From assembly GCF_030553055.1 (NCBI RefSeq), contig NZ_CP130713.1:5394001-5458000 (forward strand): 64,000 nucleotides of DNA, given 5' to 3'. The stretch is from Streptomyces sp. XD-27 (GTDB lineage: Bacteria > Actinomycetota > Actinomycetes > Streptomycetales > Streptomycetaceae). Shown in pieces: positions 1 to 64,000 of the stretch (position 1 is its first letter; each line of letters begins with the position of its first letter). A model generated the notes under the pieces. It saw only the letters and a list, made by a program, of their open reading frames with translations. It was not told where the DNA came from and did not search any database. The translations under genes were made by a program, and so were the position numbers.

Positions 1-1971
1 CTGCGGCAGCTGGGCGCGGGCGGGGTCCAGGCGCGCACCTTCCACTCCGCCGCGCTGCGCCAGCTCCAGTACTTCTGGCCGAAGGCGGTCGGCGGCGACC
101 TGCCGCGGCTGGTCGAGCGCAAGGTCCAGGTCGTCTCGGAGGCCGCCGCGCGTGCCCGCATCCGCCTGGACCGCAACGAGCTGCGGGATGTCACCGGCGA
201 GATCGAATGGGCCAAGGTCACCCAGACCGTGCCCGAGGACTACCCGGCGGCCGCCGCGAAGGCGGGCCGGGAGGCCCCGCGCGACGCCGCCGAGATCGCC
301 CGCGTCTACGCGGGGTACGAACAGCTCAAGCGCGACCGGGGCGTGATCGACTTCGAGGATGTGCTGCTGCTCACCGTCGGCGTGCTCCAGGAGCGGCCGG
401 ACATCGCCGACCAGGTGCGCCGCCAGTACCAGCACTTCGTGGTCGACGAGTACCAGGACGTCAGCCCGCTCCAGCAGCGGCTGCTGGAGCTGTGGCTCGG
501 CGACCGGGACAGCCTGTGCGTGGTCGGTGACGCCAGCCAGACCATCTACTCGTTCACCGGCGCCACCCCCGACCATCTGCTGGACTTCCGCACCCGCCAC
601 CCCGGGGCGACCGTGGTCAAGCTGGTCCGCGACTACCGGTCCACCCCCCAGGTCGTGCACCTGGCCAACGGCCTGCTCGCCCAGGCCAGCGGCCGCGCCG
701 CCGACCACCGGCTGGAGCTGGTGTCCCAGCGGCCCGCGGGCCCCGACCCGGTCTACACCGAGTACGGGGACGAGCCCGCCGAGGCCGAGGGCACCGCACG
801 CCGGATCCGCCGACTGATCGACTCCGGGGTGCGGCCGAGCGAGATCGCGGTGCTCTACCGGGTCAACGCCCAGTCCGAGCTGTACGAGCAGGCGCTCGCC
901 GACGCCGGGGTGCCCTACCAGCTGCGCGGCGCCGAGCGGTTCTTCGAGCGGCCCGAGGTGCGTGAGGCGGGGCTGCTGCTGCGCGGCGCGGCCCGCGCCG
1001 GGGGCAGCGACCCGGCGCTGCTGGACGCGGATATCCCCTCCCAGGTCCGTGCCGTGCTCGGCACGCGCGGCTGGACGCCGGAGCCCCCGGCCGGATCGGG
1101 GGCGGTGCGGGACCGCTGGGAGTCCCTGGCGGCCCTTGTGCGGCTCGCTGAGGACTTCGTGCGGGCCAGGCCGGACGCCACGCTCGGCGACCTCGTCGCG
1201 GAGCTGGACGAGCGCGCGAGCGCCCAGCACGCCCCGACCCTGGAGGGTGTGACGCTCGCCTCACTGCACGCCGCCAAGGGCCTGGAGTGGGACGCCGTCT
1301 TCCTGGTCGGCCTGACCGAGGGCATGATGCCGATCACCTACGCCAGGACGGACCGGCAGATCGAGGAGGAGCGGCGGCTGCTCTACGTCGGCGTGACCCG
1401 GGCACGCGTCCACCTCACGCTCTCCTGGTCGCTCAGCCGGGCCCCCGGCGGCCGTGCGGGACGCAAGCCCAGCCGCTTCCTCAAGGGACTGCGGCCGGGG
1501 TCCGCCGCCACCGGCTCGGCCTATCGGCCCGCCCTCGCCGGGGAGAGCGCCGGCGGTGTCGAGCGGGGTGCCGGCCGGGTGCGCAGGCGGCGGACCCCGG
1601 CGCACTGCCGGGTGTGCGGCCGGACGCTGACCGACGCGGGTGAGATCAAGCTCATGCGCTGCGAGGACTGCCCGTCCGAACTGGACGAGGGGCTGTACGA
1701 GCGACTGCGCGACTGGCGGGCGGAGCGCGCCAGGGAACTGGGCCAGCCCACCTACTGCGTCTTCACCGACAAGACGCTGCTCGCGATTGCCGAGGCCGTT
1801 CCGGGAACCGCACCGGAGCTTTCCGGCATCTCTGGAGTAGGAAGGCGCAAGCTCGACGCGTTCGGTGCCGAGGTTCTGGCACTGTGCGCCGGGGCGGACC
1901 CCGTACGGGACCCGCTGGGCGATCTTTCCGAGGGCGGTCGCGACACCCCCGGAAAGTCGTTGGAAAAATAG
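1..1971 (+). CDS. uvrD2: ATP-dependent DNA helicase UvrD2, 5' end outside window
   Basis: The frame is open from base 1, so the gene begins upstream; 656 residues are visible. SF1 helicase motifs appear in order: Ia (TFHSAA, residues 18-23), II (VDEYQD, about 148), III (GDASQTIYSF), IV (RDYRSTP), V (HAAKGLEWD) and VI (YVGVTRAR, about 464). The Walker A segment must lie in the missing N-terminus. After the helicase core comes a four-cysteine zinc module (CRVC...CEDC, about 536-553) and a C-terminal HRDC-like domain (about 575-630). That is the layout of actinobacterial UvrD2, a 3'-5' DNA helicase of repair. The stop codon abuts the wblC promoter, a neighbourhood conserved in actinobacteria. 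Confidence 0.93.
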   Translation: MRQLGAGGVQARTFHSAALRQLQYFWPKAVGGDLPRLVERKVQVVSEAAARARIRLDRNELRDVTGEIEWAKVTQTVPEDYPAAAAKAGREAPRDAAEIARVYAGYEQLKRDRGVIDFEDVLLLTVGVLQERPDIADQVRRQYQHFVVDEYQDVSPLQQRLLELWLGDRDSLCVVGDASQTIYSFTGATPDHLLDFRTRHPGATVVKLVRDYRSTPQVVHLANGLLAQASGRAADHRLELVSQRPAGPDPVYTEYGDEPAEAEGTARRIRRLIDSGVRPSEIAVLYRVNAQSELYEQALADAGVPYQLRGAERFFERPEVREAGLLLRGAARAGGSDPALLDADIPSQVRAVLGTRGWTPEPPAGSGAVRDRWESLAALVRLAEDFVRARPDATLGDLVAELDERASAQHAPTLEGVTLASLHAAKGLEWDAVFLVGLTEGMMPITYARTDRQIEEERRLLYVGVTRARVHLTLSWSLSRAPGGRAGRKPSRFLKGLRPGSAATGSAYRPALAGESAGGVERGAGRVRRRRTPAHCRVCGRTLTDAGEIKLMRCEDCPSELDEGLYERLRDWRAERARELGQPTYCVFTDKTLLAIAEAVPGTAPELSGISGVGRRKLDAFGAEVLALCAGADPVRDPLGDLSEGGRDTPGKSLEK

Positions 1972-2000
1972 TTTGCGCCCGCGGAGGGCATAGTCATAGC
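1964..2000 (+). promoter_or_regulatory. wblC promoter with WhiB7-type AT-rich element
   Basis: AAAAAT (1964-1969) lies two bases before a -35 like TTTGCG (1972-1977). A 17-base spacer leads to a -10 like CATAGC (1995-2000). An AT-rich block just upstream of -35 is the known mark of WhiB7-autoactivated promoters. In this GC-rich DNA the A-run stands out. It overlaps the stop codon of uvrD2. The -10 is weak, and a shifted -10 (TAGTCA) cannot be excluded. Confidence 0.6.
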
Positions 2001-2111
2001 CTTCCGAGCACGGAGACAACGGGCCTTCCAAAGTCTGCTGGATCCGTGTCGTACAGCCACGCGCGGACTGGTTCCGACCAGTCCCTGAGACGCCGAGAGG
2101 AGGCGAGGACA

Positions 2112-2393
2112 GTGATCAGCTTCATCAAGACCACCAAAATGACCGATCGCTCGGTCGTCTTCGCCTGCCCGCTCGGCTCTTCCCTGCTTCTTCAGGGCAC
2201 CGGTCTGTCCGGATCCCTGGAAGCGCGCATCAGCGAGCGACCGACCAAGGCACCTGAGGTAGCGGCAGTGGCGCAGGCGAATGCCTATGCCTTTGCGACG
2301 GCGGCCAATGGTGCCGGTTTCCAGACGACGCAGCAGCACCACCACCCCATGTGGGCCTTCCGCGGGCTCGAACCCTGGAGTCATCCAGCCTGA
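2112..2393 (+). CDS. upstream ORF in the wblC leader, 93 residues
   Basis: GTG start at 2112 with a perfect AGGAGG (2098-2103) eight bases upstream, so translation is very likely. The product starts MISFIKTTKM, is Ala/Gln rich in the middle (AQANAYAFATAAN) and ends QQHHHPMWAFRGLEPWSHPA. I recognise no domain. Its last codons (2358-2365) hold a sequence complementary to the 5' arm of the terminator that follows 26 bases after its stop. The ORF therefore probably acts in cis, coupling ribosome progress to termination before wblC. It could also be a small protein in its own right. A longer frame reaches back to 1884 inside uvrD2 but lacks support. Confidence 0.7.
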   Translation: MISFIKTTKMTDRSVVFACPLGSSLLLQGTGLSGSLEARISERPTKAPEVAAVAQANAYAFATAANGAGFQTTQQHHHPMWAFRGLEPWSHPA

Positions 2394-2455
2394 TCCACGA
2401 TCAGGTCGGCACCTTCCAGGGCCGCGGAACCCACACCGGGATCCGCGGCCCTTTT
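2358..2455 (+). terminator. wblC attenuator: terminator with competing antiterminator
   Basis: A perfect 10-bp stem (2419-2428 with 2442-2451) with a 13-base loop is followed by TTTT (2452-2455), an intrinsic terminator 74 bases before the wblC start. The upstream octamer TTCCGCGG (2358-2365), inside the last codons of the upstream ORF, is exactly complementary to CCGCGGAA (2422-2429) in the terminator's 5' arm. The two pairings exclude each other. A ribosome finishing the upstream ORF would mask the octamer and favour termination; a stalled ribosome would leave it free and favour read-through. The pairing is seen; the mechanism is inferred from known WhiB7/WblC attenuation. Confidence 0.75.
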
Positions 2456-2529
2456 GATTTGCCCCGGCGGGGCCAGGAGACCCCGACCCCCGCCTACCAG
2501 CCGGAACGAAGAGACGAGGAACACACACC

Positions 2530-2895
2530 GTGCAACTCAAGGCGCACACCCCGTCCGTATCGACCGACCTGATCCCCCCGCCCGACCTCTCGGAGGACTC
2601 CTTGACCCCGCCCGCGACCACGCTGACCGAGCTCGACGACGCCATCGAGAACCTCGGCGTAGCCGTACCGTGCCGCTCCTACGACCCGGAGGTCTTCTTC
2701 GCCGAGTCGCCGGCCGACGTCGAGTACGCCAAGTCCCTGTGCCAGACCTGTCCGCTGCGCGAGGCATGCCTGGCCGGAGCCAAGGACCGTCGTGAGCCCT
2801 GGGGCGTCTGGGGCGGCGAGCTGTTCGTCCAGGGGGTCGTCGTCGCCCGCAAGCGGCCGCGTGGCCGCCCGCGCAAGAACCCGGTCGCCGCATGA
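2530..2895 (+). CDS. wblC: WhiB-family regulator WblC (WhiB7)
   Basis: 121-residue iron-sulphur regulator. The four cluster cysteines are C48, C71, C74 and C80, followed by the GVWGG turn (92-96) and a C-terminal AT-hook RGRPRK (111-116). The AT-hook identifies the WhiB7 type. WhiB7/WblC binds the housekeeping sigma factor and AT-rich promoter elements to switch on intrinsic antibiotic resistance and ribosome-stress genes. The start is GTG at 2530 behind GACGAGGA. A roughly 520-base leader with an upstream ORF and attenuator precedes it. Its stop overlaps the ATG of the next small gene. Confidence 0.95.
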   Translation: MQLKAHTPSVSTDLIPPPDLSEDSLTPPATTLTELDDAIENLGVAVPCRSYDPEVFFAESPADVEYAKSLCQTCPLREACLAGAKDRREPWGVWGGELFVQGVVVARKRPRGRPRKNPVAA

Positions 2896-3212
2896 TCACC
2901 GCCGGAACGATCGACCGACCCTCGACGCACGACCCCAAGAAGCAGGACCCGACCATGACGCCGTCCGCCAACGAGCCGGCCCCCTTCACCACCGCCCGTA
3001 ACGCCGGTGCGACCGAGTCGCGCCAGAACAGGACCCGAGAAATGCAACTCATCCCAGAAGCCCTGGCCCGTGCCCATATGCGTGAACGACTGCACGAGGC
3101 GGAGTCTCAACGCGCAGCCGTCCGGCTCGCCGCCGCCCGCCGGATGCAGCGCCGGGCCGAGCGCGCCTCGCTCCGCGCCCGCCGAGCGCTGGCCATGGCG
3201 GTCATGCACTGA
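2892..3212 (+). CDS. small basic protein co-transcribed with wblC
   Basis: 106 residues. The ATG overlaps the wblC stop as ATGA, which indicates translational coupling. An internal start at 2955 (MTPSANEP) behind an AGGA-like sequence is also possible. The N-terminal third is polar. From about residue 50 the chain is Arg/Ala/Glu rich and looks like one continuous helix (MQLIPEALARAHMRERLHEAE onward), ending in Arg-rich repeats. I recognise no family and assign no function. The coupling suggests a role within the WblC response. A strong hairpin follows 32 bases after the stop. Confidence 0.7.
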   Translation: MITAGTIDRPSTHDPKKQDPTMTPSANEPAPFTTARNAGATESRQNRTREMQLIPEALARAHMRERLHEAESQRAAVRLAAARRMQRRAERASLRARRALAMAVMH

Positions 3213-3243
3213 CCCTGGCCGCCCCGCACACACCCACCCACAC

Positions 3244-3276
3244 CCCGAGGGCCGGTTCACACGACCGGCCCTCGGG
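3244..3276 (+). terminator. terminator after the wblC operon
   Basis: Perfect 13-bp stem (3244-3256 with 3264-3276) with a 7-base loop, 32 bases after the preceding stop. There is no T-tract, as is common in Streptomyces. Confidence 0.6.
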
Positions 3277-3353
3277 CGTACCACCCTCCCCCGAAGGGGG
3301 TGACGAGGGCGCGTTAGCCATCCGTGCGTGACCGTCGGAGATATCGTCTCCAG

Positions 3354-3551
3354 GTGGACCAGAACACGCATGACGCCGTGCAGTTGGAGTCCGAGACCGT
3401 CACCTGCGCCCGCTGCGGCGCGGTCGCCGAGGGTATGCCGCTGAACTGGACCTGCTCCGTCGAGAACCGCCGGCGCTGCTACTTCTGCGTCGATTGCGCG
3501 CGCGACAACATCCGGGCCATCGAGAGCCGTCTCGACTCCTCCTGGTGGTAG
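3354..3551 (+). CDS. small zinc-ribbon-like protein
   Basis: 65 residues from GTG 3354; a longer start at 3324 would give 75. The chain carries CARC, a single Cys, then CYFCVDC, so six cysteines could bind zinc. It ends with an acidic, aromatic tail (SRLDSSWW). This small protein looks like a conserved Streptomyces hypothetical, but I know no function. The start is uncertain: GGAG lies 13 bases before 3354 and nothing convincing precedes 3324. It faces the ABC1 kinase gene convergently. Confidence 0.7.
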   Translation: MDQNTHDAVQLESETVTCARCGAVAEGMPLNWTCSVENRRRCYFCVDCARDNIRAIESRLDSSWW

Positions 3552-3654
3552 GGAGCGTCCCCCTCGCGGCAGGTGGCAGGCCCGGCCCGCACACGCGGGC
3601 GGGCGGCCGGGCCCCGCATCGTCGCGGCCCGCTGCGGGGCCCGGCCGCCGCCCC

Positions 3655-5049
3655 TCAGACCGGAGTCTCCTCCGTCTCCGTCTCCGCCTCTGCCTCCACT
3701 TCCGCGTCCTCCGCGGGCAGGAACCCCGGCACCCAGTCCTCCAGTTCGGCACGCAGCGCCACCGTCGCACCCAGTTGAGCCAACACGCCGATCGTGCTCA
3801 GGCACACCCGGTGGATGAGCAGGTAGGACGGCGGCAGATTGATCTGGTTGCCCAGTTCGTACAGCGGCGACTTGCGGTCCGCGACCCGAGCCGCCTGCCC
3901 GCGCAGCCACGTGCGGGTGAACTCGAACTCCTCCACCTGCGCCGGCTCGATCATCGGCTGCAGATAGGTGAGCAGGGCCTCCGGGTCCAGCTCGATCGAC
4001 GGCTTGACGAATCCCTCCTCACGCATCAAGGCGTACACGCCCTCGGCGTCGCCTTCCAGAGTCATCCGCAGGGCGATCCCGATCTCCGCGGGCAGCCCGT
4101 CCGGCAGCCGGTCCACCGTCCCGAAGTCCAGCACCCCGAGCTTCCACTTCTCCGCCGGCCCCTCCGGGGCCTCCGAGGTGACCAGCCGGAAGTTTCCCGG
4201 GTGCGGGTCGGCGTGCAGCAGTCCCGTACGGGAGGCGCCGGAGAAGAGGAAGCGGGTCAGCAACTGACCGGCCCGGTCCCGCTCCTCGGGGGTGCCCCCG
4301 GCTATCACCTCGGACAGCGGAATGCCCTCCAGCCATTCGGTGACCAGCACCTTCTCGGCCTGGTGCACCACAGCGGGCACCACCACATCGGGGTCGTCGG
4401 CGAACTCCTCCGCGTGCGCCTGCTGGGAGCGCGCCTCCAGTTCGTAGTCCAGCTCCTCCGCGACCCGATCGCGCAGCTCCGCGATCAGCGGTTTGACGTC
4501 CAGCCCCGGCACCAGCGGCGCCAGCACCTTGGCGAAGCGGCTCAGTTGGTTCAGGTCCGACAGCAGGGCCTCGCCCGCCCCCGGGTACTGCACCTTCACC
4601 GCGACCTCACGGCCGTCGTGCCATACCGCGCGGTGCACCTGGCCGATCGAGGCCGCGGCCGCCGGCTTCTCGTCGAACTCCTGGAACAGCTCGCGCCAGT
4701 CCGGGCCCAGCCGCTCCGCCAGCGCCGACCGGACGGTGTGGGCGGGCATCGGCGGCGCCGCTTCCTGCAGTTTGGTCAGGGCCGCGCGATACGGCTTGGC
4801 GATCTCCTCCGGCAGCGCGGACTCGAAGACGGACATCGCCTGCCCGAGCTTCATCGCACCGCCTTTCAACTCCCCGAGCACCTTGAACAGCTGCTCCGCC
4901 GTGCGCTGTTGCAGCTCGCGGGCGACGATCTCGGCCGGACGCCCCCCGATCCGCTTGCCGAGTCCCCACGTCGCACGTCCGGCGAACCCCAACGGCAGCG
5001 CGGCCAACTTGGCGGTACGTGTGATCGCCTTGCGCGGAAGATCAGACAT
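3655..5049 (-). CDS. ABC1/AarF/UbiB-family kinase-like protein
   Basis: 464 residues from ATG 5049, preceded by GGAGG at ideal spacing; an upstream start at 5115 lacks a ribosome site. UbiB hallmarks are visible: the KxGQ motif (KLGQAMS), the Ala-rich nucleotide loop (PAAAASIGQVHRA), VAVKVQYPG with the conserved Lys, HADPHPGNF in the catalytic loop and LDFGTVDRLP as the DFG motif. These atypical kinases act in isoprenoid quinone or lipid metabolism. Which substrate is used in Streptomyces is unknown. The C-terminus ends in Glu-rich repeats. Confidence 0.9.
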   Translation of the reverse strand: MSDLPRKAITRTAKLAALPLGFAGRATWGLGKRIGGRPAEIVARELQQRTAEQLFKVLGELKGGAMKLGQAMSVFESALPEEIAKPYRAALTKLQEAAPPMPAHTVRSALAERLGPDWRELFQEFDEKPAAAASIGQVHRAVWHDGREVAVKVQYPGAGEALLSDLNQLSRFAKVLAPLVPGLDVKPLIAELRDRVAEELDYELEARSQQAHAEEFADDPDVVVPAVVHQAEKVLVTEWLEGIPLSEVIAGGTPEERDRAGQLLTRFLFSGASRTGLLHADPHPGNFRLVTSEAPEGPAEKWKLGVLDFGTVDRLPDGLPAEIGIALRMTLEGDAEGVYALMREEGFVKPSIELDPEALLTYLQPMIEPAQVEEFEFTRTWLRGQAARVADRKSPLYELGNQINLPPSYLLIHRVCLSTIGVLAQLGATVALRAELEDWVPGFLPAEDAEVEAEAETETEETPV

Positions 5050-5129
5050 GCGCCCCTCCAACTTCCTACAGCTGAGCCGTCCCCGGGAGGTGCCCCCCGG
5101 ACCCCCGTCGCCCACTCAGCGGACGCCGG

Positions 5130-6272
5130 TCACCCGGCCATTGTTGCGTGCGACGTCTGCGCTGCTGAGGCATATCCCTCATCCGCACTACCCCCGGCCC
5201 CGCAGCCGCAGTTCCGGTGCGGCCGGATGGATCGCGCGTGCCAGGTCAGAGCGGGCAGCACCAGCTCCAGGCGCGACCCCGCGGTGGGCGGCAGCTGCCC
5301 GTCGAGGAAGCTGAGCGCATGGGCCGCGGTGACGCCTGCGACCACGGTGGCCAGCGCCGTGTCGCAGGCGGGCACCGCCGGACGGCGTCCGGAGCGCCAC
5401 TGCGCGAGCAGCCGCCCCCAGTACGGCTCCCGCTCGGCGCGGTCGGCCGCGACGCATCCCGCGCAGGGAGTGACGCCCGGCACCACGAGCGGCCCCACGA
5501 CCCCGGTGGCCTCGATCACTCCCGCGTACAGATGAGGAGCCCCGGAGCCGAGCAACTGCTCTACTTCCGCCGGCTCGGGAGCGTAGGCCGCCAGACCGTC
5601 GCGCGGCGCGATCACCGTCAGCGCCAGGCCCGGTTCGGCCGCCGCCGGAGTCCCACCCGATCGCCGACGGGCCTGCGCCGCGGGTGCCGCCCGCCGCACC
5701 AGACGCCGCGCCGCCACGTCCCGGCGCTCGCCGACCTGGTCCGCCGCCAGCCCGGCGGGCGTGACGTCCCACGGCTCGACACAGCCGCCGTCCAGCACCT
5801 CGACCCGGCCGACCCCCGCCGCCGACAGCAGCGCGGCGACCGCCGCCCCGACCCTGCCCGCGCCCCGGACGTGCACGCGCATCGACCGCCGTGCGCCCAG
5901 CACCCGCATCGCGGCCCCCGGCACGGGATGCAGCACCGACGCGGCCGCCAGGTCCGGCCGGAGCCGGTCCAACGCGCCGCGCGCCGTCCGCAGCGCGGTG
6001 CCCGGCTCGCCGCCCCCGGTCGGATCGTCCAGCAGCCCGGCCGCGCCCAGCCGGTCCACCAGTGCGTCGGCCCGGCTCTCCGGCAGCCCCAGCGCCTGCG
6101 CCTCCCGCCGGAGCAGCGGCAGGTCGCGCGTCCCGTCGAGCAGCTCCAGAAAGGTGCCGGTGGCGGTGTCCATCGGGCCCATGACCACCGCGTGTGCCGC
6201 GGTGACCCCGAACTGCACGGTGTCCCTGTTCCGCCAGCCGCGCCGCAGCGCGGGCTTGAGCATCGGATGCAT
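5130..6272 (-). CDS. ThiF/E1-like protein (TOMM leader-binding type)
   Basis: 380 residues. The N-terminal part (about 1-110) resembles a winged-helix peptide-binding region. From about 130 there is a Rossmann segment (RGAGRVGAAVAALL) ending in VEVLDGG, as in ThiF/MoeB E1-like folds. Cysteines in CAGC and a C-terminal CGCG probably bind zinc. Such proteins are often labelled TOMM precursor leader-binding proteins. No YcaO cyclodehydratase, dehydrogenase or precursor peptide lies nearby, so a peptide-modifying role here is unproven. The gene lies 80 bases upstream of the ABC1 kinase start and may be co-transcribed with it. Confidence 0.82.
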   Translation of the reverse strand: MHPMLKPALRRGWRNRDTVQFGVTAAHAVVMGPMDTATGTFLELLDGTRDLPLLRREAQALGLPESRADALVDRLGAAGLLDDPTGGGEPGTALRTARGALDRLRPDLAAASVLHPVPGAAMRVLGARRSMRVHVRGAGRVGAAVAALLSAAGVGRVEVLDGGCVEPWDVTPAGLAADQVGERRDVAARRLVRRAAPAAQARRRSGGTPAAAEPGLALTVIAPRDGLAAYAPEPAEVEQLLGSGAPHLYAGVIEATGVVGPLVVPGVTPCAGCVAADRAEREPYWGRLLAQWRSGRRPAVPACDTALATVVAGVTAAHALSFLDGQLPPTAGSRLELVLPALTWHARSIRPHRNCGCGAGGSADEGYASAAQTSHATMAG

Positions 6273-6468
6273 GCCGCCCCCTGTTCCGCGGTCACACCGC
6301 CGGCGCGGTGCGATCCGGCTTCAGCTTGCGCCGGATCCGGAACCGCCGCGGAAAGTTGTCCACAGGCATGGGGAATAGTCGTACAAGTCAGGAACGCCGT
6401 GCAGCGGTTCGCCTGCCACCGGCGTGCGGGGCGGGACTTCGCCCGCCCCCAGCCGGTAACGTCGAGGC

Positions 6469-7065
6469 GTGTCCGCCGACCCCCTGCACAGTGCCGCGAA
6501 GCCCCAGCGCAACGCCCCGAGTACGCAGCCGCAAGGCTCCGGGCCCCGCGCGGTCGAGGTCCGCAGGAGCAGCCGCCGACGCAGAACCGTCTCCGCCTAT
6601 CGCGAGGGCGACCGCACCATCGTCCTCATCCCGGCCCGGATGTCCGAGGCCGAGGAGCGCCGCTGGGTGACCGTGATGCTCGACAAGCTCGCGGCGCAGG
6701 AGAGCAAACGGATGCTCGGCGACACGGAGCTGGCCGCCCGGGCCGCCTCGCTGTCCGATCAGTACCTGGAGGGACGGGCCCGGCCCTCCACCGTGCGCTG
6801 GGTGACCAACCAGAACACCCGCTGGGGCTCGTGCACCCCCGCCGAGGGCAGCATCCGGCTCTCCCACCGGCTCCAGGGCATGCCCGAGTACGTCGTCGAC
6901 TACGTACTCCTCCATGAACTCGCCCACCTGCTGGTCCCCGGCCACGGCCCGCGCTTCTGGCGGCTGCTGGACGCCTATCCGCGCACCGAGCGCGCACGCG
7001 GCTACCTGGAGGGCGTGGTGGCGGCCGACCGGCTGCCGCACCTGCCCACCGCCCGGCGGGAATGA
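6469..7065 (+). CDS. YgjP/SprT-like zinc metallopeptidase (DUF45, M48-like)
   Basis: 198 residues from GTG 6469. The C-terminal half has HELAHLLVPGHGPRFW, a HExxH zinc site with a third His downstream, and the family motif TRWGSC (NQNTRWGSCTP). The N-terminal 40 residues are Arg/Ser rich and probably disordered. The protein is cytoplasmic, with no signal peptide. It is divergent from the ThiF-like gene. Substrates of this family are not known to me. The spacing and start are plausible, but no strong ribosome site is visible. Confidence 0.88.
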   Translation: MSADPLHSAAKPQRNAPSTQPQGSGPRAVEVRRSSRRRRTVSAYREGDRTIVLIPARMSEAEERRWVTVMLDKLAAQESKRMLGDTELAARAASLSDQYLEGRARPSTVRWVTNQNTRWGSCTPAEGSIRLSHRLQGMPEYVVDYVLLHELAHLLVPGHGPRFWRLLDAYPRTERARGYLEGVVAADRLPHLPTARRE

Positions 7066-7187
7066 CCGGCCCGCTCCGGACCCGGGAACCGGGCGGCACC
7101 GCCCCGGCGTCGCTCAAAGTCGGCGCCAGCGGTTAGCCTGGCGCGCAATGCACTCTCCGGTTCCGGGATGGGGGACGGTCGTTACGT

Positions 7188-8954
7188 ATGGCCAGGGAAT
7201 TCCAGCGCGGCCACAAGGCCAAGATCAGTGACCTGACAGCCGGGAGGGACCTGTACGTCGGTGTGCAGATCGCTGGGCCCGGCCTGTCCTTCGACATCAG
7301 CTGCTTCGGGCTCGACGCGAGCGAGCGGCTGTCGGACGACCGCTACTTCGTCTTCTACAACCAGCCCAAATCGCCCGAGGAAGCGATCCAGCAGCTTGGT
7401 CCGCAGGCGGGGGACACCGAGTCCTTCCGCGTGATGCTCGACACCATCCCGCAGCACATCCACCGGCTGTCCTTCACCGCGACTCTCGACGGCGCCGGCC
7501 AGATGTCGCAGATAGGCCCCGGCTACATCCGGGTCGTGGCGGGCGGCGAGGAGGTCGTGCGCTACGCCTTCACCGGTGCGGAGTTCAGCACCGAGCGGGC
7601 CGTGATGCTCGGCGACTTCTACCTCAAGGACGTATGGCGGTTCGCCGCCATCGGGCAGGGCTTCGACGGCGGCCTCGACGCGCTGCTGCGGAACTTCGGC
7701 GGCGAGGTCGCCGAGGACGAGCCCGCGCCCGCCCCGGCCCAGAACGCCGCACCGGGATTCGCGCCCCCCGGCCAGCCCGCACCCGCGCCCGGCTTCGCCG
7801 CCCCGGCCGCCGCGCCGCCCGCCCCCGACTTCGGTCCGCCGCAGGGCGCGACACCGCCTCCGGCCCCCGCCCCGCAGCCGTCCGCCGCGCAGGGCTTCGC
7901 GCCCCCGCCCGGCAGCACCCCGCCGCCGGCCGCCCCCGTCGCGCCGCAGATGCACGCCGCGCCGACGATCGCCGCGCCGATCACCCCGCCCGGCGGTGCG
8001 GTCCCGCCGCCCGGACCCGCCGGAGCGCCCGGCCAGTACCCCGGTCAGCAGCCGCAGCCTCCCTTCGGCGCGGGATCGCAGCAGGCGGCTCCGTACGCCC
8101 AGCCCGGGCAGTACCCGGGCCAGCAGCCGCCGCCCGGCCAGCCTGCACCGTACCCCGGCCAGGCCGGCCAGCCGGGCCAGTTCCCCGGCGCGCCCGGGCA
8201 GTTCCCGCCCCAGCCGGGGCAGTTCCCCGGGCAGCCCGGTCCGTACGGACAGCCCGGCCAGCCGCAGGGAGCACCGCCCCAGGGCGGCGTGGCCCCCGGC
8301 GTCCAGGCAGCTCTCGCCAAGTACCGCGAGGCGCCCACCGGCCAGCGCTGGACGCCGCAGAACCCCAAGCTGATCCGCGTCGACCTCGGCATCGGCGGCC
8401 AGCCCGTGCTCGCCCGCCAGGGCACCATGGTGCTCTACCAGGGCAAGGTCGACTTCGGTTACAAGGGCGCGGGCTTCCGCGGCCGGATCGTCGGCAACGC
8501 CACCGGCCAGGAGATGCAGCTCATGCGCTGCTCCGGCCAGGGCCAGGTGTTCCTCGCCGAGAACGCTGCCGAGGTCCACCCGATCGAACTCCAGGGTGAC
8601 GCGGTCTGCGTCTCCGCGGAGAACGTCCTGGCCTTCGACGAGTCGCTGCAGCACGAGGTGCGCCGTATCGAAGGGCACGGCATCCCCGGGGGCGCGCTGT
8701 TCACCATGCAGTTCCAGGGCACCGGCACCGTCGTGGTCAAGACCCAGGGCACGCCGGTCGTGCTGCCGGTCACCCCGACCACGTTCGCCGACAGCAACGC
8801 CATCGTCGCCTGGTCCGCCGGATCCCAGGTGATCATCTCCAGCCAGGTGCGGCTGCGCCGCGCCGCCTACCCCGGCCACAGCGGGGAGACCGTGAACCTC
8901 CAGTTCCGCGGCGCGCCCGGCAACTTCATCGTCGTCCAGCCCTACGAGGTGTGA
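7188..8954 (+). CDS. TerD-AIM24 fusion protein with long Pro/Gln linker
   Basis: 588 residues. Residues 1-175 are a TerD domain (GVQIAGPGLSFDISCFGLD, SDDRYFVFYNQ, FRVMLDTIP), the fold of the tellurite-resistance and calcium-binding family. Residues 180-375 are a low-complexity Pro/Gly/Gln linker with repeated GQYPGQQP-like units. Residues 380-588 are an AIM24 (TIGR00266) beta-rich domain ending in FIVVQPYEV. Two separate AIM24 genes follow at 10- and 17-base gaps, so the three form an operon. TerD proteins act in membrane and metal stress complexes; the role of AIM24 in bacteria is unclear. Confidence 0.9.
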   Translation: MAREFQRGHKAKISDLTAGRDLYVGVQIAGPGLSFDISCFGLDASERLSDDRYFVFYNQPKSPEEAIQQLGPQAGDTESFRVMLDTIPQHIHRLSFTATLDGAGQMSQIGPGYIRVVAGGEEVVRYAFTGAEFSTERAVMLGDFYLKDVWRFAAIGQGFDGGLDALLRNFGGEVAEDEPAPAPAQNAAPGFAPPGQPAPAPGFAAPAAAPPAPDFGPPQGATPPPAPAPQPSAAQGFAPPPGSTPPPAAPVAPQMHAAPTIAAPITPPGGAVPPPGPAGAPGQYPGQQPQPPFGAGSQQAAPYAQPGQYPGQQPPPGQPAPYPGQAGQPGQFPGAPGQFPPQPGQFPGQPGPYGQPGQPQGAPPQGGVAPGVQAALAKYREAPTGQRWTPQNPKLIRVDLGIGGQPVLARQGTMVLYQGKVDFGYKGAGFRGRIVGNATGQEMQLMRCSGQGQVFLAENAAEVHPIELQGDAVCVSAENVLAFDESLQHEVRRIEGHGIPGGALFTMQFQGTGTVVVKTQGTPVVLPVTPTTFADSNAIVAWSAGSQVIISSQVRLRRAAYPGHSGETVNLQFRGAPGNFIVVQPYEV

Positions 8955-8964
8955 GGGGACCGTC

Positions 8965-9648
8965 ATGGACCAGCAACTGATCGCGGGCCACGCCGCGACC
9001 CCGGTCTCCGCCCGTATGGAGAACCACGGCAGCAGCATGCTCAAGGTCGCCATGCAAAGCGGCCAGGACCTCTTCGCGCGCACCGGTTCGATGGTCGCGT
9101 ACGAGGGCTTCGTCCAGTACGAGCCGAACCCGCCCGCCGTCCGCCAGATGGCCTCCCAGTGGCTGACCGGGGAGGGCGCACCGCTGATGAAGTGCAGCGG
9201 CGACGGGGTGCTCTACCTCGCCGACTACGGTGCGGACGTCGTCTGCGTCAACCTCAACGGCGACTCCCTGTCGGTCAACGGGACCAACCTCCTCGCCTTC
9301 GACGCGCACCTCCAGTGGGGCGTGCAGCGCGTCAAGGGCATGGCCAAGTTCGCCGGGCAGGGCCTGTTCAACGTGGGCGTCTCCGGCACCGGCTGGGTCG
9401 CGCTGACCTCCCGGGGCGCCCCGATCGTCGTCGACTGCGGCCGCGGTGAGGACGAGACGTACGTGGACCCGGACGCGCTCGTCGCGTGGTCCACCAACCT
9501 CAAGATGAAGGGCAAGCGCAGCTTCAAGGCCTCATCGATGATCGGCCGGGGCAGCGGCGAGGCGTACCAGCTGGGCTTCTCCGGGCAGGGCTTCGTCGTC
9601 GTACAGCCCAGCGAGGACAGTACCGACCGGCTCCGGGCCCGGGGCTGA
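8965..9648 (+). CDS. AIM24-family protein
   Basis: 227 residues, ATG at 8965 behind GAGGGGACC. It matches the AIM24 fold: repeated beta segments with MLKVAMQSGQDLFARTGSMVAYEG, LMKCSGDGVLYLADYG, LLAFDAHLQWGVQR and a closing GFVVVQPSE. It is the middle gene of three with AIM24 domains and is similar to the C-terminal part of the upstream TerD fusion. No signal peptide or membrane segment is visible. Function is unassigned. Confidence 0.9.
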   Translation: MDQQLIAGHAATPVSARMENHGSSMLKVAMQSGQDLFARTGSMVAYEGFVQYEPNPPAVRQMASQWLTGEGAPLMKCSGDGVLYLADYGADVVCVNLNGDSLSVNGTNLLAFDAHLQWGVQRVKGMAKFAGQGLFNVGVSGTGWVALTSRGAPIVVDCGRGEDETYVDPDALVAWSTNLKMKGKRSFKASSMIGRGSGEAYQLGFSGQGFVVVQPSEDSTDRLRARG

Positions 9649-9665
9649 GGGGGAGCGAACACACC

Positions 9666-10424
9666 ATGCAGAGCCCGCTTTTCGGCCACACCGAGAACCA
9701 GAGCCAGGACCGCTACACGCTGCAGAACCCCCAGCTGCTCAGGGTCGCCCTCACCGGCCACGACGACGTCCTCGCCCGTAAGGGCACGATGGTCGCCTAC
9801 CAGGGGCTGATCGAGTTCGACGGCGAGTACCAGACCCAGGGGCAGCGGCGCGCCCGCGCCAACACCGGCGAGGGCCTGGACCTGATGCGCTGCTCGGGCC
9901 AGGGCAGCATCTACTTCGCCAATCTGGCGCAGTACGTCCATGTGGTGGACGTGGACCACGACGGCCTCACCGTCGACGCCTCCTACGTCCTCGCGCTCGA
10001 CTCCACCCTGCACTGGGAGGTGATCGCGGTCGACAGCCAGTACGGCATCTCCGGCTCCGGCAAGTACAACCTCAACATCTCCGGGCAGGGCAAGGTCGCG
10101 CTGATGACCTCGGGGCAGCCCCTGATGCTCCAGGTCACCCCGGACAAGTACGTCAACGCCGACGCCGACGCGATCGTCGCCTGGTCGTCCTCGCTGCGCG
10201 TCCAGATGCAGGCGCAGACGCACTCCTCCGGCGTGTGGCGGCGGCGCGGCAACACCGGCGAGGGCTGGGAGCTGAGCTTCCTCGGCCAGGGCTACGCCCT
10301 CGTCCAGCCCAGCGAGCAGCTGCCGCCGCAGAACGCGGTCGTCGGCCAGGGCATGGCCGCCCAGTTCGGCATGGGCCAGCAGGGGGCCCGGGGCCAGAAC
10401 CAGGGCAACATCTGGAACAACTGA
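9666..10424 (+). CDS. AIM24-family protein
   Basis: 252 residues from ATG 9666, preceded by GAGGGGGAG, 17 bases after the previous stop. AIM24 segments are LLRVALTGHDDVLARKGTMVAYQG, LMRCSGQGSIYFANL, VLALDSTLHWEV and GYALVQPSE. A Gln/Gly/Met-rich tail (about 225-252) ends in NIWNN. It closes the TerD/AIM24 operon and faces the NUDIX gene across a hairpin. The paralogues probably form a hetero-oligomer, which is inference from their clustering. Confidence 0.88.
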   Translation: MQSPLFGHTENQSQDRYTLQNPQLLRVALTGHDDVLARKGTMVAYQGLIEFDGEYQTQGQRRARANTGEGLDLMRCSGQGSIYFANLAQYVHVVDVDHDGLTVDASYVLALDSTLHWEVIAVDSQYGISGSGKYNLNISGQGKVALMTSGQPLMLQVTPDKYVNADADAIVAWSSSLRVQMQAQTHSSGVWRRRGNTGEGWELSFLGQGYALVQPSEQLPPQNAVVGQGMAAQFGMGQQGARGQNQGNIWNN

Positions 10425-10436
10425 CGCCGTGCGGGC

Positions 10437-10458
10437 GGGCGCGGGGATGCCCGCGCCC
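10437..10458. terminator. bidirectional hairpin between AIM24 and NUDIX genes
   Basis: GGGCGCGGG (10437-10445), a GATG loop, then CCCGCGCCC (10450-10458), in the 37-base gap between two convergent genes. Confidence 0.5.
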
Positions 10459-10461
10459 GTC

Positions 10462-10989
10462 TCACAGCAGCGCGCGGGTACGGTCCACCAGACGGCGGAC
10501 CGACTCGTCCGCCACCTCCGCCACCTCGTCGTAACCGAACCAGCGCAGGTCCAAGGACTCGTCGCTGATCGCCGCGACGGCGTCCTCGGGTGCCACGGCC
10601 GCGTACTGCACGTCCAGGTGCCAGGCGCAGGGCGTGTGGTGCCGGTCGAGGCGCACCGGGCCGCCGGGCAGCAGCGTCAGGCCCGCGATCCCGGACTCCT
10701 CGGTGGCCTCACGCAGCGCGGCGTCCGCGATGCGGGCGTCTCCCGGCTCGCAGTGGCCGCCCATCTGGAGCCACATCCGCAGCTTCCCGTGCAGCGTGAG
10801 CAGCACCCGGCCGTGTGTCGGGTCGACCACCAGCGCACTGGCGGTGAGGTGGCCGTCGCGGCTGGACCGCCACATGCCGTCCGGGTACGCCGCCAGATGC
10901 CGCAGATACGCGGTGCGCAGCTCTTCCTGTTCAGGCGTCGGCGCGGGCCACTGATCCAGCACCCGCGCCGCGTCGTCGTGCAGGCTCAC
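10462..10989 (-). CDS. NUDIX hydrolase
   Basis: 175 residues. The NUDIX box is recognisable as GGHCEPGD followed by REATEESGI; the REUxEExGU core is intact but the upstream Gly-Glu spacing is slightly off canonical. The family cleaves nucleoside diphosphates linked to another moiety. The substrate is not predictable here. The GTG start (10989) overlaps the stop of the metalloprotease gene as GTGA, so the two are translationally coupled. Confidence 0.9.
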   Translation of the reverse strand: MSLHDDAARVLDQWPAPTPEQEELRTAYLRHLAAYPDGMWRSSRDGHLTASALVVDPTHGRVLLTLHGKLRMWLQMGGHCEPGDARIADAALREATEESGIAGLTLLPGGPVRLDRHHTPCAWHLDVQYAAVAPEDAVAAISDESLDLRWFGYDEVAEVADESVRRLVDRTRALL

Positions 10990-12401
10990 CGGTCGCCGTC
11001 GCCCTCGTCGTCCCGCTTGGTGAGGTCGGGCTTGTCCGTGGCGGCGCCGCCCGCCGCCTCGCCGAGCATCTTGTCCAGCTCGGAGAAGTCGAGCTGCTCG
11101 CGGTGGACGAACCCGTCCGGGTCGTCGAGGTCAGCGGCCGTGGGCAGCATGTCCGGGTGCTCCCAGAGCCCGTCGCGGCCCTCCAGACCGCGTGCGTCGG
11201 TCAGCGAGGCCCACAGCCTGGAGGCGTCCCGCAGCCGCCGCGGCCGCAGCTCCAGACCGATGAGGGTGGCGAAGGTCTGCTCCGCGGGCCCGCCGGTGGC
11301 CCGGCGCCGCCGCAGCGCCTCGCGCAGCGCGTCCGCCGACGGCAGGTGCGGGGCGGCGGCCGCGTGCACGACGGCGTCCACCCAGCCCTCCACCAGGGCC
11401 AGAGCGGTCTCCAGCCGGGCCAGCGCCGCCTTCTGCTCGGGTGTGTCCTCCGGCTGGAACATGCCCTGCTGGAGCGCTTCCTGGAGCTGCTCGGGGTGGG
11501 TCGGGTCCAGGTGGCCGACCGCGTCCTCCAGCTTGGCGGTGTCGACCTTGATGCCGCGGGCGTACCCCTCGACGGCGCCGAACAGATGCGAGCGCAGCCA
11601 CGGGACGTGGGCGAACAGTCGCTGGTGGGCGGCCTCCCGCAGCGCCAGGTACAGCCGGACCTCGCTCTCGGGCACGCCGAGCCCGGAGCCGAAGGCGGCG
11701 ATGTTGACCGGCAGCAGCGCGGCCTTGCCGGCCGGGCCGAGCGGCAGCCCGATGTCCGTGGAGCCGACGACCTCCCCGGCCAGGACACCCAGCGCCTGCC
11801 CGATCTGGGAGCCGAACATCGCGCCGCCCATGGAGCGCATCATGCCCAGCAGCGGGCCCGCCATGGCCTGCATCTCCTCGGGCAGGACGTCGCCCATGGC
11901 CGTCCCCACCCGCTCCGCGACCGGGTCCACCAGGTCCTTCCACACCGGCAGGGTGGCCTCGACCCACTCGGCACGGCTCCACGCCACCGCCGCGCCCGAG
12001 CCGGACGGCAGGGAGGTCACGCCGTCCAGCCACAGGTCGGCCAGGCGCACGGCCTCCTCGACCGCGGCGCGCTCGGCCGGACCGACGCTCGCGTCCTTGC
12101 CACCGTCGGCGGTTCCCCCGGCGACGGTCTTCCGGGCGATGTCCTTGGCCATGTCCCAGTTCACCGGGCCGCCCTCGTAGGACAGCATCTGGCCCAGCTG
12201 CTGGAAGGCGGCGCCGAGATCGCTCGGGTTCAGCGAGCCGAACATCGCGGCGAAGGGGTTGTCCGCGCCTCCCATGCCGCCGCCGAACCCGAACGGATTC
12301 GCGGGGCCCTCATTGCCGCCCTGGCCGCCCTTCTTCTTGCCGTTGTCGCCGTCCTCCGGCTCCTCCGGCGGAAGGCCGAATCCGAATGGGGTGTCACTCA
12401 C
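10986..12401 (-). CDS. zinc-dependent metalloprotease (DUF2342/TIGR03624 family)
   Basis: 471 residues from GTG 12401, behind GAGGAAACC; a longer frame to 12551 has no ribosome site. The N-terminus is Gly/Asn/Lys rich and disordered (about 1-50). The body carries the family's conserved REAAHQRLFAHVPWL segment, in which the histidine region is thought to bind metal, and FGAVEGYARGI. Actinobacteria usually hold one or two copies, sometimes labelled coenzyme F420 biosynthesis-associated. The true substrate is not known to me. It is divergent from the SDR gene at 12594 and coupled to the downstream NUDIX gene. Confidence 0.86.
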   Translation of the reverse strand: MSDTPFGFGLPPEEPEDGDNGKKKGGQGGNEGPANPFGFGGGMGGADNPFAAMFGSLNPSDLGAAFQQLGQMLSYEGGPVNWDMAKDIARKTVAGGTADGGKDASVGPAERAAVEEAVRLADLWLDGVTSLPSGSGAAVAWSRAEWVEATLPVWKDLVDPVAERVGTAMGDVLPEEMQAMAGPLLGMMRSMGGAMFGSQIGQALGVLAGEVVGSTDIGLPLGPAGKAALLPVNIAAFGSGLGVPESEVRLYLALREAAHQRLFAHVPWLRSHLFGAVEGYARGIKVDTAKLEDAVGHLDPTHPEQLQEALQQGMFQPEDTPEQKAALARLETALALVEGWVDAVVHAAAAPHLPSADALREALRRRRATGGPAEQTFATLIGLELRPRRLRDASRLWASLTDARGLEGRDGLWEHPDMLPTAADLDDPDGFVHREQLDFSELDKMLGEAAGGAATDKPDLTKRDDEGDGDR

Positions 12402-12593
12402 GGGTTTCCTCGGCTCGTAGGGCCGCCGGCGTCTGCACCGGCGGCGAATGCCCGACATCACCACCCAGCGTAGACACCTCGGCCGTTTCCGGGCTCGGTG
12501 CTCCGCCGGTCCGTGGGCTGCGGCAGGATGGACGTCACCTCGTACGTACACGTCGTACGCGTACGTACTGATGACAACCGCTGGAGACGCCCG

Positions 12594-13703
12594 GTGAGTT
12601 CCCCAGAGTCAGAAGTTCGCGCAGCGCGAAACGAGACGGCCCGTACCGCCAGACGCCCTGTCGTGGCGGTCACCGGCGCCGCGTCCGGTGTCGGTGCGCT
12701 GCTGACGCGGAGACTCGTCGAATCCGACGAGATCAAGCAGGTCGTGGCGCTCGACGAGCGGCGCGGTGAGGTCGCCGAGGCGCATTGGCACGTGCTGGAC
12801 GTCCGCGACCCGGCCATCGCCGACAAGCTGCGCGGCGCGGACGTGGTGGTGCACCTCGCGATCGACCTCGATCTGGGTACGGACCCGGCCGCACGCACCG
12901 CGTACAACGTGCGCGGCACCCAGACCGTGCTGACCGCCGCCGCGGCGGCCGGGGTGCACCGGGTCGTGCTGTGCACCTCCGCGATGGTCTACGGCGCGCT
13001 GCCGGACAACGATGTTCCGCTGGCCGAGGACGCGGAGCTGCGCGCCACCGCCGAGGCCACCGGAGTCGGCGACCTGCTGGAGATCGAGCACCTGGGGCGG
13101 CGGGCGCCCCGTGCCCACCCCGGGCTGAACATCACCGTGCTGCGCCCCGCCGTGCTGGTCGGCGGCACCGACACCGCGCTCACCCGCTACTTTGAGTCCC
13201 CCCGGCTGCTCGTGGTCGCCGGATCCCGCCCCACCTGGCAGTTCTGCCACGTGGAGGACCTGGTCAGCGCGCTGGAGTACGCGGCGCTGGAGAAGGTCGA
13301 GGGGGAGCTGGCGGTCGGCTGCGACGGCTGGCTCGAGCAGGAGGAGGTCGAGGAGCTGTCCGGCATCCGGCGCATGGAGCTGCCGTCGGCCGTCGCCCTC
13401 GGAGCCGCCTCCCGGCTGCACCGGCTCGGCCTGACCCCGTCGCCGGCCGGCGACCTGGCCTACACGATGCACCCGTGGGCGGTCAGCGGCAGCGGACTGC
13501 ACGCCGCGGGCTGGCGTCCCGCGTGGACGAACGAGGAGGTGCTGGCCGAGCTGCTGGAGGAGGTCGCCGGTCGGCACACCGTCGCGGGCCGCCGGCTCGG
13601 CCGCAAGGACGCCACGGCCGCGGGCGCCGCGGGTGCGACCGTCGCCCTGCTGGGCACCGCCGCCCTGGTCCGCCGCGCCCGCAAGGCGCGCCGCCGCATC
13701 TGA
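12594..13703 (+). CDS. SDR-family NAD(P)-binding oxidoreductase/epimerase-like
   Basis: 369 residues from GTG 12594, with GGAG seven bases upstream. The nucleotide site is VTGAASGVGALLTRRL (about 23-38), followed by the extended-SDR pattern of an epimerase-like protein (VVHLAIDLDLG, YNVRGTQTVL, VVLCTSAMVYG). The classical YxxxK pair is not clear, so activity is uncertain. The C-terminus ends in a short hydrophobic Ala/Gly helix and a basic tail (RRARKARRR), a possible membrane anchor. The 192-base divergent region before it holds an unusual GTACGTAC-rich stretch. Confidence 0.85.
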   Translation: MSSPESEVRAARNETARTARRPVVAVTGAASGVGALLTRRLVESDEIKQVVALDERRGEVAEAHWHVLDVRDPAIADKLRGADVVVHLAIDLDLGTDPAARTAYNVRGTQTVLTAAAAAGVHRVVLCTSAMVYGALPDNDVPLAEDAELRATAEATGVGDLLEIEHLGRRAPRAHPGLNITVLRPAVLVGGTDTALTRYFESPRLLVVAGSRPTWQFCHVEDLVSALEYAALEKVEGELAVGCDGWLEQEEVEELSGIRRMELPSAVALGAASRLHRLGLTPSPAGDLAYTMHPWAVSGSGLHAAGWRPAWTNEEVLAELLEEVAGRHTVAGRRLGRKDATAAGAAGATVALLGTAALVRRARKARRRI

Positions 13704-13710
13704 CCGCGCA

Positions 13711-13742
13711 CCGGCGGCCGGATCCGCACGACCGGCCGCCGG
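13711..13742 (+). terminator. terminator after the SDR gene
   Basis: Perfect 11-bp stem CCGGCGGCCGG (13711-13721) with CCGGCCGCCGG (13732-13742) around a 10-base loop, eight bases after the stop. Confidence 0.55.
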
Positions 13743-13802
13743 AGGTATTCGGAAGTCGATTTCCGCAATACGGTATTCCGTATCCGAGGTGGGTGCGGCA
13801 CG

Positions 13803-14273
13803 ATGGACCCCATGGCACGCACGTACGAGCACCCGGGTGAGCAGGCGGTGGCCGACCCGATCCGTCTCCTCGCGATCCGCGACACCGCCCTGTCGGTGGA
13901 CGAGGTGTTCGGGGCCGTCGGTGACGACTCGGCGGGCGGGACGGCGCTCTTCGTCGGGACCGTACGCGACCACGACGGCGGTGCCGACGTCGCCGCGCTC
14001 GGCTACTCCGCCCACCCCACCGCCGAGGCCGAGCTGCGCCGCGTCGCGGAGAAGGTCGCGGCCGACTTCCCGGTGCGCGCGATGGCCGCCGTCCACCGCG
14101 TCGGGGACCTGGCGATCGGGGACCTGGCCGTCGTCGTCGCCGTCTCCTGCCCGCACCGTGCCGAGGCCTTCGAGGCCTGCCGCCGCCTGATCGACGACCT
14201 CAAGCGCGAGGTGCCGATCTGGAAGCACCAGAAGTTCGCGGACGGCACCGAGGACTGGGTCGGCGCCTGCTGA
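13803..14273 (+). CDS. moaE: molybdopterin synthase catalytic subunit MoaE
   Basis: 156 residues from ATG 13803; ATG 13812 is an equally good start. It matches MoaE along its length: ALFVGTVRDHDGG, LGYSAHPTAE, VAAVHRVGDLAIGDLAVVVAVSCPHR, and the active-site Lys region LKREVPIWKHQKFADG near the C-terminus. MoaE transfers sulphur, with MoaD, onto precursor Z to make molybdopterin. MoaD and the other cofactor genes are not in this window. Confidence 0.92.
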   Translation: MDPMARTYEHPGEQAVADPIRLLAIRDTALSVDEVFGAVGDDSAGGTALFVGTVRDHDGGADVAALGYSAHPTAEAELRRVAEKVAADFPVRAMAAVHRVGDLAIGDLAVVVAVSCPHRAEAFEACRRLIDDLKREVPIWKHQKFADGTEDWVGAC

Positions 14274-14411
14274 CCACCGCCCTGGCCGGGCGGCTCCCCC
14301 GATGGCCGTGCATCGGTTGCGTAACCCCCACCCTGCGGTGAGCGTTGATCAGGCGGACGGTTAATCTGCTCATCTGTCAGTTGCGGTTGCACAAGGGGTC
14401 GGGAGGCCGCT

Positions 14412-14582
14412 GTGGGTGCGCTTCTCTGGTTGCTCATTCCGGTTGTCGCCGCGGTGATGGCCGTGCTGTACGCGGGCTGGGCCACGCGTAACCGTAAGAG
14501 CGGGGATGTCGCCGAGCTGGCCGGGTACGCCCGGTTCCGTGAGGCGATGGAGCGGACTCATTCCGGTTCCGACGCCGCCTGA
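14412..14582 (+). CDS. small single-span membrane protein
   Basis: 56 residues, GTG 14412. It starts MGALLWLLIPVVAAVMAVLYAGWATRN: one transmembrane helix at the very N-terminus, then a basic stop-transfer segment and a short polar tail rich in Ala/Glu/Arg. The stop lies 124 bases before the PDZ-Lon protease gene. Upstream, GGGAGG about 8 bases away supports the start. It looks like a conserved Streptomyces small membrane protein; I know no function. Confidence 0.7.
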   Translation: MGALLWLLIPVVAAVMAVLYAGWATRNRKSGDVAELAGYARFREAMERTHSGSDAA

Positions 14583-14706
14583 TCCGCCCCGGCCGGGTCC
14601 ATCGGACGGCGTACCCATGCGCACCCGCCAACGCGGGCGCCGGGCGGAGCGCTGGTCCGGATGGCCCCGGCGGTGGACAGGTGGACCCGTCCCGTACTGT
14701 CGTTCC

Positions 14707-15798
14707 ATGCCACGCCGCACCGCGACGATGCTCGCCTCACTCATGACGCTGATCGCGCTGCTCTGCGCGGGGTTGCTCATCCCCGTGCCGTACGCCGAGA
14801 TGTCACCCGGGCCCACGTACAACACGCTGGGCGAGCACAACGGCGAGCAGGTGCTGCAGGTCAGCGGGCACGACACTTACAAGGCCAGCGGGCACCTGAA
14901 CATGACCACCGTCCGCGTCACGGGGTCCGAGTACCGGATGAACCTCTTCGAGGCGATGCACGGCTGGCTGGCGGACGACGAGATCGTCGTCCCGCACGAC
15001 ACCCTCTACCCGGACGACAAGACCGCGGAAGAGGTCACCCAGGAGAACGCCGAGGAGTTCAGCCAGTCCCAGGAGAGCGCCAAGGTCGCCGCGCTGAGGC
15101 ACCTGAAGATCCCGGTCCGCTCCTTCACCGTGGTCGGGACCGTCCGCAAGGGCGCCCCCGCCGAGGGCAAGCTGCACGCGGGCGATGTGATCAAGAAGGT
15201 CGACGGCTCGCCGGTGCGCTCGCCCGACGAGGTGGGCAAGCTGGTCACCCGGCACAAGCCCGGCGAGAAGGTCGTCTTCTCGGTCGTCCCGGCCAAGGAG
15301 GCCGCGCTGGCGGAGAAGAGCGGCAAGGAACCCCAGTACACCGTGCCGGTGACCATCACCACCGCGAAGGCGGGTCCCCGCGAGAACCGCGCCATCGTGG
15401 GCATCGAGGCGGCGACCGACTACCTCTTCCCGTTCCGGATGAACATCAGGCTGGCGGATGTCGGCGGGCCGAGCGCGGGCCTGATGTTCACGCTCGGCCT
15501 GATCGACAAGCTGACTCCGGGCCCTCTGACCGGCGGGAAGTTCGTCGCGGGCACCGGCACCATCAACAACGAGGGCCTGGTCGGCCCCATCGGCGGCATC
15601 CAGATGAAGACCATCGGCGCGCGCAAGAAGGGCGCCGAGTACTTCCTCACCCCGAAGGAGAACTGCGCGACCGCCGCCAAGGACGTGCCCGGCGGTCTCA
15701 CCCTCGTCAAGGTCCACACCCTCGACGACGCGGTGAAGGCCCTCGACGCCATCCGCGCGGGCAAGACCTCCGAGCTGCCCCGCTGCACCAAGGGCTGA
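14707..15798 (+). CDS. PDZ and Lon-type (S16) serine protease, YlbL family
   Basis: 363 residues from ATG 14707. An N-terminal membrane helix (about 8-26) is followed by an extracytoplasmic region. A PDZ domain (about 150-215: GAPAEGKLHAGDVIKKVDG) precedes a Lon-like proteolytic domain. The catalytic Ser lies in VGGPSAGLMF and the Lys in GGIQMKTIGARKKGA, the Ser-Lys dyad of S16. YlbL-type proteins are membrane-anchored proteases facing outward. The frame remains open back to 14506, but those extra residues overlap the small membrane protein gene and look non-coding. Confidence 0.92.
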   Translation: MPRRTATMLASLMTLIALLCAGLLIPVPYAEMSPGPTYNTLGEHNGEQVLQVSGHDTYKASGHLNMTTVRVTGSEYRMNLFEAMHGWLADDEIVVPHDTLYPDDKTAEEVTQENAEEFSQSQESAKVAALRHLKIPVRSFTVVGTVRKGAPAEGKLHAGDVIKKVDGSPVRSPDEVGKLVTRHKPGEKVVFSVVPAKEAALAEKSGKEPQYTVPVTITTAKAGPRENRAIVGIEAATDYLFPFRMNIRLADVGGPSAGLMFTLGLIDKLTPGPLTGGKFVAGTGTINNEGLVGPIGGIQMKTIGARKKGAEYFLTPKENCATAAKDVPGGLTLVKVHTLDDAVKALDAIRAGKTSELPRCTKG

Positions 15799-15819
15799 GC
15801 CCGACCGCGGTCCGCGCCC

Positions 15820-15841
15820 GCGGGGACCGGCCAGTCCCCGC
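15820..15841. terminator. hairpin between convergent protease and PPA1309 genes
   Basis: GCGGGGAC (15820-15827) pairs with GTCCCCGC (15834-15841) across a 6-base loop, in a 75-base convergent gap. Confidence 0.5.
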
Positions 15842-15873
15842 AGGGCCTGGCCACTGGTCCCCTCAGGCCGCGG

Positions 15874-16467
15874 TCAGTCGGCGAACGTCGAGGAGAGCGC
15901 CTCGGCCAGCCCCGGCACCAGGTCGGGGCCGGTCAGCACCTCGGTGGGGGAGTCCTTCTCCCTCAGCCGCACCGCGGACTCGCGCGCCCCGTCCCGGAGC
16001 ACCGCGACGGTCATCCGCACCTCCTGGCGCTCCGGGTGCTCGGCGATCCAGCGGGCGAGCCGCCGCTCGTTCATGCCCTTCGGGACGGACGCCTCGGCGG
16101 ACGGCGGCAGCATCAGCCGCTCCACGGTCAGGGCGCAGCCGACGACCGCGTCCGGCCAGGCGATGGTGCCGAGGAACTCGTCCAGCGGCGTGCCCGCGGG
16201 CAGCTCGTCCTGCTCGATGGGGGTCAGGGAAGGGCCGGGGGAGTCGGTGCCGCCGGCGTCGAGCCCGAGCTGGGCGGCCAGAGCGGGCTCCTGGGCCCGC
16301 AGCCGGGCGGTGTCGACGAGGGCGAAGAGCCGGGCCGGCTGGTCCCAGCCCAGACCGGAGGCGTACTCGTCGATCTCCAGTACGGCTCGGGTCAGCGGGT
16401 TCGCGGCCATCGGGGTCGCCGCCGCGGAGGGGTCGACGGGCTCTTGGGGGTGGGGAAGGTTGGACAT
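15874..16467 (-). CDS. PPA1309-family protein
   Basis: 197 residues from ATG 16467 (MSNLPHPQEP), with an upstream in-frame GTG/ATG possible to 16497. Recognisable family stretches are ANPLTRAVLEIDEYASGLGWDQPARLFALVDT near the start, WPDAVVGCALTVERLMLPP in the middle and a C-terminal LREKDSPTEVLTGPDLVPGLAEAL. The family is widespread in Actinobacteria and has no established function. It is cytoplasmic by sequence. The gene is divergent from the UPF0182 membrane protein. Confidence 0.85.
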   Translation of the reverse strand: MSNLPHPQEPVDPSAAATPMAANPLTRAVLEIDEYASGLGWDQPARLFALVDTARLRAQEPALAAQLGLDAGGTDSPGPSLTPIEQDELPAGTPLDEFLGTIAWPDAVVGCALTVERLMLPPSAEASVPKGMNERRLARWIAEHPERQEVRMTVAVLRDGARESAVRLREKDSPTEVLTGPDLVPGLAEALSSTFAD

Positions 16468-16590
16468 GCTCAATATCGTGCCCTGATCGGACCCCAAAGC
16501 GGGAACTGAGTAAAGCCTGAGTAAGTTGCATCAGTGGGCCCTACGATCGCGGGGCCCGCAATAACGACAGCGAACTTCGAGGTGCGCACC

Positions 16591-19512
16591 TTGGCTTTCC
16601 AGATGCCGGACCGCGGCGGAGGCCCGACAGGGCCACGGATCAGAGTCGGCCGACCTTCGCGGCGGGTCCGGACCCTGCTGATGACCCTGGGCGTGCTGGC
16701 GGCGCTGGCCATGCTCTTCGTCATGTTCGCGGGGTTCTGGACCGACTGGCTGTGGTACCGCTCGGTCGGTTACTCCTCGGTCTTCACCAAGACCCTGACC
16801 ACCAAGATCGGGCTGTTCGCCGTCTTCGGCCTGCTGATGGCCGCTGCCGTCGGCTTCAACATCTGGCTGGCGCACCGGCTGCGGCCGCCGCTCAGCGCGA
16901 TGTCGCTGGAGCAGCAGAGCCTGGACCGCTACCGGATGGCCATCGCCCCGTACAAGGTCTGGCTGCTGGTCGCGGTGACCGCGCTCGTCGGGCTGATCGC
17001 GGGCGCCTCCGCCTCCAGCCAGTGGCGCACCTGGCTGCTGTACGTCAACGGCGTGAAGTTCGGCGAGAAGGACCCGCAGTTCCACAAGGACGTGTCCTTC
17101 TTCGCGTTCGACCTCCCCTGGTACCGCTTCCTGCTGAGCTTCGGCTTCGCGGCCACGGTGCTGTCCCTGATCGCCGCGGTGCTCGTGCACTACCTGTACG
17201 GGGGCCTGCGCATCACCAGCCCCGGGGCCCGGGCGACCGGGGCGGCCACCAGCCACCTCTCGGTGCTGATGGGCGTCTTCGTCGCTCTCAAGGCGGTCGC
17301 GTACTGGCTCGACCGGTACGGCCTGGCGGTGAAGTCCAGCGACTTCAAGGCGACCGACAACTGGGTCGGTCTGCGCAACGTCGACGCCAACGCCTACCTG
17401 CCGGCGAAGACGATCCTGTTCTGCATCGCGGTCATCTGCGCGCTGCTGTTCTTCGCCACGCTGTGGCGCCGCACCTGGCAGCTGCCCGTCATCGGCTTCG
17501 GCCTGATGGTGCTCTCGGCGGTCCTCATCGGCGGCCTCTACCCGGCCATCGTCCAGAAGTTCCAGGTCCAGCCCAACGAGCAGGCCAAGGAAGCGCCGTA
17601 CATCAAGAAGAACATCGAGGCCACACGCAAGGCGTACGGCATCGATGCCGCGGAGATCACCGACTACAAGGGCCGGGGGACCACCAAGGACCCCGCCAAG
17701 CTGCGCGACGCCGCGACCTCGGCGGCCAACTACCGGCTGCTCGACCCGAACATCGTCTCGCCGACCTTCCAGCAGGTCGAGCAGAAGAAGAAGTACTACC
17801 AGTTCCCCGCCACCCTGGACGTGGACCGCTACAACGGCCGGGACACCGTGGTGGGTCTGCGTGAGCTCAACATCGAGGGCATCCCGAAGCGGAACTGGAT
17901 CAACGACCACTTCACGTACACCCACGGCTACGGCGCGATCTCCGCGGAGGGCACCTCCACGACGGACAACGGGGCGCCGAAGTTCACCTCACGGGGCCTG
18001 CCGGCCAGGGGCGACGTCCTCGGCGACCACCAGCAGCGGATCTACTACGGCGAGAAGACCGACCAGTACTCGATCGTCGGCGGTCCGCAGAAGGAACTCG
18101 ACTACGAGGCGACGGGCGAGAAGACCACCAGTTTCAAGGGCAAGGGCGGGGTCTCGCTCGACAACCCGATCAACCGCGCCGCGTACGCGGTGGCCTTCAG
18201 CGAGCCGCAGTTCCTGTACTCGGGAGCCATCGGCAAGGGATCGAAGATCCTTTACAACCGCACGCCCAAGGAGCGCGTCGAAGCGGTCGCCCCGTGGCTG
18301 ACCATCGACGGCGACGCCTATCCGTCGGTGGTCAACGGCCGGATCCAGTGGATCGTCGACGCCTACACCACCAGCAACGGCTATCCGTACGCGTCGCGGA
18401 CGGCCCTGGGCGACACCACCGAGGACTCGCTGACCGACGGGCAGCGCGAGGTCGTCGCGCAGGAGAACAAGGTCAACTACATCCGCAACTCGGTCAAGGC
18501 GACCGTCGACGCCTACGACGGCACCGTCAAGCTCTACGAGTGGGACACCAAGGACCCGGTCCTGAAGACCTGGAAGAAGGCGTTCCCGGGGACTGTGAAG
18601 TCCAAGGACGAGATCCCCGACGAGCTGATGGAGCACTTCCGCTACCCGCAGGACCTGTTCAAGGTGCAGCGCGAACTGCTCACCCGCTACCACGTCACCG
18701 ACGCCAAGCAGTTCTACAGCGGTAGTGACGCCTGGCAGGTGCCGGACGACCCGACGACCAAGAACGGCATCGCGGTCCCGCCGTACTACCTGAACATGAA
18801 GATGCCGGGAGCGGAGGGCCAGCGCTTCTCGCTGACCACCACCTTCACTCCCAACGGGCGCCCGAACCTCGGCGCGTTCATGGCGGTCGATGCCGACGCG
18901 AACAGCAAGGACTACGGCACGATAAGGCTGTTGAGAGTCACCTCCGAGGTCGACGGCCCGCAGCAGGTGCAGAACAAGCTCAACAGCTCGAACGACGTGG
19001 CCACCTTCGTCCGGGACCTGAAGGGCGCCGACTCGGACATCCAGTACGGCAACCTGCTGACGGTGCCCCTCGAAGGCGGGCTGCTGTACATCGAGCCGGT
19101 GTACGCCCAGGGCCGTAACGGGCAGTATCCGCTGATGAAACGGGTGGCCGCGTCCTACAACGGCAAGACGGTCTTCGAGGCCAGCCTGGACAAAGCGCTC
19201 GCCGCCGTCTTCAGTGAGGACGGCGCCACCCTGCCGCCCAAGGAGGAGCCACCGGGCGAGAAGCCCGAGCCGCCGACGAGCAAGGACCCGACGGTCCAAG
19301 AGGCGTTGAAGGACGCCCAGGAGGCGTTCGACGCGGGCCAGAAGGCGCTGCAGGGCGAGGACGGTCCGGACTGGGGCGCGTACGACAAGGCCCAGGACGA
19401 CCTCAAGAAGGCGCTGCAGCGCGCTGCCGACGCGGAGCAGAAGGCATCCGAAGGGAAGCAGGACCAGCAGGACCAGAAGCCGGACGACAAGGCCAGGAGA
19501 GAGAACACCTGA
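16591..19512 (+). CDS. UPF0182 large membrane protein
   Basis: 973 residues from TTG 16591, which has GAGG eight bases upstream; ATG 16603 is an alternative. About seven transmembrane helices lie in the first 320 residues (first at about 30-55, last near 300-320). A large extracytoplasmic domain (about 330-900) follows, with family signatures such as [15 protein letters not shown] and [20 protein letters not shown] charged Glu/Lys/Gln-rich tail ends the protein. The family is universal in Actinobacteria; its function is unknown to me. Confidence 0.92.
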
Positions 19513-19565
19513 GCGGAGAGCCGATCGGGCCCGTCCCGCGCCGTGATACGGTAAAAACACAACGG

Positions 19566-19639
19566 CGCGGGGTGGAGCAGCTCGGTAGCTCGCTGGGCTC
19601 ATAACCCAGAGGTCGCAGGTTCAAATCCTGTCCCCGCTA
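19566..19639 (+). tRNA. tRNA-fMet (CAT), copy 1
   Basis: 74 bases without an encoded CCA. The acceptor 5' strand CGCGGGG pairs with CCCCGC, leaving an unpaired C1-T72, a feature of initiator tRNA. The anticodon loop is CTCATAA and the stem has three consecutive G-C pairs (CTGGG with CCCAG), the second initiator hallmark. The T-loop is GGTTCAAATCC. An identical copy lies at 22006-22079. Confidence 0.96.
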
Positions 19640-19649
19640 CTGAACGACG

Positions 19650-19678
19650 AGGCCCGGATCCTCAAGGATCCGGGCCTT
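19650..19678 (+). terminator. terminator after tRNA-fMet copy 1
   Basis: AGGCCCGGATCC (19650-19661), loop TCAA, then GGATCCGGGCCTT, a 12-bp perfect stem eleven bases after the tRNA. Confidence 0.75.
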
Positions 19679-19811
19679 AGTCGTGTGTCCTCCACCAGTC
19701 TGCGGGGTTTTCGCGTTTGACTTATCTCTCTGTGGGCATGTCGACAAAACGCTGAAGTGACCTCACTGGCTGCGATATACCAGATGTACGCGGGTTGCGG
19801 GTGGTGCGACG

Positions 19812-21901
19812 ATGGAAAACATGGGGGACAGGGCAAGTCTGTTGGAGACAGGGCAGCTTGTGCAGACGCACGACGACGCCGAAGAGGAGACGCGGCACCG
19901 CCGCGCCGCCGAGGCTGGCGACCCCGCTTCCATGAGTGCTCTCGGCTCCCTGCTGCTGCGCCGCGGCGACCTCGACGGCGCCGAGCCGTACTTGAGGGCC
20001 GCCACCGCGTCCGGTGACCGTGCCGCCGCCAACAACCTCGGAGTCCTGCTGCACCAGCGCGGTTACTCCGACGAGGCAGCGGACTGGTGGCGGACCGCCG
20101 CGGTCGCCGGTTCGGCGGCCGCCGCGCACGCGCTCGGCCGGTACCACCGCGAGCGGGGCGACGAGCCCGCCGCCGAGTACTGGCTGCGCCAGTCCGCCGA
20201 GTCCGGGCACGCGCTCGGCGCGTACGCCCTCGCGGATCTTCTGGAGCACCGCAGCGACATCGGTGCCGAACGCTGGTTCCGGGCGGCCGCCGAGCGCGGT
20301 CACCGCGAGGCCGCGTACCGCCTGGCCCGGATCCTCGACCAGCGGGAGGGCGACCCGGAGCGCGGCAGGACCGGCACCGGCGCGAGCGCGCCGGGCAGCA
20401 CCGGCCCGGGCGGAACGGGCGGTGGGAGGACGGGCGGCGGCGGAACGGGCGCGGGGAGGACCGAGGGCGACAGGACCGGCACCGGTTCGGTCGGTACCGG
20501 CACCGGTACCGGTGGCCGCGGGAGGCGGTCCGAGGCCGAGCAGTGGTACCGCCAGGCCGCCGCGCGCGGCCACCGGCGCGCCGCCCTGCACCTCGGCACG
20601 CTCCTTGAGGAGCGCGGCGAGACCCAGGAGGCCGGCCGCTGGTACCTGATGTCCGCCAAGGACGGCGAGACCCGCGCCGCCTGCGCGCTGGGCTTCCTGC
20701 TGCGGGACGCGGGCGACGCCGAGAGCGCCGCCGTGTGGTGGCATCGCGCCGCCCAGGACGGCGACGGCAACGCCGCCAACGCGCTGGGCGCGCTGCACGC
20801 CGACCGGGGCGAGACGCAGACCGCCGAGCGCTGGTACCGGGCCGCCCTGGACGCCGGTGACCACAACGGCGCGTACAACCTCGGGCTGCTCTGCGCCGAG
20901 CAGGGGCGCGAGGCACAGGCCGAGCAGTGGTACCGCCGCGCCGCCTACTCCGGGCACCGAGAGGCGGCCAACGCGCTCGCGGTGCTGCTGCTCCAGCGCG
21001 GCGACGCCGCCGGCGCCGAGCCGTGGTTCTCCAAGGCCGCCGAGGCGGGCAGCGTGGACGCCGCCTTCAACCTCGGCATCCTGCACGCCGGACGCGGTGA
21101 GGACGCGCTCGCGCACCAGTGGTACGAGCGCGCGGCGGCCGCCGGGCACACCGAGGCCGCGCTCCAGGTCGCCATCGTCCTGCTGCGGGACGGGGACGAC
21201 CGGGGCGCCGAGCGCCACCTGCGCTGCGCCGCGGGGGCGGCAGCGCGGAGGCGGCGTTCCGGTTGGGCGCCCTGCTCGACCGGCCGCAGTCCGGGGCGGC
21301 CCCCGGCCGGTCCGCGGGCCCGTCGGCGCGACGCTCCAGCGCGCCGCCCGTCGCCAAGGACGCGGCCAAGGGTGCGTCCACGGGCGCGGTCGAGGACGGG
21401 ACCGAGGACGGCGGCAAGGGCCGGGCCAGGGACGGCGGCAGGGGCGGCGCCAAGGGCACGGCCAAGGACACGGCCAAGGGCCGGGACGCCGCCTGCGCGA
21501 CCCGCCCCGAGTACGAGGAGTGGTACGAGCTCGCCGCCCGCAGGGGCCACCGGCGGGCCCAGGTGCGCGTCGGCATGCTCGCGTCCGCCAGGGGCGACGT
21601 CGTCGAGGCCGCGCGCTGGTACCGCATGGCCGCCGAGGCGGGCAGCAGCAACGGCGCGTTCAACCTCGGCCTGCTGCTCGCCCGCGAGGGCAGCGAGCCG
21701 GAGGCCTCCCTGTGGTGGGCCCGCGCGGCGGAGGCCGGACACGGCCGTGCGGCGCTGCGGCTCGCGCTGCTCGCGGCCCGCCGGGGACACCTGGCGGAGG
21801 CGCAGCAGTGGTGCGGCCGCGCGGTCGAGCTGGGCCCGGCGGAAGTCGCGGAGCGGGCGGCGCGGCTGCGGGACGCCCTCCAGCAGGAACTCACGGCCTG
21901 A
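19812..21901 (+). CDS. Sel1/TPR-repeat protein, apparent frameshift near 21235
   Basis: About 696 residues once the frame is repaired. Many 36-residue Sel1-like repeats are visible, with motifs such as AEQWYRRAAYSGHREAANAL and GAYNLGLL. Such scaffolds bind protein partners. A Gly/Thr-rich low-complexity insert interrupts them at about 185-240, and a second Lys/Gly/Ala insert lies around 21340-21490. In the first frame the repeats end abruptly at about 21235, in GCGGGGGC. They resume one frame over (AEAAFRLGALL onward) and end at 21901; one extra G restores continuity. The uncorrected first frame would run to 21989 as Arg/Pro-rich nonsense. The gene sits between two identical tRNA-fMet genes. 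Confidence 0.85.
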
Positions 21902-22005
21902 CGGCCGAGCCCAGGACGCGGCCGGGCCCCGGCCCGCTCCGGAGGGTGGCTCCGGACACGATTTGCGCTGGTCGTCGGCTCAGGGTTAAAGTTAGGGCAC
22001 ACCGA

Positions 22006-22079
22006 CGCGGGGTGGAGCAGCTCGGTAGCTCGCTGGGCTCATAACCCAGAGGTCGCAGGTTCAAATCCTGTCCCCGCTA
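22006..22079 (+). tRNA. tRNA-fMet (CAT), copy 2
   Basis: Identical over all 74 bases to the copy at 19566-19639, with the same C1-T72 mismatch and three G-C pairs in the anticodon stem. The flanks differ upstream but resemble each other downstream. CCA is not encoded. Confidence 0.96.
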
Positions 22080-22086
22080 CGAGAAC

Positions 22087-22119
22087 GAAGGGCCCGGATC
22101 CTCAGGATCCGGGCCCTTC
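22087..22119 (+). terminator. terminator after tRNA-fMet copy 2
   Basis: Perfect 15-bp stem (22087-22101 with 22105-22119) with a three-base loop. Its core matches the terminator after copy 1, so tRNA and terminator were probably duplicated together. Confidence 0.75.
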
Positions 22120-22169
22120 GTCATGAGCGGTCATGAGCGCCACCGGGGGCCCGACCGGGCCCCCGGTGA

Positions 22170-22583
22170 TCAGCCCGCGCAGTTCGGGCACACGCCGCGG
22201 TAGGTGACCTCGACGGCCGAGACCGTGAAGCCGAACCGCTCCTCGGTGGGCAGGTCGGCGAGCGGATCGCCGGACGGGTGCACATCGCGGATCGTGCCGC
22301 ACCGGGAGCACACCAGGTGCTGGTGGGCGTGGTGCGCGTTCGGGTCGTACCGCTTGGCGCGCCCGTCCGTGCTGACCTCGATCACTTCCCCCAGCGAGAC
22401 CAGCTCGCCGAGCGTGTTGTACACGGTCGCGCGGGAGATCTCCGGCAGGCGGTCGACCGCCCGCGCGTGAACCTCGTCGGCGGTGTAGTGCACGTGGTCC
22501 CCGTCGAGGACCTCGGCGACGACACGCCGTTGGGCGGTCAGCCGCCAGCCACGTCCACGGAGCCGTTCCAGCAGGTCACTCAT
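22170..22583 (-). CDS. catR: Fur-family (PerR/CatR-like) peroxide regulator
   Basis: 137 residues from ATG 22583, which has AGGTGA at good spacing; GTG 22592 would add three residues. The winged-helix segment (RLTAQRRVVAEVL, ISRATVYNTLGELVSLG) and the C-terminal dimer domain with HAHQHLVCSRCG and CPNC (structural Zn site, two CxxC pairs) are those of Fur/PerR proteins. It is divergent from the catalase gene. That pairing and the palindromes between them point to a metal-bound peroxide-sensing repressor of katA and itself, like S. coelicolor CatR. The functional name is inferred. Confidence 0.88.
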   Translation of the reverse strand: MSDLLERLRGRGWRLTAQRRVVAEVLDGDHVHYTADEVHARAVDRLPEISRATVYNTLGELVSLGEVIEVSTDGRAKRYDPNAHHAHQHLVCSRCGTIRDVHPSGDPLADLPTEERFGFTVSAVEVTYRGVCPNCAG

Positions 22584-22648
22584 GCCATTCACCTATCAGT
22601 CAGATAAGGCCAGCGTACCAGCGACCTGTCCATGGCCGGATCACGTAC

Positions 22649-22692
22649 GACTTTCAAAGTCATCTTGACTTAGACGTTGTCCAATGTAGGAT
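22649..22692 (+). promoter_or_regulatory. katA promoter with Fur-family operator
   Basis: The -35 TTGACT (22665-22670), a 16-base spacer and the -10 TAGGAT (22687-22692) form a good housekeeping promoter. Two overlapping palindromes cover its upstream edge: GACTTT-C-AAAGTC (22649-22661) and AAGTCA-TCT-TGACTT (22657-22671), the second overlapping the -35. This fits repression by the divergent Fur-type regulator. Confidence 0.65.
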
Positions 22693-22740
22693 CGAGCTCG
22701 GCTGTAGGCCACGGGACAGGACCAGACGCAGGAGGCGCAC

Positions 22741-24204
22741 GTGACCGCATCGGAGAACACCGGACCGCTGACGACGGAAGCGGGCGCACCGGTCGGGGAC
22801 AACCAGAACAGCGAGACCGCGGGCGTCGGCGGGCCGGTCCTGGTCCAGGACCAGCACCTGCTGGAGAAGCTGGCCCACTTCAACCGCGAGCGCATACCGG
22901 AGCGGATCGTCCACGCGCGCGGCGCCGGCGCCTACGGCACCTTCACCGTGACCGCGGACGTCACCAAGTACACCCACGCGACGTTCCTGTCCGAGGTCGG
23001 CAAGCAGACCGAGACCTTCCTGCGCTTCTCGACCGTGGCGGGCAGCCTCGGCTCCGCCGACGCGGTGCGCGACCCCCGGGGCTTCGCGCTGAAGTTCTAC
23101 ACCGAAGACGGCAACTACGACCTCGTCGGCAACAACACCCCGGTGTTCTTCATCAAGGACGCCATCAAGTTCCCCGACTTCATCCACACCCAGAAGCGCG
23201 ACCCGTACACCGGCTCGCAGGAGGCGGACAACGTCTGGGACTTCTGGGGCCTGTCGCCCGAGTCGACGCACCAGGTGACCTGGCTCTTCGGTGACCGCGG
23301 CATCCCCGCCACGTACCGCCACATGAACGGCTACGGCTCGCACACCTACCAGTGGAGCAACGAGGCGGGCGAGGTCTTCTGGGTCAAGTACCACTTCAAG
23401 ACCGACCAGGGCATCGATAACCTCACGCAGGAAGAGGCGAACAAGCTCGCGGGCGAGGACCCCGACAGCCACCAGCGCGACCTGCGCGAGGCGATCGAGC
23501 GCGGCGAGTTCCCGACCTGGACCGTCCAGGTGCAGATCATGCCGGCGGCGGACGCGGCGAACTACCGCTTCAACCCGTTCGACCTCACCAAGGTGTGGCC
23601 GCACGAGGACTACCCGCCGATCGAGATCGGCAAGCTGGAGCTCAACCGCAACCCCCGGAACATCTTCGCCGAGGTCGAGCAGTCGATCTTCTCGCCGGCG
23701 CACTTCGTGCCCGGTATCGGCCCGTCCCCGGACAAGATGCTCCAGGGCCGCCTCTTCGCGTACGGCGACGCGCACCGCTACCGCGTCGGCATCAACGCCG
23801 ACCACCTGCCGGTGAACCGGCCGCACGCCACCGAGGCGCGCACCCACGGACGGGACGGCCTGCTGTACGACGGCCGGCACGGCGGCGCGAAGAACTACGA
23901 GCCGAACAGCTTCGGCGGCCCGGCGCAGACCGGCAGGCCGCTGTGGCAGCCGGTCGCGGTGACCGGCGCGACCGGTGACCACGCCGCCCCCTCGCACGCC
24001 GAGGACGACGACTTCGTCCAGGCGGGCAACCTCTACCGCCTGATGTCGGAGGACGAGAAGGAGCGCCTGATCGCGAACCTCGCCGGGTTCATCGCGCAGG
24101 TGTCGCGCGACGACATCGCGCAGCGCGCGATCGAGAACTTCCGCATGGCGGACGCGGACTACGGCAAGCGGCTGGAGGCCGCGGTCCAGGCCCTGCGCGG
24201 CTGA
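22741..24204 (+). CDS. katA: monofunctional haem catalase
   Basis: 487 residues, GTG 22741 behind AGGAGG. Catalase landmarks: the distal His region [14 protein letters not shown] (about 53-66), the Asn of [10 protein letters not shown] (about 130), and the proximal haem ligand region [14 protein letters not shown] with Tyr at about 340. The length fits small-subunit clade catalases. It disproportionates hydrogen peroxide in the cytoplasm. The promoter overlaps Fur-type palindromes and the regulator is divergent, so induction by peroxide is expected. A hairpin follows the stop. Confidence 0.96.
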
Positions 24205-24223
24205 GGAGGCTTGCCGTACGACC

Positions 24224-24258
24224 GGAGAGGCCGGACGCCGTTGGGCTCCGGCCTCTCC
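24224..24258 (+). terminator. terminator after katA
   Basis: Perfect 12-bp stem GGAGAGGCCGGA (24224-24235) with TCCGGCCTCTCC (24247-24258), 20 bases past the katA stop. It may also serve the convergent CBS gene. Confidence 0.6.
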
Positions 24259-24312
24259 GTGTGCTCCCAGCTCCCGTGTGTGCTCCCGGCCCTGGTCGGG
24301 CGGCCGGGAACG

Positions 24313-24720
24313 TCAGGCCGTCACCACGTCCGCGGTCGTACGTGCCGGGACCCAGGCCCGGATGATGTCTCTGACCGACACCACCCCCACCGGTCCGCGG
24401 TCGTCGCAGACGATCAGATGGCGGAAGCCGCCGCGCACCATCGCGGCGGCGGCGTCCTCCAGGCCGCACTCCGGCGCGGCGAAGACCACGTCGGTGGTGG
24501 TGTGGGCCTGGGCGGTCTCCTGGTCCGGATCCTGGCCGGCGCCCAGGGAGTTGAGGATGTCGCGTTCGGTGAGGATGCCCAGACCGCAGTGGTCCGGGTC
24601 GAGGACGACGGCCGAGCCGACGCGGCGCGCGGCCATCAGCCGGGCTGCCTGGCGGAGCGTGTGCGCCGGGCCGATGGTGAGGATCACTGTGCTCATGGCG
24701 TCTCGGACGAGCATGGACAT
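24313..24720 (-). CDS. two-CBS-domain protein
   Basis: 135 residues from ATG 24720; the ribosome site GGAGG lies 11 bases upstream. Two CBS domains fill it: the first around LRQAARLMAARRVGSAVVL...GILTERDIL, the second around LEDAAAAMVRGGFRHLIVCDD...VVSVRDII. CBS pairs bind adenine nucleotides and regulate partners; the partner is not evident. Its upstream region holds a direct repeat TTCACAAG twice (24790-24805) and further TTCACA copies, a possible regulator site. Confidence 0.9.
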   Translation of the reverse strand: MSMLVRDAMSTVILTIGPAHTLRQAARLMAARRVGSAVVLDPDHCGLGILTERDILNSLGAGQDPDQETAQAHTTTDVVFAAPECGLEDAAAAMVRGGFRHLIVCDDRGPVGVVSVRDIIRAWVPARTTADVVTA

Positions 24721-24942
24721 GGGTGGAGCCACCTCCTTGGCGGCCCTTCACGCCGGGATCCGGCGACGCCGGGCAGCCCTGTGAAGGGATTCACAAGTTC
24801 ACAAGCGGGTGGATTCTCATGTTCACACGCGGTCGTGAGCACGACAAGGGGGCGCGTGAGGCCCGACGGCGCGTACGGTCGCAGCATGACGGCCCGTCAG
24901 GTGAGCCGGTCGGGCCGCGCTCAGGTTTCAGCTCAGGTGGCT

Positions 24943-25734
24943 TCAGCCCAGGTAGCTCAGCAGCTCCTCGTGCAACAGGCCGTTGGAGGCCGCCGCGTTC
25001 CCGCTGTGCGGGCCGGGCCGCCCGTCCAGGCCGGTGAAACTGCCCCCCGCCTCCTGGACGACGATCGCGCAGGCCGCCATGTCCCACAGCGACAGCTCCG
25101 GCTCGGCGCAGATGTCCACCGCGCCCTCCGCGACCATCATGTACGACCAGAAGTCGCCGTAGGCCCGGGTCCGCCAGCAGGCCCGCGTCAGGTCGAGGAA
25201 GGCGTTCAGCCTGCCCCGCTCCTCCCAGCCGCTCAGCGAGGAGTACGCGAACGACGCGTCGGCGAGCTTGCCCACCTGCGAGACGCGCAGCCGGGTCGCC
25301 GACGACAGGCTCCGCCCGGTGTAGGCGCCGAGCCCCTCCGCCGCCCACCAGCGGCGCCCCAGCGCCGGGGCCGACACCACGCCCACGACCGGCCGGTCGC
25401 CACCCTCGCCGCGCTCCATCAGCGCGATGAGCGTGGCCCACACCGGCACCCCGCGGACGTAGTTCTTGGTGCCGTCGATCGGATCCACGATCCAGCGGCG
25501 CGGGCCCGAGCCCTCGCTGCCGAACTCCTCGCCGAGCACGGCGTCGCGTGGCCGGGCACGCTGGAGCTGGCTGCGGATCAACTCCTCGGCGGCCTTGTCG
25601 GCCTCGCTCACCGGGGTCATGTCGGGTTTGGTCTCGACCTTGAGGTCCAGAGCCTTGAACCGCTCCATGGTCGTGGCATCGGCGGAGTCGGCCAGTACAT
25701 GCGCCAGACGCAGATCATCGTGGTAATCGGCCAT
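24943..25734 (-). CDS. hisN: histidinol-phosphatase HisN (IMPase fold)
   Basis: 263 residues from ATG 25734. Inositol-monophosphatase motifs: GEEFGS (metal-binding Glu), [15 protein letters not shown] (DPIDGT metal site) and [15 protein letters not shown] near the end. In Streptomyces this gene, next to the same neighbours, encodes the histidinol-phosphate phosphatase of histidine synthesis (SCO5208 in S. coelicolor, by recall). IMPase activity on other sugar phosphates cannot be excluded. The stop region contains short CTCAGGT repeats. Confidence 0.87.
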
Positions 25735-25888
25735 GGCCGAACAGTATCCACAGCGCCCCGCCGCAATCACACGGCCAGGGCCGTTCCGCCGCCTACTGTC
25801 GCCCGCAGGAGCTATTGACACTCCCTGGCGGCCCGTCAATTCTGGCTCGAGGCCCGCCCAAAACGGGCGGATCGGCCAGGGAGGCGAT

Positions 25889-26581
25889 ATGCCCGCAGCG
25901 CGCGAAGCCTTGTTGGACGCGGCCTTCACGGCGCTCGTCGGCCGACCCTGGGCCGGGGTACGGATGGTTGACGTGGCCGCGGCCGCCGGGGTCTCCCGGC
26001 AGACTCTCTACAACGAGTTCGGCAGCAAGGAGGGGCTGGCCCGTGCCCTGGTGCGGCGCGAGGCCGACGCCTACCTGACCGGCATCGAGGCGGCGCTCGC
26101 CGGGCCGGGTGGCGCCGACCCCCGGGAGCGGCTGACGGCGGCGGCGCAGTGGACCGTACGGGCCGCTGACGCCAACCCGCTGCTGCGCGCGGCCCTCACC
26201 GGCTGCTGGACCGAGCGCCTCCCGTCGCCCGAGCACCTCGGCCCGCTGCCCGCCCAGCGGCCGGGCGCCGGCCCCGACCCGCTGCCCTCTCCCGGCGAGT
26301 TGCTCGGCCGGGTGCGCGACCGCGCGGTGACCCTGCTGGAGCGCGACTGGCCGGCGGAGGAAGCCGCGGCCCTGGGCCGTGCCTGCGAGACCGCGACCCG
26401 GCTCGCGCTGTCCTGTGTGGTCGCGCCCACCGGGGCGGAGGACGTGGCCCGCCTGGTCCGCGGAGTCCTGCCGCCGGAGGGCCCGGTGCCGGCGGGACCG
26501 CGGGGATCGCGGGTCCGGCCGGGATCGCGGGCCACCGGCGCGGAGCTCAATGGGCGGCGCCGGAGAGCTGCAGGCCGATGA
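25889..26581 (+). CDS. TetR-family regulator
   Basis: 230 residues from ATG 25889 behind GGGAGG. The HTH is [32 protein letters not shown] (about 25-56). The ligand-binding half has no recognisable specificity. The last 35 residues are Gly/Arg/Pro rich. Its 3' end overlaps the convergent SMR transporter gene by 35 bases. A palindrome stands upstream of that transporter, so control of the efflux gene is plausible but unproven. Confidence 0.88.
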
Positions 26582-26870
26582 CCCCGGCGATCACCAGGGA
26601 GATCGAGACGAGCTTGAGCGTGGAGACCGTCTCCCCGAGGAAGGCCATCCCGTAGATCGCGGTCCCGGCCGCGCCGATGCCGGTCCACACCGCGTACGCG
26701 GGCCCCACCTCCAGTTTCCGCAGCGCGAGCGTCAGCAGCCCGAAGCTGCCGAGCGCGAAGACACAGAAGGAGACCGTCGGCCAGAGCCGGGTGAAGCCAT
26801 GGGAGAGTTTGAGCCCGACGGCGAAGCCCGTCTCCAGCAGCCCGGCGACCACGACGAGCAGCCACGCCAT
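26547..26870 (-). CDS. SMR-family efflux protein (SugE/Gdx-like)
   Basis: 107 residues, four transmembrane helices. The essential membrane-embedded Glu lies in GLLETGFAVGLK, and LSHGFTRLWPT plus the WTGIGAAG segment match SugE/Gdx more than EmrE. Gdx members export guanidinium; broader cation efflux remains possible. No guanidine riboswitch is recognisable in the 117-base upstream region. The 3' end overlaps the convergent TetR gene. Confidence 0.88.
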   Translation of the reverse strand: MAWLLVVVAGLLETGFAVGLKLSHGFTRLWPTVSFCVFALGSFGLLTLALRKLEVGPAYAVWTGIGAAGTAIYGMAFLGETVSTLKLVSISLVIAGVIGLQLSGAAH

Positions 26871-26936
26871 CTGTATGCCTCCCGCTCGGTGCGCTGTGCC
26901 GACCCGGCCCCCCCGGCCCGGTGCGGTTCCTTCTAC

Positions 26937-26950
26937 CTCCGCCGGCGGAG
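26937..26950. promoter_or_regulatory. perfect 14-bp palindrome upstream of the SMR gene
   Basis: CTCCGCCGGCGGAG lies 67 bases upstream of the SMR start, in the gap after rsgA. It is the size and symmetry of a TetR-type operator, but self-complementary GC runs also arise by chance in this DNA. Confidence 0.3.
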
Positions 26951-26987
26951 CGCAAAACGTGGTCGGCGGGGCGCCGGGCCGGCCGCG

Positions 26988-27995
26988 TCAGTCGCCCTCG
27001 CGCCGCTCGCGCGTGGCCATCAGCCGGCGCAGCGAGTACAGCCGGGCCGGTTCGGCGTGGCCGTCCGCCACCCACTGGTCCAGCGCGCAGTCCTTCTCAT
27101 CGTGGCTGCAGGCGCGCGGGCACTCCGCCGTCCCCGGCTCCAGATCGGGGAAGGCGCGGATGACGCGGGAGGGGTCGATGTGGTTCAGCCCGAAGGAGCG
27201 CACGCCGGGGGTGTCGATCACCCAGCCGGTGCCATCAGGCAGCGGCAGCGCCAGCGCGGAGGTGGTGGTGTGCCGACCGCGCCCGGTGACCGCGTTCACC
27301 ACCCCGGTGGCCCGCATGCGGTCCGGTACCAGTGCGTTGACCAGCGTCGTCTTGCCCACGCCGGAGTGCCCGACGAAGGCGGTGACGCGGTCCGCCAGCC
27401 GCTCGCGCACCCGGTCCGCGGCGCCGCCGTCGGCCAGCTCCTCCCTGCTGGTGACCACGTACCGCACACCGAGCGGCGCGTACGTCTCCAGCAGCGTGTC
27501 GGGCGGGGCGAGGTCGCACTTGGTGAGCACCAGCAGCGGCTCCAGACCGGCGTCGTAGGCGGCGACCAGGCAGCGGTCGATCAGCCGCGGGCGCGGCTCG
27601 GGGTCGGCGAGCGCGGTGACGATCGCGAGCTGGTCGGCGTTGGCCACGACCACCCGCTCGTACGGATCGTCGTCGTCGGCGGTGCGGCGCAGTACGGAGG
27701 AGCGCGTCTCGACCCGGACGATCCGGGCGAGGGTGTCCTTGGCCCCCGACAGATCGCCCACCACCGCGACCCGGTCCCCGACTGCCACGGCCTTGCGGCC
27801 CAGCTCGCGGGCCTTCATCGCGGTGATCGTGCGGTCCTCGACGAGGCAGGTGATCCGGCCCCGGTCGACGGTGAGGACGAAGCCCTCGGCGGCGTCCTCG
27901 TGCTTGGGGCGGATGTTCGTCCGGGGCCGGTTGCCCTTGCGGTTGGGGCGGACCCGGACGTCGTCCTCGTCGGTGTGCTTGCCGTAACGGCGCAT
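26988..27995 (-). CDS. rsgA: ribosome small-subunit GTPase RsgA
   Basis: 335 residues. It is a circularly permuted GTPase: G4 (TKCD) precedes G1 (GHSGVGKTTLVNAL) and G3 (DTPGVRSFG). An N-terminal OB-like domain (about 35-110) and a C-terminal zinc knuckle (CPRACSHDEKDC) complete the RsgA layout. It assists late 30S assembly. It starts ten bases after the aroA stop, so the two form an operon. Confidence 0.95.
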   Translation of the reverse strand: MRRYGKHTDEDDVRVRPNRKGNRPRTNIRPKHEDAAEGFVLTVDRGRITCLVEDRTITAMKARELGRKAVAVGDRVAVVGDLSGAKDTLARIVRVETRSSVLRRTADDDDPYERVVVANADQLAIVTALADPEPRPRLIDRCLVAAYDAGLEPLLVLTKCDLAPPDTLLETYAPLGVRYVVTSREELADGGAADRVRERLADRVTAFVGHSGVGKTTLVNALVPDRMRATGVVNAVTGRGRHTTTSALALPLPDGTGWVIDTPGVRSFGLNHIDPSRVIRAFPDLEPGTAECPRACSHDEKDCALDQWVADGHAEPARLYSLRRLMATRERREGD

Positions 27996-28005
27996 CGGGT
28001 GCTTC

Positions 28006-29397
28006 TCAGCCTCTCGGCGCCGTGGTCGCCCCGGCCGGTTGTCCGGACCGGCCGAGCATGCCTGACCACAGTCCGGGGAAGTCGGGCAGCGTCTTCGCTG
28101 TGGTGTCCACGTTCTCCACCTGGACGCCGTCGACCACCAGGCCGAGGACGGCGGCGGCGGTGGCCAGCCGGTGGTCCTCGTACGTGTGGAAGACGCCGCC
28201 GTGCAGCGGGCGCGGGCGGATCCGCAGTCCGTCCTCGGTCTCGGTGACGTCGCCGCCGAGCTCGTTGATCTCCTTGGCGAGGGCCGCGAGCCGGTCGGTC
28301 TCGTGCAGCCGCAGGTGCGCGATGCCGCGCAGGACGGACTCGGAGTCGGCCAGCGCGGCGACCGCCGCGATCACCGGGGTCAGCTCGCCGACCTCGTGCA
28401 GATCGGCGTCGATGCCGGTGATCCGGCCGGTGCCGGTGAAGGTCAGGCCCCGCTCGGTCAGCTCGCAGGAACCGCCCATGTCGGTGAAGATCCGCCGCAG
28501 CGCGTCGCCCGGCTGGGTGGTGTGCTCCGGCCAGTCCGGGATCGTCACCCGGCCGCCGGTGACCAGCGCGGCGGCCAGGAACGGCGCCGCGTTCGACAGA
28601 TCCGGCTCCACGACCAGGTCCCGGCCCAGCAGCGCGCTGGGCGCCACCCGCCACACGTTGGGTTCGCCGCCGGACTCGGGGGTGTCCACGGCCGCGCCCG
28701 CGCTGCGCAGCATCTCGACCGTCATCCGGATGTGCGGCAGGGAGGGCAGCGCGGCGCCGACGTGGCGTACCTCGATGCCCTGGTTGAAGCGCGGCGCGGA
28801 CAGCAGCAGCGCGCTCACGAACTGGGAGGACGAGGAGGCGTCGATGGTGACCCGCCCGCCGTCCAGCGCTCCGCTGCCGTGGACGGTCATCGGCAGGCAG
28901 CCGCGCCCGTCGTCGTCGATACGGGTGCCCAGCGCGCGCAGGGCGTCGATCACGCCGTGCAGCGGGCGCTCGTGCGAGCGCGGGTCGCCGTCGAAGCGGA
29001 CGGGGCCGTCGGCCAGCGCCGCGACCGGCGGCAGGAAGCGCATCACGGTGCCGGCGTTGCCCACGTCGACCGTGGCCGGGCCGTGCGGTCCGGCCGGGAT
29101 CACGCGCCACGCCTCGCCGCCGCCGGAGGGGCCTCCCGCGCCGAAGGCGCTGTGCGACACGGTCTCCTCGATGCCGACGCCCATGGAGCGGAGGGCCTCG
29201 GCCATCAGCAGGGTGTCGCGCGAGCGCAGCGGGCGGCGCAGCCAGCCGGGTTCGGCGGCCAGCGCGGCGAGCACCAGTCCGCGGTTGGTGACCGACTTCG
29301 AGCCGGGCACGGTGACGGTCGCGTCGACCGCTCCGTGCGCGAGCGGAGCGGGCCAGAGGGCGTCGTGAGCGACGGGAGAAGTCTCAGTGCCGGTCAT
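28006..29397 (-). CDS. aroA: EPSP synthase (3-phosphoshikimate 1-carboxyvinyltransferase)
   Basis: 463 residues from ATG 29397 (MTGTETSPV), with AAAGTG six bases upstream; ATG 29403 is two codons earlier. AroA signatures are [18 protein letters not shown] near the start, [31 protein letters not shown] and [16 protein letters not shown]. It makes EPSP in the shikimate route. The S/T pattern in the substrate loop follows bacterial enzymes. rsgA follows ten bases later. Confidence 0.95.
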
Positions 29398-29502
29398 GGC
29401 CATCACTTTAGTGGCTTGCTCAGTGTGTGAATCTTGATCAAAAGTGGCGAAACTCAGTCGAAACACTGCACTGCTAAGGAACGGGTGGCCGGGGGCGGGC
29501 GC

Positions 29503-30216
29503 CTACAGGCCCAGCAGCCAGCTGCCGCCGCCGATCAGCGAGCACAGCGAAACGGTGTGGAAGAGCAGCAGCCAGGCGACGGCGGGCACGTTGGTGAGCC
29601 GGGCCAGCTGGTCCGGATCGGAGTCCCCGGCGTGCCCGTAGCGGCGCTTGCGCTGGAGCTCGAAGGGCGGGCGTACGCCACCCAGGAGGAGGAACCACAC
29701 CACGACGTAGGCGAAGGCGGCCTGCACCTGCGGCTCGGTCAGCCAGGAGACGAGGAAGAAGGCCGCCCCGGCTATGAGGACCGTCAGCATCCCGTACGCG
29801 TTGCGGATCATCACCAGCATCGCGACGAGCAGCGCGGTCGCCCCCCACAGCAGCGCGGTGATGTGGTTCGCGGCCAGCAGCCAGGCTCCGCCGAGACCGA
29901 GCAGCGACGGGGCGGTGTAGCCCGCGGCAGCGGTCAGAATCATGCCCAAACCGGTCGGCTTGCCGCGCGAAACGGTCAGGCCCGAGGTGTCCGAGTGCAG
30001 CCGGATGCCGTCCAGCCGGCGGCCGCTGAGCAGCGCCACGAGACCGTGACCGCCCTCGTGGGCGATGGTGATCGCGTTTCGGGCGATCACCCAGGTCGTC
30101 CGGTAGACGACCACGGCGAGGGCGACGACTCCGGCGGAGACCACCAGCCAGCGGGAGGGGTCCGGCTGGCTGCCGACGACGCGGTCCCACAGCTCGGCGG
30201 CGTTCGTGGTGTCCAT
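29503..30216 (-). CDS. M50-family membrane metallopeptidase
   Basis: 237 residues from ATG 30216, with AGGAG upstream. About six hydrophobic segments. The zinc site HEGGH follows the second helix (NAITIAHEGGHGLVALLSG), and later PTGLGMILTAAAGYTAPSLLG fits the M50B peptidase-like family found in Actinobacteria. A second metal-ligand motif is less clear, so proteolysis is presumed. It is divergent from the HMCES-type gene. Confidence 0.85.
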   Translation of the reverse strand: MDTTNAAELWDRVVGSQPDPSRWLVVSAGVVALAVVVYRTTWVIARNAITIAHEGGHGLVALLSGRRLDGIRLHSDTSGLTVSRGKPTGLGMILTAAAGYTAPSLLGLGGAWLLAANHITALLWGATALLVAMLVMIRNAYGMLTVLIAGAAFFLVSWLTEPQVQAAFAYVVVWFLLLGGVRPPFELQRKRRYGHAGDSDPDQLARLTNVPAVAWLLLFHTVSLCSLIGGGSWLLGL

Positions 30217-30334
30217 AGGCGGGCGGCTCCTCGGTTCCGTATCCCCGTGTTCCGTCATTCCGGTCCTGGGCCCGGATCTCCGACGTGCGGATCTCCGCGC
30301 CACGGGGGCCGGGCGTCGTGGCAGTGTTGCACCC

Positions 30335-31171
30335 ATGTGCGGTCGATACGCAGCGAGCCGGAGGCCGGAGGATCTCGTCGGGCTCTTCGATGTCCGGAAA
30401 TGGGAGCCCAAGGAGGCCCTGGAGCCGGACTGGAACGTCGCCCCGACGAAAAACGTGTACGCGGTGCTCGAGCGCCCCCTGAAAGACGCCGACGACCCGC
30501 GTCCGGTTCGCCAGCTGCGCGCACTGACCTGGGGGCTGGTGCCGTCCTGGGCCAAGTCACCCGACGTCGGCGTGAAGATGATCAACGCACGGGCCGAGAC
30601 GGTGCACGAGAAGCCGTCGTTCCGGCGCCCCTTCCTGACCCGGCGCTGCCTGGTGCCCGCCGACGGCTACTACGAGTGGGTCACCGGCGCCGGCGAGCGG
30701 CAGTTGGAGGAGCAGGGCAGGCGGAAGCGGGCCCGCAAGCAGCCGTACTTCGTCACCCCGGTGGACGGCTCGGTGATGGCCCTGGCCGGAATCTACGACT
30801 TCTGGCGGGACCGGACGCTGCCGGACGACCATCCGCGTGCCTGGTGGGTGACGTGCAGCGTGATAACGACCGAGGCGGAGAAGGAACCCTTCGCCGGAGC
30901 CGGCTCCGGATCGGGGGGCGCCGAGGAGCGGGGACCGCGCGCGCTCGCCGACATCCATCCGCGGATGCCGCTCGTGCTCACCCCGGATCGCTGGGCGGCC
31001 TGGCTGGACCCGGCCCGCACCGATCCGGCGGACCTGCGGGAGCTGCTGGTCCCGCCGCCCGCGGAGCTGCTGCGGGCGTACCCCGTCGGCACCGGCGTCA
31101 GTGACGTGCGCAACAACGGCCCGGAGCTCGTGGCGGAGCTGGACGCGCCCGAGGTGGACACGCTCTTCTAG
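30335..31171 (+). CDS. SOS response-associated (HMCES/YedK-type) protein
   Basis: 278 residues from ATG 30335, starting MCGRY: Cys2 is the catalytic residue that cross-links to abasic DNA. Other SRAP marks are WNVAPT, LTWGLVPSWAK, INARAETVHEKPSF, CLVPADGYYEW and IHPRMPLVL with the active His. Compared with E. coli YedK it has an Arg/Lys-rich insert (about 128-138) and a Gly/Ser insert near 190. It shields abasic sites in single-stranded DNA. The start may be preceded by a weak ribosome site. Confidence 0.93.
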   Translation: MCGRYAASRRPEDLVGLFDVRKWEPKEALEPDWNVAPTKNVYAVLERPLKDADDPRPVRQLRALTWGLVPSWAKSPDVGVKMINARAETVHEKPSFRRPFLTRRCLVPADGYYEWVTGAGERQLEEQGRRKRARKQPYFVTPVDGSVMALAGIYDFWRDRTLPDDHPRAWWVTCSVITTEAEKEPFAGAGSGSGGAEERGPRALADIHPRMPLVLTPDRWAAWLDPARTDPADLRELLVPPPAELLRAYPVGTGVSDVRNNGPELVAELDAPEVDTLF

Positions 31172-31193
31172 TCCCATGAGCACACGGAGTCCC

Positions 31194-31898
31194 ATGAGTA
31201 CACGCTCGAAGAGCGCCGGGTCCGGGAGCGGGACCGTTCCGCGCGGCGGGACCGTTCCGCGTAGCGAGACCGTTCCGACCCCTGTGGGGGACGCCCGCGT
31301 CACCTGGCACGACGCCCGCCGGGCCCGCGCCGTACTCGCCGTGAGCCATGGCGCCGGCGGCGGCATCGAGGCCCGGGACCTGCGGGCGCTCGCCGCCGCC
31401 CTGCCGCCGCGCGGGATCACCGTCGCCCTCGTCGAGCAGCCCTGGCGGGTCGCGGGCAAGAAGGTCGCGCCGGCGCCCCGGACCCTGGACGCCGGATGGA
31501 CGGCACTGTGGCCCGCGCTGACCGCACCCGGCCTGCCCGTCGTCGCGGGCGGGCGCAGCGCCGGGGCGCGGGTGGCCTGCCGTACGGGCCGGGAGCTCGG
31601 GGCGCGCGCCGTCCTCGCCCTGTCCTTTCCCCTCCACCCACCGGGGAAGCCGGAGAAGTCGCGCGCGGAGGAGCTGACGGAGGCCGGCCTGCCGACGCTG
31701 GTCGTCCAGGGCGGACGGGACCCCTTCGGGCGTCCCGAGGAGTTCCCGTCCCCGCTCCCGGCCGGGACCGAGCTGGTGGAGGTGGCGTACGGCGACCACG
31801 GTTTCGCCGTCCCGAAGTCGGCCGGCACCACGCAGGACGAGGCCCTCGCGGCCCTGACCGCGGCGGTGGCGGATTGGCTGGAGCGGATCACCGCCTGA
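31194..31898 (+). CDS. alpha/beta-hydrolase (KANL3/Tex30-like)
   Basis: 234 residues from ATG 31194, with GGAG five bases upstream; ATG 31176 is 18 bases earlier in frame. The nucleophile elbow is [10 protein letters not shown], the oxyanion region SHGAGGGIE, and a late Asp/His pair lies in QGGRDPFG and YGDHGF. The first 25 residues are a Ser/Gly/Val-Pro repeat. Substrate is unknown. It lies 22 bases after the HMCES-type gene, probably co-transcribed. Confidence 0.83.
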
Positions 31899-31936
31899 CC
31901 GCCGGCGTCACGCGGTGGGAAACGGGGCGAGATCCG

Positions 31937-31962
31937 GGAATGCGACGCGGGTAGCGCGTGTT
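31937..31962 (+). promoter_or_regulatory. SigR-dependent promoter of sigR
   Basis: GGAAT (31937-31941), exactly 18 bases, then GTT (31960-31962): an exact match to the SigR consensus GGAAT-N18-GTT. It lies 70 bases before the long-form start, giving the known autoregulatory loop that makes the SigR' isoform. Confidence 0.85.
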
Positions 31963-32031
31963 GGACCGGGCGTCGGAATGTCGATGCATGGTTCGTCACA
32001 GGCAGTCGCACGAGGAGAGGGAGTCCCCCGC

Positions 32032-32885
32032 ATGGGTTCGCTTGCTTGCCCGGCCCGTCCGCAGCCCGCCGACCTCGACTGGTCGCAGCTGAAGGTCGAG
32101 CCTGCCGCCGAAATAGAAGCGGCGAGCGGACCGGATGGTCGTCTATTCTCCGATTCGAGCGGGTCCGCATCCGGTCCTGCCACAGTGTTGGAGGAGGTGG
32201 GTCAGGTCACTGGGACCGACGCGGGGGCCGACGGCACGCACGAGGGACCGGTCGAGGGACGGGCCGCGGAGACGGACGCCGAGCGCAACGCGCGCTTCGA
32301 GCGGGACGCGCTGACCTTCCTCGACCAGATGTACTCCGCCGCACTGCGCATGACACGCAACCCGGCCGATGCCGAGGATCTGGTGCAGGAGACGTACGCC
32401 AAGGCGTACGCGTCCTTCCACCAGTTCCGTGAGGGCACCAACCTCAAGGCGTGGCTGTACCGCATTCTGACCAACACGTTCATCAACTCGTACCGCAAGA
32501 AGCAGCGTGAGCCGCAGCGCAGTGCCGCCGAGGAGATCGAGGACTGGCAGCTGGCGCGCGCCGAGTCGCACATGTCGACCGGGCTGCGCTCCGCGGAGTC
32601 CCAGGCGCTCGACCACCTCCCCGACTCCGACGTGAAGGAAGCCCTCCAGGCGATCCCCGAGGAATTCCGCATCGCGGTCTATCTCGCGGATGTCGAAGGG
32701 TTTGCGTACAAGGAGATCGCCGACATCATGGGTACCCCATCGGTACGGTGATGTCCCGTCTGCACCGTGGGCGGCGCCAGCTGCGCGGTCTGCTGGAGGA
32801 CTACGCCCGTGGACGCGGGCTCGTCCCGGCGGGCGCGGGCGCTGCGGCGGACGAAGGGCACGATCGGAAAGGCTCGGACTCATGA
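32032..32885 (+). CDS. sigR: thiol-oxidative-stress sigma factor SigR, apparent frameshift at 32738
   Basis: ECF sigma factor. Region 2 is [34 protein letters not shown] and region 4 is [41 protein letters not shown]. Two starts are visible. ATG 32032 behind GAGGAGAGGGAG gives the long SigR' form; GTG 32197 (MGQVTGTD) gives the short form. The difference is 55 codons, as known for S. coelicolor SigR'. At CCCC (32735-32738) one base is missing: the frame stops after GTPSVR. One extra base restores [20 protein letters not shown] and a normal C-terminus whose TGA overlaps the rsrA start as ATGA. A sequencing error is the likely cause. Confidence 0.92.
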
Positions 32886-33268
32886 GCTGCGGAGAGCCGC
32901 ACGAGACGGACTGCTCCGAGGTTCTCGACCACCTCTACGAGTTCCTCGACCACGAGATGCCCGACGGTGACTGCGCCAAGTTCGAGACGCACATCGACGA
33001 GTGCTCGCCCTGCCTGGAGAAGTACGGCCTGGAACAGGCCGTGAAGAAGCTCGTCAAGCGGTGCTGCGGCCATGACGACGTCCCCCGCGACCTGCGGTCG
33101 AAGGTCATGGGCCGGATCGAGCTGATCCGCTCCGGGCAGGTCGATGCCGAGGTGGACCTGCGCAGCGCGCTGCACGGTGAGTGCGGCGAGCCGGACCGGC
33201 CGACCACGGCCCAGGCCGATCGGCCGACCACAGCCGAGGCGGATCTGCCCACCGCCGCCCAGGACTGA
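32882..33268 (+). CDS. rsrA: redox-sensing anti-sigma factor RsrA
   Basis: 128 residues, ATG 32882 overlapping the restored sigR stop. A ZAS anti-sigma with zinc motif H37-x3-C41-x2-C44 and the upstream cysteines C3, C11 and C31, plus C61 and C62: all seven cysteine positions of the S. coelicolor protein. Reduced, zinc-bound RsrA holds SigR; disulphide stress releases zinc and frees SigR. The tail after residue 105 is a Thr/Ala/Asp-rich repeat ([16 protein letters not shown]), longer than usual. Translational coupling with sigR suits stoichiometric control. Confidence 0.95.
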
Positions 33269-33403
33269 ACCCCGATCTCACCCGAAGGTGTGCATTAGAC
33301 GGGCTCATACGGCCTAATCCTCCGATGCGCCCGCCTTGCTCCTCGCACGGCAATATCCTCCCCATCCTGACGGCGTGGCCTGAACGGATGGGAGGAGGGC
33401 GCC

Positions 33404-36400
33404 ATGCGGGCACTTCCCCCGGGGGCGTGCGCCTATATCCTGTGCGCCGCCCTTTCGGCGGCGGTCTGCGCCGCCCCCGCCGTGGCTCCGGACGCCGCGA
33501 CGCCCTGGGCCACCGTGCTGCCGGTCGCCGCGCTCTACACCGCCGTGTGCGTCGGCCCCTCCGCCGAGTGGGGCACCCCGGTGCTGCTCGCCGGGGCCAT
33601 GCTGCTGCCGCCGCCCGCCGCCGCCCTCGTCGCCGTACCCGGCGGGCTCGCGGGTCCGGCCGAGCCGCGGGCGGCGGGCGCGCGCCGGGTCTGGCATGCC
33701 GCGCAGCTCGCCCTCGCCTCCGCCGCCGCCTCCTGGGCGTTCGGGCCGGGCTTCGCGTCCGTGTCCGGGGCGGCGGACGGCCCGCGGGCGGTCGCGGGTG
33801 CGGACCTGCCGTACGTGCTGCTGCCCGCCGCGGTCGCCGCGCTCGTCTTCTGCCTGGTGCGCGTCGCCCTGGAGGGGGGCATCCTGGTCACCGCCGAGCA
33901 CCATGGGCCGAGCACGGCCTGGCGCGGGCCGCTGGCGCGCTCGCTCGCACCGCACCTGGTCCACGGCTCGGCCGGGCTCACGATGGCGCTGCTGTGGCGC
34001 AGTTGCTACGGGCCGACCGCCGCGCTCCTGGTGCTGCTGCCGATGTGCGTCTCGGCGTCCGTCTTCGCGCTCTACCACCGCAAACGCGCCGCCCACCAGG
34101 CCACCATCCGGGCCCTCGTCCAGGCGGTCGACATCAAGGACCGCTACACCCGCGGCCACAGCGAACGGGTCGGCCGCGCCTCGGTGATGATCGCCCGCGA
34201 GCTCGGCATGGGCGGCGAGCGGCTGGAGGCGCTGCGGATCGCGGGCATCCTGCACGACGTCGGCAAGCTCGGCGTCCCCACCCGGCTGCTGCGCAAGGAC
34301 GGCCCGCTGACCGCCGACGAGCGCCGGATCATCGAACTCCATCCGGAATACGGACACGAGATGGTGCGCGGAATCGGTTTCCTGGAGGAGGCGCGGACGG
34401 CGATCCTCCACCACCACGAGCGGCTGGACGGCAGCGGCTATCCGTACGGGCTCGCGGGGCGGGACATCCCCGAGTTCGCCCGGGTGGTGGCCGTCGCGGA
34501 CGCGTTCGACGCCATGACCTCGACGCGTACGTACAGCAGGGCCCGCCCGGTGCCGTGGGCGGTGGAGGAACTGCAGCGCTGCGCCGGCACGCAGTTCGAC
34601 CCGCGAATGGTGCGGGCGCTGGCGAGCGCGTTGGACCGGCACGGCTGGCACGCCGCCGTCACAGCGGACGCGCCGGAGCTCGCGCCGGGCGCGCAGGAGG
34701 CGCGCGGAAACGTCCCGCCAACCCGCCCGGACCCCGCCGCCCCCTGCCGCCCCCACCCCGCAGGACGTCGTCGCCCCAGGCCGCGGCACGGGCGCGGGCC
34801 ACCGAGGAGGCCGCTCGTGAGCGGCGACCGGCGGCATGGAGGCGGAGGGGGCGGCACGCCCGAGGGCCCGGGAGGCGGCCGCATCGCCGAGTACGGCGCC
34901 GACGGCGCGGGCGGCGGCGCGACTGGAGGCGCGCCGGGGCGACCCGCTGTCACCGCGGGCCGCGGCACCGGTGCCGCCGTGACCGCGCCGGGCGCGGCCG
35001 CGGCACCGAGCAGCGCGCCCGCCGGTCCCGGCCCGGTCACCGATCTCGGTGCTGACCCCGGCTCTGGTGTGGCCACCGACCTCGGCGCGGCCACCGGCCC
35101 CGGCGCGGGACTCGGTCCCGCCTCGGGGACCGATGTCGACACCGGCCTCGGCGCGGCCACCGGCCTCGGCGCGGCCACCGGCCTCGGCGCGGCCACCGGC
35201 CCCGGCGCGGGGCACGGTCCCGCCTCGGGGATCGATCTCGACACCGGCCCCGGCCTGGCCACCGGCTCCGGCCTGACCACCGGTCCCGGCGCGGGGCACG
35301 GTCCCGCCTACGGGACCGATCTCGACACCGCCCCGGGCCTGGCCACCGGCCCCGGCCCGGCCACCGCCACCGGCCCCGATACGGCCCCCGGCTCTGATAC
35401 GCCCTCGGCCACCGCCCCCCGTCCCGCCGGGGCTGACGGCTCCGGGCCGGGAGGGAGCGGTCGCCACCGAGCACCCGCGGAACCAGCCGCCGGGGCGGCG
35501 ACGGCGGACACCTCGTGCGACCCGCTCACTCCCCGGCACGCCCGCCGCTGCTCGGCGACCGAGCCCGTGCCGCCCGCGCGCGTCCCCCGCGCGCCCCGCG
35601 CGCCCCGTACCGGGACGTACGCCGTGGGCGCGGTGTACGGCGCGGCCGGGGCGCTCACCCTGTTCGCGCTCGGGTGGACCCACTGGCACGGCGTCCGGGA
35701 ACCCGGAGTCGCGCTCGCCTTCGGCGCGCTCATCGCCGTCGGCGAGGCGCTGCGCTGGGACGACGGTCCGGCCGCGCGCGGCCGCGCGGCCGGGTACGCC
35801 CCCGTCCGCGAGCGGGGCGGCGGGGCGGGCGGTGAGCGGGGGCCCGGCGCGCGGGAGCCCGCGCCCGTCGCCGCCGCGGGCGCTCTCGCCTACGCCCTGC
35901 TGGGGCGGCTCGGCGGCGAGCCCGTCAGCCACGGGGCGCTCCAGGTCGTCGCGGTCGCGGTCGCCGCCGGGCTGGTCGGCCTGACCCCGCGGGTGGCCCT
36001 CGGCCATCCGCCCCGGTTCGACCACCACGCGCGCCGGGTCCTCACCGTCGCCTTCGCCGCCATCTGCTTCCAACCGCTGTACGGCGACGGCAGATTGTCC
36101 CAGTGGTGCGGCGACGGCCCTGCCCATGTCCTCTGTCTGCTCGTGCTGCTCGGGCTCACCGCGTTGTGCGACGCCGTGCTGGCCGCCGCGCTCGCCCACG
36201 CGCGCACCGGCTGGCCGTACGCGCCGCTGCTCCGCGACGAGCTGTGCGCGCTGGCCTGCGTGGGGTCGGCGGTCTGCGCGACGGGGGTGGTGACGGCGCT
36301 GGCCGTGGCCGTCGCCGGGCTGTGGGCGCTGCCGGTGGTGTGCGTGCCGCTGCTGCTGACCCAGCACGCCCTGCGCCGCTACACCGACGTACGTGCCACC

Positions 36401-36922
36401 TACCGGCAGACCATCGCCTCGCTCGCGCGCTCGACCGAGATCGCGGGGTACACGCCCGCCGGTCACGCCCGCCGGGTCGCGGCGCTGAGCGGCGCGGTCG
36501 GCCGGGAGCTGGGGTTGTCCCGCCGTGAACTGACCGTGCTCGAACACGCGGCCCTCATGCACGACATCGGGCAGCTCTCCCTGATCGACCCGGTGCCGTC
36601 CGGCGCCACGGAGCAGCTGCCCGCCGCCGAGCAGCGGCGGATCGCCCTGCTGGGCGGCGCCGTCGTCCGGCAGACCGGGGCGCCCGCGCAGGTCGCGCAG
36701 ATCGTCGAACAGCAGGCGGACCCGTACCGGGAGCAACCGCTGACCGCCCGGATCGTACGGGTGGCCAACGCCTACGCCGAGCTGGCGCAGGCCCCGGCCG
36801 ACGCGGCGGACGGCCCGCTGCGCGCCGTGGAGCGGTTGCGGCTGGCCACGGCCCGCGACTTCGATCCGGCGGTGGTCGCGGCGCTCGGCCGGGTGCTCGC
36901 ACGGTCCGGATCCACCAGGTGA
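33404..36922 (+). CDS. HD-GYP membrane protein fused to a degenerate HD protein
   Basis: 1172 residues, ATG behind GGAGGA. Residues 1-225 are hydrophobic (several helices). Residues 235-430 are an HD-GYP domain (LHDVGKLGVP, HHERLDGSGYP), the family that hydrolyses cyclic di-GMP. Residues 440-730 are low complexity with nested Gly/Ala/Thr repeats. Residues 740-1000 hold more helices, and 1005-1172 an HD-like domain keeping MHDIGQLSL but lacking GYP. The join is suspect: a GTG at 34817 could start the second half, and an out-of-frame TGA at 34818 would overlap it. The 30 codons before are unusually Arg/Pro rich. Two coupled genes joined by an indel may be the true state. Confidence 0.75.
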   Translation: MRALPPGACAYILCAALSAAVCAAPAVAPDAATPWATVLPVAALYTAVCVGPSAEWGTPVLLAGAMLLPPPAAALVAVPGGLAGPAEPRAAGARRVWHAAQLALASAAASWAFGPGFASVSGAADGPRAVAGADLPYVLLPAAVAALVFCLVRVALEGGILVTAEHHGPSTAWRGPLARSLAPHLVHGSAGLTMALLWRSCYGPTAALLVLLPMCVSASVFALYHRKRAAHQATIRALVQAVDIKDRYTRGHSERVGRASVMIARELGMGGERLEALRIAGILHDVGKLGVPTRLLRKDGPLTADERRIIELHPEYGHEMVRGIGFLEEARTAILHHHERLDGSGYPYGLAGRDIPEFARVVAVADAFDAMTSTRTYSRARPVPWAVEELQRCAGTQFDPRMVRALASALDRHGWHAAVTADAPELAPGAQEARGNVPPTRPDPAAPCRPHPAGRRRPRPRHGRGPPRRPLVSGDRRHGGGGGGTPEGPGGGRIAEYGADGAGGGATGGAPGRPAVTAGRGTGAAVTAPGAAAAPSSAPAGPGPVTDLGADPGSGVATDLGAATGPGAGLGPASGTDVDTGLGAATGLGAATGLGAATGPGAGHGPASGIDLDTGPGLATGSGLTTGPGAGHGPAYGTDLDTAPGLATGPGPATATGPDTAPGSDTPSATAPRPAGADGSGPGGSGRHRAPAEPAAGAATADTSCDPLTPRHARRCSATEPVPPARVPRAPRAPRTGTYAVGAVYGAAGALTLFALGWTHWHGVREPGVALAFGALIAVGEALRWDDGPAARGRAAGYAPVRERGGGAGGERGPGAREPAPVAAAGALAYALLGRLGGEPVSHGALQVVAVAVAAGLVGLTPRVALGHPPRFDHHARRVLTVAFAAICFQPLYGDGRLSQWCGDGPAHVLCLLVLLGLTALCDAVLAAALAHARTGWPYAPLLRDELCALACVGSAVCATGVVTALAVAVAGLWALPVVCVPLLLTQHALRRYTDVRATYRQTIASLARSTEIAGYTPAGHARRVAALSGAVGRELGLSRRELTVLEHAALMHDIGQLSLIDPVPSGATEQLPAAEQRRIALLGGAVVRQTGAPAQVAQIVEQQADPYREQPLTARIVRVANAYAELAQAPADAADGPLRAVERLRLATARDFDPAVVAALGRVLARSGSTR
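35142..35210 (+). repeat. 18-bp tandem repeat inside the HD-GYP ORF
   Basis: CCGGCCTCGGCGCGGCCA occurs three times head to tail (35142-35159, 35160-35177, 35178-35195), then a divergent copy. It encodes GLGAAT units. Longer units of about 27-33 codons (GAGLGPASGTDVDTG, GAGHGPASGIDLDTG, GAGHGPAYGTDLDTA) enclose it between about 35095 and 35345. Confidence 0.8.
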
Positions 36923-37187
36923 GACACCGTGCGGGGGCCGCCGGGCACGGCAGAACCCATGGGTAATGAGCCGTGGCTCGAACCGGCATGGTTGGATGCG
37001 AAGTATGGGGAGTGGGGCGGCTCGCCAGTGGCAAGGAGGTGTGGTGGGGCACCGTTCCCCGGGGCGAATCTTGAGGGGCCGGGCTGAGATGTCCGCGAAT
37101 CTGTGGCAGGTTGTCGTCAGGGGAGGCGACGCCGTCCGGCTCAAGGCATCTGGTGCGGGACAACGGAGAAACCGGCAGGCGGGAATC

Positions 37188-38195
37188 GTGAAGATCTTCG
37201 GCAAGGTACGGCACCGGCCCTCCGCCTCGTGGCGGCAGGCCACCGACCGTGCGTTCACACTCATCGGCGACGGCCGGTACGAGGACGCCGGTGCGCTGCT
37301 GACCCGGGCCGCCGACATGGAGCCGTGGCTGTCCGAGTCGTGGTTCAACCTGGCGTTGCTGCACAAGTTCCGGCACGACTGGGAGCAGGCGCGCGCCGCG
37401 GGCCTGCGCGCCGTCACCCTGCTGGACCGGGAGACCGGCGCCCCGGACTGGTGGAACGTGGGCATCGCCGCGACCGCCCTGCAGGACTGGCCGCTGGCCC
37501 GCCGTGCCTGGCAGGCGTACGGGCTCAAGGTGCCCGGCAAGCAGGACACCGGCGCGGCCGTCGGCGAGCCGGTGGGCATGGAGCTGGGCAGCGCGGCGGT
37601 CCGGCTGTCGCCGGAGGGCGAGGCCGAGGTGGTGTGGGGCCGGCGGCTGGACCCGGCCCGTATCGAGGTGCTGAGCATTCCGCTGCCGTCGTCCGGGCGG
37701 CGCTGGGGCGAGGTCGTGCTGCACGACGGCGTCCCGCACGGCGAGCGGACGACGACGGGCGCGGACGGCACCGTGCGGGCCTACCCGGTCTTCGACGAGA
37801 TCGAGCTGTGGGCGCCGTCCCCGGTGCCGACCTGGGTGGTGCTGCTGGAGGCGGCCACGGAGGCGGACCGGGACGCGCTGGAGCGGCTGGCGGCGGACGC
37901 GGGCTTCGCGGCCGAGGACTGGTCCTCGTCGGTGCGGCTGCTGTGCCGCTCCTGTTCGGAGAGCCGGATGCCCAGTGACGAGGGCGACGGGGAGCACCTG
38001 GACCCGCACGACCACAGCGAGCCGGGCCATCCGGGACCGCTGGGGCACCGCACCGCGGGCTCGGGGTCGCTGTGGGTGCCCGAGCGGGAGTGCGGGATCG
38101 CGGCCCCGGCCGGGCTGGTGCGGGGGCTGCTGGACGGCTGGGTCGCGGACAGCCCCGACACCCGTGAGTGGCGGGACCTGGAAGAGGTCTGCTGA
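37188..38195 (+). CDS. tetratricopeptide-repeat protein
   Basis: 335 residues from GTG 37188 behind AGGCGGGA (MKIFGKVRHRPSASW); ATG 37089 would add 33 residues. TPR-like helices span about 12-110 (FTLIGDGRYEDAGALLTRAADMEP, WFNLALLHKFRHDWEQARAAG, WWNVGIAATALQDWPLARRAW). The C-terminal two-thirds form another domain with LLCRSCSES and a His/Asp-rich loop (about 270-285), perhaps metal binding. I know no function. It sits upstream of def, 74 bases away, probably in one transcript. Confidence 0.82.
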   Translation: MKIFGKVRHRPSASWRQATDRAFTLIGDGRYEDAGALLTRAADMEPWLSESWFNLALLHKFRHDWEQARAAGLRAVTLLDRETGAPDWWNVGIAATALQDWPLARRAWQAYGLKVPGKQDTGAAVGEPVGMELGSAAVRLSPEGEAEVVWGRRLDPARIEVLSIPLPSSGRRWGEVVLHDGVPHGERTTTGADGTVRAYPVFDEIELWAPSPVPTWVVLLEAATEADRDALERLAADAGFAAEDWSSSVRLLCRSCSESRMPSDEGDGEHLDPHDHSEPGHPGPLGHRTAGSGSLWVPERECGIAAPAGLVRGLLDGWVADSPDTREWRDLEEVC

Positions 38196-38269
38196 CGTCC
38201 CGGGCATCCGGGCCGCGCCGTACTCTGTAGGGCGACGGTTGACGGTTTGAGGAAGGCGTGCGGCGGACC

Positions 38270-38899
38270 ATGGCACAGCAGGACACGGATCAGCGGGCGG
38301 ACGACGAGTTCATCGACGACACGGTGGACGCGGAGGAGCGCGAGCTGGCGTATCGCGAGCGCGGCACCGCCCGTCCGATCACGGTCGTCGGCAACCCGGT
38401 GCTGCACCAGGAGTGTGCGGACGTCACCGAGTTCGGCGACGAGCTCGCGGCGCTGATCGACGACATGTTCGCCAGCCAGCGGGCGGCGGAGGGCGTGGGT
38501 CTGGCCGCCAACCAGATCGGCGTGGGCCTGAAGGTGTTCGTCTACGACTGCCCGGACGACGAGGGCGTGCGCCACGTCGGCGTGGTGTGCAACCCGGTGC
38601 TCGAGGAGGTCCCGGCCGAGCGCCGCCTCCTGGACGACTCCAACGAGGGCTGCCTGTCCGTGCCCGGCGCCTACGCCCCGCTGGCCCGCCCCGACTACGC
38701 GGTGGTGCGCGGGCAGGACGCCGAGGGCAAGCCGATCGTGGTCCAGGGCACGGGCTACTTCGCGCGGTGCCTGCAGCACGAGACCGACCACCTCTACGGC
38801 CGGCTGTACATCGACCGGCTCTCCAAGCGGGAGCGCAAGGACGCGCTGCAGCAGATGGCGGAGCGTACGCCGCGTTACGAGGTCGTCCCGAACGACTGA
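38270..38899 (+). CDS. def: peptide deformylase
   Basis: 209 residues from ATG 38270; GTG 38258 would add four residues and has AGGAAGG very close, so the start is open. All three deformylase motifs are present: [10 protein letters not shown] (75-84), EGCLSVP (126-132) with the metal Cys, and QHETDH (169-174) with the two metal His and catalytic Glu. It removes the N-formyl group from nascent proteins. The first 35 residues are an acidic extension. A clear terminator follows. Confidence 0.95.
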
Positions 38900-38937
38900 C
38901 GCGGCGTGTCCACATCGGACGCCGACGATTCACCCGC

Positions 38938-38970
38938 AGGGGGCGGAGGGGTTCACCCGTTCCGCCCCCT
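38938..38970 (+). terminator. terminator after def
   Basis: AGGGGGCGGA (38938-38947) pairs perfectly with TCCGCCCCCT (38961-38970), loop 13 bases, 38 bases past the def stop. Confidence 0.65.
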
Positions 38971-39189
38971 TACGTATCAGCGAATGTTGACATGATCATG
39001 ACGTATCCGGAGAGTGGGCGCGGCAGGGTAGTGCACGAAGCGGTCGGGGGCACCTGCTGGGCCGCCGATCGGGGACCGACACGGCGGGCATAGCGACGTG
39101 AAACGGGCTTGTTGCTACTGCTAGTGTGCGCGTACTCGCAATGAGTAATCAGACCCCCCGTGCACATGTCAGAAGGGCCAAGGGTTTCC

Positions 39190-39933
39190 ATGCGCAAGCT
39201 CCAACAGGCCGCGATCGTCGTCGCGGCGGTCGGCAGTCTGGTCACCGTAGGCGCCGGTACCAGTTACGCCGACGCTCCCCCCGGTGGGTACAACGGCGCC
39301 GGTCAGCAGTTCCAGCCGCAGGGTCAGCCGCAGGCCGCGCCGCTCCCGGCGCCCGCTCCGCAGGCCGCGCCGCTTCCGGCGCCCGCCCCGCAGCCGGCAC
39401 CCGCGCTCGCTCCGCAGGCCGCGCCGCTCCCGGCGCCCGCCCCGCAGCCCGCCGGCCAGCCGGCCGCCCAGCCGCAGCCGGCGCCCGCCCCGCAGGCACC
39501 GGCGCCTCAGGCGCCCGCCCCGCAGCCGGCCGCCCAGCCGCAGCCCGACACCCAGGCCGTCCAGGGGCAGGCTTCCCCGACCGAGCTGGGTTACGAGCAC
39601 CACAGCGGCTACGAGCACCACAGCGGCTACAAGCACAACACCGGCTACTACCAGCAGCAGGGCGGCCACCACCACGACGGTGGTCACGGTCAGCAGGGCG
39701 GTCACCACCAGGGCGGCCACCACCAGCAGGGTGGTCACCACCAGCAGCAGGGCGGCCACCACGAGCACAAGGACCAGCGTCCGGTGAACAACTACGTGTT
39801 CCACCCGGAGCAGGAGTGCAGCCCGCAGACGGTCGTTCAGACCAACATCCCGATCGGGGTGTTCTCGCCGGCTGACACGAAGGGCTTCACCTGCCTCCAG
39901 CCCAACACCGCGTTCAACAAGTTCCACGGCTGA
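39190..39933 (+). CDS. secreted Pro/Gln- and His/Gly-rich repeat protein
   Basis: 247 residues, ATG 39190 behind AAGGG. A Sec signal peptide (MRKLQQAAIVVAAVGSLVTV, likely cut after SYADA) leads into a Pro/Ala/Gln region with three 10-residue AAPLPAPAPQ units. Next comes a Tyr/His/Gly region (YEHHSG twice, then GGHHQ repeats) and a unique C-terminal part of about 45 residues with two Cys (QECSPQTVV and GFTCLQPN). I recognise no family. The His/Gly block could bind Zn, Ni or Cu and the C-terminal part could be a small disulphide domain. The signal peptide start resembles the next gene's. Confidence 0.8.
   Translation: MRKLQQAAIVVAAVGSLVTVGAGTSYADAPPGGYNGAGQQFQPQGQPQAAPLPAPAPQAAPLPAPAPQPAPALAPQAAPLPAPAPQPAGQPAAQPQPAPAPQAPAPQAPAPQPAAQPQPDTQAVQGQASPTELGYEHHSGYEHHSGYKHNTGYYQQQGGHHHDGGHGQQGGHHQGGHHQQGGHHQQQGGHHEHKDQRPVNNYVFHPEQECSPQTVVQTNIPIGVFSPADTKGFTCLQPNTAFNKFHG
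39334..39447 (+). repeat. 30-bp coding repeats in the secreted protein gene
   Basis: Three near-identical 30-base units at 39334-39363, 39364-39393 and 39418-39447 encode AAPLPAPAPQ. Separately, an 18-base unit is duplicated exactly at 39592-39609 and 39610-39627 (YEHHSG). Slippage could vary the copy number. Confidence 0.8.
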
Positions 39934-39956
39934 GGTCCGCCTCACGCCGACGCTCG

Positions 39957-39996
39957 CAGCGGGCCCCCTGGGGATCGGTCTCCAGGGGGCCCGCTG
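39957..39996 (+). terminator. terminator after the secreted repeat protein gene
   Basis: Perfect 15-bp stem, 39957-39971 with 39982-39996, ten-base loop. Confidence 0.65.
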
Positions 39997-40213
39997 GCGT
40001 GCGTTACGCCCATCCGGGGCGTGTCGTCGCGCCTCTGATCGGGCGTCACCTACCAACTGCCCGGTGTTCGGCCGGGGTTCCCGGGTGCCGCCCATAATTA
40101 TTCCGCAAATCAGCGCGTCGTCGGACAAAATGGGATGTTCTTCCATTAACCTCCGTAACTGTACGAAGTTGGTCCAAAACGGACCGCATCGCGCTCAAAC
40201 AAACGGAGAAGAA

Positions 40214-40489
40214 ATGCGCAAGCTTCAGAAGGCTGCCGTGGTGGTAGCCATGCTCGGCAGCGTCGGCTTCGTTGGCGCCGGCACTGCCGCGGCCGGCGGC
40301 CACGGCCCGGACATCGACGTCAAGCAGCACAGCTCCTGCAAGTCGCACGACCTCAACGTGAACGTGCTGGGTGGCATCAACATCCTCGGCAACCTCCTGG
40401 GCAACCTGTTCGCCGAGGGCGAGAACGGCAACGCGTACGCCAAGACGGGCACGAGCCAGGACTGCAGCAACCACGCTCTGGGGCACTGA
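40214..40489 (+). CDS. small secreted protein with CSNHA motif
   Basis: 91 residues, ATG 40214 with GGAGAAG upstream. The signal peptide MRKLQKAAVVVAMLGSVGF closely resembles that of the gene before it, with likely cleavage after GTAAA. The mature part (about 64 residues) has a hydrophobic core, LNVNVLGGINILGNLLGNLF, and two Cys: SSCKSH near the start and QDCSNHALGH at the end. The region upstream (39997-40213) is unusually AT-rich for this window and probably holds the promoter. Family unknown to me. The next gene shares the C-terminal DCSNHA. Confidence 0.8.
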   Translation: MRKLQKAAVVVAMLGSVGFVGAGTAAAGGHGPDIDVKQHSSCKSHDLNVNVLGGINILGNLLGNLFAEGENGNAYAKTGTSQDCSNHALGH

Positions 40490-40522
40490 GCATCGCGCCC
40501 AGCAGGTGAGTAGGTAAGTGAC

Positions 40523-40566
40523 ATGGGTCCCGGCGTCCGAGCCACAAGCCCGGCGCCGGGACCCAT
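40523..40566 (+). terminator. hairpin after the CSNHA gene
   Basis: ATGGGTCCCGGCG (40523-40535) pairs with CGCCGGGACCCAT (40554-40566), a 13-bp perfect stem with an 18-base loop. Confidence 0.6.
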
Positions 40567-40611
40567 CTCTGATGTTCTGCCAGTCCGGCCATCGATCACA
40601 AAGGATGACTC

Positions 40612-40947
40612 ATGGTCAGTTGGAAGAAGGTGGCACTGGTCGCCGCGGTATTCGCGGGTCTGACGACGACATACGCGGGCGCGGCACAGGGCGCCCCAGG
40701 CGCCGCCTGCGAGCGGGACGACAGCGGCAACGTCGTCTGCAACGACAAGACGGACTACCGCAGCAAGGACGGCAAGTACCACGTCCGCCAAGTCCAGTCA
40801 TGTGTGACCGGACTCCTGTGGGGGAAGCTGCCCCGGCCTACGGATCTGCTCTTCGACTGGGTGCAGTACGAGGAGCACCCGAAGCCGCAAGAGAAGGCGC
40901 GTGTGGACTGCTCCAACCACGCACCGAGAGACGACAGGGAGCGCTGA
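40612..40947 (+). CDS. small secreted protein, second CSNHA-motif gene
   Basis: 111 residues, ATG 40612 behind AAAGGATG. Signal peptide MVSWKKVALVAAVFAGLTTTYAGAAQGA, cut near AQGA. The mature part has four Cys: AACERDDSGNVVCND, then VQSCVTGLLWG and VDCSNHAPRD. The last two Cys are 35 residues apart, against 41 in the preceding protein, and both genes end with DCSNHA, so the two are probably distant paralogues. No known family. A shared terminator separates it from nrdB. Confidence 0.78.
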   Translation: MVSWKKVALVAAVFAGLTTTYAGAAQGAPGAACERDDSGNVVCNDKTDYRSKDGKYHVRQVQSCVTGLLWGKLPRPTDLLFDWVQYEEHPKPQEKARVDCSNHAPRDDRER

Positions 40948-40980
40948 GCCATCGTCGCGGGCGCTCTTCTCACATAGTGG

Positions 40981-41015
40981 ATGGCCGGAGCCGGGTGGGG
41001 ACCCGGTCCGGCCAT
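40981..41015. terminator. bidirectional terminator before nrdB 3' end
   Basis: ATGGCCGGAGCCGGGT (40981-40996), GGGG loop, then ACCCGGTCCGGCCAT (41001-41015); one bulged base. It lies between convergent genes. Confidence 0.65.
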
Positions 41016-41028
41016 CGGCCGCTGCCTG

Positions 41029-42047
41029 TCAGAACTCGTCGTCGAACGAGACCGAGCCCTCGACGGCGACCTGGTAGGCCGAGGCGCGCCGCTCGAAGAA
41101 GTTGGTCAGCTCCTGGACGTTCTGCAGCTCCATGAAGGAGAAGGGGTTCTCCGAGCCGTAGCGGACCGGCAGTCCGAGGCGGACCAGCCGCTGGTCGGCC
41201 ACGCACTGCAGGTACTCGCGCATGGAGGCGGTGTTCATGCCCGGCAGGCCGTCCCCGCACAGGTCGCGGGCGAACTGCAGCTCGGCCTCGACGGCCTCCT
41301 CCAGCATCGCGGTGACCTGCTTGCCCATCTCCTCGTCGAAGAGGTCCGGCTCCTCCTCGCGGACGGTGTCCACGACCTGGAAGGCGAAGTCCATGTGCAT
41401 GGACTCGTCCCGGAAGACCCAGTTGGTGCCGGTGGCCAGGCCGTGCAGCAGGCCGCGCGACCGGAACCAGTACACGTACGCGAAGGCGCCGTAGAAGAAC
41501 AGGCCCTCGATGCACGCCGCGAAGCAGATCAGGTTCAGCAGGAAGCGGCGCCGGTCCGCCTTGGACTCCAGCCGGTCCAGCTTCTCGACCTCGTTGATCC
41601 ACTTGAAGCAGAACTGGGCCTTCTCCCGGATGGACGGGATGTTCTCCACCGCGTCGAAGGCGGCGGCGCGGTCGTCCGGGTCGGGCAGGTAGGTGTCCAG
41701 CAGCGTCAGATAGAACTGGACGTGCACGGCCTCCTCGAAGAGCTGCCGCGACAGGTACAGCCGCGCCTCGGGGAGTTGATGTGCTTGTACAGCGTGAGCA
41801 CGAGGTTGTTCGCCACGATCGAGTCACCGGTGGCGAAGAACGCGACCAGGCGCCCGATCAGGTGCTGCTCGCCCGGCGAGAGCTTGGCGAGGTCGGCCAC
41901 GTCGGAGTGGAGGTCGACCTCCTCCACGGTCCAGGTGTTCTTGATCGCGTCACGGTAGCGGTCGTAGAAGTCCGGGTACCGCATCGGTCGCAGGGTGAGT
42001 TCGAAGCCCGGGTCCAGGAGGTTCTTGGGCTTTGCAGGGGTCGTCAT
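41029..42047 (-). CDS. nrdB: ribonucleotide reductase small subunit NrdB, apparent frameshift at 41770
   Basis: About 339 residues when repaired. The N-terminal frame (MTTPAKPKNLLDPGFELTLRPMRYPDFYDRYRDAI) runs to YKHINSP and then turns to nonsense. The other frame carries the rest, from VHVQFYLTLLDTYLP to FDDEF. One missing base in GGGG (41770-41773) explains the break: restoring it gives SPEARLYLSRQLFEEAVHVQFY. Iron-site marks are EEAVHVQ and ESMHMDF. It supplies the radical cofactor for class I reductase. The start overlaps the nrdA stop by one base (TAATG). An essential-type gene with an intact remainder suggests an assembly error. Confidence 0.92.
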
Positions 42048-44458
42048 TACTGGCAGGCCTCGCAGGACTCGGGGTTTTCCAGGGAGCAGGCGATCGCCTC
42101 GGCGTCGGGCGTGGCCTGCTGGGCGGGGATCGGGGCGGCCGCGGTGGCCCCGTTGGCGCGCGCGGACTGAGCGATCCGGGTCGCCGGGCGCGAGCGCAGG
42201 TAGTACGTCGTCTTGATCCCCTGCTTCCAGGCGTACGCGTACATCGAGCTGAGCTTGCCGATGGTGGGCGACGCCATGAAGAGGTTGAGCGACTGGCTCT
42301 GGTCGAGGTACGGGGTGCGCGCGGCGGCCATGTCGATCAGCGCGCGCTGCGGGACCTCCCACGCCGTGCGGTACAGGTCGCGGATCTCCTGCGGCACCCA
42401 GCCGAAGTCCTGGACCGAGCCGTTGGACTCGCGCAGCGCCTCGCGGGTCTGCGCGTCCCACACGCCGAGCTGCTTGAGGTCGTCCACCAGGTAGGAGTTG
42501 ACCTGGAGGAACTCACCGCTGAGCGTCTCGCGCTTGAAGAGGTTGGAGACCTGCGGCTCGATGCACTCGTAGACGCCCGCGATGGACGCGATGGTGGCCG
42601 TCGGCGCGATGGCCAGCAGCAGCGAGTTCCGCATGCCGGACTTCGACATCCGCGTACGGAGCGCCTCCCACCGCTCGGGCCACGTCATCTGCGCGCCGGC
42701 GTAGTGGTCGGGGTGCAGGACGCCGCGTGCGGTGCGGGTCGCGGACCAGGCCGGGTGCGGCCCGTGCCGCTCGGCGAGGTCGCAGGACGCCTCGTAGGCC
42801 GCGAGCATGATGCGCTCGGAGATCTTGGTGGACAGCGCCTTGGCCTCGGCAGAGTCGAAGGGCAGCCGCAGCCGGAAGAACACGTCCTGCAGGCCCATCA
42901 GGCCCAGGCCGACCGGCCGCCAGCGGGAGTTGGAGGCCCCGGCCTCTTCCGTGGGGTAGAAGTTGATGTCCACCACGCGGTCGAGGAAGGTGACGGCGGT
43001 ACGGACCGTGCGGTCCAGCTTCTCCCAGTCCATGTCGCCGTCCGCGCCCAGGTGCGCGGCCAGGTTGACCGAGCCCAGGTTGCACACGGCCGTCTCGCCG
43101 TCGTCCGTGACCTCGAGGATCTCGGTGCACAGGTTGGAGGAGTGGACGACCTTGCCGGGCTCGGCGGTCTGGTTCGCGGTGCGGTTGGCGGCGTCCTTGA
43201 ACGTCATCCAGCCGTTGCCGGTCTGCGCGAGGGTGCGCATCATCCGCGCGTACAGCTGCCGGGCGGGGACGGTCTTGATGGCCTTGCCCTCGGCCTCGGC
43301 CTTGCGGTACGCGGCGTCGAACCGCTCGCCCCACAGGTCGACCAGCTCGGGCGTGTCGGACGGCGAGAACAGCGACCAGTCGGCGTCGGCCTCGACCCGG
43401 CGCATGAACTCGTCCGGGATCCAGTGCGCGATGTTGAGGTTGTGGGTGCGGCGGGCTTCCTCACCGGTGTTGTCCCGCAGCTCCAGGAACTCCTCGATGT
43501 CCGCGTGCCAGGTCTCCAGGTACACGCAGGCCGCGCCCTTGCGTCGGCCGCCCTGGTTGACGGCGGCGACGGAGGCGTCCAGGGTCCGCAGGAACGGCAC
43601 GATGCCGTTGGAGTGCCCGTTGGTGCCGCGGATCAGCGACCCGCGGGCGCGGATGCGCGAGTACGACAGGCCGATGCCGCCGGCGTGCTTCGACAGCCGC
43701 GCCACCTGGTGGTAGCGGTTGTAGATCGAGTCCAGCTCGTCCAGCGGCGAGTCCAGCAGATAGCAGGACGACATCTGCGGGTGGCGGGTGCCGGAGTTGA
43801 ACAGGGTGGGGGAGCTCGGCAGGTACGACAGCGTGCTGGTGAGCCGGTACAGCTCGCAGACGTCCGCCAGCGCCCGGTCGGACAGGTCCTCGGCCAGCCC
43901 GCAGGCCACGCGCAGCAGGAAGTGCTGCGGGGTCTCGACCACCTGACGGGTGATGGGGTGGCGCAGCAGGTAACGGCTGTGCAGGGTGCGCAGGCCGAAG
44001 TAGCCGAAGCGGTCGTCGGCGCCGTCGGCCAGCGTCTTGTCGACCAGGGTGTCCAGCCGGGCGGCGTGCGTCCGCACGAAGGCGGCCGTGGAGTCGGCGA
44101 TCAGGCCCTCGCGGTGGCCCACCTCGACGGAGGCGGAGAAGGAGACCGCGCCCTGCCCGGCCGCCTCCTCGGCGATGGCGAGGGTCAGCAGCCGGGCGGC
44201 GAGCCGGGAGTACTCCGGCTCCTCCGCGATCAGGCCGGCGGCGGCCTCGGTGGCCAGGGCCCGCAACTCCGCCTCGTCCGACCCGGCGTGCCGGCCGCGC
44301 AGCGCGGCGGCGGCGACCTTGCCGGGGTCGGTGGCGGGAAGATCCGCGGTGAGATCGGTCAGGGTACGCAACAGGGCGGTTCCGGGCGCGTCGGCGGCGG
44401 CCGCGGAGTCCTTGGAGTCCTGGGCCGCTGAAACCGGATCGGCGGGCGCGATGGTCAC
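42047..44458 (-). CDS. nrdA: ribonucleotide reductase large subunit NrdA
   Basis: 803 residues from GTG 44458; the frame stays open to 44752 but that part is the riboswitch leader. An ATP-cone-like N-terminal region precedes the barrel. Active-site cysteines are SSCYLLD, SNLCTEI and CNLGSVN; the C-terminal ESCEACQ holds the redox CxxC for thioredoxin-type reductants. Radical-path tyrosines are in TTYYLRSR. Class I enzyme converting NDPs to dNDPs. A cobalamin riboswitch and NrdR boxes precede it, as in S. coelicolor nrdABS, where the B12-dependent class II enzyme is the alternative. Confidence 0.95.
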   Translation of the reverse strand: MTIAPADPVSAAQDSKDSAAAADAPGTALLRTLTDLTADLPATDPGKVAAAALRGRHAGSDEAELRALATEAAAGLIAEEPEYSRLAARLLTLAIAEEAAGQGAVSFSASVEVGHREGLIADSTAAFVRTHAARLDTLVDKTLADGADDRFGYFGLRTLHSRYLLRHPITRQVVETPQHFLLRVACGLAEDLSDRALADVCELYRLTSTLSYLPSSPTLFNSGTRHPQMSSCYLLDSPLDELDSIYNRYHQVARLSKHAGGIGLSYSRIRARGSLIRGTNGHSNGIVPFLRTLDASVAAVNQGGRRKGAACVYLETWHADIEEFLELRDNTGEEARRTHNLNIAHWIPDEFMRRVEADADWSLFSPSDTPELVDLWGERFDAAYRKAEAEGKAIKTVPARQLYARMMRTLAQTGNGWMTFKDAANRTANQTAEPGKVVHSSNLCTEILEVTDDGETAVCNLGSVNLAAHLGADGDMDWEKLDRTVRTAVTFLDRVVDINFYPTEEAGASNSRWRPVGLGLMGLQDVFFRLRLPFDSAEAKALSTKISERIMLAAYEASCDLAERHGPHPAWSATRTARGVLHPDHYAGAQMTWPERWEALRTRMSKSGMRNSLLLAIAPTATIASIAGVYECIEPQVSNLFKRETLSGEFLQVNSYLVDDLKQLGVWDAQTREALRESNGSVQDFGWVPQEIRDLYRTAWEVPQRALIDMAAARTPYLDQSQSLNLFMASPTIGKLSSMYAYAWKQGIKTTYYLRSRPATRIAQSARANGATAAAPIPAQQATPDAEAIACSLENPESCEACQ

Positions 44459-44589
44459 GGAAGTGCTCTCCCTCGCTCGGCTGGGGGGCCAGGAGGGGTG
44501 GTGCGCGATGGTCGCGTACGGGCGTGCCGCACCGGAGCAGGGCATGCCGCGCAGCGTCCACCGGCCCAACCCGCGAGGCCCGGACGTGT

Positions 44590-44700
44590 TCGAGGCCGTC
44601 GGCAGGTAGTCGGACTTCACGCGCACGCAAAAACACACACGTACACCGTTGCGGGACAGTTCCGGATTCGCACCGGATTCCCCTGCGGCGACAGCGAGGA
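44590..44700 (-). promoter_or_regulatory. cobalamin (B12) riboswitch in the nrdAB leader
   Basis: Read on the minus strand, the core GGGAATCCGGTGCGAATCCGG, continuing to CUGUCCCGCAACGGU (44682 down to 44645), matches the conserved B12 aptamer. It is followed by a B12 box of the form AAGTCCGACTACCTGCC (44617-44601). It lies 130-240 bases upstream of the nrdA start. In S. coelicolor this riboswitch shuts off class I reductase when B12 allows the class II enzyme. The exact 5' limit is uncertain. Confidence 0.9.
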
Positions 44701-44704
44701 TGAG

Positions 44705-44749
44705 CATACATCTTGTGTTGACTGCCGCACGCGCCACCACATGTTGTGT
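44705..44749 (-). promoter_or_regulatory. tandem NrdR boxes at the nrdAB promoter
   Basis: On the minus strand, ACACAACATGTGGT (44749-44736) and ACACAAGATGTATG (44718-44705) resemble the NrdR consensus ACACWATATATWGTGT. They are spaced 31 bases apart, the usual three helical turns. They lie just upstream of the riboswitch, overlapping the presumed promoter. Confidence 0.75.
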
Positions 44750-44885
44750 CACTCGGTTTGAGCTTTCGCACGAATGTGCTATATCGGGAGGCTGTTGGCG
44801 GCGTGCGCCGGCATGCGGAAGGGGCGCGGCGAGAGCGCCACGCCCCTGTCCTCCACGCTACCGCGCGGCCGTGCGCCGCGCGCCG

Positions 44886-46532
44886 TCAGTGTCCGCCCGG
44901 CGCCTTCACGGCCGCCCCGGCCGCCTCCACGGGCCGCTCGGCCCTGACGCCCGGGTCGCCCGCGTCCGCCCTGTAGTCCTCCGGGGAGGTCTCGTCGATG
45001 CCGTCGGGCGCCTTCAGCGCCCGCAGGACGACGGTCAGGGCGACCGTGACGGCGACGTTCAGGACGAAGGCGGTCAGACCGATGTAGCCGATCTCACCAA
45101 TGCCGGGGATCTCCTTCTGGCTGCCGCCGAAGTGCTTCTGGGTGGGGCTCGCCACGCCGTACGCCGCGACCGTGCCGTAGACCATGCCGACCGCCCAGCC
45201 CGCGAGCAGCGCCCAGCGGTGGAACCAGCGGGTGAACAGACCGCCCACCAGCGCCGGGAAGGTCTGGAGGATCCAGATACCGCCCAGCAGCTGGAAGTTG
45301 ATCGCCACCGTCTTGTCCATGGTCAGGACGAAGGCCAGCGCGCCCACCTTGACCAGCAGGGACACCAGCTTGGAGACCTTCGTCTCCTGCTCCGGCGTCG
45401 CGTCGGGCTTGAGGAAGTCCTTGTAGATGTTGCGGGTGAACAGGTTCGCCGCGGCGATCGACATGATCGCGGCCGGCACCAGCGCGCCGATGCCGATCGC
45501 GGCGAACGCCACGCCCGCGAACCAGTCCGGGAACATGTCCTCGAAGAGCTGCGGGATGGCCAGCTGCCCGTTGTCCACCTTCACGCCCGCCGCGATCGCC
45601 ATGAAGCCCAGCAGCGCCAGCAGCCCGAGCATCAGCGAGTACAGCGGCAGGATGGTGGTGTTGCGGCGGATCACCTCGCGGCTGCGGCTGGACAGCGTCG
45701 CGGTGATGGAGTGCGGGTACATGAACAGCGCCAGCGCGGAGCCGAGTGCCAGCGTCGCGTACGCCCATTGCGAGGCCTCCGGTGGCGTCAGCGCGCCGCG
45801 CGGCTTCCCTGTCGCCTCGTTCGTCTGCGAGAACGCATCCCCGGCCTTGGCGAAGATGTCGTCGAAGCCGCCCAACTTGATCGGGATGTAGATGATCGCC
45901 ACCACGATGACGATGTAGATCAGGGTGTCCTTCACGAACGCGATCAGCGCCGGGGCGCGCAGCCCGGAGGAGTAGGTGTACGCCGCGAGCACGCCGAAGG
46001 CGATGAGCAGCGGCAGGTCCTTGATGAACCAGTTGGTGTCCTCGCCGCCGCCGACGCCCATCACGTCCAGCACCGCCTGGATGCCGACGAGTTGCAGCGC
46101 GATGTAGGGCATCGTGGCGAGGATGCCGGTGACCGCGACGGCCAGCGACAGGCCCTTGGAGCCGAAGCGGCCGCGGACGAAGTCGGAGGTGGTGACGTAC
46201 CCGTGCTTGTGGGACACCGACCACAGGCGGGGCAGGAAGGTGAAGATCAGCGGGTAGACGAGGATCGTGTACGGGACGGCGAAGAAGCCGGCCGCGCCCG
46301 CCGCGTAGACCGCGGCCGGTACCGCGACGAAGGTGTACGCGGTGTACAGGTCGCCGCCCAGCAGGAACCAGGTGACCCAGGTGCCGAAGCTGCGGCCGCC
46401 GAGACCCCACTCGTCGAGGTTGTTGGCGTTCTCGGCCGCCCGCCATCGCGCGGCCATGAAGCCCATGACGGTGACGGCCAGGAAGAAGAAGATGAAGACG
46501 GCGAGCGCCACGCCGTTCACGCCGTCGTTCAC
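44886..46532 (-). CDS. sodium:solute symporter, MctP-type monocarboxylate permease
   Basis: 548 residues with about 13 hydrophobic helices. Family marks of the SSS superfamily: NNLDEWGLGGRSFGTWVTWFLLGGDLYTAYTFVAVP near the N-terminus and GIGALVPAAIMSIAAANLFTRNIYKDFLKP in the middle. It most resembles the MctP branch (lactate, pyruvate, propionate uptake); the substrate is inferred. The GTG start overlaps the preceding DUF3311 gene as GTGA. Confidence 0.88.
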   Translation of the reverse strand: MNDGVNGVALAVFIFFFLAVTVMGFMAARWRAAENANNLDEWGLGGRSFGTWVTWFLLGGDLYTAYTFVAVPAAVYAAGAAGFFAVPYTILVYPLIFTFLPRLWSVSHKHGYVTTSDFVRGRFGSKGLSLAVAVTGILATMPYIALQLVGIQAVLDVMGVGGGEDTNWFIKDLPLLIAFGVLAAYTYSSGLRAPALIAFVKDTLIYIVIVVAIIYIPIKLGGFDDIFAKAGDAFSQTNEATGKPRGALTPPEASQWAYATLALGSALALFMYPHSITATLSSRSREVIRRNTTILPLYSLMLGLLALLGFMAIAAGVKVDNGQLAIPQLFEDMFPDWFAGVAFAAIGIGALVPAAIMSIAAANLFTRNIYKDFLKPDATPEQETKVSKLVSLLVKVGALAFVLTMDKTVAINFQLLGGIWILQTFPALVGGLFTRWFHRWALLAGWAVGMVYGTVAAYGVASPTQKHFGGSQKEIPGIGEIGYIGLTAFVLNVAVTVALTVVLRALKAPDGIDETSPEDYRADAGDPGVRAERPVEAAGAAVKAPGGH

Positions 46533-46801
46533 TTCGCCGCACCCCCCTCGCGGGACGCGCTCAGCGCCCGCTTCTCACGGCGGACCAGGACGTACGCGAT
46601 CGCCGTCAGCCCGGTCGAGATCAGCACCCACAGCATCTGGTACCAGTAGAAGAACGGGATCCCGAACGCCTTGGGGTCGACCTTCGCGTACGAGCCGACC
46701 CACAGCATCGCGACGAACGGCGCGACCAGGCAGAGACCGATCACCACACGCGCGGGTGTGACGACCGGTCTGGTGCCGTTCGTTCCGGGTGTTTCGGGCA
46801 T
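46529..46801 (-). CDS. DUF3311 small membrane protein
   Basis: 90 residues, two transmembrane helices (VVIGLCLVAPFVAMLWVGSYA and FFYWYQMLWVLISTGLTAIAYVLV), with a charged C-terminus. Proteins of this kind are encoded directly upstream of MctP/SSS permeases and probably form an accessory subunit. The stop overlaps the permease start by four bases, so the two are translated together. Confidence 0.88.
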   Translation of the reverse strand: MPETPGTNGTRPVVTPARVVIGLCLVAPFVAMLWVGSYAKVDPKAFGIPFFYWYQMLWVLISTGLTAIAYVLVRREKRALSASREGGAAK

Positions 46802-46921
46802 GGCGGCTCCGTCCCCTTGGCTTGATCACCTGCGGTAATGCGCACGAAATCTAAGCCAGCGGTATGGTGCCCGTCACTACCCGTCCGTATATCGGTATGA
46901 CAAATACCGGCCAGCCGCCGC

Positions 46922-47976
<1,055 letters not shown>

Positions 47977-47986
47977 TTATACACCC

Positions 47987-48037
47987 TTGACACCCCTAAA
48001 GGTCTAGGCCAAGCTGCGGGCGCTGGTCTAAACCATT
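47987..48037 (+). promoter_or_regulatory. dasA promoter with two dre operators
   Basis: TTGACA (47987-47992) and a weak -10 (48010-48015) form the promoter. One dre-like site, AAAGGTCTAGGCCAAG (47998-48013), overlaps it; a better one, GCTGGTCTAAACCATT (48022-48037), lies just downstream and matches ACTGGTCTAGACCACT at 13 of 16 positions. Both fit DasR repression. Confidence 0.8.
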
Positions 48038-48071
48038 AAAGACCACATCCAGTCCTGTTGAGGAGTGTGCG

Positions 48072-49343
48072 GTGAAGCGTGGGCTCATAGCGGCGACCGG
48101 TGTCGCGGCAATGCTGGTGAGCGTCGCGGCCTGTGGGTCCGGCGACGGCGACAACAAGTCGGGGGCGGACGGCTTCAAGGGGGAGACGCTCACCGTCTGG
48201 GCGATGGACGGCTCCACTCCCGACGGCTGGACCAAGGACGTCAAGGCCGAGTTCGAGAAGAAGACCGGCGCCAAGCTGAAGATCGAGACGCAGCAGTGGA
48301 ACGGCATCCAGCAGAAGATCACCACCGCGCTGTCGGAGTCCGACCCGCCGGACGTCCTGGAGATCGGTAACACCCAGACCCCCGCGTACGCCGAGACCGG
48401 CGGCCTGGCCGACCTGTCCGACCTCAAGAAGACCATCGGCGCCGACTGGACCGCGTCGCTGAACCAGTCCGCGGTCTACGACGGCAAGCAGTACGCCGCC
48501 CCGTGGTACGCCGCCAACCGCGTCGTCCTCTACAACAAGAAGATCTGGGCCGAGGCGGGGATCAAGGAGACGCCGAAGACCCGCACCGAGTTCTTCAAGG
48601 CGCTGGACACGATCGAGAAGAAGACCGACGCCGAGCCGATCTACCTGCCCGGCCAGAACTGGTACTTCTTCGACGGCCTGACCATCGGCAGCGGCGCCGA
48701 ACTGGTGAAGAAGGACGGCGACACGTGGGTCTCCAACCTCGCCGACCCCAAGGTCGGCAAGGCCATGGACATCTACAAGCAGTACCAGTCCTTCAGCAAG
48801 GCCCCCAAGGACAAGGACGAGGCCACCCCGCAGCAGGGCGAGGTCTTCGCCAAGGGCAACACGGGCGCCTTCATCGGCATGGGCTGGGAAGCCGGTGTGG
48901 CGATCAAGGCCAACCCGAAGATCGAGAAGGAGATCGGCTACTTCACCATCCCGGGGGAGACCGCGGGCAAGCCGGAGGGCGTCTTCCTCGGCGGCTCCAA
49001 CCTCGCCGTCGCCGCGGGCAGCCAGAAGCAGGAACTGGCCAAGGAGTTCCTGAAGATCGCGCTGTCCGACAGGTTCGAGAGCCAGTTGGCCAAGGAGGCC
49101 GGCGTCATCCCGAACAAGGAGTCCCTGCAGACCGCGCTCAAGGGCAACGCCGCCGCCGAGGCCGCCGCCCCGGCCGTCAAGGCCGGCGGCACCACCCCGC
49201 TGATCCCCGAGTGGGCCGCGGTGGAGAACGCGCCGAACCCCGTCAAGACCTATATGACCGCCGTGCTGAACGGTACGTCGCACGCTGACGCCGCCGAGTC
49301 GGTCGAGGACGAGCTGAACGAGCGCCTCAGCCAGGAGCGGTAA
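48072..49343 (+). CDS. dasA: chitobiose ABC transporter solute-binding lipoprotein DasA
   Basis: 423 residues, GTG 48072 behind TTGAGGAG. A lipoprotein signal peptide, MKRGLIAATGVAAMLVSVAAC with the lipobox VAAC, tethers it outside the membrane. The mature part is a family-1 sugar-binding fold (WAMDGSTPDGWTKDVKAEFEKK, GLGG-like ligand loops, IKANPKIEKEIGYFTIPG). DasA binds N,N'-diacetylchitobiose. The downstream permease genes follow directly; the shared ATPase MsiK must be encoded elsewhere. Confidence 0.95.
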   Translation: MKRGLIAATGVAAMLVSVAACGSGDGDNKSGADGFKGETLTVWAMDGSTPDGWTKDVKAEFEKKTGAKLKIETQQWNGIQQKITTALSESDPPDVLEIGNTQTPAYAETGGLADLSDLKKTIGADWTASLNQSAVYDGKQYAAPWYAANRVVLYNKKIWAEAGIKETPKTRTEFFKALDTIEKKTDAEPIYLPGQNWYFFDGLTIGSGAELVKKDGDTWVSNLADPKVGKAMDIYKQYQSFSKAPKDKDEATPQQGEVFAKGNTGAFIGMGWEAGVAIKANPKIEKEIGYFTIPGETAGKPEGVFLGGSNLAVAAGSQKQELAKEFLKIALSDRFESQLAKEAGVIPNKESLQTALKGNAAAEAAAPAVKAGGTTPLIPEWAAVENAPNPVKTYMTAVLNGTSHADAAESVEDELNERLSQER

Positions 49344-49347
49344 CCCC

Positions 49348-50340
49348 ATGGCAAGCACGTCTGCGCAAGCCCGACGGGCGGACACCGCCCCGAAGGCCGG
49401 CGCACCCGCGGGCGCGGGGCCCGCCAAGGGCCCCGCCCGCGGGCGCCCCCGGCCCACCGGCACCGCCCCCTATCTGCTGCTCCTGCCCGCGATCGCCGCC
49501 ACGCTGGTGTTCCTGGGCTGGCCCCTGGTGAAGAACGGCATGCTGTCGTTCCAGAACCTGAACATGAAGCAGCTCATCCAGCACCTCACCGAGTGGAACG
49601 GCACCGAGAACTACCGCGAGGCGCTGACCAGCGACGAGTTCTGGCGGGTCACCGGCCGTTCGGTGGTCTTCACCGGTGTCAACGTCGTCCTCATCATGGT
49701 GCTCGGCACGCTGATCGGACTGCTGCTGGCCAGACTCGGCAAGCGGATGCGGCTCCTGCTCTCGGTCGGGCTGGTGCTCGCCTGGGCGATGCCCGTCATC
49801 GCCGCCACCACCGTCTACCAGTGGCTGTTCGCCCAGCGCTTCGGCGTCGTCAACTGGGTGCTCGACAGGCTCGGCTGGCACTCGATGGCCGACTACAACT
49901 GGACCGGCAGCCAGTCCTCCACCTTCTTCGTGATCACCCTGCTGATCGTCTGGCAGTCGATCCCCTTCGTGGCGATCAACCTCTACGCCGCGACGACCAC
50001 CATCCCTCAGGAGCTGTACGAGGCCGCGGCCCTGGACGGTGCCGGGACCTGGAAGTCCTTCACCTCGGTGACCTTCCCGTTCCTCAAGCCCTTCCTGCTC
50101 GCCACCACCTTCCTCGAGGTCATCTGGGTTTTCAAGGCGTTCCCGCAGGTCTTTGTGATCAACGAAGGCGGCCCGAACCACCTCACCGAGACCCTCCCCG
50201 TCTACGCCTTCGTCGAGGGCTTCGGCAACCAGCACTACGGCATGGGCGCCGCGATCTCGGTGCTCACCATCGTGATCCTGCTCGGACTGACCGCCTACTA
50301 CCTGCGCACCGTGCTCAAGCAAGAGGAGGACGAGCTGTGA
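49348..50340 (+). CDS. dasB: chitobiose ABC transporter permease DasB
   Basis: 330 residues, ATG 49348, four bases after the dasA stop, with AGGAG upstream. A 45-residue Ala/Pro/Gly-rich start precedes six transmembrane helices. The EAA loop that contacts the ATPase is YEAAALDGAGTWKSFTSVTFPFLKP shortened. Its stop overlaps the dasC start as GTGA. With DasA and DasC it imports chitobiose from chitin breakdown. Confidence 0.95.
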   Translation: MASTSAQARRADTAPKAGAPAGAGPAKGPARGRPRPTGTAPYLLLLPAIAATLVFLGWPLVKNGMLSFQNLNMKQLIQHLTEWNGTENYREALTSDEFWRVTGRSVVFTGVNVVLIMVLGTLIGLLLARLGKRMRLLLSVGLVLAWAMPVIAATTVYQWLFAQRFGVVNWVLDRLGWHSMADYNWTGSQSSTFFVITLLIVWQSIPFVAINLYAATTTIPQELYEAAALDGAGTWKSFTSVTFPFLKPFLLATTFLEVIWVFKAFPQVFVINEGGPNHLTETLPVYAFVEGFGNQHYGMGAAISVLTIVILLGLTAYYLRTVLKQEEDEL

Positions 50341-51167
50341 AGCGCTCAGCGCTGGGGAGGATCTGGCCGGGCGCCACGGCCGTCGTCCTCTTCGTCGTCT
50401 TCGCGTTCCCGGTCTACTGGATGCTCAGCACGGCCTTCAAGCCGACGTCGGACATCGTCACCGAGGACCCGGTGTGGTTCCCGGCCAGCCCGACCCTGGA
50501 GCACTTCCACACGGCCCTGGAGGCCGAGAACTTCTGGACCCTGGTCGGCAACTCCCTGACCGTCACCGTGGCGGCCGTCGGGCTCTCCCTGGTCATCGCG
50601 CTGCTGGCCTCGTTCGCCCTGGCCCGCATGCGCTTCAAGGGCCGCCGCGGCTTCATCCTGACGTTCATGATCGCCCAGATGGCCCCCTGGGAGGTCATGG
50701 TCATCGCGATCTACATGATCGTCCGGGATGGCGACATGCTCAACAGCCTGGTCCCGCTGACCCTCTTCTATATGGTCATGGTGCTCCCCTTCACCGTCCT
50801 CACCCTGCGCGGCTTCGTCGCCGCGGTGCCCAGGGAACTGGAGGAGGCCGCCATGGTCGACGGCTGCACCCGGCCGCAGGCGTTCATCAAGGTGATCTTC
50901 CCGCTGCTGGCCCCCGGGCTGATGGCCACCTCGCTGTTCGGCTTCATCACCGCGTGGAACGAGTTCCCGCTGGTCCTCATCCTCAACAAGGACGCCGAGG
51001 CGCAGACCCTGCCGCTGTGGCTGTCGAAGTTCCAGACGGCCTTCGGCGACGACTGGGGTGCCACGATGGCCGCGGCCTCACTCTTCGCACTGCCGATCCT
51101 CCTCCTCTTCCTGTTCCTGCAACGCAAGGCGGTCGGAGGTCTCACCTCCGGCGCGGTGAAGGGATGA
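50337..51167 (+). CDS. dasC: chitobiose ABC transporter permease DasC
   Basis: 276 residues, GTG 50337 overlapping the dasB stop. Six transmembrane helices and the EAA loop EEAAMVDGCTRPQAFIKVIFP. MalG-type permease, the partner of DasB. The frame is open far upstream inside dasB in another reading, but the coupled GTG is the natural start. The GH3 gene begins nine bases after its stop. Confidence 0.95.
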   Translation: MKRSALGRIWPGATAVVLFVVFAFPVYWMLSTAFKPTSDIVTEDPVWFPASPTLEHFHTALEAENFWTLVGNSLTVTVAAVGLSLVIALLASFALARMRFKGRRGFILTFMIAQMAPWEVMVIAIYMIVRDGDMLNSLVPLTLFYMVMVLPFTVLTLRGFVAAVPRELEEAAMVDGCTRPQAFIKVIFPLLAPGLMATSLFGFITAWNEFPLVLILNKDAEAQTLPLWLSKFQTAFGDDWGATMAAASLFALPILLLFLFLQRKAVGGLTSGAVKG

Positions 51168-51176
51168 CCGATCCTC

Positions 51177-52718
51177 ATGACGACGCTCGCGCGTGCCTCC
51201 GACACCCTCACCCGGGACGCCCTCGCCGTCCTGCAACCCGGCTTCACCGGCACCACCGCCCCTGACTGGCTGCTGCGCCGACTCGGCGAGGGGCTCGTCT
51301 CGGTCGGGCTGTTCGGCCGCAACATCGCCTCGCCCGACCAACTCGCCGACCTCACCGCGCAGCTGCGGGCCGAGCGCGCCGACCTCCTGGTCGCGATCGA
51401 CGAGGAGGGCGGCGACGTCACCCGGCTGGAGGTGCGCACCGGTTCCTCCTTCCCCGGCAACCTCGCCCTCGGCGCGGTCGACGACACCGCGCTGACCCGC
51501 TCCGTCGCCCGCGAGCTGGGCCGCCGGCTCGCCGCCTGCGGGGTGAACCTCAACTGGGCACCGTCCGCCGACGTCAACTCCAACCCCCGCAACCCGGTCA
51601 TCGGCGTCCGCTCCTTCGGCGCCGACCCCGAACTCGTCGCCCGGCACACCGCCGCCTACATCGAGGGTCTCCAGGGCGCCGGGGTCGCCGCCTGCACCAA
51701 GCACTTCCCCGGCCACGGCGACACCGCCGTCGACTCCCACCACGACCTGCCGCGGATCGACGCGGACCTGACGACCCTCGCGGCGCGCGAACTGGTGCCC
51801 TTCCGGGCCGCCGTCGCCGCCCGCACCAAGGCGGTGATGAGCGCCCACATCCTGCTGCCCGCGCTGGATCCGGAGCTGCCCGCCACCCTCAGCCCGGCCG
51901 CCCTGCACGGCCTGCTGCGCCGTCCCGTCGCCGACGGCGGCCTCGGCTTCGACGGCCTGATCGTCACCGACGGCATGGAGATGCAGGCGATCTCCGCCAC
52001 CTACGGCATCGAGCGCGGCAGCGTCCTGGCGATCGCCGCCGGCGCCGACGCCATCTGCGTCGGCGGCGGTCTTGCCGACGAGGACACCGTGCTGCGGCTG
52101 CGGGACGCCCTCGTCGCCGCGGTACGCGACGGACGACTCCCCCAGGAGCGGCTGGCCGACGCCGCCGCACGGGTACGCGCCCTGGCCCAGTGGGCGCGCC
52201 ACCCCGCCGGGGCGGGCGCGGCGGTGGGGACCGCGCCCGCCCCCGAGGTGGGGCTCGAAGCCGCCCGCCGCGCGCTGCGGGTGATGGCGGCTCGGGAACC
52301 GTACGCACCGCTGACCGCCCCCGCGCACGTCGCCGCGTTCACCCCGGTCGCGAACATCGCCGTCGGCGACGAGACGCCGTGGGGCGTGGCCGCCGAACTC
52401 ACCCGGCTGCTGCCCGGCACCACGACCGACACCTACGGCCGGCAGGCGGCGGACCGCGACGGCGTGCTCGCGCTGACCGCCCGGGTGCTCGCCGCGGCGG
52501 CGGACCGCAGGATCGTCGCCGTGGTGCGCGACGTCCACCGCCACCCGTGGATGGCCGACGCCCTGAACGCGCTGCTCGCCGCCCGCCCGGACACGGTCGT
52601 GGTCGAGATGGGCGTGCCCCAGGCGCCGCCGACCGGGGCCCTCCACATCGCGACCCACGGCGCTGCCCGCGTCTGCGGACGCGCCGCCGCGGAGGTCATC
52701 GCGGGCGTGCACGCGTAG
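51177..52718 (+). CDS. dasD: GH3 beta-N-acetylhexosaminidase (DasD-like)
   Basis: 513 residues, ATG 51177. Family-3 NagZ-type motifs: LFGRNIASPDQL, AIDEEGGDVTRLE, the dyad-bearing loop KHFPGHGDTAVDSHHDLP, and IVTDGMEMQAIS with the catalytic Asp. No signal peptide, so it cleaves imported chitobiose or muropeptide in the cytoplasm. It directly follows dasABC. The name dasD follows S. coelicolor usage and is slightly uncertain. The C-terminal 170 residues are the usual family extension. Confidence 0.88.
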   Translation: MTTLARASDTLTRDALAVLQPGFTGTTAPDWLLRRLGEGLVSVGLFGRNIASPDQLADLTAQLRAERADLLVAIDEEGGDVTRLEVRTGSSFPGNLALGAVDDTALTRSVARELGRRLAACGVNLNWAPSADVNSNPRNPVIGVRSFGADPELVARHTAAYIEGLQGAGVAACTKHFPGHGDTAVDSHHDLPRIDADLTTLAARELVPFRAAVAARTKAVMSAHILLPALDPELPATLSPAALHGLLRRPVADGGLGFDGLIVTDGMEMQAISATYGIERGSVLAIAAGADAICVGGGLADEDTVLRLRDALVAAVRDGRLPQERLADAAARVRALAQWARHPAGAGAAVGTAPAPEVGLEAARRALRVMAAREPYAPLTAPAHVAAFTPVANIAVGDETPWGVAAELTRLLPGTTTDTYGRQAADRDGVLALTARVLAAAADRRIVAVVRDVHRHPWMADALNALLAARPDTVVVEMGVPQAPPTGALHIATHGAARVCGRAAAEVIAGVHA

Positions 52719-52784
52719 TCGGCGGGCAGCGAGGGCGGCACCCGCTGGGCTGTGCGCTGGGTGACCGCGCATCGGCACCGCGGG

Positions 52785-52803
52785 GCCCCGCCCAGGGCGG
52801 GGG
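52785..52803. terminator. hairpin between dasD and nagB
   Basis: CCCCGCCC (52786-52793) faces GGGCGGGG (52795-52802) almost back to back, in the 91-base gap between convergent genes. The tiny loop means the top pairs must open. Confidence 0.4.
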
Positions 52804-52809
52804 CTGGTT

Positions 52810-53595
52810 CTACAGCCCCTGCCAGGCCGGCTTCGCCGCGTACGTGGCGCGGAAGTACCCGGCGAGCTTCAGCTTGGAGGCGGCCGCCTCGTCCACGACG
52901 ACCGTGGCGTGCGGGTGCAGCTGGAGCGCCGAGGCCGGGCAGACCGCGGCGACCGGACCCTCGACGGACTGGGCCACGGCCTCCGCCTTGCCCTCGCCCG
53001 TGGCGAGCAGCACCAGGTGGCGGGCGTCGAGGATCGTGCCGATGCCCTGGGTGATGACGTGGTGCGGCACCTGGTCGATGTCGTCGTCGAAGAAGCGGGC
53101 GTTGTCGACGCGGGTCTGCTGGGTCAGCGTCTTGATCCGGGTGCGGGAGGCGAGCGACGAGCAGGGCTCGTTGAAACCTATGTGGCCGTCGGTGCCGATG
53201 CCCAGCAGCTGAAGGTCCACGCCGCCCGCCTCGGCCAGCGCCCGGTCGTACGCCTCGCAGGCCCCCTGGACGTCCGCCGCGGTGCCGTCCGGGCCGAGGA
53301 AGGCATCCTCGGTCAGGCCCAGCGGTTCCACGACCTCGCGCAGCACGGTCGACCGGTAGGACTCGGGGTGTCCTGCGGGCAGGCCGACGTACTCGTCGAG
53401 CTGGCATATCCGGGCCCGGGAGACGTCCACGCCGCCGCCTCGGACCTTGGCCGCCAGGGCCTCGTAGACGGGCAGGGGAGTCGAGCCGGTGGCGACACCG
53501 AGCAGGGCGTCGGGCTTGCGGCGAACCAGGGCGGCCATGGCCTCCGCGATGAGCTCTCCGCCAGCCTTGGCGTCCGGGACGATGACAACTTCCAC
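52810..53595 (-). CDS. nagB: glucosamine-6-phosphate deaminase NagB
   Basis: 261 residues from ATG 53595. Signatures: GVATGSTPLPVYEAL (phosphate loop), CQLDEYVGLPAGHPESYR with the catalytic Asp, and LLGIGTDGHIGFNEP. It converts GlcN-6-P to fructose-6-P and ammonia, and GlcN-6-P is the DasR inducer, so this gene closes the loop. A dre site lies 29 bases upstream. Confidence 0.95.
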   Translation of the reverse strand: MEVVIVPDAKAGGELIAEAMAALVRRKPDALLGVATGSTPLPVYEALAAKVRGGGVDVSRARICQLDEYVGLPAGHPESYRSTVLREVVEPLGLTEDAFLGPDGTAADVQGACEAYDRALAEAGGVDLQLLGIGTDGHIGFNEPCSSLASRTRIKTLTQQTRVDNARFFDDDIDQVPHHVITQGIGTILDARHLVLLATGEGKAEAVAQSVEGPVAAVCPASALQLHPHATVVVDEAAASKLKLAGYFRATYAAKPAWQGL

Positions 53596-53623
53596 GTTGG
53601 CCTGCCGTTCTGGAAGAGGAGCA

Positions 53624-53639
53624 TGTGGTTTAGACCAAT
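53624..53639 (-). promoter_or_regulatory. dre operator upstream of nagB
   Basis: TGTGGTTTAGACCAAT, a match at about 13 of 16 positions to ACTGGTCTAGACCACT, 29 bases before the nagB start. A DasR site here is expected from the known regulon. Confidence 0.8.
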
Positions 53640-53668
53640 CTAGCAGCTTTCCACCGGCCGACGGGCGG

Positions 53669-54424
53669 CTACAGCAGGACGCCTCCGGTGGCGTCGATCC
53701 ACTGGCCGGTGACCCAGCGGCTGTCCGGAGAGGCCAGGAAGGCCGCGACGTCGGCTATGTCCTCGGGCTGCCCGACTCGGCCCAGTGGGGAAGCCGCCGC
53801 CGTCGCGGCCAGGGAGTCCGGGTTCCCGCGCAGCCAGCCCGCGTTCATGTCGGTGTCCACCGCGCCCGGCGCCACCGCGTTGACCGTGATGCCGCGGGGG
53901 CCCAGTTCCTTCGCGAGGTGCGTGGTGAAGGCGTCGATGGCGCCCTTGGTCATCGAATAGGCGATCAGCTCGGGCTTCGCGCCGCCCCGGGTCAGCACGG
54001 TCGAGACGCTGATGATCCGCCCGCCGTCCCGCAGCCGCCGCAGCCCGTGCTGGGTGACGAAGAACGGCGCCTTGGTGTTGACCGCGAAGACCTTGTCGAA
54101 GTCCTCCGGGGTGAGGGTGCCGACCGGCTCCCGCTCGCCCGTGATCCCGGCGTTGTTCACCAGGATGTCCAGCCCGTCGGCCCGCTCGTCGAAGGCCGCC
54201 CACAGTGCCTCCGCGTCCCCGGGCGCCCCCAGCTCGGCGCGGATCGCGAACGCCTCGCCGCCCGCAGCCCCGATCGCCTCGACCGTCTCCTTCGCCGCCG
54301 TCTCGTCCCGTCCGTAGTGCACGGCCACCCGCGCGCCGTCCCGGCCCAAGCGCTCTGCGATCGCCCGCCCGATACCCCTGCTGCCGCCCGTGACCAGTGC
54401 GGTCTTGCCCGTGAGCACGCCCAT
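53669..54424 (-). CDS. classical SDR oxidoreductase
   Basis: 251 residues from ATG 54424 behind GGGGAGGG. The cofactor site is TGGSRGIG, NNAG is present, and the catalytic Ser (ISVSTV) and YSMTK give a complete SDR tetrad. The Arg/His-containing N-terminal segment suggests NADP(H) use. It resembles 3-oxoacyl-ACP reductases and glucose-dehydrogenase-like enzymes. Its divergent TetR neighbour probably controls it. Substrate unknown. Confidence 0.9.
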   Translation of the reverse strand: MGVLTGKTALVTGGSRGIGRAIAERLGRDGARVAVHYGRDETAAKETVEAIGAAGGEAFAIRAELGAPGDAEALWAAFDERADGLDILVNNAGITGEREPVGTLTPEDFDKVFAVNTKAPFFVTQHGLRRLRDGGRIISVSTVLTRGGAKPELIAYSMTKGAIDAFTTHLAKELGPRGITVNAVAPGAVDTDMNAGWLRGNPDSLAATAAASPLGRVGQPEDIADVAAFLASPDSRWVTGQWIDATGGVLL

Positions 54425-54482
54425 GGCCGCGCCCTCCCCTTTTTCTGTAGGAGTCGATACGGAAAGAACGTAACACATTTCC

Positions 54483-54498
54483 TAGCGTCCGCTATAGA
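54483..54498. promoter_or_regulatory. candidate operator between SDR and TetR genes
   Basis: TAGCG-TC-CGCTA (54483-54494) is a perfect inverted repeat that overlaps a -10-like TATAGA (54493-54498) of the TetR gene, 14 bases before its start. Confidence 0.45.
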
Positions 54499-54507
54499 AT
54501 CCTTCCC

Positions 54508-55176
54508 ATGGATGCCACGAACGAGCGAACGGGCGAGCGGGGAGGCGGGGATCTCTCCACGCCCTCAGGCCGCAAGGGGAGGGGCAGGCCCCGCTCCTTC
54601 GACCGCGACGCGGCGCTCAAGGCCGCGACGCTGGAGTTCTGGGAGCGCGGCTACGAGGCGGTGTCCATCGCCGACCTCACCCGCGTCATGCACATCAAGG
54701 CGCCCAGCCTGTACGCGGCGTTCGGCGACAAGAAGACGCTCTTCGAGGAGGCCGTCGAGGCCTATGTCCGGGACTTCGGCGGCTTCATCGGGCGCGCTCT
54801 GGAAGAGGAGCCGACCGCGCGCCGCGGTGTCGCGAGACTGCTGCGCGAGGCCGCGGGCTGGCACACGCTGCCCGGCCACCCCCGCGGCTGCATGGTCATC
54901 ACGGCGGCGGTCAACTGCACCGCCCAGTCGGCCGACGTCCTCCAGGGCTTGATGGAGCGGCGGAACGAGGGCACGGAGAGGATCGAGCGCCGGATCCGGG
55001 CGGACGTCGCCTCCGGCGAGCTGCCCGCCGGTACCGACACGCACGCCCTCGCCGTCTACAGCCAGGCCGTTCTGCAGGGCATGTCCCAGCAGGCCCGCGA
55101 CGGCGCGGGCCGGGCGACGCTGGAGGCGGTGGCGGAGATCGCGATGGGGGCCTGGCCGCAAGAGGACCGTCTGTGA
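54508..55176 (+). CDS. TetR/AcrR-family regulator
   Basis: 222 residues, ATG 54508. Disordered Gly/Arg-rich start, then the HTH (LEFWERGYEAVSIADLTRVMHIKAPSLYAAFGDKKTLFEEAV shortened to its core, about 36-78). The C-terminal half has WHTLPGHPRGCMVITAAVNCTAQS. Similar regulators control adjacent SDR genes; the divergent SDR and the palindrome between them support that here. Confidence 0.9.
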   Translation: MDATNERTGERGGGDLSTPSGRKGRGRPRSFDRDAALKAATLEFWERGYEAVSIADLTRVMHIKAPSLYAAFGDKKTLFEEAVEAYVRDFGGFIGRALEEEPTARRGVARLLREAAGWHTLPGHPRGCMVITAAVNCTAQSADVLQGLMERRNEGTERIERRIRADVASGELPAGTDTHALAVYSQAVLQGMSQQARDGAGRATLEAVAEIAMGAWPQEDRL

Positions 55177-55182
55177 CGGACG

Positions 55183-55283
55183 CTGCCGTGAAAGACCCGC
55201 GGGGGACCTTGCCGTAGAAGACCCGTGGGGGACCCTGCCCTGAAAGACCCGCTGGGGATCCTGCCGTAAAAGACCCGCGGGCC
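55183..55283. repeat. 26-bp tandem direct repeat
   Basis: Three full units of 26 bases begin at 55193, 55219 and 55245 (each AGACCCGYKGGGGAYCYTGCC plus five bases), with partial units on both sides. It starts 7 bases after the TetR stop. The 406-base gap 55177-55582 holds this array, a dre-like site and a 20-base direct repeat; I see no gene in it. Confidence 0.85.
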
Positions 55284-55486
55284 GCGGCGCCAGAGCGGGA
55301 CCCTCAACCCGCCCGGCACCGCAGCCCGGAGTTGCATCGGCCGACCGGGTCGGCCGATCGGAGGCCCCGGCGCCGTCAGGGCAGAGAGCGCCGTGTACCT
55401 CGATCCGCCCTCCTGTGCGGGGAAGGCGGAGGTCTTGCGGAGAGCCGGGAGTCATGGGCGCTCCCGGGAGATTGCGCCGTCAACAT

Positions 55487-55502
55487 TGTGGACTAGACCA
55501 CT
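55487..55502 (+). promoter_or_regulatory. dre-like DasR site upstream of a sensor kinase
   Basis: TGTGGACTAGACCACT matches the dre consensus at 13-14 of 16 positions, 81 bases before the kinase start. It agrees better in its right half than the other dre sites in this window. Confidence 0.6.
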
Positions 55503-55523
55503 CGCGTCTGTCCATCGTTGTCT

Positions 55524-55563
55524 CTAGAAAGGGTAAACCCGCTCCAGAAAGAGTAAACCCACT
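55524..55563 (+). repeat. 20-bp direct repeat at the kinase promoter
   Basis: CTAGAAAGGGTAAACCCGCT (55524-55543) and CCAGAAAGAGTAAACCCACT (55544-55563), 16 of 20 identical, immediately before the kinase start region. A regulator binding in tandem is possible. Confidence 0.6.
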
Positions 55564-55582
55564 GCGCCGGTAGGCTCGCAGT

Positions 55583-57106
55583 GTGCCCTCCATGAACGAC
55601 CTCGTACGCCAGCACACGGCGCTGGGCGACTCCGACCTCGAATGGCTCCACCTGCTGGTATCGGAGTGGCAGCTGCTCTCCGACCTCTCCTTCGCCGACC
55701 TCGTCCTGTGGGTCCCCACCCGCGACGGCACCCGCTACGTCTCCGTCGCCCAGATGCGGCCCAACACCGGCCCCACCTCCTACCAGGACGACATGGTGGG
55801 ACATCTCGTACCGCGCGGCCGCCGCCCCATGCTCGACGCCGCCCTGGACGAGGGGCGGATCGTCCGCGAGGGAGACCCGGAGTGGCGCGAGGAGGTCCCC
55901 GTACGCGTCGAGTCCATCCCCGTCCGCAGGGAGGGCCGGGTGCTCGGCGTCATCGCCCGCAACACCAACCTCCTGACCGTCCGCACCCCCAGCCGGCTGG
56001 AGCTCACCTATCTCCAGAGCGCTTCCGACCTCGCCCAGATGATCGCCGTCGGGGCCTTCCCGTTCCCGGGCCAGCAGGTCGACATGGACGCCTCGCCGCG
56101 TGCCGGCGACGGACTCATCCGGCTGGACGCGGACGGCGTGGTGCAGTACGCCAGCCCCAACGCGCTGTCCGCCTACCACCGGCTCGGCCTCGCCGCCGAC
56201 CTCGTCGGGCACCACCTCGGCCAGGCCACCGCCGAACTCGCCCCGGCCCGCGGACCCGTGGATGAGGCGCTGGTCAAGCTCGCCAGCGGCTGGGCGCCGC
56301 GCGAGTTCGAGGTCGAGGGCGACGACGGCGTGATCCAGCTGCGCGCCATCCCGCTCAAGCCCAAGGGCGCCCACATCGGTTCGCTGGTCCTGCTGCGGGA
56401 CGTCACCGAACTGCGCCGCCGCGAGCGTGAGCTGATCACCAAGGACGCGACCATCCGGGAGATCCACCACCGGGTGAAGAACAACCTCCAGACCGTCGCC
56501 GCCCTGCTGCGCCTCCAGGCTCGCCGGATGGACTCGGACCAGGGGAGGGAAGCGCTCAACGAGGCGGTCCGGAGAGTCGGTTCGATCGCGATCGTCCACG
56601 AGACGCTGTCCCAGAACCTCGACGAGCGCGTCGAGTTCGACGACATCGCCGACCGCGTGCTGGCCATGGTCGCGGAGATCTCCCCGGGCCGGGTGGCCGG
56701 CCGCCGCACCGGCCGCTTCGGCATCCTGGACGCCGAGGTCGCCACCCCGCTGTCCATGGTCCTCACCGAGGTGCTCCAGAACGCCCTGGAGCATGGCTTC
56801 GGGCCGGGGGAGCAAGGCAGCGTCGAGGTGTCCGCGGTGCGCAGCGAAGGCGTCGCGGCGGATGCCGCCGGGCGTGGCCCGCGCGGCGAAGGCCGCCGCG
56901 CGGAGGGCCGGCTGATGGTCACCGTGCAGGACGACGGCCGCGGTCTGCCGGAGGACTTCGACCCGCACCGCGCCGGCAATCTCGGCTTGCAGATCGTACG
57001 GACGCTGGTGGAGGGAGAGCTGGGCGGGACCTTCGACATGGTCCCCGCGCCCGGGCGCGGCACCCGGGTCGTCCTCGACATCCCGGTCCGCACCGGCAAG
57101 CGCTGA
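55583..57106 (+). CDS. pdtaS: PdtaS-like cytoplasmic sensor histidine kinase
   Basis: 507 residues from GTG 55583 (GGTAGG at eight bases); ATG 55592 is an alternative. A GAF domain (about 5-150) and PAS domain (about 175-285) precede the HisKA_2 box REIHHRVKNNLQTVAALLRLQ (His about 295) and a HATPase with LQNALEHGF and DDGRGLPEDFD. There is an Arg/Gly-rich insert around 425-445. No membrane segments. PdtaS-type kinases signal to ANTAR antiterminators; the partner is not in this window. A dre-like site suggests amino-sugar control. Confidence 0.9.
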   Translation: MPSMNDLVRQHTALGDSDLEWLHLLVSEWQLLSDLSFADLVLWVPTRDGTRYVSVAQMRPNTGPTSYQDDMVGHLVPRGRRPMLDAALDEGRIVREGDPEWREEVPVRVESIPVRREGRVLGVIARNTNLLTVRTPSRLELTYLQSASDLAQMIAVGAFPFPGQQVDMDASPRAGDGLIRLDADGVVQYASPNALSAYHRLGLAADLVGHHLGQATAELAPARGPVDEALVKLASGWAPREFEVEGDDGVIQLRAIPLKPKGAHIGSLVLLRDVTELRRRERELITKDATIREIHHRVKNNLQTVAALLRLQARRMDSDQGREALNEAVRRVGSIAIVHETLSQNLDERVEFDDIADRVLAMVAEISPGRVAGRRTGRFGILDAEVATPLSMVLTEVLQNALEHGFGPGEQGSVEVSAVRSEGVAADAAGRGPRGEGRRAEGRLMVTVQDDGRGLPEDFDPHRAGNLGLQIVRTLVEGELGGTFDMVPAPGRGTRVVLDIPVRTGKR

Positions 57107-57160
57107 ACCGGTCACGGGGGAACGGCCCGGAAACGGCCCGGAAACGTCCCGGCACGGCAC

Positions 57161-57202
57161 TGAGCCCCGGTCCGTACGGCTTCCGCGTACGGACCGGGGC
57201 TC
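57161..57202. terminator. bidirectional terminator between kinase and wblE
   Basis: A perfect 18-bp inverted repeat (57161-57178 with 57185-57202) with a six-base loop lies between the two convergent genes. It is the strongest hairpin in the window. Confidence 0.85.
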
Positions 57203-57293
57203 AAAGCTCACGGTATGGGGGCATCCCCAGGGGCGAAGCTCCGGGGAGCATCGGGGTACTGCGCGCTGCGGCTCGGGGGCCGAGGGGCTGCGG

Positions 57294-57551
57294 TCAGGCG
57301 CTGGCGTTGCGCGCCCGGTTGCGAGCGGCGCGGCGCTTCATCGCACGGCGCTCGTCCTCGCTGAGGCCACCCCAGACACCGGAGTCCTGGCCGGACTCCA
57401 GCGCCCACTGCAGGCACTGCTCCATGACGGGGCAGCGGCGGCAGACGGCCTTGGCTTCCTCGATCTGCAGCAGCGCAGGACCGGTGTTGCCGATGGGGAA
57501 GAACAGCTCGGGGTCTTCCTCGCGGCAAACGGCGTTGTGACGCCAGTCCAT
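57294..57551 (-). CDS. wblE: WhiB-family protein WblE (WhiB1 orthologue)
   Basis: 85 residues from ATG 57551 behind GAGGAG. Iron-sulphur ligands are C9, C37, C40 and C46, followed by SGVWGGLSEDERRAMKRR, the turn and basic tail. The small size and start MDWRHNAVC are those of WblE/WhiB1, an essential NO-sensitive regulator in relatives. A frame extends upstream to 57872 but runs through the leader. A Crp-like palindrome lies about 50 bases before the start. Confidence 0.95.
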   Translation of the reverse strand: MDWRHNAVCREEDPELFFPIGNTGPALLQIEEAKAVCRRCPVMEQCLQWALESGQDSGVWGGLSEDERRAMKRRAARNRARNASA

Positions 57552-57868
57552 GGCTGCTCCATCTCCTCGTGTTGCATGTACGTTGCTTGTGAATGTGAAC
57601 GCTTTCACGAATCCCTCCGCAAGGGAAGGGCCGTCGCCCAGTTTGGGGCTGGTGCGGTCCCGTGGAATGAGGAGGGGGTTCGGGCTCTCAAGGGGGCTTC
57701 GTGCGGCCGTCCCGATCGCCATGAAGAGACTCGCAAACCTCGGCGGCGGATACAACCCCTTCCGGAAAGTTTTTTTTGATTCCTTGGTGTCGTCTCGGTC
57801 ACAGCCGTACTTCCATGGGGTGGAGAGCAGGCTAAACGTTCGACTGGAAGGAGTTTCGGCCCTGCCAC
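57552..57868 (-). other. wblE leader and upstream region, no gene
   Basis: 317 bases between wblE and the lipid-kinase stop. It contains the Crp-like site at 57594-57609 and, further up, a run of eight T on the plus strand (57770-57777), which is rare in this GC-rich DNA. I see no SigR-type promoter at the correct spacing. A 118-residue ORF on the opposite strand (57550-57906) does not look real. Confidence 0.6.
57594..57609. promoter_or_regulatory. Crp-like palindrome upstream of wblE
   Basis: TGTGA-N6-TCACG, one mismatch from the classical TGTGA-N6-TCACA, centred 50 bases before the wblE start. Mycobacterial whiB1 is known to be under cAMP-receptor-protein control, so this site may be a conserved feature. 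Confidence 0.55.
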
Positions 57869-58837
57869 TCACACAATCACACGCAGTGCACGGCGAACAC
57901 CTGTGAACGTCACGCTCGTACGCAGTCCCAGGTGGTCGCCGTCCATCTGGAAGGGGAGTGGCGCCTGCGATTGCAAGGTGAAGTCCGTCAGGTCGTGCTC
58001 GGAGACCACATGCTTGCCGTGCGGGCCGCGCTCCGGGGTGGAGGTCAGCAGCTGAGTGCCGTACCGGGCCATCGCCGCCGTCGACAGTTTGGTGAATCCC
58101 AGCACGTCAAGGGCGGTGTCGAAGGACGCCTGCGGCGAGGCGTAGACCGGCCGGTTCCCCAGGAAGGTCCACGGGGAGGTGTTGCAGACTATCGACAGGA
58201 CCAGGTCCTCGACCGGCTCGGCCTCCGGCCGGGCGAGCGTGATCGCGCCCTGTCGCCGGTGCGGCTCCTTGAAGAACTGCCGAGCGGCCTGCCGCAGGTA
58301 CAGCGCGTGGGTCGACCGCTTGCCGCGCTCCCGCTGCTGCTCGACCCGGCCGATCACCCCCGCGTCGAACCCGAAGCCCGCGCAGAAGGTGAACCAGCGA
58401 GGCGGCACCGCCTCGTCGACGGTGCCCGGGGTGCCGGCGGCCACCCCCAGGCCCACGGTCCGCTCGCTGCCCTGCCGCAGCGCGTCCAGCAGCGCGCCGG
58501 TCGCCTCGACGGCGTCGTTGGGCAGCCCGAGGGCGCGCGCGAAGACATTGGTGGACCCGCCGGGGACCACGGCGAGGCCGGGCAACTGCTCCGGGGCGGG
58601 GCCGCTGTGCAGCAGGCCGTTGACCACCTCGTTGACGGTGCCGTCGCCCCCGAGCGCGACGACCAGTTCGTACGCGCCGGTCTCCGCCGCTCGCCGGCCC
58701 AGGTCGCGGGCGTGCCCGCGGTACTCGGTGGTGGCGACCTCCAGCTTCAGATCGCTGGCGAGCGCGTGGATCAGTACGTCCCGGGTGCGGGCACTGGTGG
58801 TGGTTGCTGCCGGATTGACCACGAGAAGCGCGCGCAT
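57869..58837 (-). CDS. diacylglycerol/lipid kinase family protein
   Basis: 322 residues from ATG 58837. NAD-kinase-like fold marks: LLVVNPAATT at the start, the nucleotide loop ALGGDGTVNEVVNGL, and VVPGGSTNVFARALG. The C-terminal half has family-typical FQMDGDHLG. It phosphorylates diacylglycerol or a related lipid, recycling it to phosphatidic acid. In Actinobacteria sphingosine-like or unknown lipids are other possibilities. The long frame upstream to 59527 is spurious. Confidence 0.9.
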   Translation of the reverse strand: MRALLVVNPAATTTSARTRDVLIHALASDLKLEVATTEYRGHARDLGRRAAETGAYELVVALGGDGTVNEVVNGLLHSGPAPEQLPGLAVVPGGSTNVFARALGLPNDAVEATGALLDALRQGSERTVGLGVAAGTPGTVDEAVPPRWFTFCAGFGFDAGVIGRVEQQRERGKRSTHALYLRQAARQFFKEPHRRQGAITLARPEAEPVEDLVLSIVCNTSPWTFLGNRPVYASPQASFDTALDVLGFTKLSTAAMARYGTQLLTSTPERGPHGKHVVSEHDLTDFTLQSQAPLPFQMDGDHLGLRTSVTFTGVRRALRVIV

Positions 58838-58918
58838 GCCGCAGAGCCTACCTACTTGGCGGTACCCGTCCATCCCCCGGGGCGCCCCGGGGGCCGGGCG
58901 CGCGGCTACCCTGCTGGG

Positions 58919-59485
58919 GTGAGCAGTAAGAAGTCCGCCTCCGCCAAGTCGTCCGCCGCGAAGCGGGCCGCCGCCAAGGGGTCTGCCGCCAAGCGGTCCG
59001 CCACCGACCAGCCGGCGGCCAAGCGGCCCGCCGCCAAGCGGTCGGCGCCGGCCGCCGCGCCGGCGGCCGCCCCCGCCGCCTCCGACCCGTCCGGGCCCCG
59101 CCCGGCCCGGCTGACCGCCGCGGCGGTGCTCGCCGCGGTCGAGGGCGCGGTGCTCTTCGGATTCGGGATCTATCTGCTGATCATGGGATTGGTGGGCGAT
59201 CCGGACAGCCCGCGGCAGGCGGAGATGCTCGCGGTGACGGTGCTGGCGCTCGCCGTGCTGCCGACCGCCGCGGCGCGCGGGCTGTGGCGGCGCCGCAGCT
59301 GGAGCCGCGGCCCGGCGATGATCACGCAGCTGATGGCGCTGCCGGTGGCCTGGACCCTCGTACAGAACGGTGGCGCGCTGATCGCGATCGGGGTGGCCAT
59401 CGCGGCCGTGGCCTTCGCCGTGCTGGGACTGCTGATCAACCCGACGGCCACGGAGGCGCTGGGCATCGGCCCGCGCGAGGCGTAG
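58919..59485 (+). CDS. membrane protein with Lys/Ala-rich N-terminal tail
   Basis: 188 residues, GTG 58919. The first 60 residues consist of repeated SAAKRAAAKG-type units followed by Ala/Pro stretches, resembling histone-H1-like tails. Four hydrophobic helices follow (AVLAAVEGAVLFGFGIYLLIM, AEMLAVTVLALAVLPTAAA, MITQLMALPVAWTLVQ, IAIGVAIAAVAFAVLGLLI). The basic tail would lie in the cytoplasm and could bind nucleic acid or acidic lipid. Conserved in Streptomyces as far as I recall; function unknown. Confidence 0.8.
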   Translation: MSSKKSASAKSSAAKRAAAKGSAAKRSATDQPAAKRPAAKRSAPAAAPAAAPAASDPSGPRPARLTAAAVLAAVEGAVLFGFGIYLLIMGLVGDPDSPRQAEMLAVTVLALAVLPTAAARGLWRRRSWSRGPAMITQLMALPVAWTLVQNGGALIAIGVAIAAVAFAVLGLLINPTATEALGIGPREA

Positions 59486-59665
59486 CCGCCTTCGGCGGCG
59501 TATCGCCTCGTGTCCCCTCGTGGGCACACCGCTGGGCTGTCGGCACGCGCTGCCGCGCGTCCGCCCCGTGCGGATCGCTCGGCGGGCGGGTGGGCGCGTA
59601 CGGCTCGGTTCACCCGCCGGGCAACGGCAGCGTCGTGACGTCTCCTCGACGTCCGGTCGTGACGT

Positions 59666-60574
59666 CTACTCCTCGACCAGGAGCCTCTCCCTCAGCTGCG
59701 CGAGCGTACGGGCCAGTAGCCGGGAGACGTGCATCTGCGAGATGCCCACCTCCTGGGCGATCTGCGACTGGGTCATGTTCCCGAAAAACCGCAGCAGCAG
59801 GATCTTCTTCTCCCGCGGCGGCAGGTCCTCCAGCAGCGGCTTGAGCGACTCGCGGTACTCGACGCCCTCCAGCGCCTCGTCCTCCGCGCCGAGGGTGTCC
59901 GCGACCGCCGGGGACTCGTCGTCGGTGTCGGGCACGTCCAGCGACAGCGTGCTGTACGCGTTGGCCGACTCCAGGCCCTCCAGCACCTCCTCCTCGGAGA
60001 TGCTCAGGTGCTGGGCCAGTTCGTGCACGGTGGGCGCGCGGCCGTGCCGCTGGGACAGCTCCGCGGTGGCCGTGGTGAGGGACAGCCGCAGCTCCTGGAG
60101 CCTGCGCGGGACCCGGACCGCCCAGCCCTTGTCGCGGAAGTGCCGCTTGATCTCCCCGACGACGGTGGGCGTCGCGTAGGTGGAGAACTCCACCCCGCGG
60201 TCCGGGTCGAACCGGTCCACGGACTTGATCAGGCCGATGGTGGCGACCTGCGTCAGGTCGTCGAGCGGCTCGCCGCGGTTGCGGAAGCGCCGCGCCAGGT
60301 GCTCCACCAGCGGCAGATGCATCCGGACGAGGTGGTTCCGCAGCTCGGCCCGCTCGTCGGAGCCCTCGGGCAGCCCACGCAGCTCGACGAACAGCGCCCG
60401 CGCACCGCTGCGGTCGTGCGGGTCGTGCTGCTGCCGCGTGTCCTGCTGGTGCTGATCCATGTGGTCCGCCCGCTCTGGTCGGTCGCCAGCCGCTTCCGGG
60501 TCCGCGGGATGCGGCCGGGCGGGCTGGGGCGGGATGGCCGGGGTACGCACTCCCCGCGATGATGCAGTGCTCAC
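59666..60574 (-). CDS. sigH: stress/differentiation sigma factor SigH (SigB/F type)
   Basis: 302 residues from GTG 60574; ATG 60460 (MDQHQQDTR) gives 264. Several isoforms from alternative starts are known for S. coelicolor SigH, so both may be real. Region 2 runs LVEHLARRFRNRGEPLDDLTQVATIGLIKS, region 3 is around APTVHELAQHL, and region 4 is LPPREKKILLLRFFGNMTQSQIAQEVGISQMHVSR. The anti-sigma gene precedes it by 16 bases. SigH answers osmotic stress and development. Confidence 0.93.
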   Translation of the reverse strand: MSTASSRGVRTPAIPPQPARPHPADPEAAGDRPERADHMDQHQQDTRQQHDPHDRSGARALFVELRGLPEGSDERAELRNHLVRMHLPLVEHLARRFRNRGEPLDDLTQVATIGLIKSVDRFDPDRGVEFSTYATPTVVGEIKRHFRDKGWAVRVPRRLQELRLSLTTATAELSQRHGRAPTVHELAQHLSISEEEVLEGLESANAYSTLSLDVPDTDDESPAVADTLGAEDEALEGVEYRESLKPLLEDLPPREKKILLLRFFGNMTQSQIAQEVGISQMHVSRLLARTLAQLRERLLVEE

Positions 60575-60590
60575 GGAGCCCCCCTTTCCG

Positions 60591-61004
60591 TCACGGCTGT
60601 CCGGGGCCGGCGCCGCGCTTCTTGTGCAGGCTGATGCTGACCGTACGGTCCTCGGCGACCGTCGAGTCGACCTCGCCGGCCAGCGCGGAGAGCACCGTCC
60701 AGGCGAAGGTGTCGCGCTCAGGAGCGCGGCCGTCGGTGGTGGGTGCCGAAACGGTCACCCGCAGTGCGTCCTCGACCAGACGGAAGACGCAGCTGAGCAC
60801 ACTGCCGGGGACGGCCTGCTGAAGCAGGATCGCGCAGGCCTCGTCCACCGCGATGCGCAGATCCTCGATCTCGTCGAGGGTGAAGTCCAAGCGGGCTGCG
60901 AGCCCTGCGGTCGCCGTCCGCAGCACCGACAGATAGGCCCCCGCTGCGGGCAGCCGAACTTCCACGAAGTCCTGGTTCCCGGGCTCGCCTGCGATCTGGG
61001 ACAC
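60591..61004 (-). CDS. rshA: anti-sigma factor of SigH (RshA/UshX/PrsH)
   Basis: 137 residues from GTG 61004, with GGAGGTGAGG just upstream. It resembles SpoIIAB/RsbW-type ATPase-fold anti-sigmas (LDFTLDEIEDLRIAVDEACAILLQQ). However, the N-box Asn is replaced (DEACAIL) and the Gly-rich G1 loop is hard to see, so nucleotide binding may be weak or lost. Its position before sigH matches S. coelicolor SCO5244. Upstream (61183-61197) are direct GTCAC repeats that could be a regulator site. Confidence 0.9.
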   Translation of the reverse strand: MSQIAGEPGNQDFVEVRLPAAGAYLSVLRTATAGLAARLDFTLDEIEDLRIAVDEACAILLQQAVPGSVLSCVFRLVEDALRVTVSAPTTDGRAPERDTFAWTVLSALAGEVDSTVAEDRTVSISLHKKRGAGPGQP

Positions 61005-61258
61005 CCTCACCTCCAAGGTGGCAGAGCTGGGTAGAGCTGAGCTGATACGAGCACCGACCGCGCCTCCGGGAGGGGGCGCGGACCGGTGCGGAGCACGTGG
61101 TCCGGCTGCGACGCTACCGCGATCCGCGGCCCGGTGTCGCCCGGTCGGAGGACGGCCCCCGTGTGGGCTACACCGAAACGCGGTCACGTTACGTCACTTA
61201 TGGTAAGCCCATGTATACGTACAGTGGCTAGGGGTTGGGCGGGTTCAATTCGAGAACC

Positions 61259-61519
61259 TCAGGTGAGCCGCCGGTCCGCATAGCACCAGCGCCAGCTCTC
61301 GCCCGGTTCCAGGGTCCGCACCAGCGGATGGCCGGTCTCCGTGAAGTGCCGGGCCGCGTGCCGGTGCGGCGAGGAGTCGCAGCAGCCCACATGTCCGCAG
61401 TGCAGGCACAGCCGCAGTTGCACCGGATGGCTGCCGATCGCCAGGCAGTCCGGGCAGGTGTCGGTCAGCGGGTCCGGCTCGAGGCGCGGGAGGTCGAGAA
61501 CATGCGGACACTCGCTCAT
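61259..61519 (-). CDS. UBP-type zinc-finger protein
   Basis: 86 residues from ATG 61519. The C/H ladder of a ZnF-UBP domain is complete: ECPHV, TCPDC, LRLCLHCGHVGCCDSSPHRHAARHF, TGHPLV, then ESWRWCYAD. In eukaryotes this domain reads the ubiquitin tail; in bacteria it occurs alone and its role is unknown. It lies 90 bases from the antiporter gene, divergently. Confidence 0.9.
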   Translation of the reverse strand: MSECPHVLDLPRLEPDPLTDTCPDCLAIGSHPVQLRLCLHCGHVGCCDSSPHRHAARHFTETGHPLVRTLEPGESWRWCYADRRLT

Positions 61520-61609
61520 GATGGCCAGGTTAACCCGGTCGACCCGGCCAAACGCTCGCCACCGGCCTGGAGATGACCGCCACGACGGACGGGAGACGGG
61601 CCGGAGCCG

Positions 61610-63211
61610 ATGGACGTGACTCCCCTTCTGATACTGGTCGCGGCGAGCGCCGCGGTCGCGGGCGCGGCCCGCCGGACCGCCGCCGTGCCGGGGCCGCTGC
61701 TGCTGGTCGCCGCGGGCCTCGGCGCCTCCTACGTGCCCGGCGTCCCCGACTACACGCTGGACCCGCACATCGTCCTGCCGCTCCTGCTCCCGCCCCTGCT
61801 GCACAGTGCGGCGCTGGGCAGCTCGTATCTGGACCTGCGCGCCAACCTGCGGCCGGTGGCGCTGCTGTCGGTCGGCTACGTGCTCTTCGCGACGCTCGCG
61901 GTCGGCTGGATCGCCTACCTGGTGGTGCCGGATCTGCCGCTGACCGCCGCCCTGGTACTGGGTGCGATCATCGCCCCGCCGGACGCCGTCGCCGCCACCG
62001 CCATCGCCCGCCGGGTGGGGCTGCCCAGCCGCATGACAACCGTCCTCCAGGGCGAGTCGCTGGTCAACGACGCGACCGCGATCACCGCGTACAAGGTGGC
62101 GCTGGCCGCCGCCGTCGGCGAAGGGGCCACCTGGGCGGGCGCCGTGGGCGAGTTCGCGCTCGCCGCCGTGGGCGGCCTCGGGACAGGGCTGGCCCTGATG
62201 GTGCCGCTGCACTGGCTGCGCACCCGGCTGCGCGACCCGCTGCTGCAGAACACCCTGTCGCTGCTCATCCCGTTCGTCGCCTACACCGCGGCCGAGGAGA
62301 TCGGCGCCTCCGGGGTGCTCGCCGTCGTGGTCGTCGCCCTCTACCTCGGCCATCGTTCCTGGCAGGTCGACTACGCCACCCGGATCCAGGAGGCGGCGGT
62401 GTGGCGGATGGTCACCTTCGTCCTGGAGTCGGTGGTGTTCGCGCTGATCGGCCTCCAGCTGCCGGTCGTGCTGCGTGGACTGGGCGACTACGGGGCGGGA
62501 GAGGCCGCCTGGTACGCGGTCGCGGTCCTCCTCGCCGTCATCGTCATGCGCTTCGTCTGGGTGCTGCCCGCCGGCTTCCTCCCCGGGGTGCTCACGCCCC
62601 GCGCCGGCGACCGCGGGCCCGTCCCCGGCAGGGCCGTGACCGTGATCGTCGGCTGGGCCGGGATGCGGGGCGTGGTGTCGCTGGCCATCGCCTTTTCCGT
62701 ACCGGAGACCGTGCACGGCGGCGGCGACTTCCCCGCCCGCAACCTGATCCTCTTCCTGGCCTTCACCACCGTCATCGGCACCCTCTGCGTCCAGGGCCTC
62801 ACCCTGGCGCCGTTGACCCGGCTGCTGCGGCTCCCCGGCCGCGACCGGCAGGCCGAGACGCTCCAGGAGGCGCAGGTCCAGTACGAGGCGTCCGAGGCGG
62901 CCGGGGCGCGGCTGGACCAGTTGCTCGCCGACGACCGCAACGCCCTGCCCCAGCCGCTTGCCGACCGGCTGCGCACCGTAGTGGAGCGGCGGCGCAACGC
63001 CATCTGGGAGCGGCTCGGGGCGGTCAACGAGACCACCGGGGAGTCGGTCGACGACACCTACCGCAGGCTGCTGAGGGAGCTGATCGCCGCCGAGCGCGAG
63101 GTGTTCGTGAGGCTTCGCGACGAGCGGCGGATCGACGACGAGATGCTGCGCAGGCTCCAGCGCCGGCTGGATCTGGAGGAGGCGGCGGTGTACCGGGAGG
63201 CGGCCCAGTAG
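61610..63211 (+). CDS. Na+/H+ antiporter, CPA1 family
   Basis: 533 residues, ATG 61610. About 12 transmembrane helices, then a cytoplasmic helical tail of about 120 residues. Ion-site marks: LGAIIAPPDAVAATAIARRVGLP and LQGESLVNDATAITAY (the ND motif of CPA1). It exchanges Na+ (or K+) for protons to keep pH. The Glu/Arg-rich tail may be regulatory. Confidence 0.92.
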   Translation: MDVTPLLILVAASAAVAGAARRTAAVPGPLLLVAAGLGASYVPGVPDYTLDPHIVLPLLLPPLLHSAALGSSYLDLRANLRPVALLSVGYVLFATLAVGWIAYLVVPDLPLTAALVLGAIIAPPDAVAATAIARRVGLPSRMTTVLQGESLVNDATAITAYKVALAAAVGEGATWAGAVGEFALAAVGGLGTGLALMVPLHWLRTRLRDPLLQNTLSLLIPFVAYTAAEEIGASGVLAVVVVALYLGHRSWQVDYATRIQEAAVWRMVTFVLESVVFALIGLQLPVVLRGLGDYGAGEAAWYAVAVLLAVIVMRFVWVLPAGFLPGVLTPRAGDRGPVPGRAVTVIVGWAGMRGVVSLAIAFSVPETVHGGGDFPARNLILFLAFTTVIGTLCVQGLTLAPLTRLLRLPGRDRQAETLQEAQVQYEASEAAGARLDQLLADDRNALPQPLADRLRTVVERRRNAIWERLGAVNETTGESVDDTYRRLLRELIAAEREVFVRLRDERRIDDEMLRRLQRRLDLEEAAVYREAAQ

Positions 63212-63234
63212 CCCCTCCGCCCGGGGCCTCGGCC

Positions 63235-64000
63235 TCACACTCCGCCGGTGATCACCGCCGCCACCGTGCTGCCGGGCGCGAACGCGCCCTCCTCGGCCAG
63301 CACTGTGAGTCCGTAGAGCATCTTGGCGACATAGAGACGTTCCAGCGGCAGGCCGTGGCGGTCCGCGAAGTCCTGGGCGAAGGCGTCGAGCGCGGGCGTG
63401 CTCCGGGCGTACCCGCCGCAGTGGAACCGGTCGTCCAGCCGCCAGTCCCCGGCACGCCCGCCGAACGCGGCCTCCTGGAGCCGCTCGACCTCCGCCCCGA
63501 GGAAGCCGCCCTTGAGAACCGGGAACCCGATGGCGCGCTGCCCGGGGCCGAGCCCGGCGGCCAGCCCCGCCAGCGTGCCGCCCGTGCCGCAGGCCACCGC
63601 CGCCACGTCCGCCCGCCCGCGCAGCTCACGGCCCAGGTCGGCGCAGCCGTGCACGGCGGCCGCGTTGCTGCCGCCCTCGGGGACCGGGAAGAAGGCGCCG
63701 AACCGCTCGCGCAGCTCCTCCAGCAGCGCCGGGTCCGACCGGCGGCGGTACGTGCCGCGGCTGACGAAGTGCAGCCGCATGCCGTCGGCGGCGCAGCGCG
63801 CGAGCGACGGGTTCAGCGGACGGTCGGCCAGCTCCTCGCCCCGTACGACACCGACGGTGGCGAGCCCGAGCAGCCGCCCCGCCGCGGCGGTGGCGCGCAG
63901 ATGGTTGGAGTACGCGCCGCCGAAGGTGAGCAGAGTGCTCGGGCCGTCCGCCGCGGCGGCGTGCAGGTTCGGCACGAGCTTGCGCCATTTGTTGCCCGGT
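63235..64000 (-). CDS. PLP-dependent ACC-deaminase/D-cysteine-desulfhydrase family, 5' end outside window
   Basis: The frame is open at the window edge; about 254 residues are seen. It opens with GNKWRKL (the PLP-binding Lys), then TFGGAYSNHLRATAAAGRLLGL (the family's SNH loop), EGGSNAAAVHG and a phosphate-binding CGTGGTLAGLAAGL. The family includes 1-aminocyclopropane-1-carboxylate deaminase and D-cysteine desulfhydrase, which differ at few residues; I cannot decide between them. The stop lies 23 bases from the convergent antiporter stop. Confidence 0.87.
   Translation of the reverse strand, partial: PGNKWRKLVPNLHAAAADGPSTLLTFGGAYSNHLRATAAAGRLLGLATVGVVRGEELADRPLNPSLARCAADGMRLHFVSRGTYRRRSDPALLEELRERFGAFFPVPEGGSNAAAVHGCADLGRELRGRADVAAVACGTGGTLAGLAAGLGPGQRAIGFPVLKGGFLGAEVERLQEAAFGGRAGDWRLDDRFHCGGYARSTPALDAFAQDFADRHGLPLERLYVAKMLYGLTVLAEEGAFAPGSTVAAVITGGV

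Follow-up and report, generated by a model that had tools for sequence, protein, structure and literature searches.

The leader of wblC in Streptomyces sp. XD-27 very probably controls its gene by ribosome-dependent transcription attenuation. It was read in the window, by which I mean the whole 64,000-nucleotide stretch analysed, from a genome that is a single contig of 7.55 Mb. In 5' to 3' order, the sequence holds a uvrD-like helicase gene, a WblC-type promoter, an upstream open reading frame (uORF) with a Shine-Dalgarno sequence, an intrinsic terminator and wblC. Parts, order and coordinates are as an earlier note on this DNA had given them, and the wblC attenuation circuit that it proposed is supported by these parts, by their order, by the published mechanism, and by comparative tests of the terminator and of the competing pairings. 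The gene itself (2530–2895, plus strand, as are all leader features below) has a GTG start and encodes 121 aa matching Pfam Whib (7.4e-15), with four cysteines, GVWGG and RGRPRK, which I take to be the hallmark residues of WblC/WhiB7. Its best named matches are from Streptomyces and 91–93% identical; its own genome holds one close wblC match and four other Wbl matches, 39–47% identical. The Pfam match, the residues and the genome comparison identify a WblC/WhiB7 orthologue directly 3' of the leader. A 106-aa ORF (2892–3212) overlaps the wblC stop codon (ATGA) and has a tblastn match in 80/80 Streptomyces loci, while neither Pfam nor NCBIfam gave a match for it. Elsewhere in the window, Rfam matches the sRNA scr5239 (55287–55432, minus strand) and a cobalamin riboswitch (44584–44741, minus strand).

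The promoter (1964–2002) consists of AAAAAT (1964–1969), 3 nt, the −35 box TTGCGC (1973–1978), 18 nt and the −10 box TAGCCT (1997–2002). In WblC-type promoters, according to the accessible part of PMC7157823, GAAAWY sits 3 nt 5' of the −35 box; AAAAAT agrees with it at five of six letters, at that same spacing, and is a predicted WblC site. Under a loose pattern, the layout was found in all 75 Streptomyces loci scanned, out of 81. Downstream lies the 93-codon uORF (2112–2393), with a GTG start, a TGA stop (2391–2393) and, 8 nt before the GTG at 2112, the Shine-Dalgarno sequence AGGAGG (2098–2103), its length and Shine-Dalgarno sequence being as noted earlier; a uORF of 88–118 aa was found in 81/81 Streptomyces. 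The uORF had also been held to be unusually long, which is so in comparison with classical leader peptides but not for this leader, where the median length is 107 codons in 75 Streptomyces (range 88–118), 119 in 35 other loci of the Streptomyces family (96–181) and 77 in 57 loci of other families (23–147). The distance from the start codon to CCTGGA is constant modulo 3 in all 74 anchored Streptomyces loci, over 19 different lengths. Sequence and frame conservation thus place a uORF with its Shine-Dalgarno sequence, predicted to be translated, between the promoter and wblC.

The intrinsic terminator between the uORF and wblC (2418–2460, hairpin 2418–2452) is supported by folding and by conservation. 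The earlier note was right about its presence but not about its length, put at 10 bp: the stem comprises 11 bp, AGGGCCGCGGA/TCCGCGGCCCT (2418–2428 with 2442–2452), beyond which come an A.A mismatch, three more pairs (CCC/GGG) and a 5-nt loop, and the hairpin is followed by TTTTGATTT. The wblC GTG at 2530 is separated from 2455 by 74 nt, as had been stated. The fold of 2340–2465 has a z-score of −4.58, none of 200 shuffles being equally stable; a generic terminator scan with a loop limit of 8 did not list the terminator of the wblC leader. The terminator was found in 81/81 Streptomyces sequences, the window counted in, and its hairpin in 100/100 additional loci from 27 families, a count that describes loci with a good WblC, since these loci were hand-picked, non-randomly, from the best WblC matches listed and genomes of the class without a good match were excluded. 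The additional loci comprise 34 from other genera of the Streptomyces family, one more Streptomyces and 65 from 26 other families; 83 of them pass a strict stem-plus-T rule, a further 12 show the hairpin and the last five were judged by eye, the T tracts being weak in some. In a 102-sequence alignment the terminator letters are almost invariant: 4 of the 14 stem pairs are constant and 8 have changed on both sides, a number of double-sided changes reached by 0/500 shuffles.

The uORF contains a segment able to pair with the 5' arm of this terminator. The octamer TTCCGCGG (O, 2358–2365, codons 83–85) is the exact reverse complement of CCGCGGAA (2422–2429), as noted earlier. Its designation as the antiterminator holds for the pairing but not for the whole structure, in which sequence and folding make the octamer the middle part of a longer antiterminator formed by GTGGG, TTCCGCGG and CCCTGGAG of the uORF with the contiguous segment C+D (2414–2434), D doubling as the terminator 5' arm. 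GTGGG (2351–2355) pairs with CCCAC (2430–2434), a helix kept weakly across the class, and CCCTGGAG (A, 2373–2380) pairs with C (2414–2421). Together with the stop-codon hairpin that it encloses (2389–2405, 2389–2395 with 2399–2405), the antiterminator amounts to 28 pairs in the window. The exact octamer occurs in only 6/81 Streptomyces and TTCCGTGG, which pairs through one G.U, in 61, so that 8 O:D pairs are possible in 67/81 when G.U is counted; at least 7 pairs are possible in 78/81, one row being unmatched. The octamer core CCGCGG, exact and at the same place, is mostly limited to the Streptomyces family; the core is CCACGG in loci L183–L185, whose family I take to be mycobacterial. The CCCTGGAG/TTCCAGGG helix next to the octamer is the part that can be traced most clearly to other families.

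Folding of truncated RNAs delineates the switch. When the RNA ended at 2434 or 2441, that is, before the 3' arm has been made, O:D was predicted at 0.96 and A:C at 0.95. When pairing was limited to RNA from 2385 or 2406 onwards, mimicking a ribosome at the stop codon, the terminator was predicted at 0.99. For the full transcript in the absence of ribosomes, equilibrium folding prefers the terminator (0.90–0.98); the antiterminator must therefore form first, which makes the switch a kinetic one. I infer the following order of events, together with the response to drugs, the autoactivation and an indifference to the peptide. A ribosome finishing the uORF would cover its final codons and stop codon, and because the tail is thereby kept from C and D, O and A would be masked, D would join the terminator 3' arm and transcription would stop near 2455–2460. 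If ribosomes were slow or stalled short of about codon 80, or were absent there, the tail would pair with 2414–2434 ahead of synthesis of the 3' arm, and the antiterminator so formed would let RNA polymerase read through into wblC, whose product would then boost its own promoter. A slowdown anywhere along the long uORF should suffice.

If the uORF tail and the terminator side are partners, each locus's own tail should fit its own terminator side better than those of other species. This was assayed by swapping tails and sides between species, since the uORF tail is gap-rich and its alignment therefore less trustworthy. For A:C, the last 24 nt of the uORF were combined with 13 nt at the terminator foot; for O:D, the segment next upstream of these 24 nt was combined with D. 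Among 42 genera outside the Streptomyces family, each represented by one locus, own combinations scored −12.66 kcal/mol versus −10.59 for swapped ones for A:C, and −15.32 versus −13.94 for O:D (0/2000 shuffles in both cases). With one locus per family (N = 22) the corresponding values were 0/2000 and 3/2000. Seven control windows of equal size, four against C and three against D, gave no such signal, one of them pointing the opposite way (1995/2000), and neither did the stop-codon hairpin. In loci L138, L132 and L142, pairs are altered yet complementary. Inside the Streptomyces family, where A:C shows almost no variation, swapping gives a weak result for this helix (342/5000), while O:D holds (0/5000). 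Scored on the class alignment, the antiterminator beats the shuffles (0/500 each) by its number of paired cells, by cells with a double change and by covariation score, but it does not stand out by pairs that show a double change (132/500) or by the types of pair present (77/500), and RNAalifold returned the terminator only, no antiterminator. By this comparative evidence, the uORF tail and the terminator side evolve together. These data also bear on the explanation that GC-rich DNA has produced the uORF and the hairpins by chance. There are 49 ORFs of at least 25 aa in 5 kb, and even the frame antisense to the uORF (2112–2393, minus strand) is open in 75/75 Streptomyces. However, conservation of both terminator and uORF, a frame kept over 19 lengths, and coevolution accompanied by negative controls leave chance with next to no credit. 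The open antisense frame, TCA, CTA and TTA being absent from the uORF, probably reflects codon usage and kinship; dual coding was rejected because the codon usage of the window genes by itself gives each such frame a mean chance of 0.77 of being open, the sequences are related, and conservation is not highest at second codon positions.

The coding properties of the uORF bear on whether the signal resides in translation or in the peptide. Codon work used 75/81 Streptomyces, the other six having been missed by the terminator or Shine-Dalgarno pattern although uORFs are present in them. Over 500 random pairs, pN/pS was 0.96 for the uORF body (the uORF minus its last 16 codons), compared with 0.66 in those final 16 codons and 0.26 in wblC, while pS itself hardly differed between the body (0.252) and wblC (0.262); a uvrD comparison was left out because its low bins were misframed (653 pairs). 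Identities at the three codon positions were 0.76/0.74/0.76 for the uORF against 0.92/0.95/0.77 for wblC (2701 Streptomyces pairs), and averaged 0.745/0.744/0.716 for uORFs in 55 within-genus pairs elsewhere, where exceptions such as L173/L174 and L184/L185 have a lower third-position identity. As averages, which leave room for short patches, these values detect no purifying selection on the uORF body at the protein level. It seems, from these comparisons, that translation of the uORF is kept and its peptide, on average, is not. Since the frame is nevertheless kept in 74/74 loci, the comparison favours translation itself, rather than an arrest peptide, as the signal.

The alternative is that ribosomes are halted at one set codon by a specific nascent uORF peptide acting together with a drug. 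Such an arrest peptide could account for the short patches conserved in the 75 Streptomyces (G29-T30-G31, E42-R43-P44 and W81-A82) and for a GTG[LM]S-like motif that recurs in other families. This motif, near CAGGGGACCGGTnTGTCC (peptide QGTG[LM]S, window 2196–2210), is found mid-uORF in, among others, L124, L127, L182 and L183; 21/57 loci outside the family score at least 9 with a matrix that was seeded with 10 of these 21, 17 of the 21 being in frame, while codon-shuffled sequences have a mean of 1 and a maximum of 6. Nevertheless, the pN/pS of the body (0.96) next to that of wblC (0.26), the codon-position identities, flat in Streptomyces and on average elsewhere, and uORF lengths spanning 23–181 codons make an arrest peptide improbable, and the signal probably lies elsewhere than in the peptide. 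A second alternative, an amino-acid-specific attenuator in which a codon run (HisHisHis, codons 76–78 in the window) senses a single charged tRNA, draws on the columns of H77 and H78, at which 84% and 91% of the 75 Streptomyces carry His. The run spans only two to three codons in Streptomyces, however, and inspection by eye did not find it among the uORFs listed from other families, which gives no conserved run of control codons for one amino acid; reports, in the accessible portions of the literature, that several drug classes and also amino acid starvation act as inducers are likewise unlike the sensing of a single amino acid. This reading is therefore very improbable, and translation itself is retained as the favoured signal.

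Part of the uORF sequence is fixed all the same. The codon alignment across Streptomyces, suggested earlier as a check, revealed that short patches and rare codons are kept but gave no sign of protein constraint on the body. CGA for R43 and GGT for G31 are each fixed in 74/75 Streptomyces, although they make up 3% and 9% of their codon boxes in the window genes. Over 2112–2340, rare AT-ending codons (CGA, GCA, GGT, TAT, TTT, AAA) stand at fixed places in the 75 Streptomyces uORFs, and GC3 of the uORF is 0.76 versus 0.935 for the window genes. Going by the alignment, conserved patches with rare codons would be left unexplained by pure sequence indifference. A tRNA shortage at the conserved AT-ending codons was considered; many AT-ending codons (TTT, TAT, GAT) share a tRNA with the C-ending codon. 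RNAalifold, given 60 sequences, also predicted extra helices within the uORF, and these show almost no variation.

One hypothesis, to which I incline by a small margin, is that the whiB7/wblC leader is a single ancient RNA family, spread throughout the Actinomycetes and absent from Rfam, that acts as a general translation speedometer: its terminator would be near-frozen, its 3' arm mimicked by the last codons of the uORF, mimic and partner would coevolve, and the body (23–181 codons) would on average be free at the protein level. Sensing of any slowdown over tens of codons would, if true, explain induction by unrelated drugs and by starvation. The comparison predicts that the switch still works when the uORF body is recoded, whereas the last codons and 2414–2434 tolerate paired changes only. 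In actinomycetes, WblC/WhiB7 governs the intrinsic resistance to many drugs that target the ribosome. A class-wide alignment (A1) and a covariance model of the wblC leader (R1) could seed an RNA family entry. In its own genome R1 gave one strong match, the wblC leader; matches of lower score, up to E 1, either lay on the opposite strand of this leader or, at the two places retrieved, had nothing to do with it. In a phylum sample, 21/296 genomes matched at E ≤ 0.001. Of the 26 places listed, 13 are known wblC places, three more (L204, L207 and G196) proved to be whiB7 leaders, two lie on the opposite strand of leaders already known and one (G639) was left aside; L202, L203, L205 (two matches, one hairpin), L206, L208 and L211 were rejected as terminators of other genes. 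R1 thus found no second gene with a wblC-type leader in its own genome or the 296 phylum genomes, a negative that is no proof of absence because R1 misses true leaders, as in G250, where it has no match despite the leader at L183. At L206, in another actinobacterium, a GGCCGCGGATCC-type hairpin with a T tail stands immediately 5' of an ORF, presumably TrpE-like, and is possibly a separate attenuator.

The finding is ordinary in kind, since this mechanism has already been published, both for wblC of S. coelicolor and for whiB7 of mycobacteria. Lee, Lee & Roe (2022, Mol Microbiol 117:179) reportedly described uORF-mediated attenuation of S. coelicolor wblC, and Burian & Thompson (2018) are said to have described attenuation in the mycobacterial whiB7 leader. 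Rfam 15 has no match at gathering score in 1964–2529, its sole match over 1900–2600 being a chance one on the other strand (E 0.76), and the literature search, a weak one given that most subscription papers fell outside it, found no class-wide analysis of the wblC leader. The switch is accordingly filed as already known in kind, while its comparative refinement may be new. In the parts available, PMC11550727, PMC13393426 and PMC10727445 treat ribosome-dependent attenuation of wblC/whiB7 as established, and the available text of PMC12121999 describes ribosome stalling inside the whiB7 uORF as untested. The S. coelicolor wblC attenuator, known here through excerpts of citing papers, agrees with the present one in gene and genus, in how its parts are ordered and in the switch proposed, with no known difference. 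The mycobacterial whiB7 leader (PMC4128351, Dinan 2014, accessible part) likewise combines a uORF, a Shine-Dalgarno sequence and a stem-loop with T tail in attenuation before the WhiB7 gene. The are5sc and tiaA leaders of S. coelicolor also use a uORF and a terminator/antiterminator pair to control transcription through drug-inhibited translation, but they differ, in the portion of PMC12421871 consulted, in encoding peptides of 3 and 9 residues with stalling at the start codon and in responding to lincosamide/streptogramin A/pleuromutilin only. The toiL-topAI leader of E. coli belongs to a different gene and host; like the wblC leader, it serves several classes of ribosome-targeting drugs with one uORF, according to the available sections of PMC12121999.
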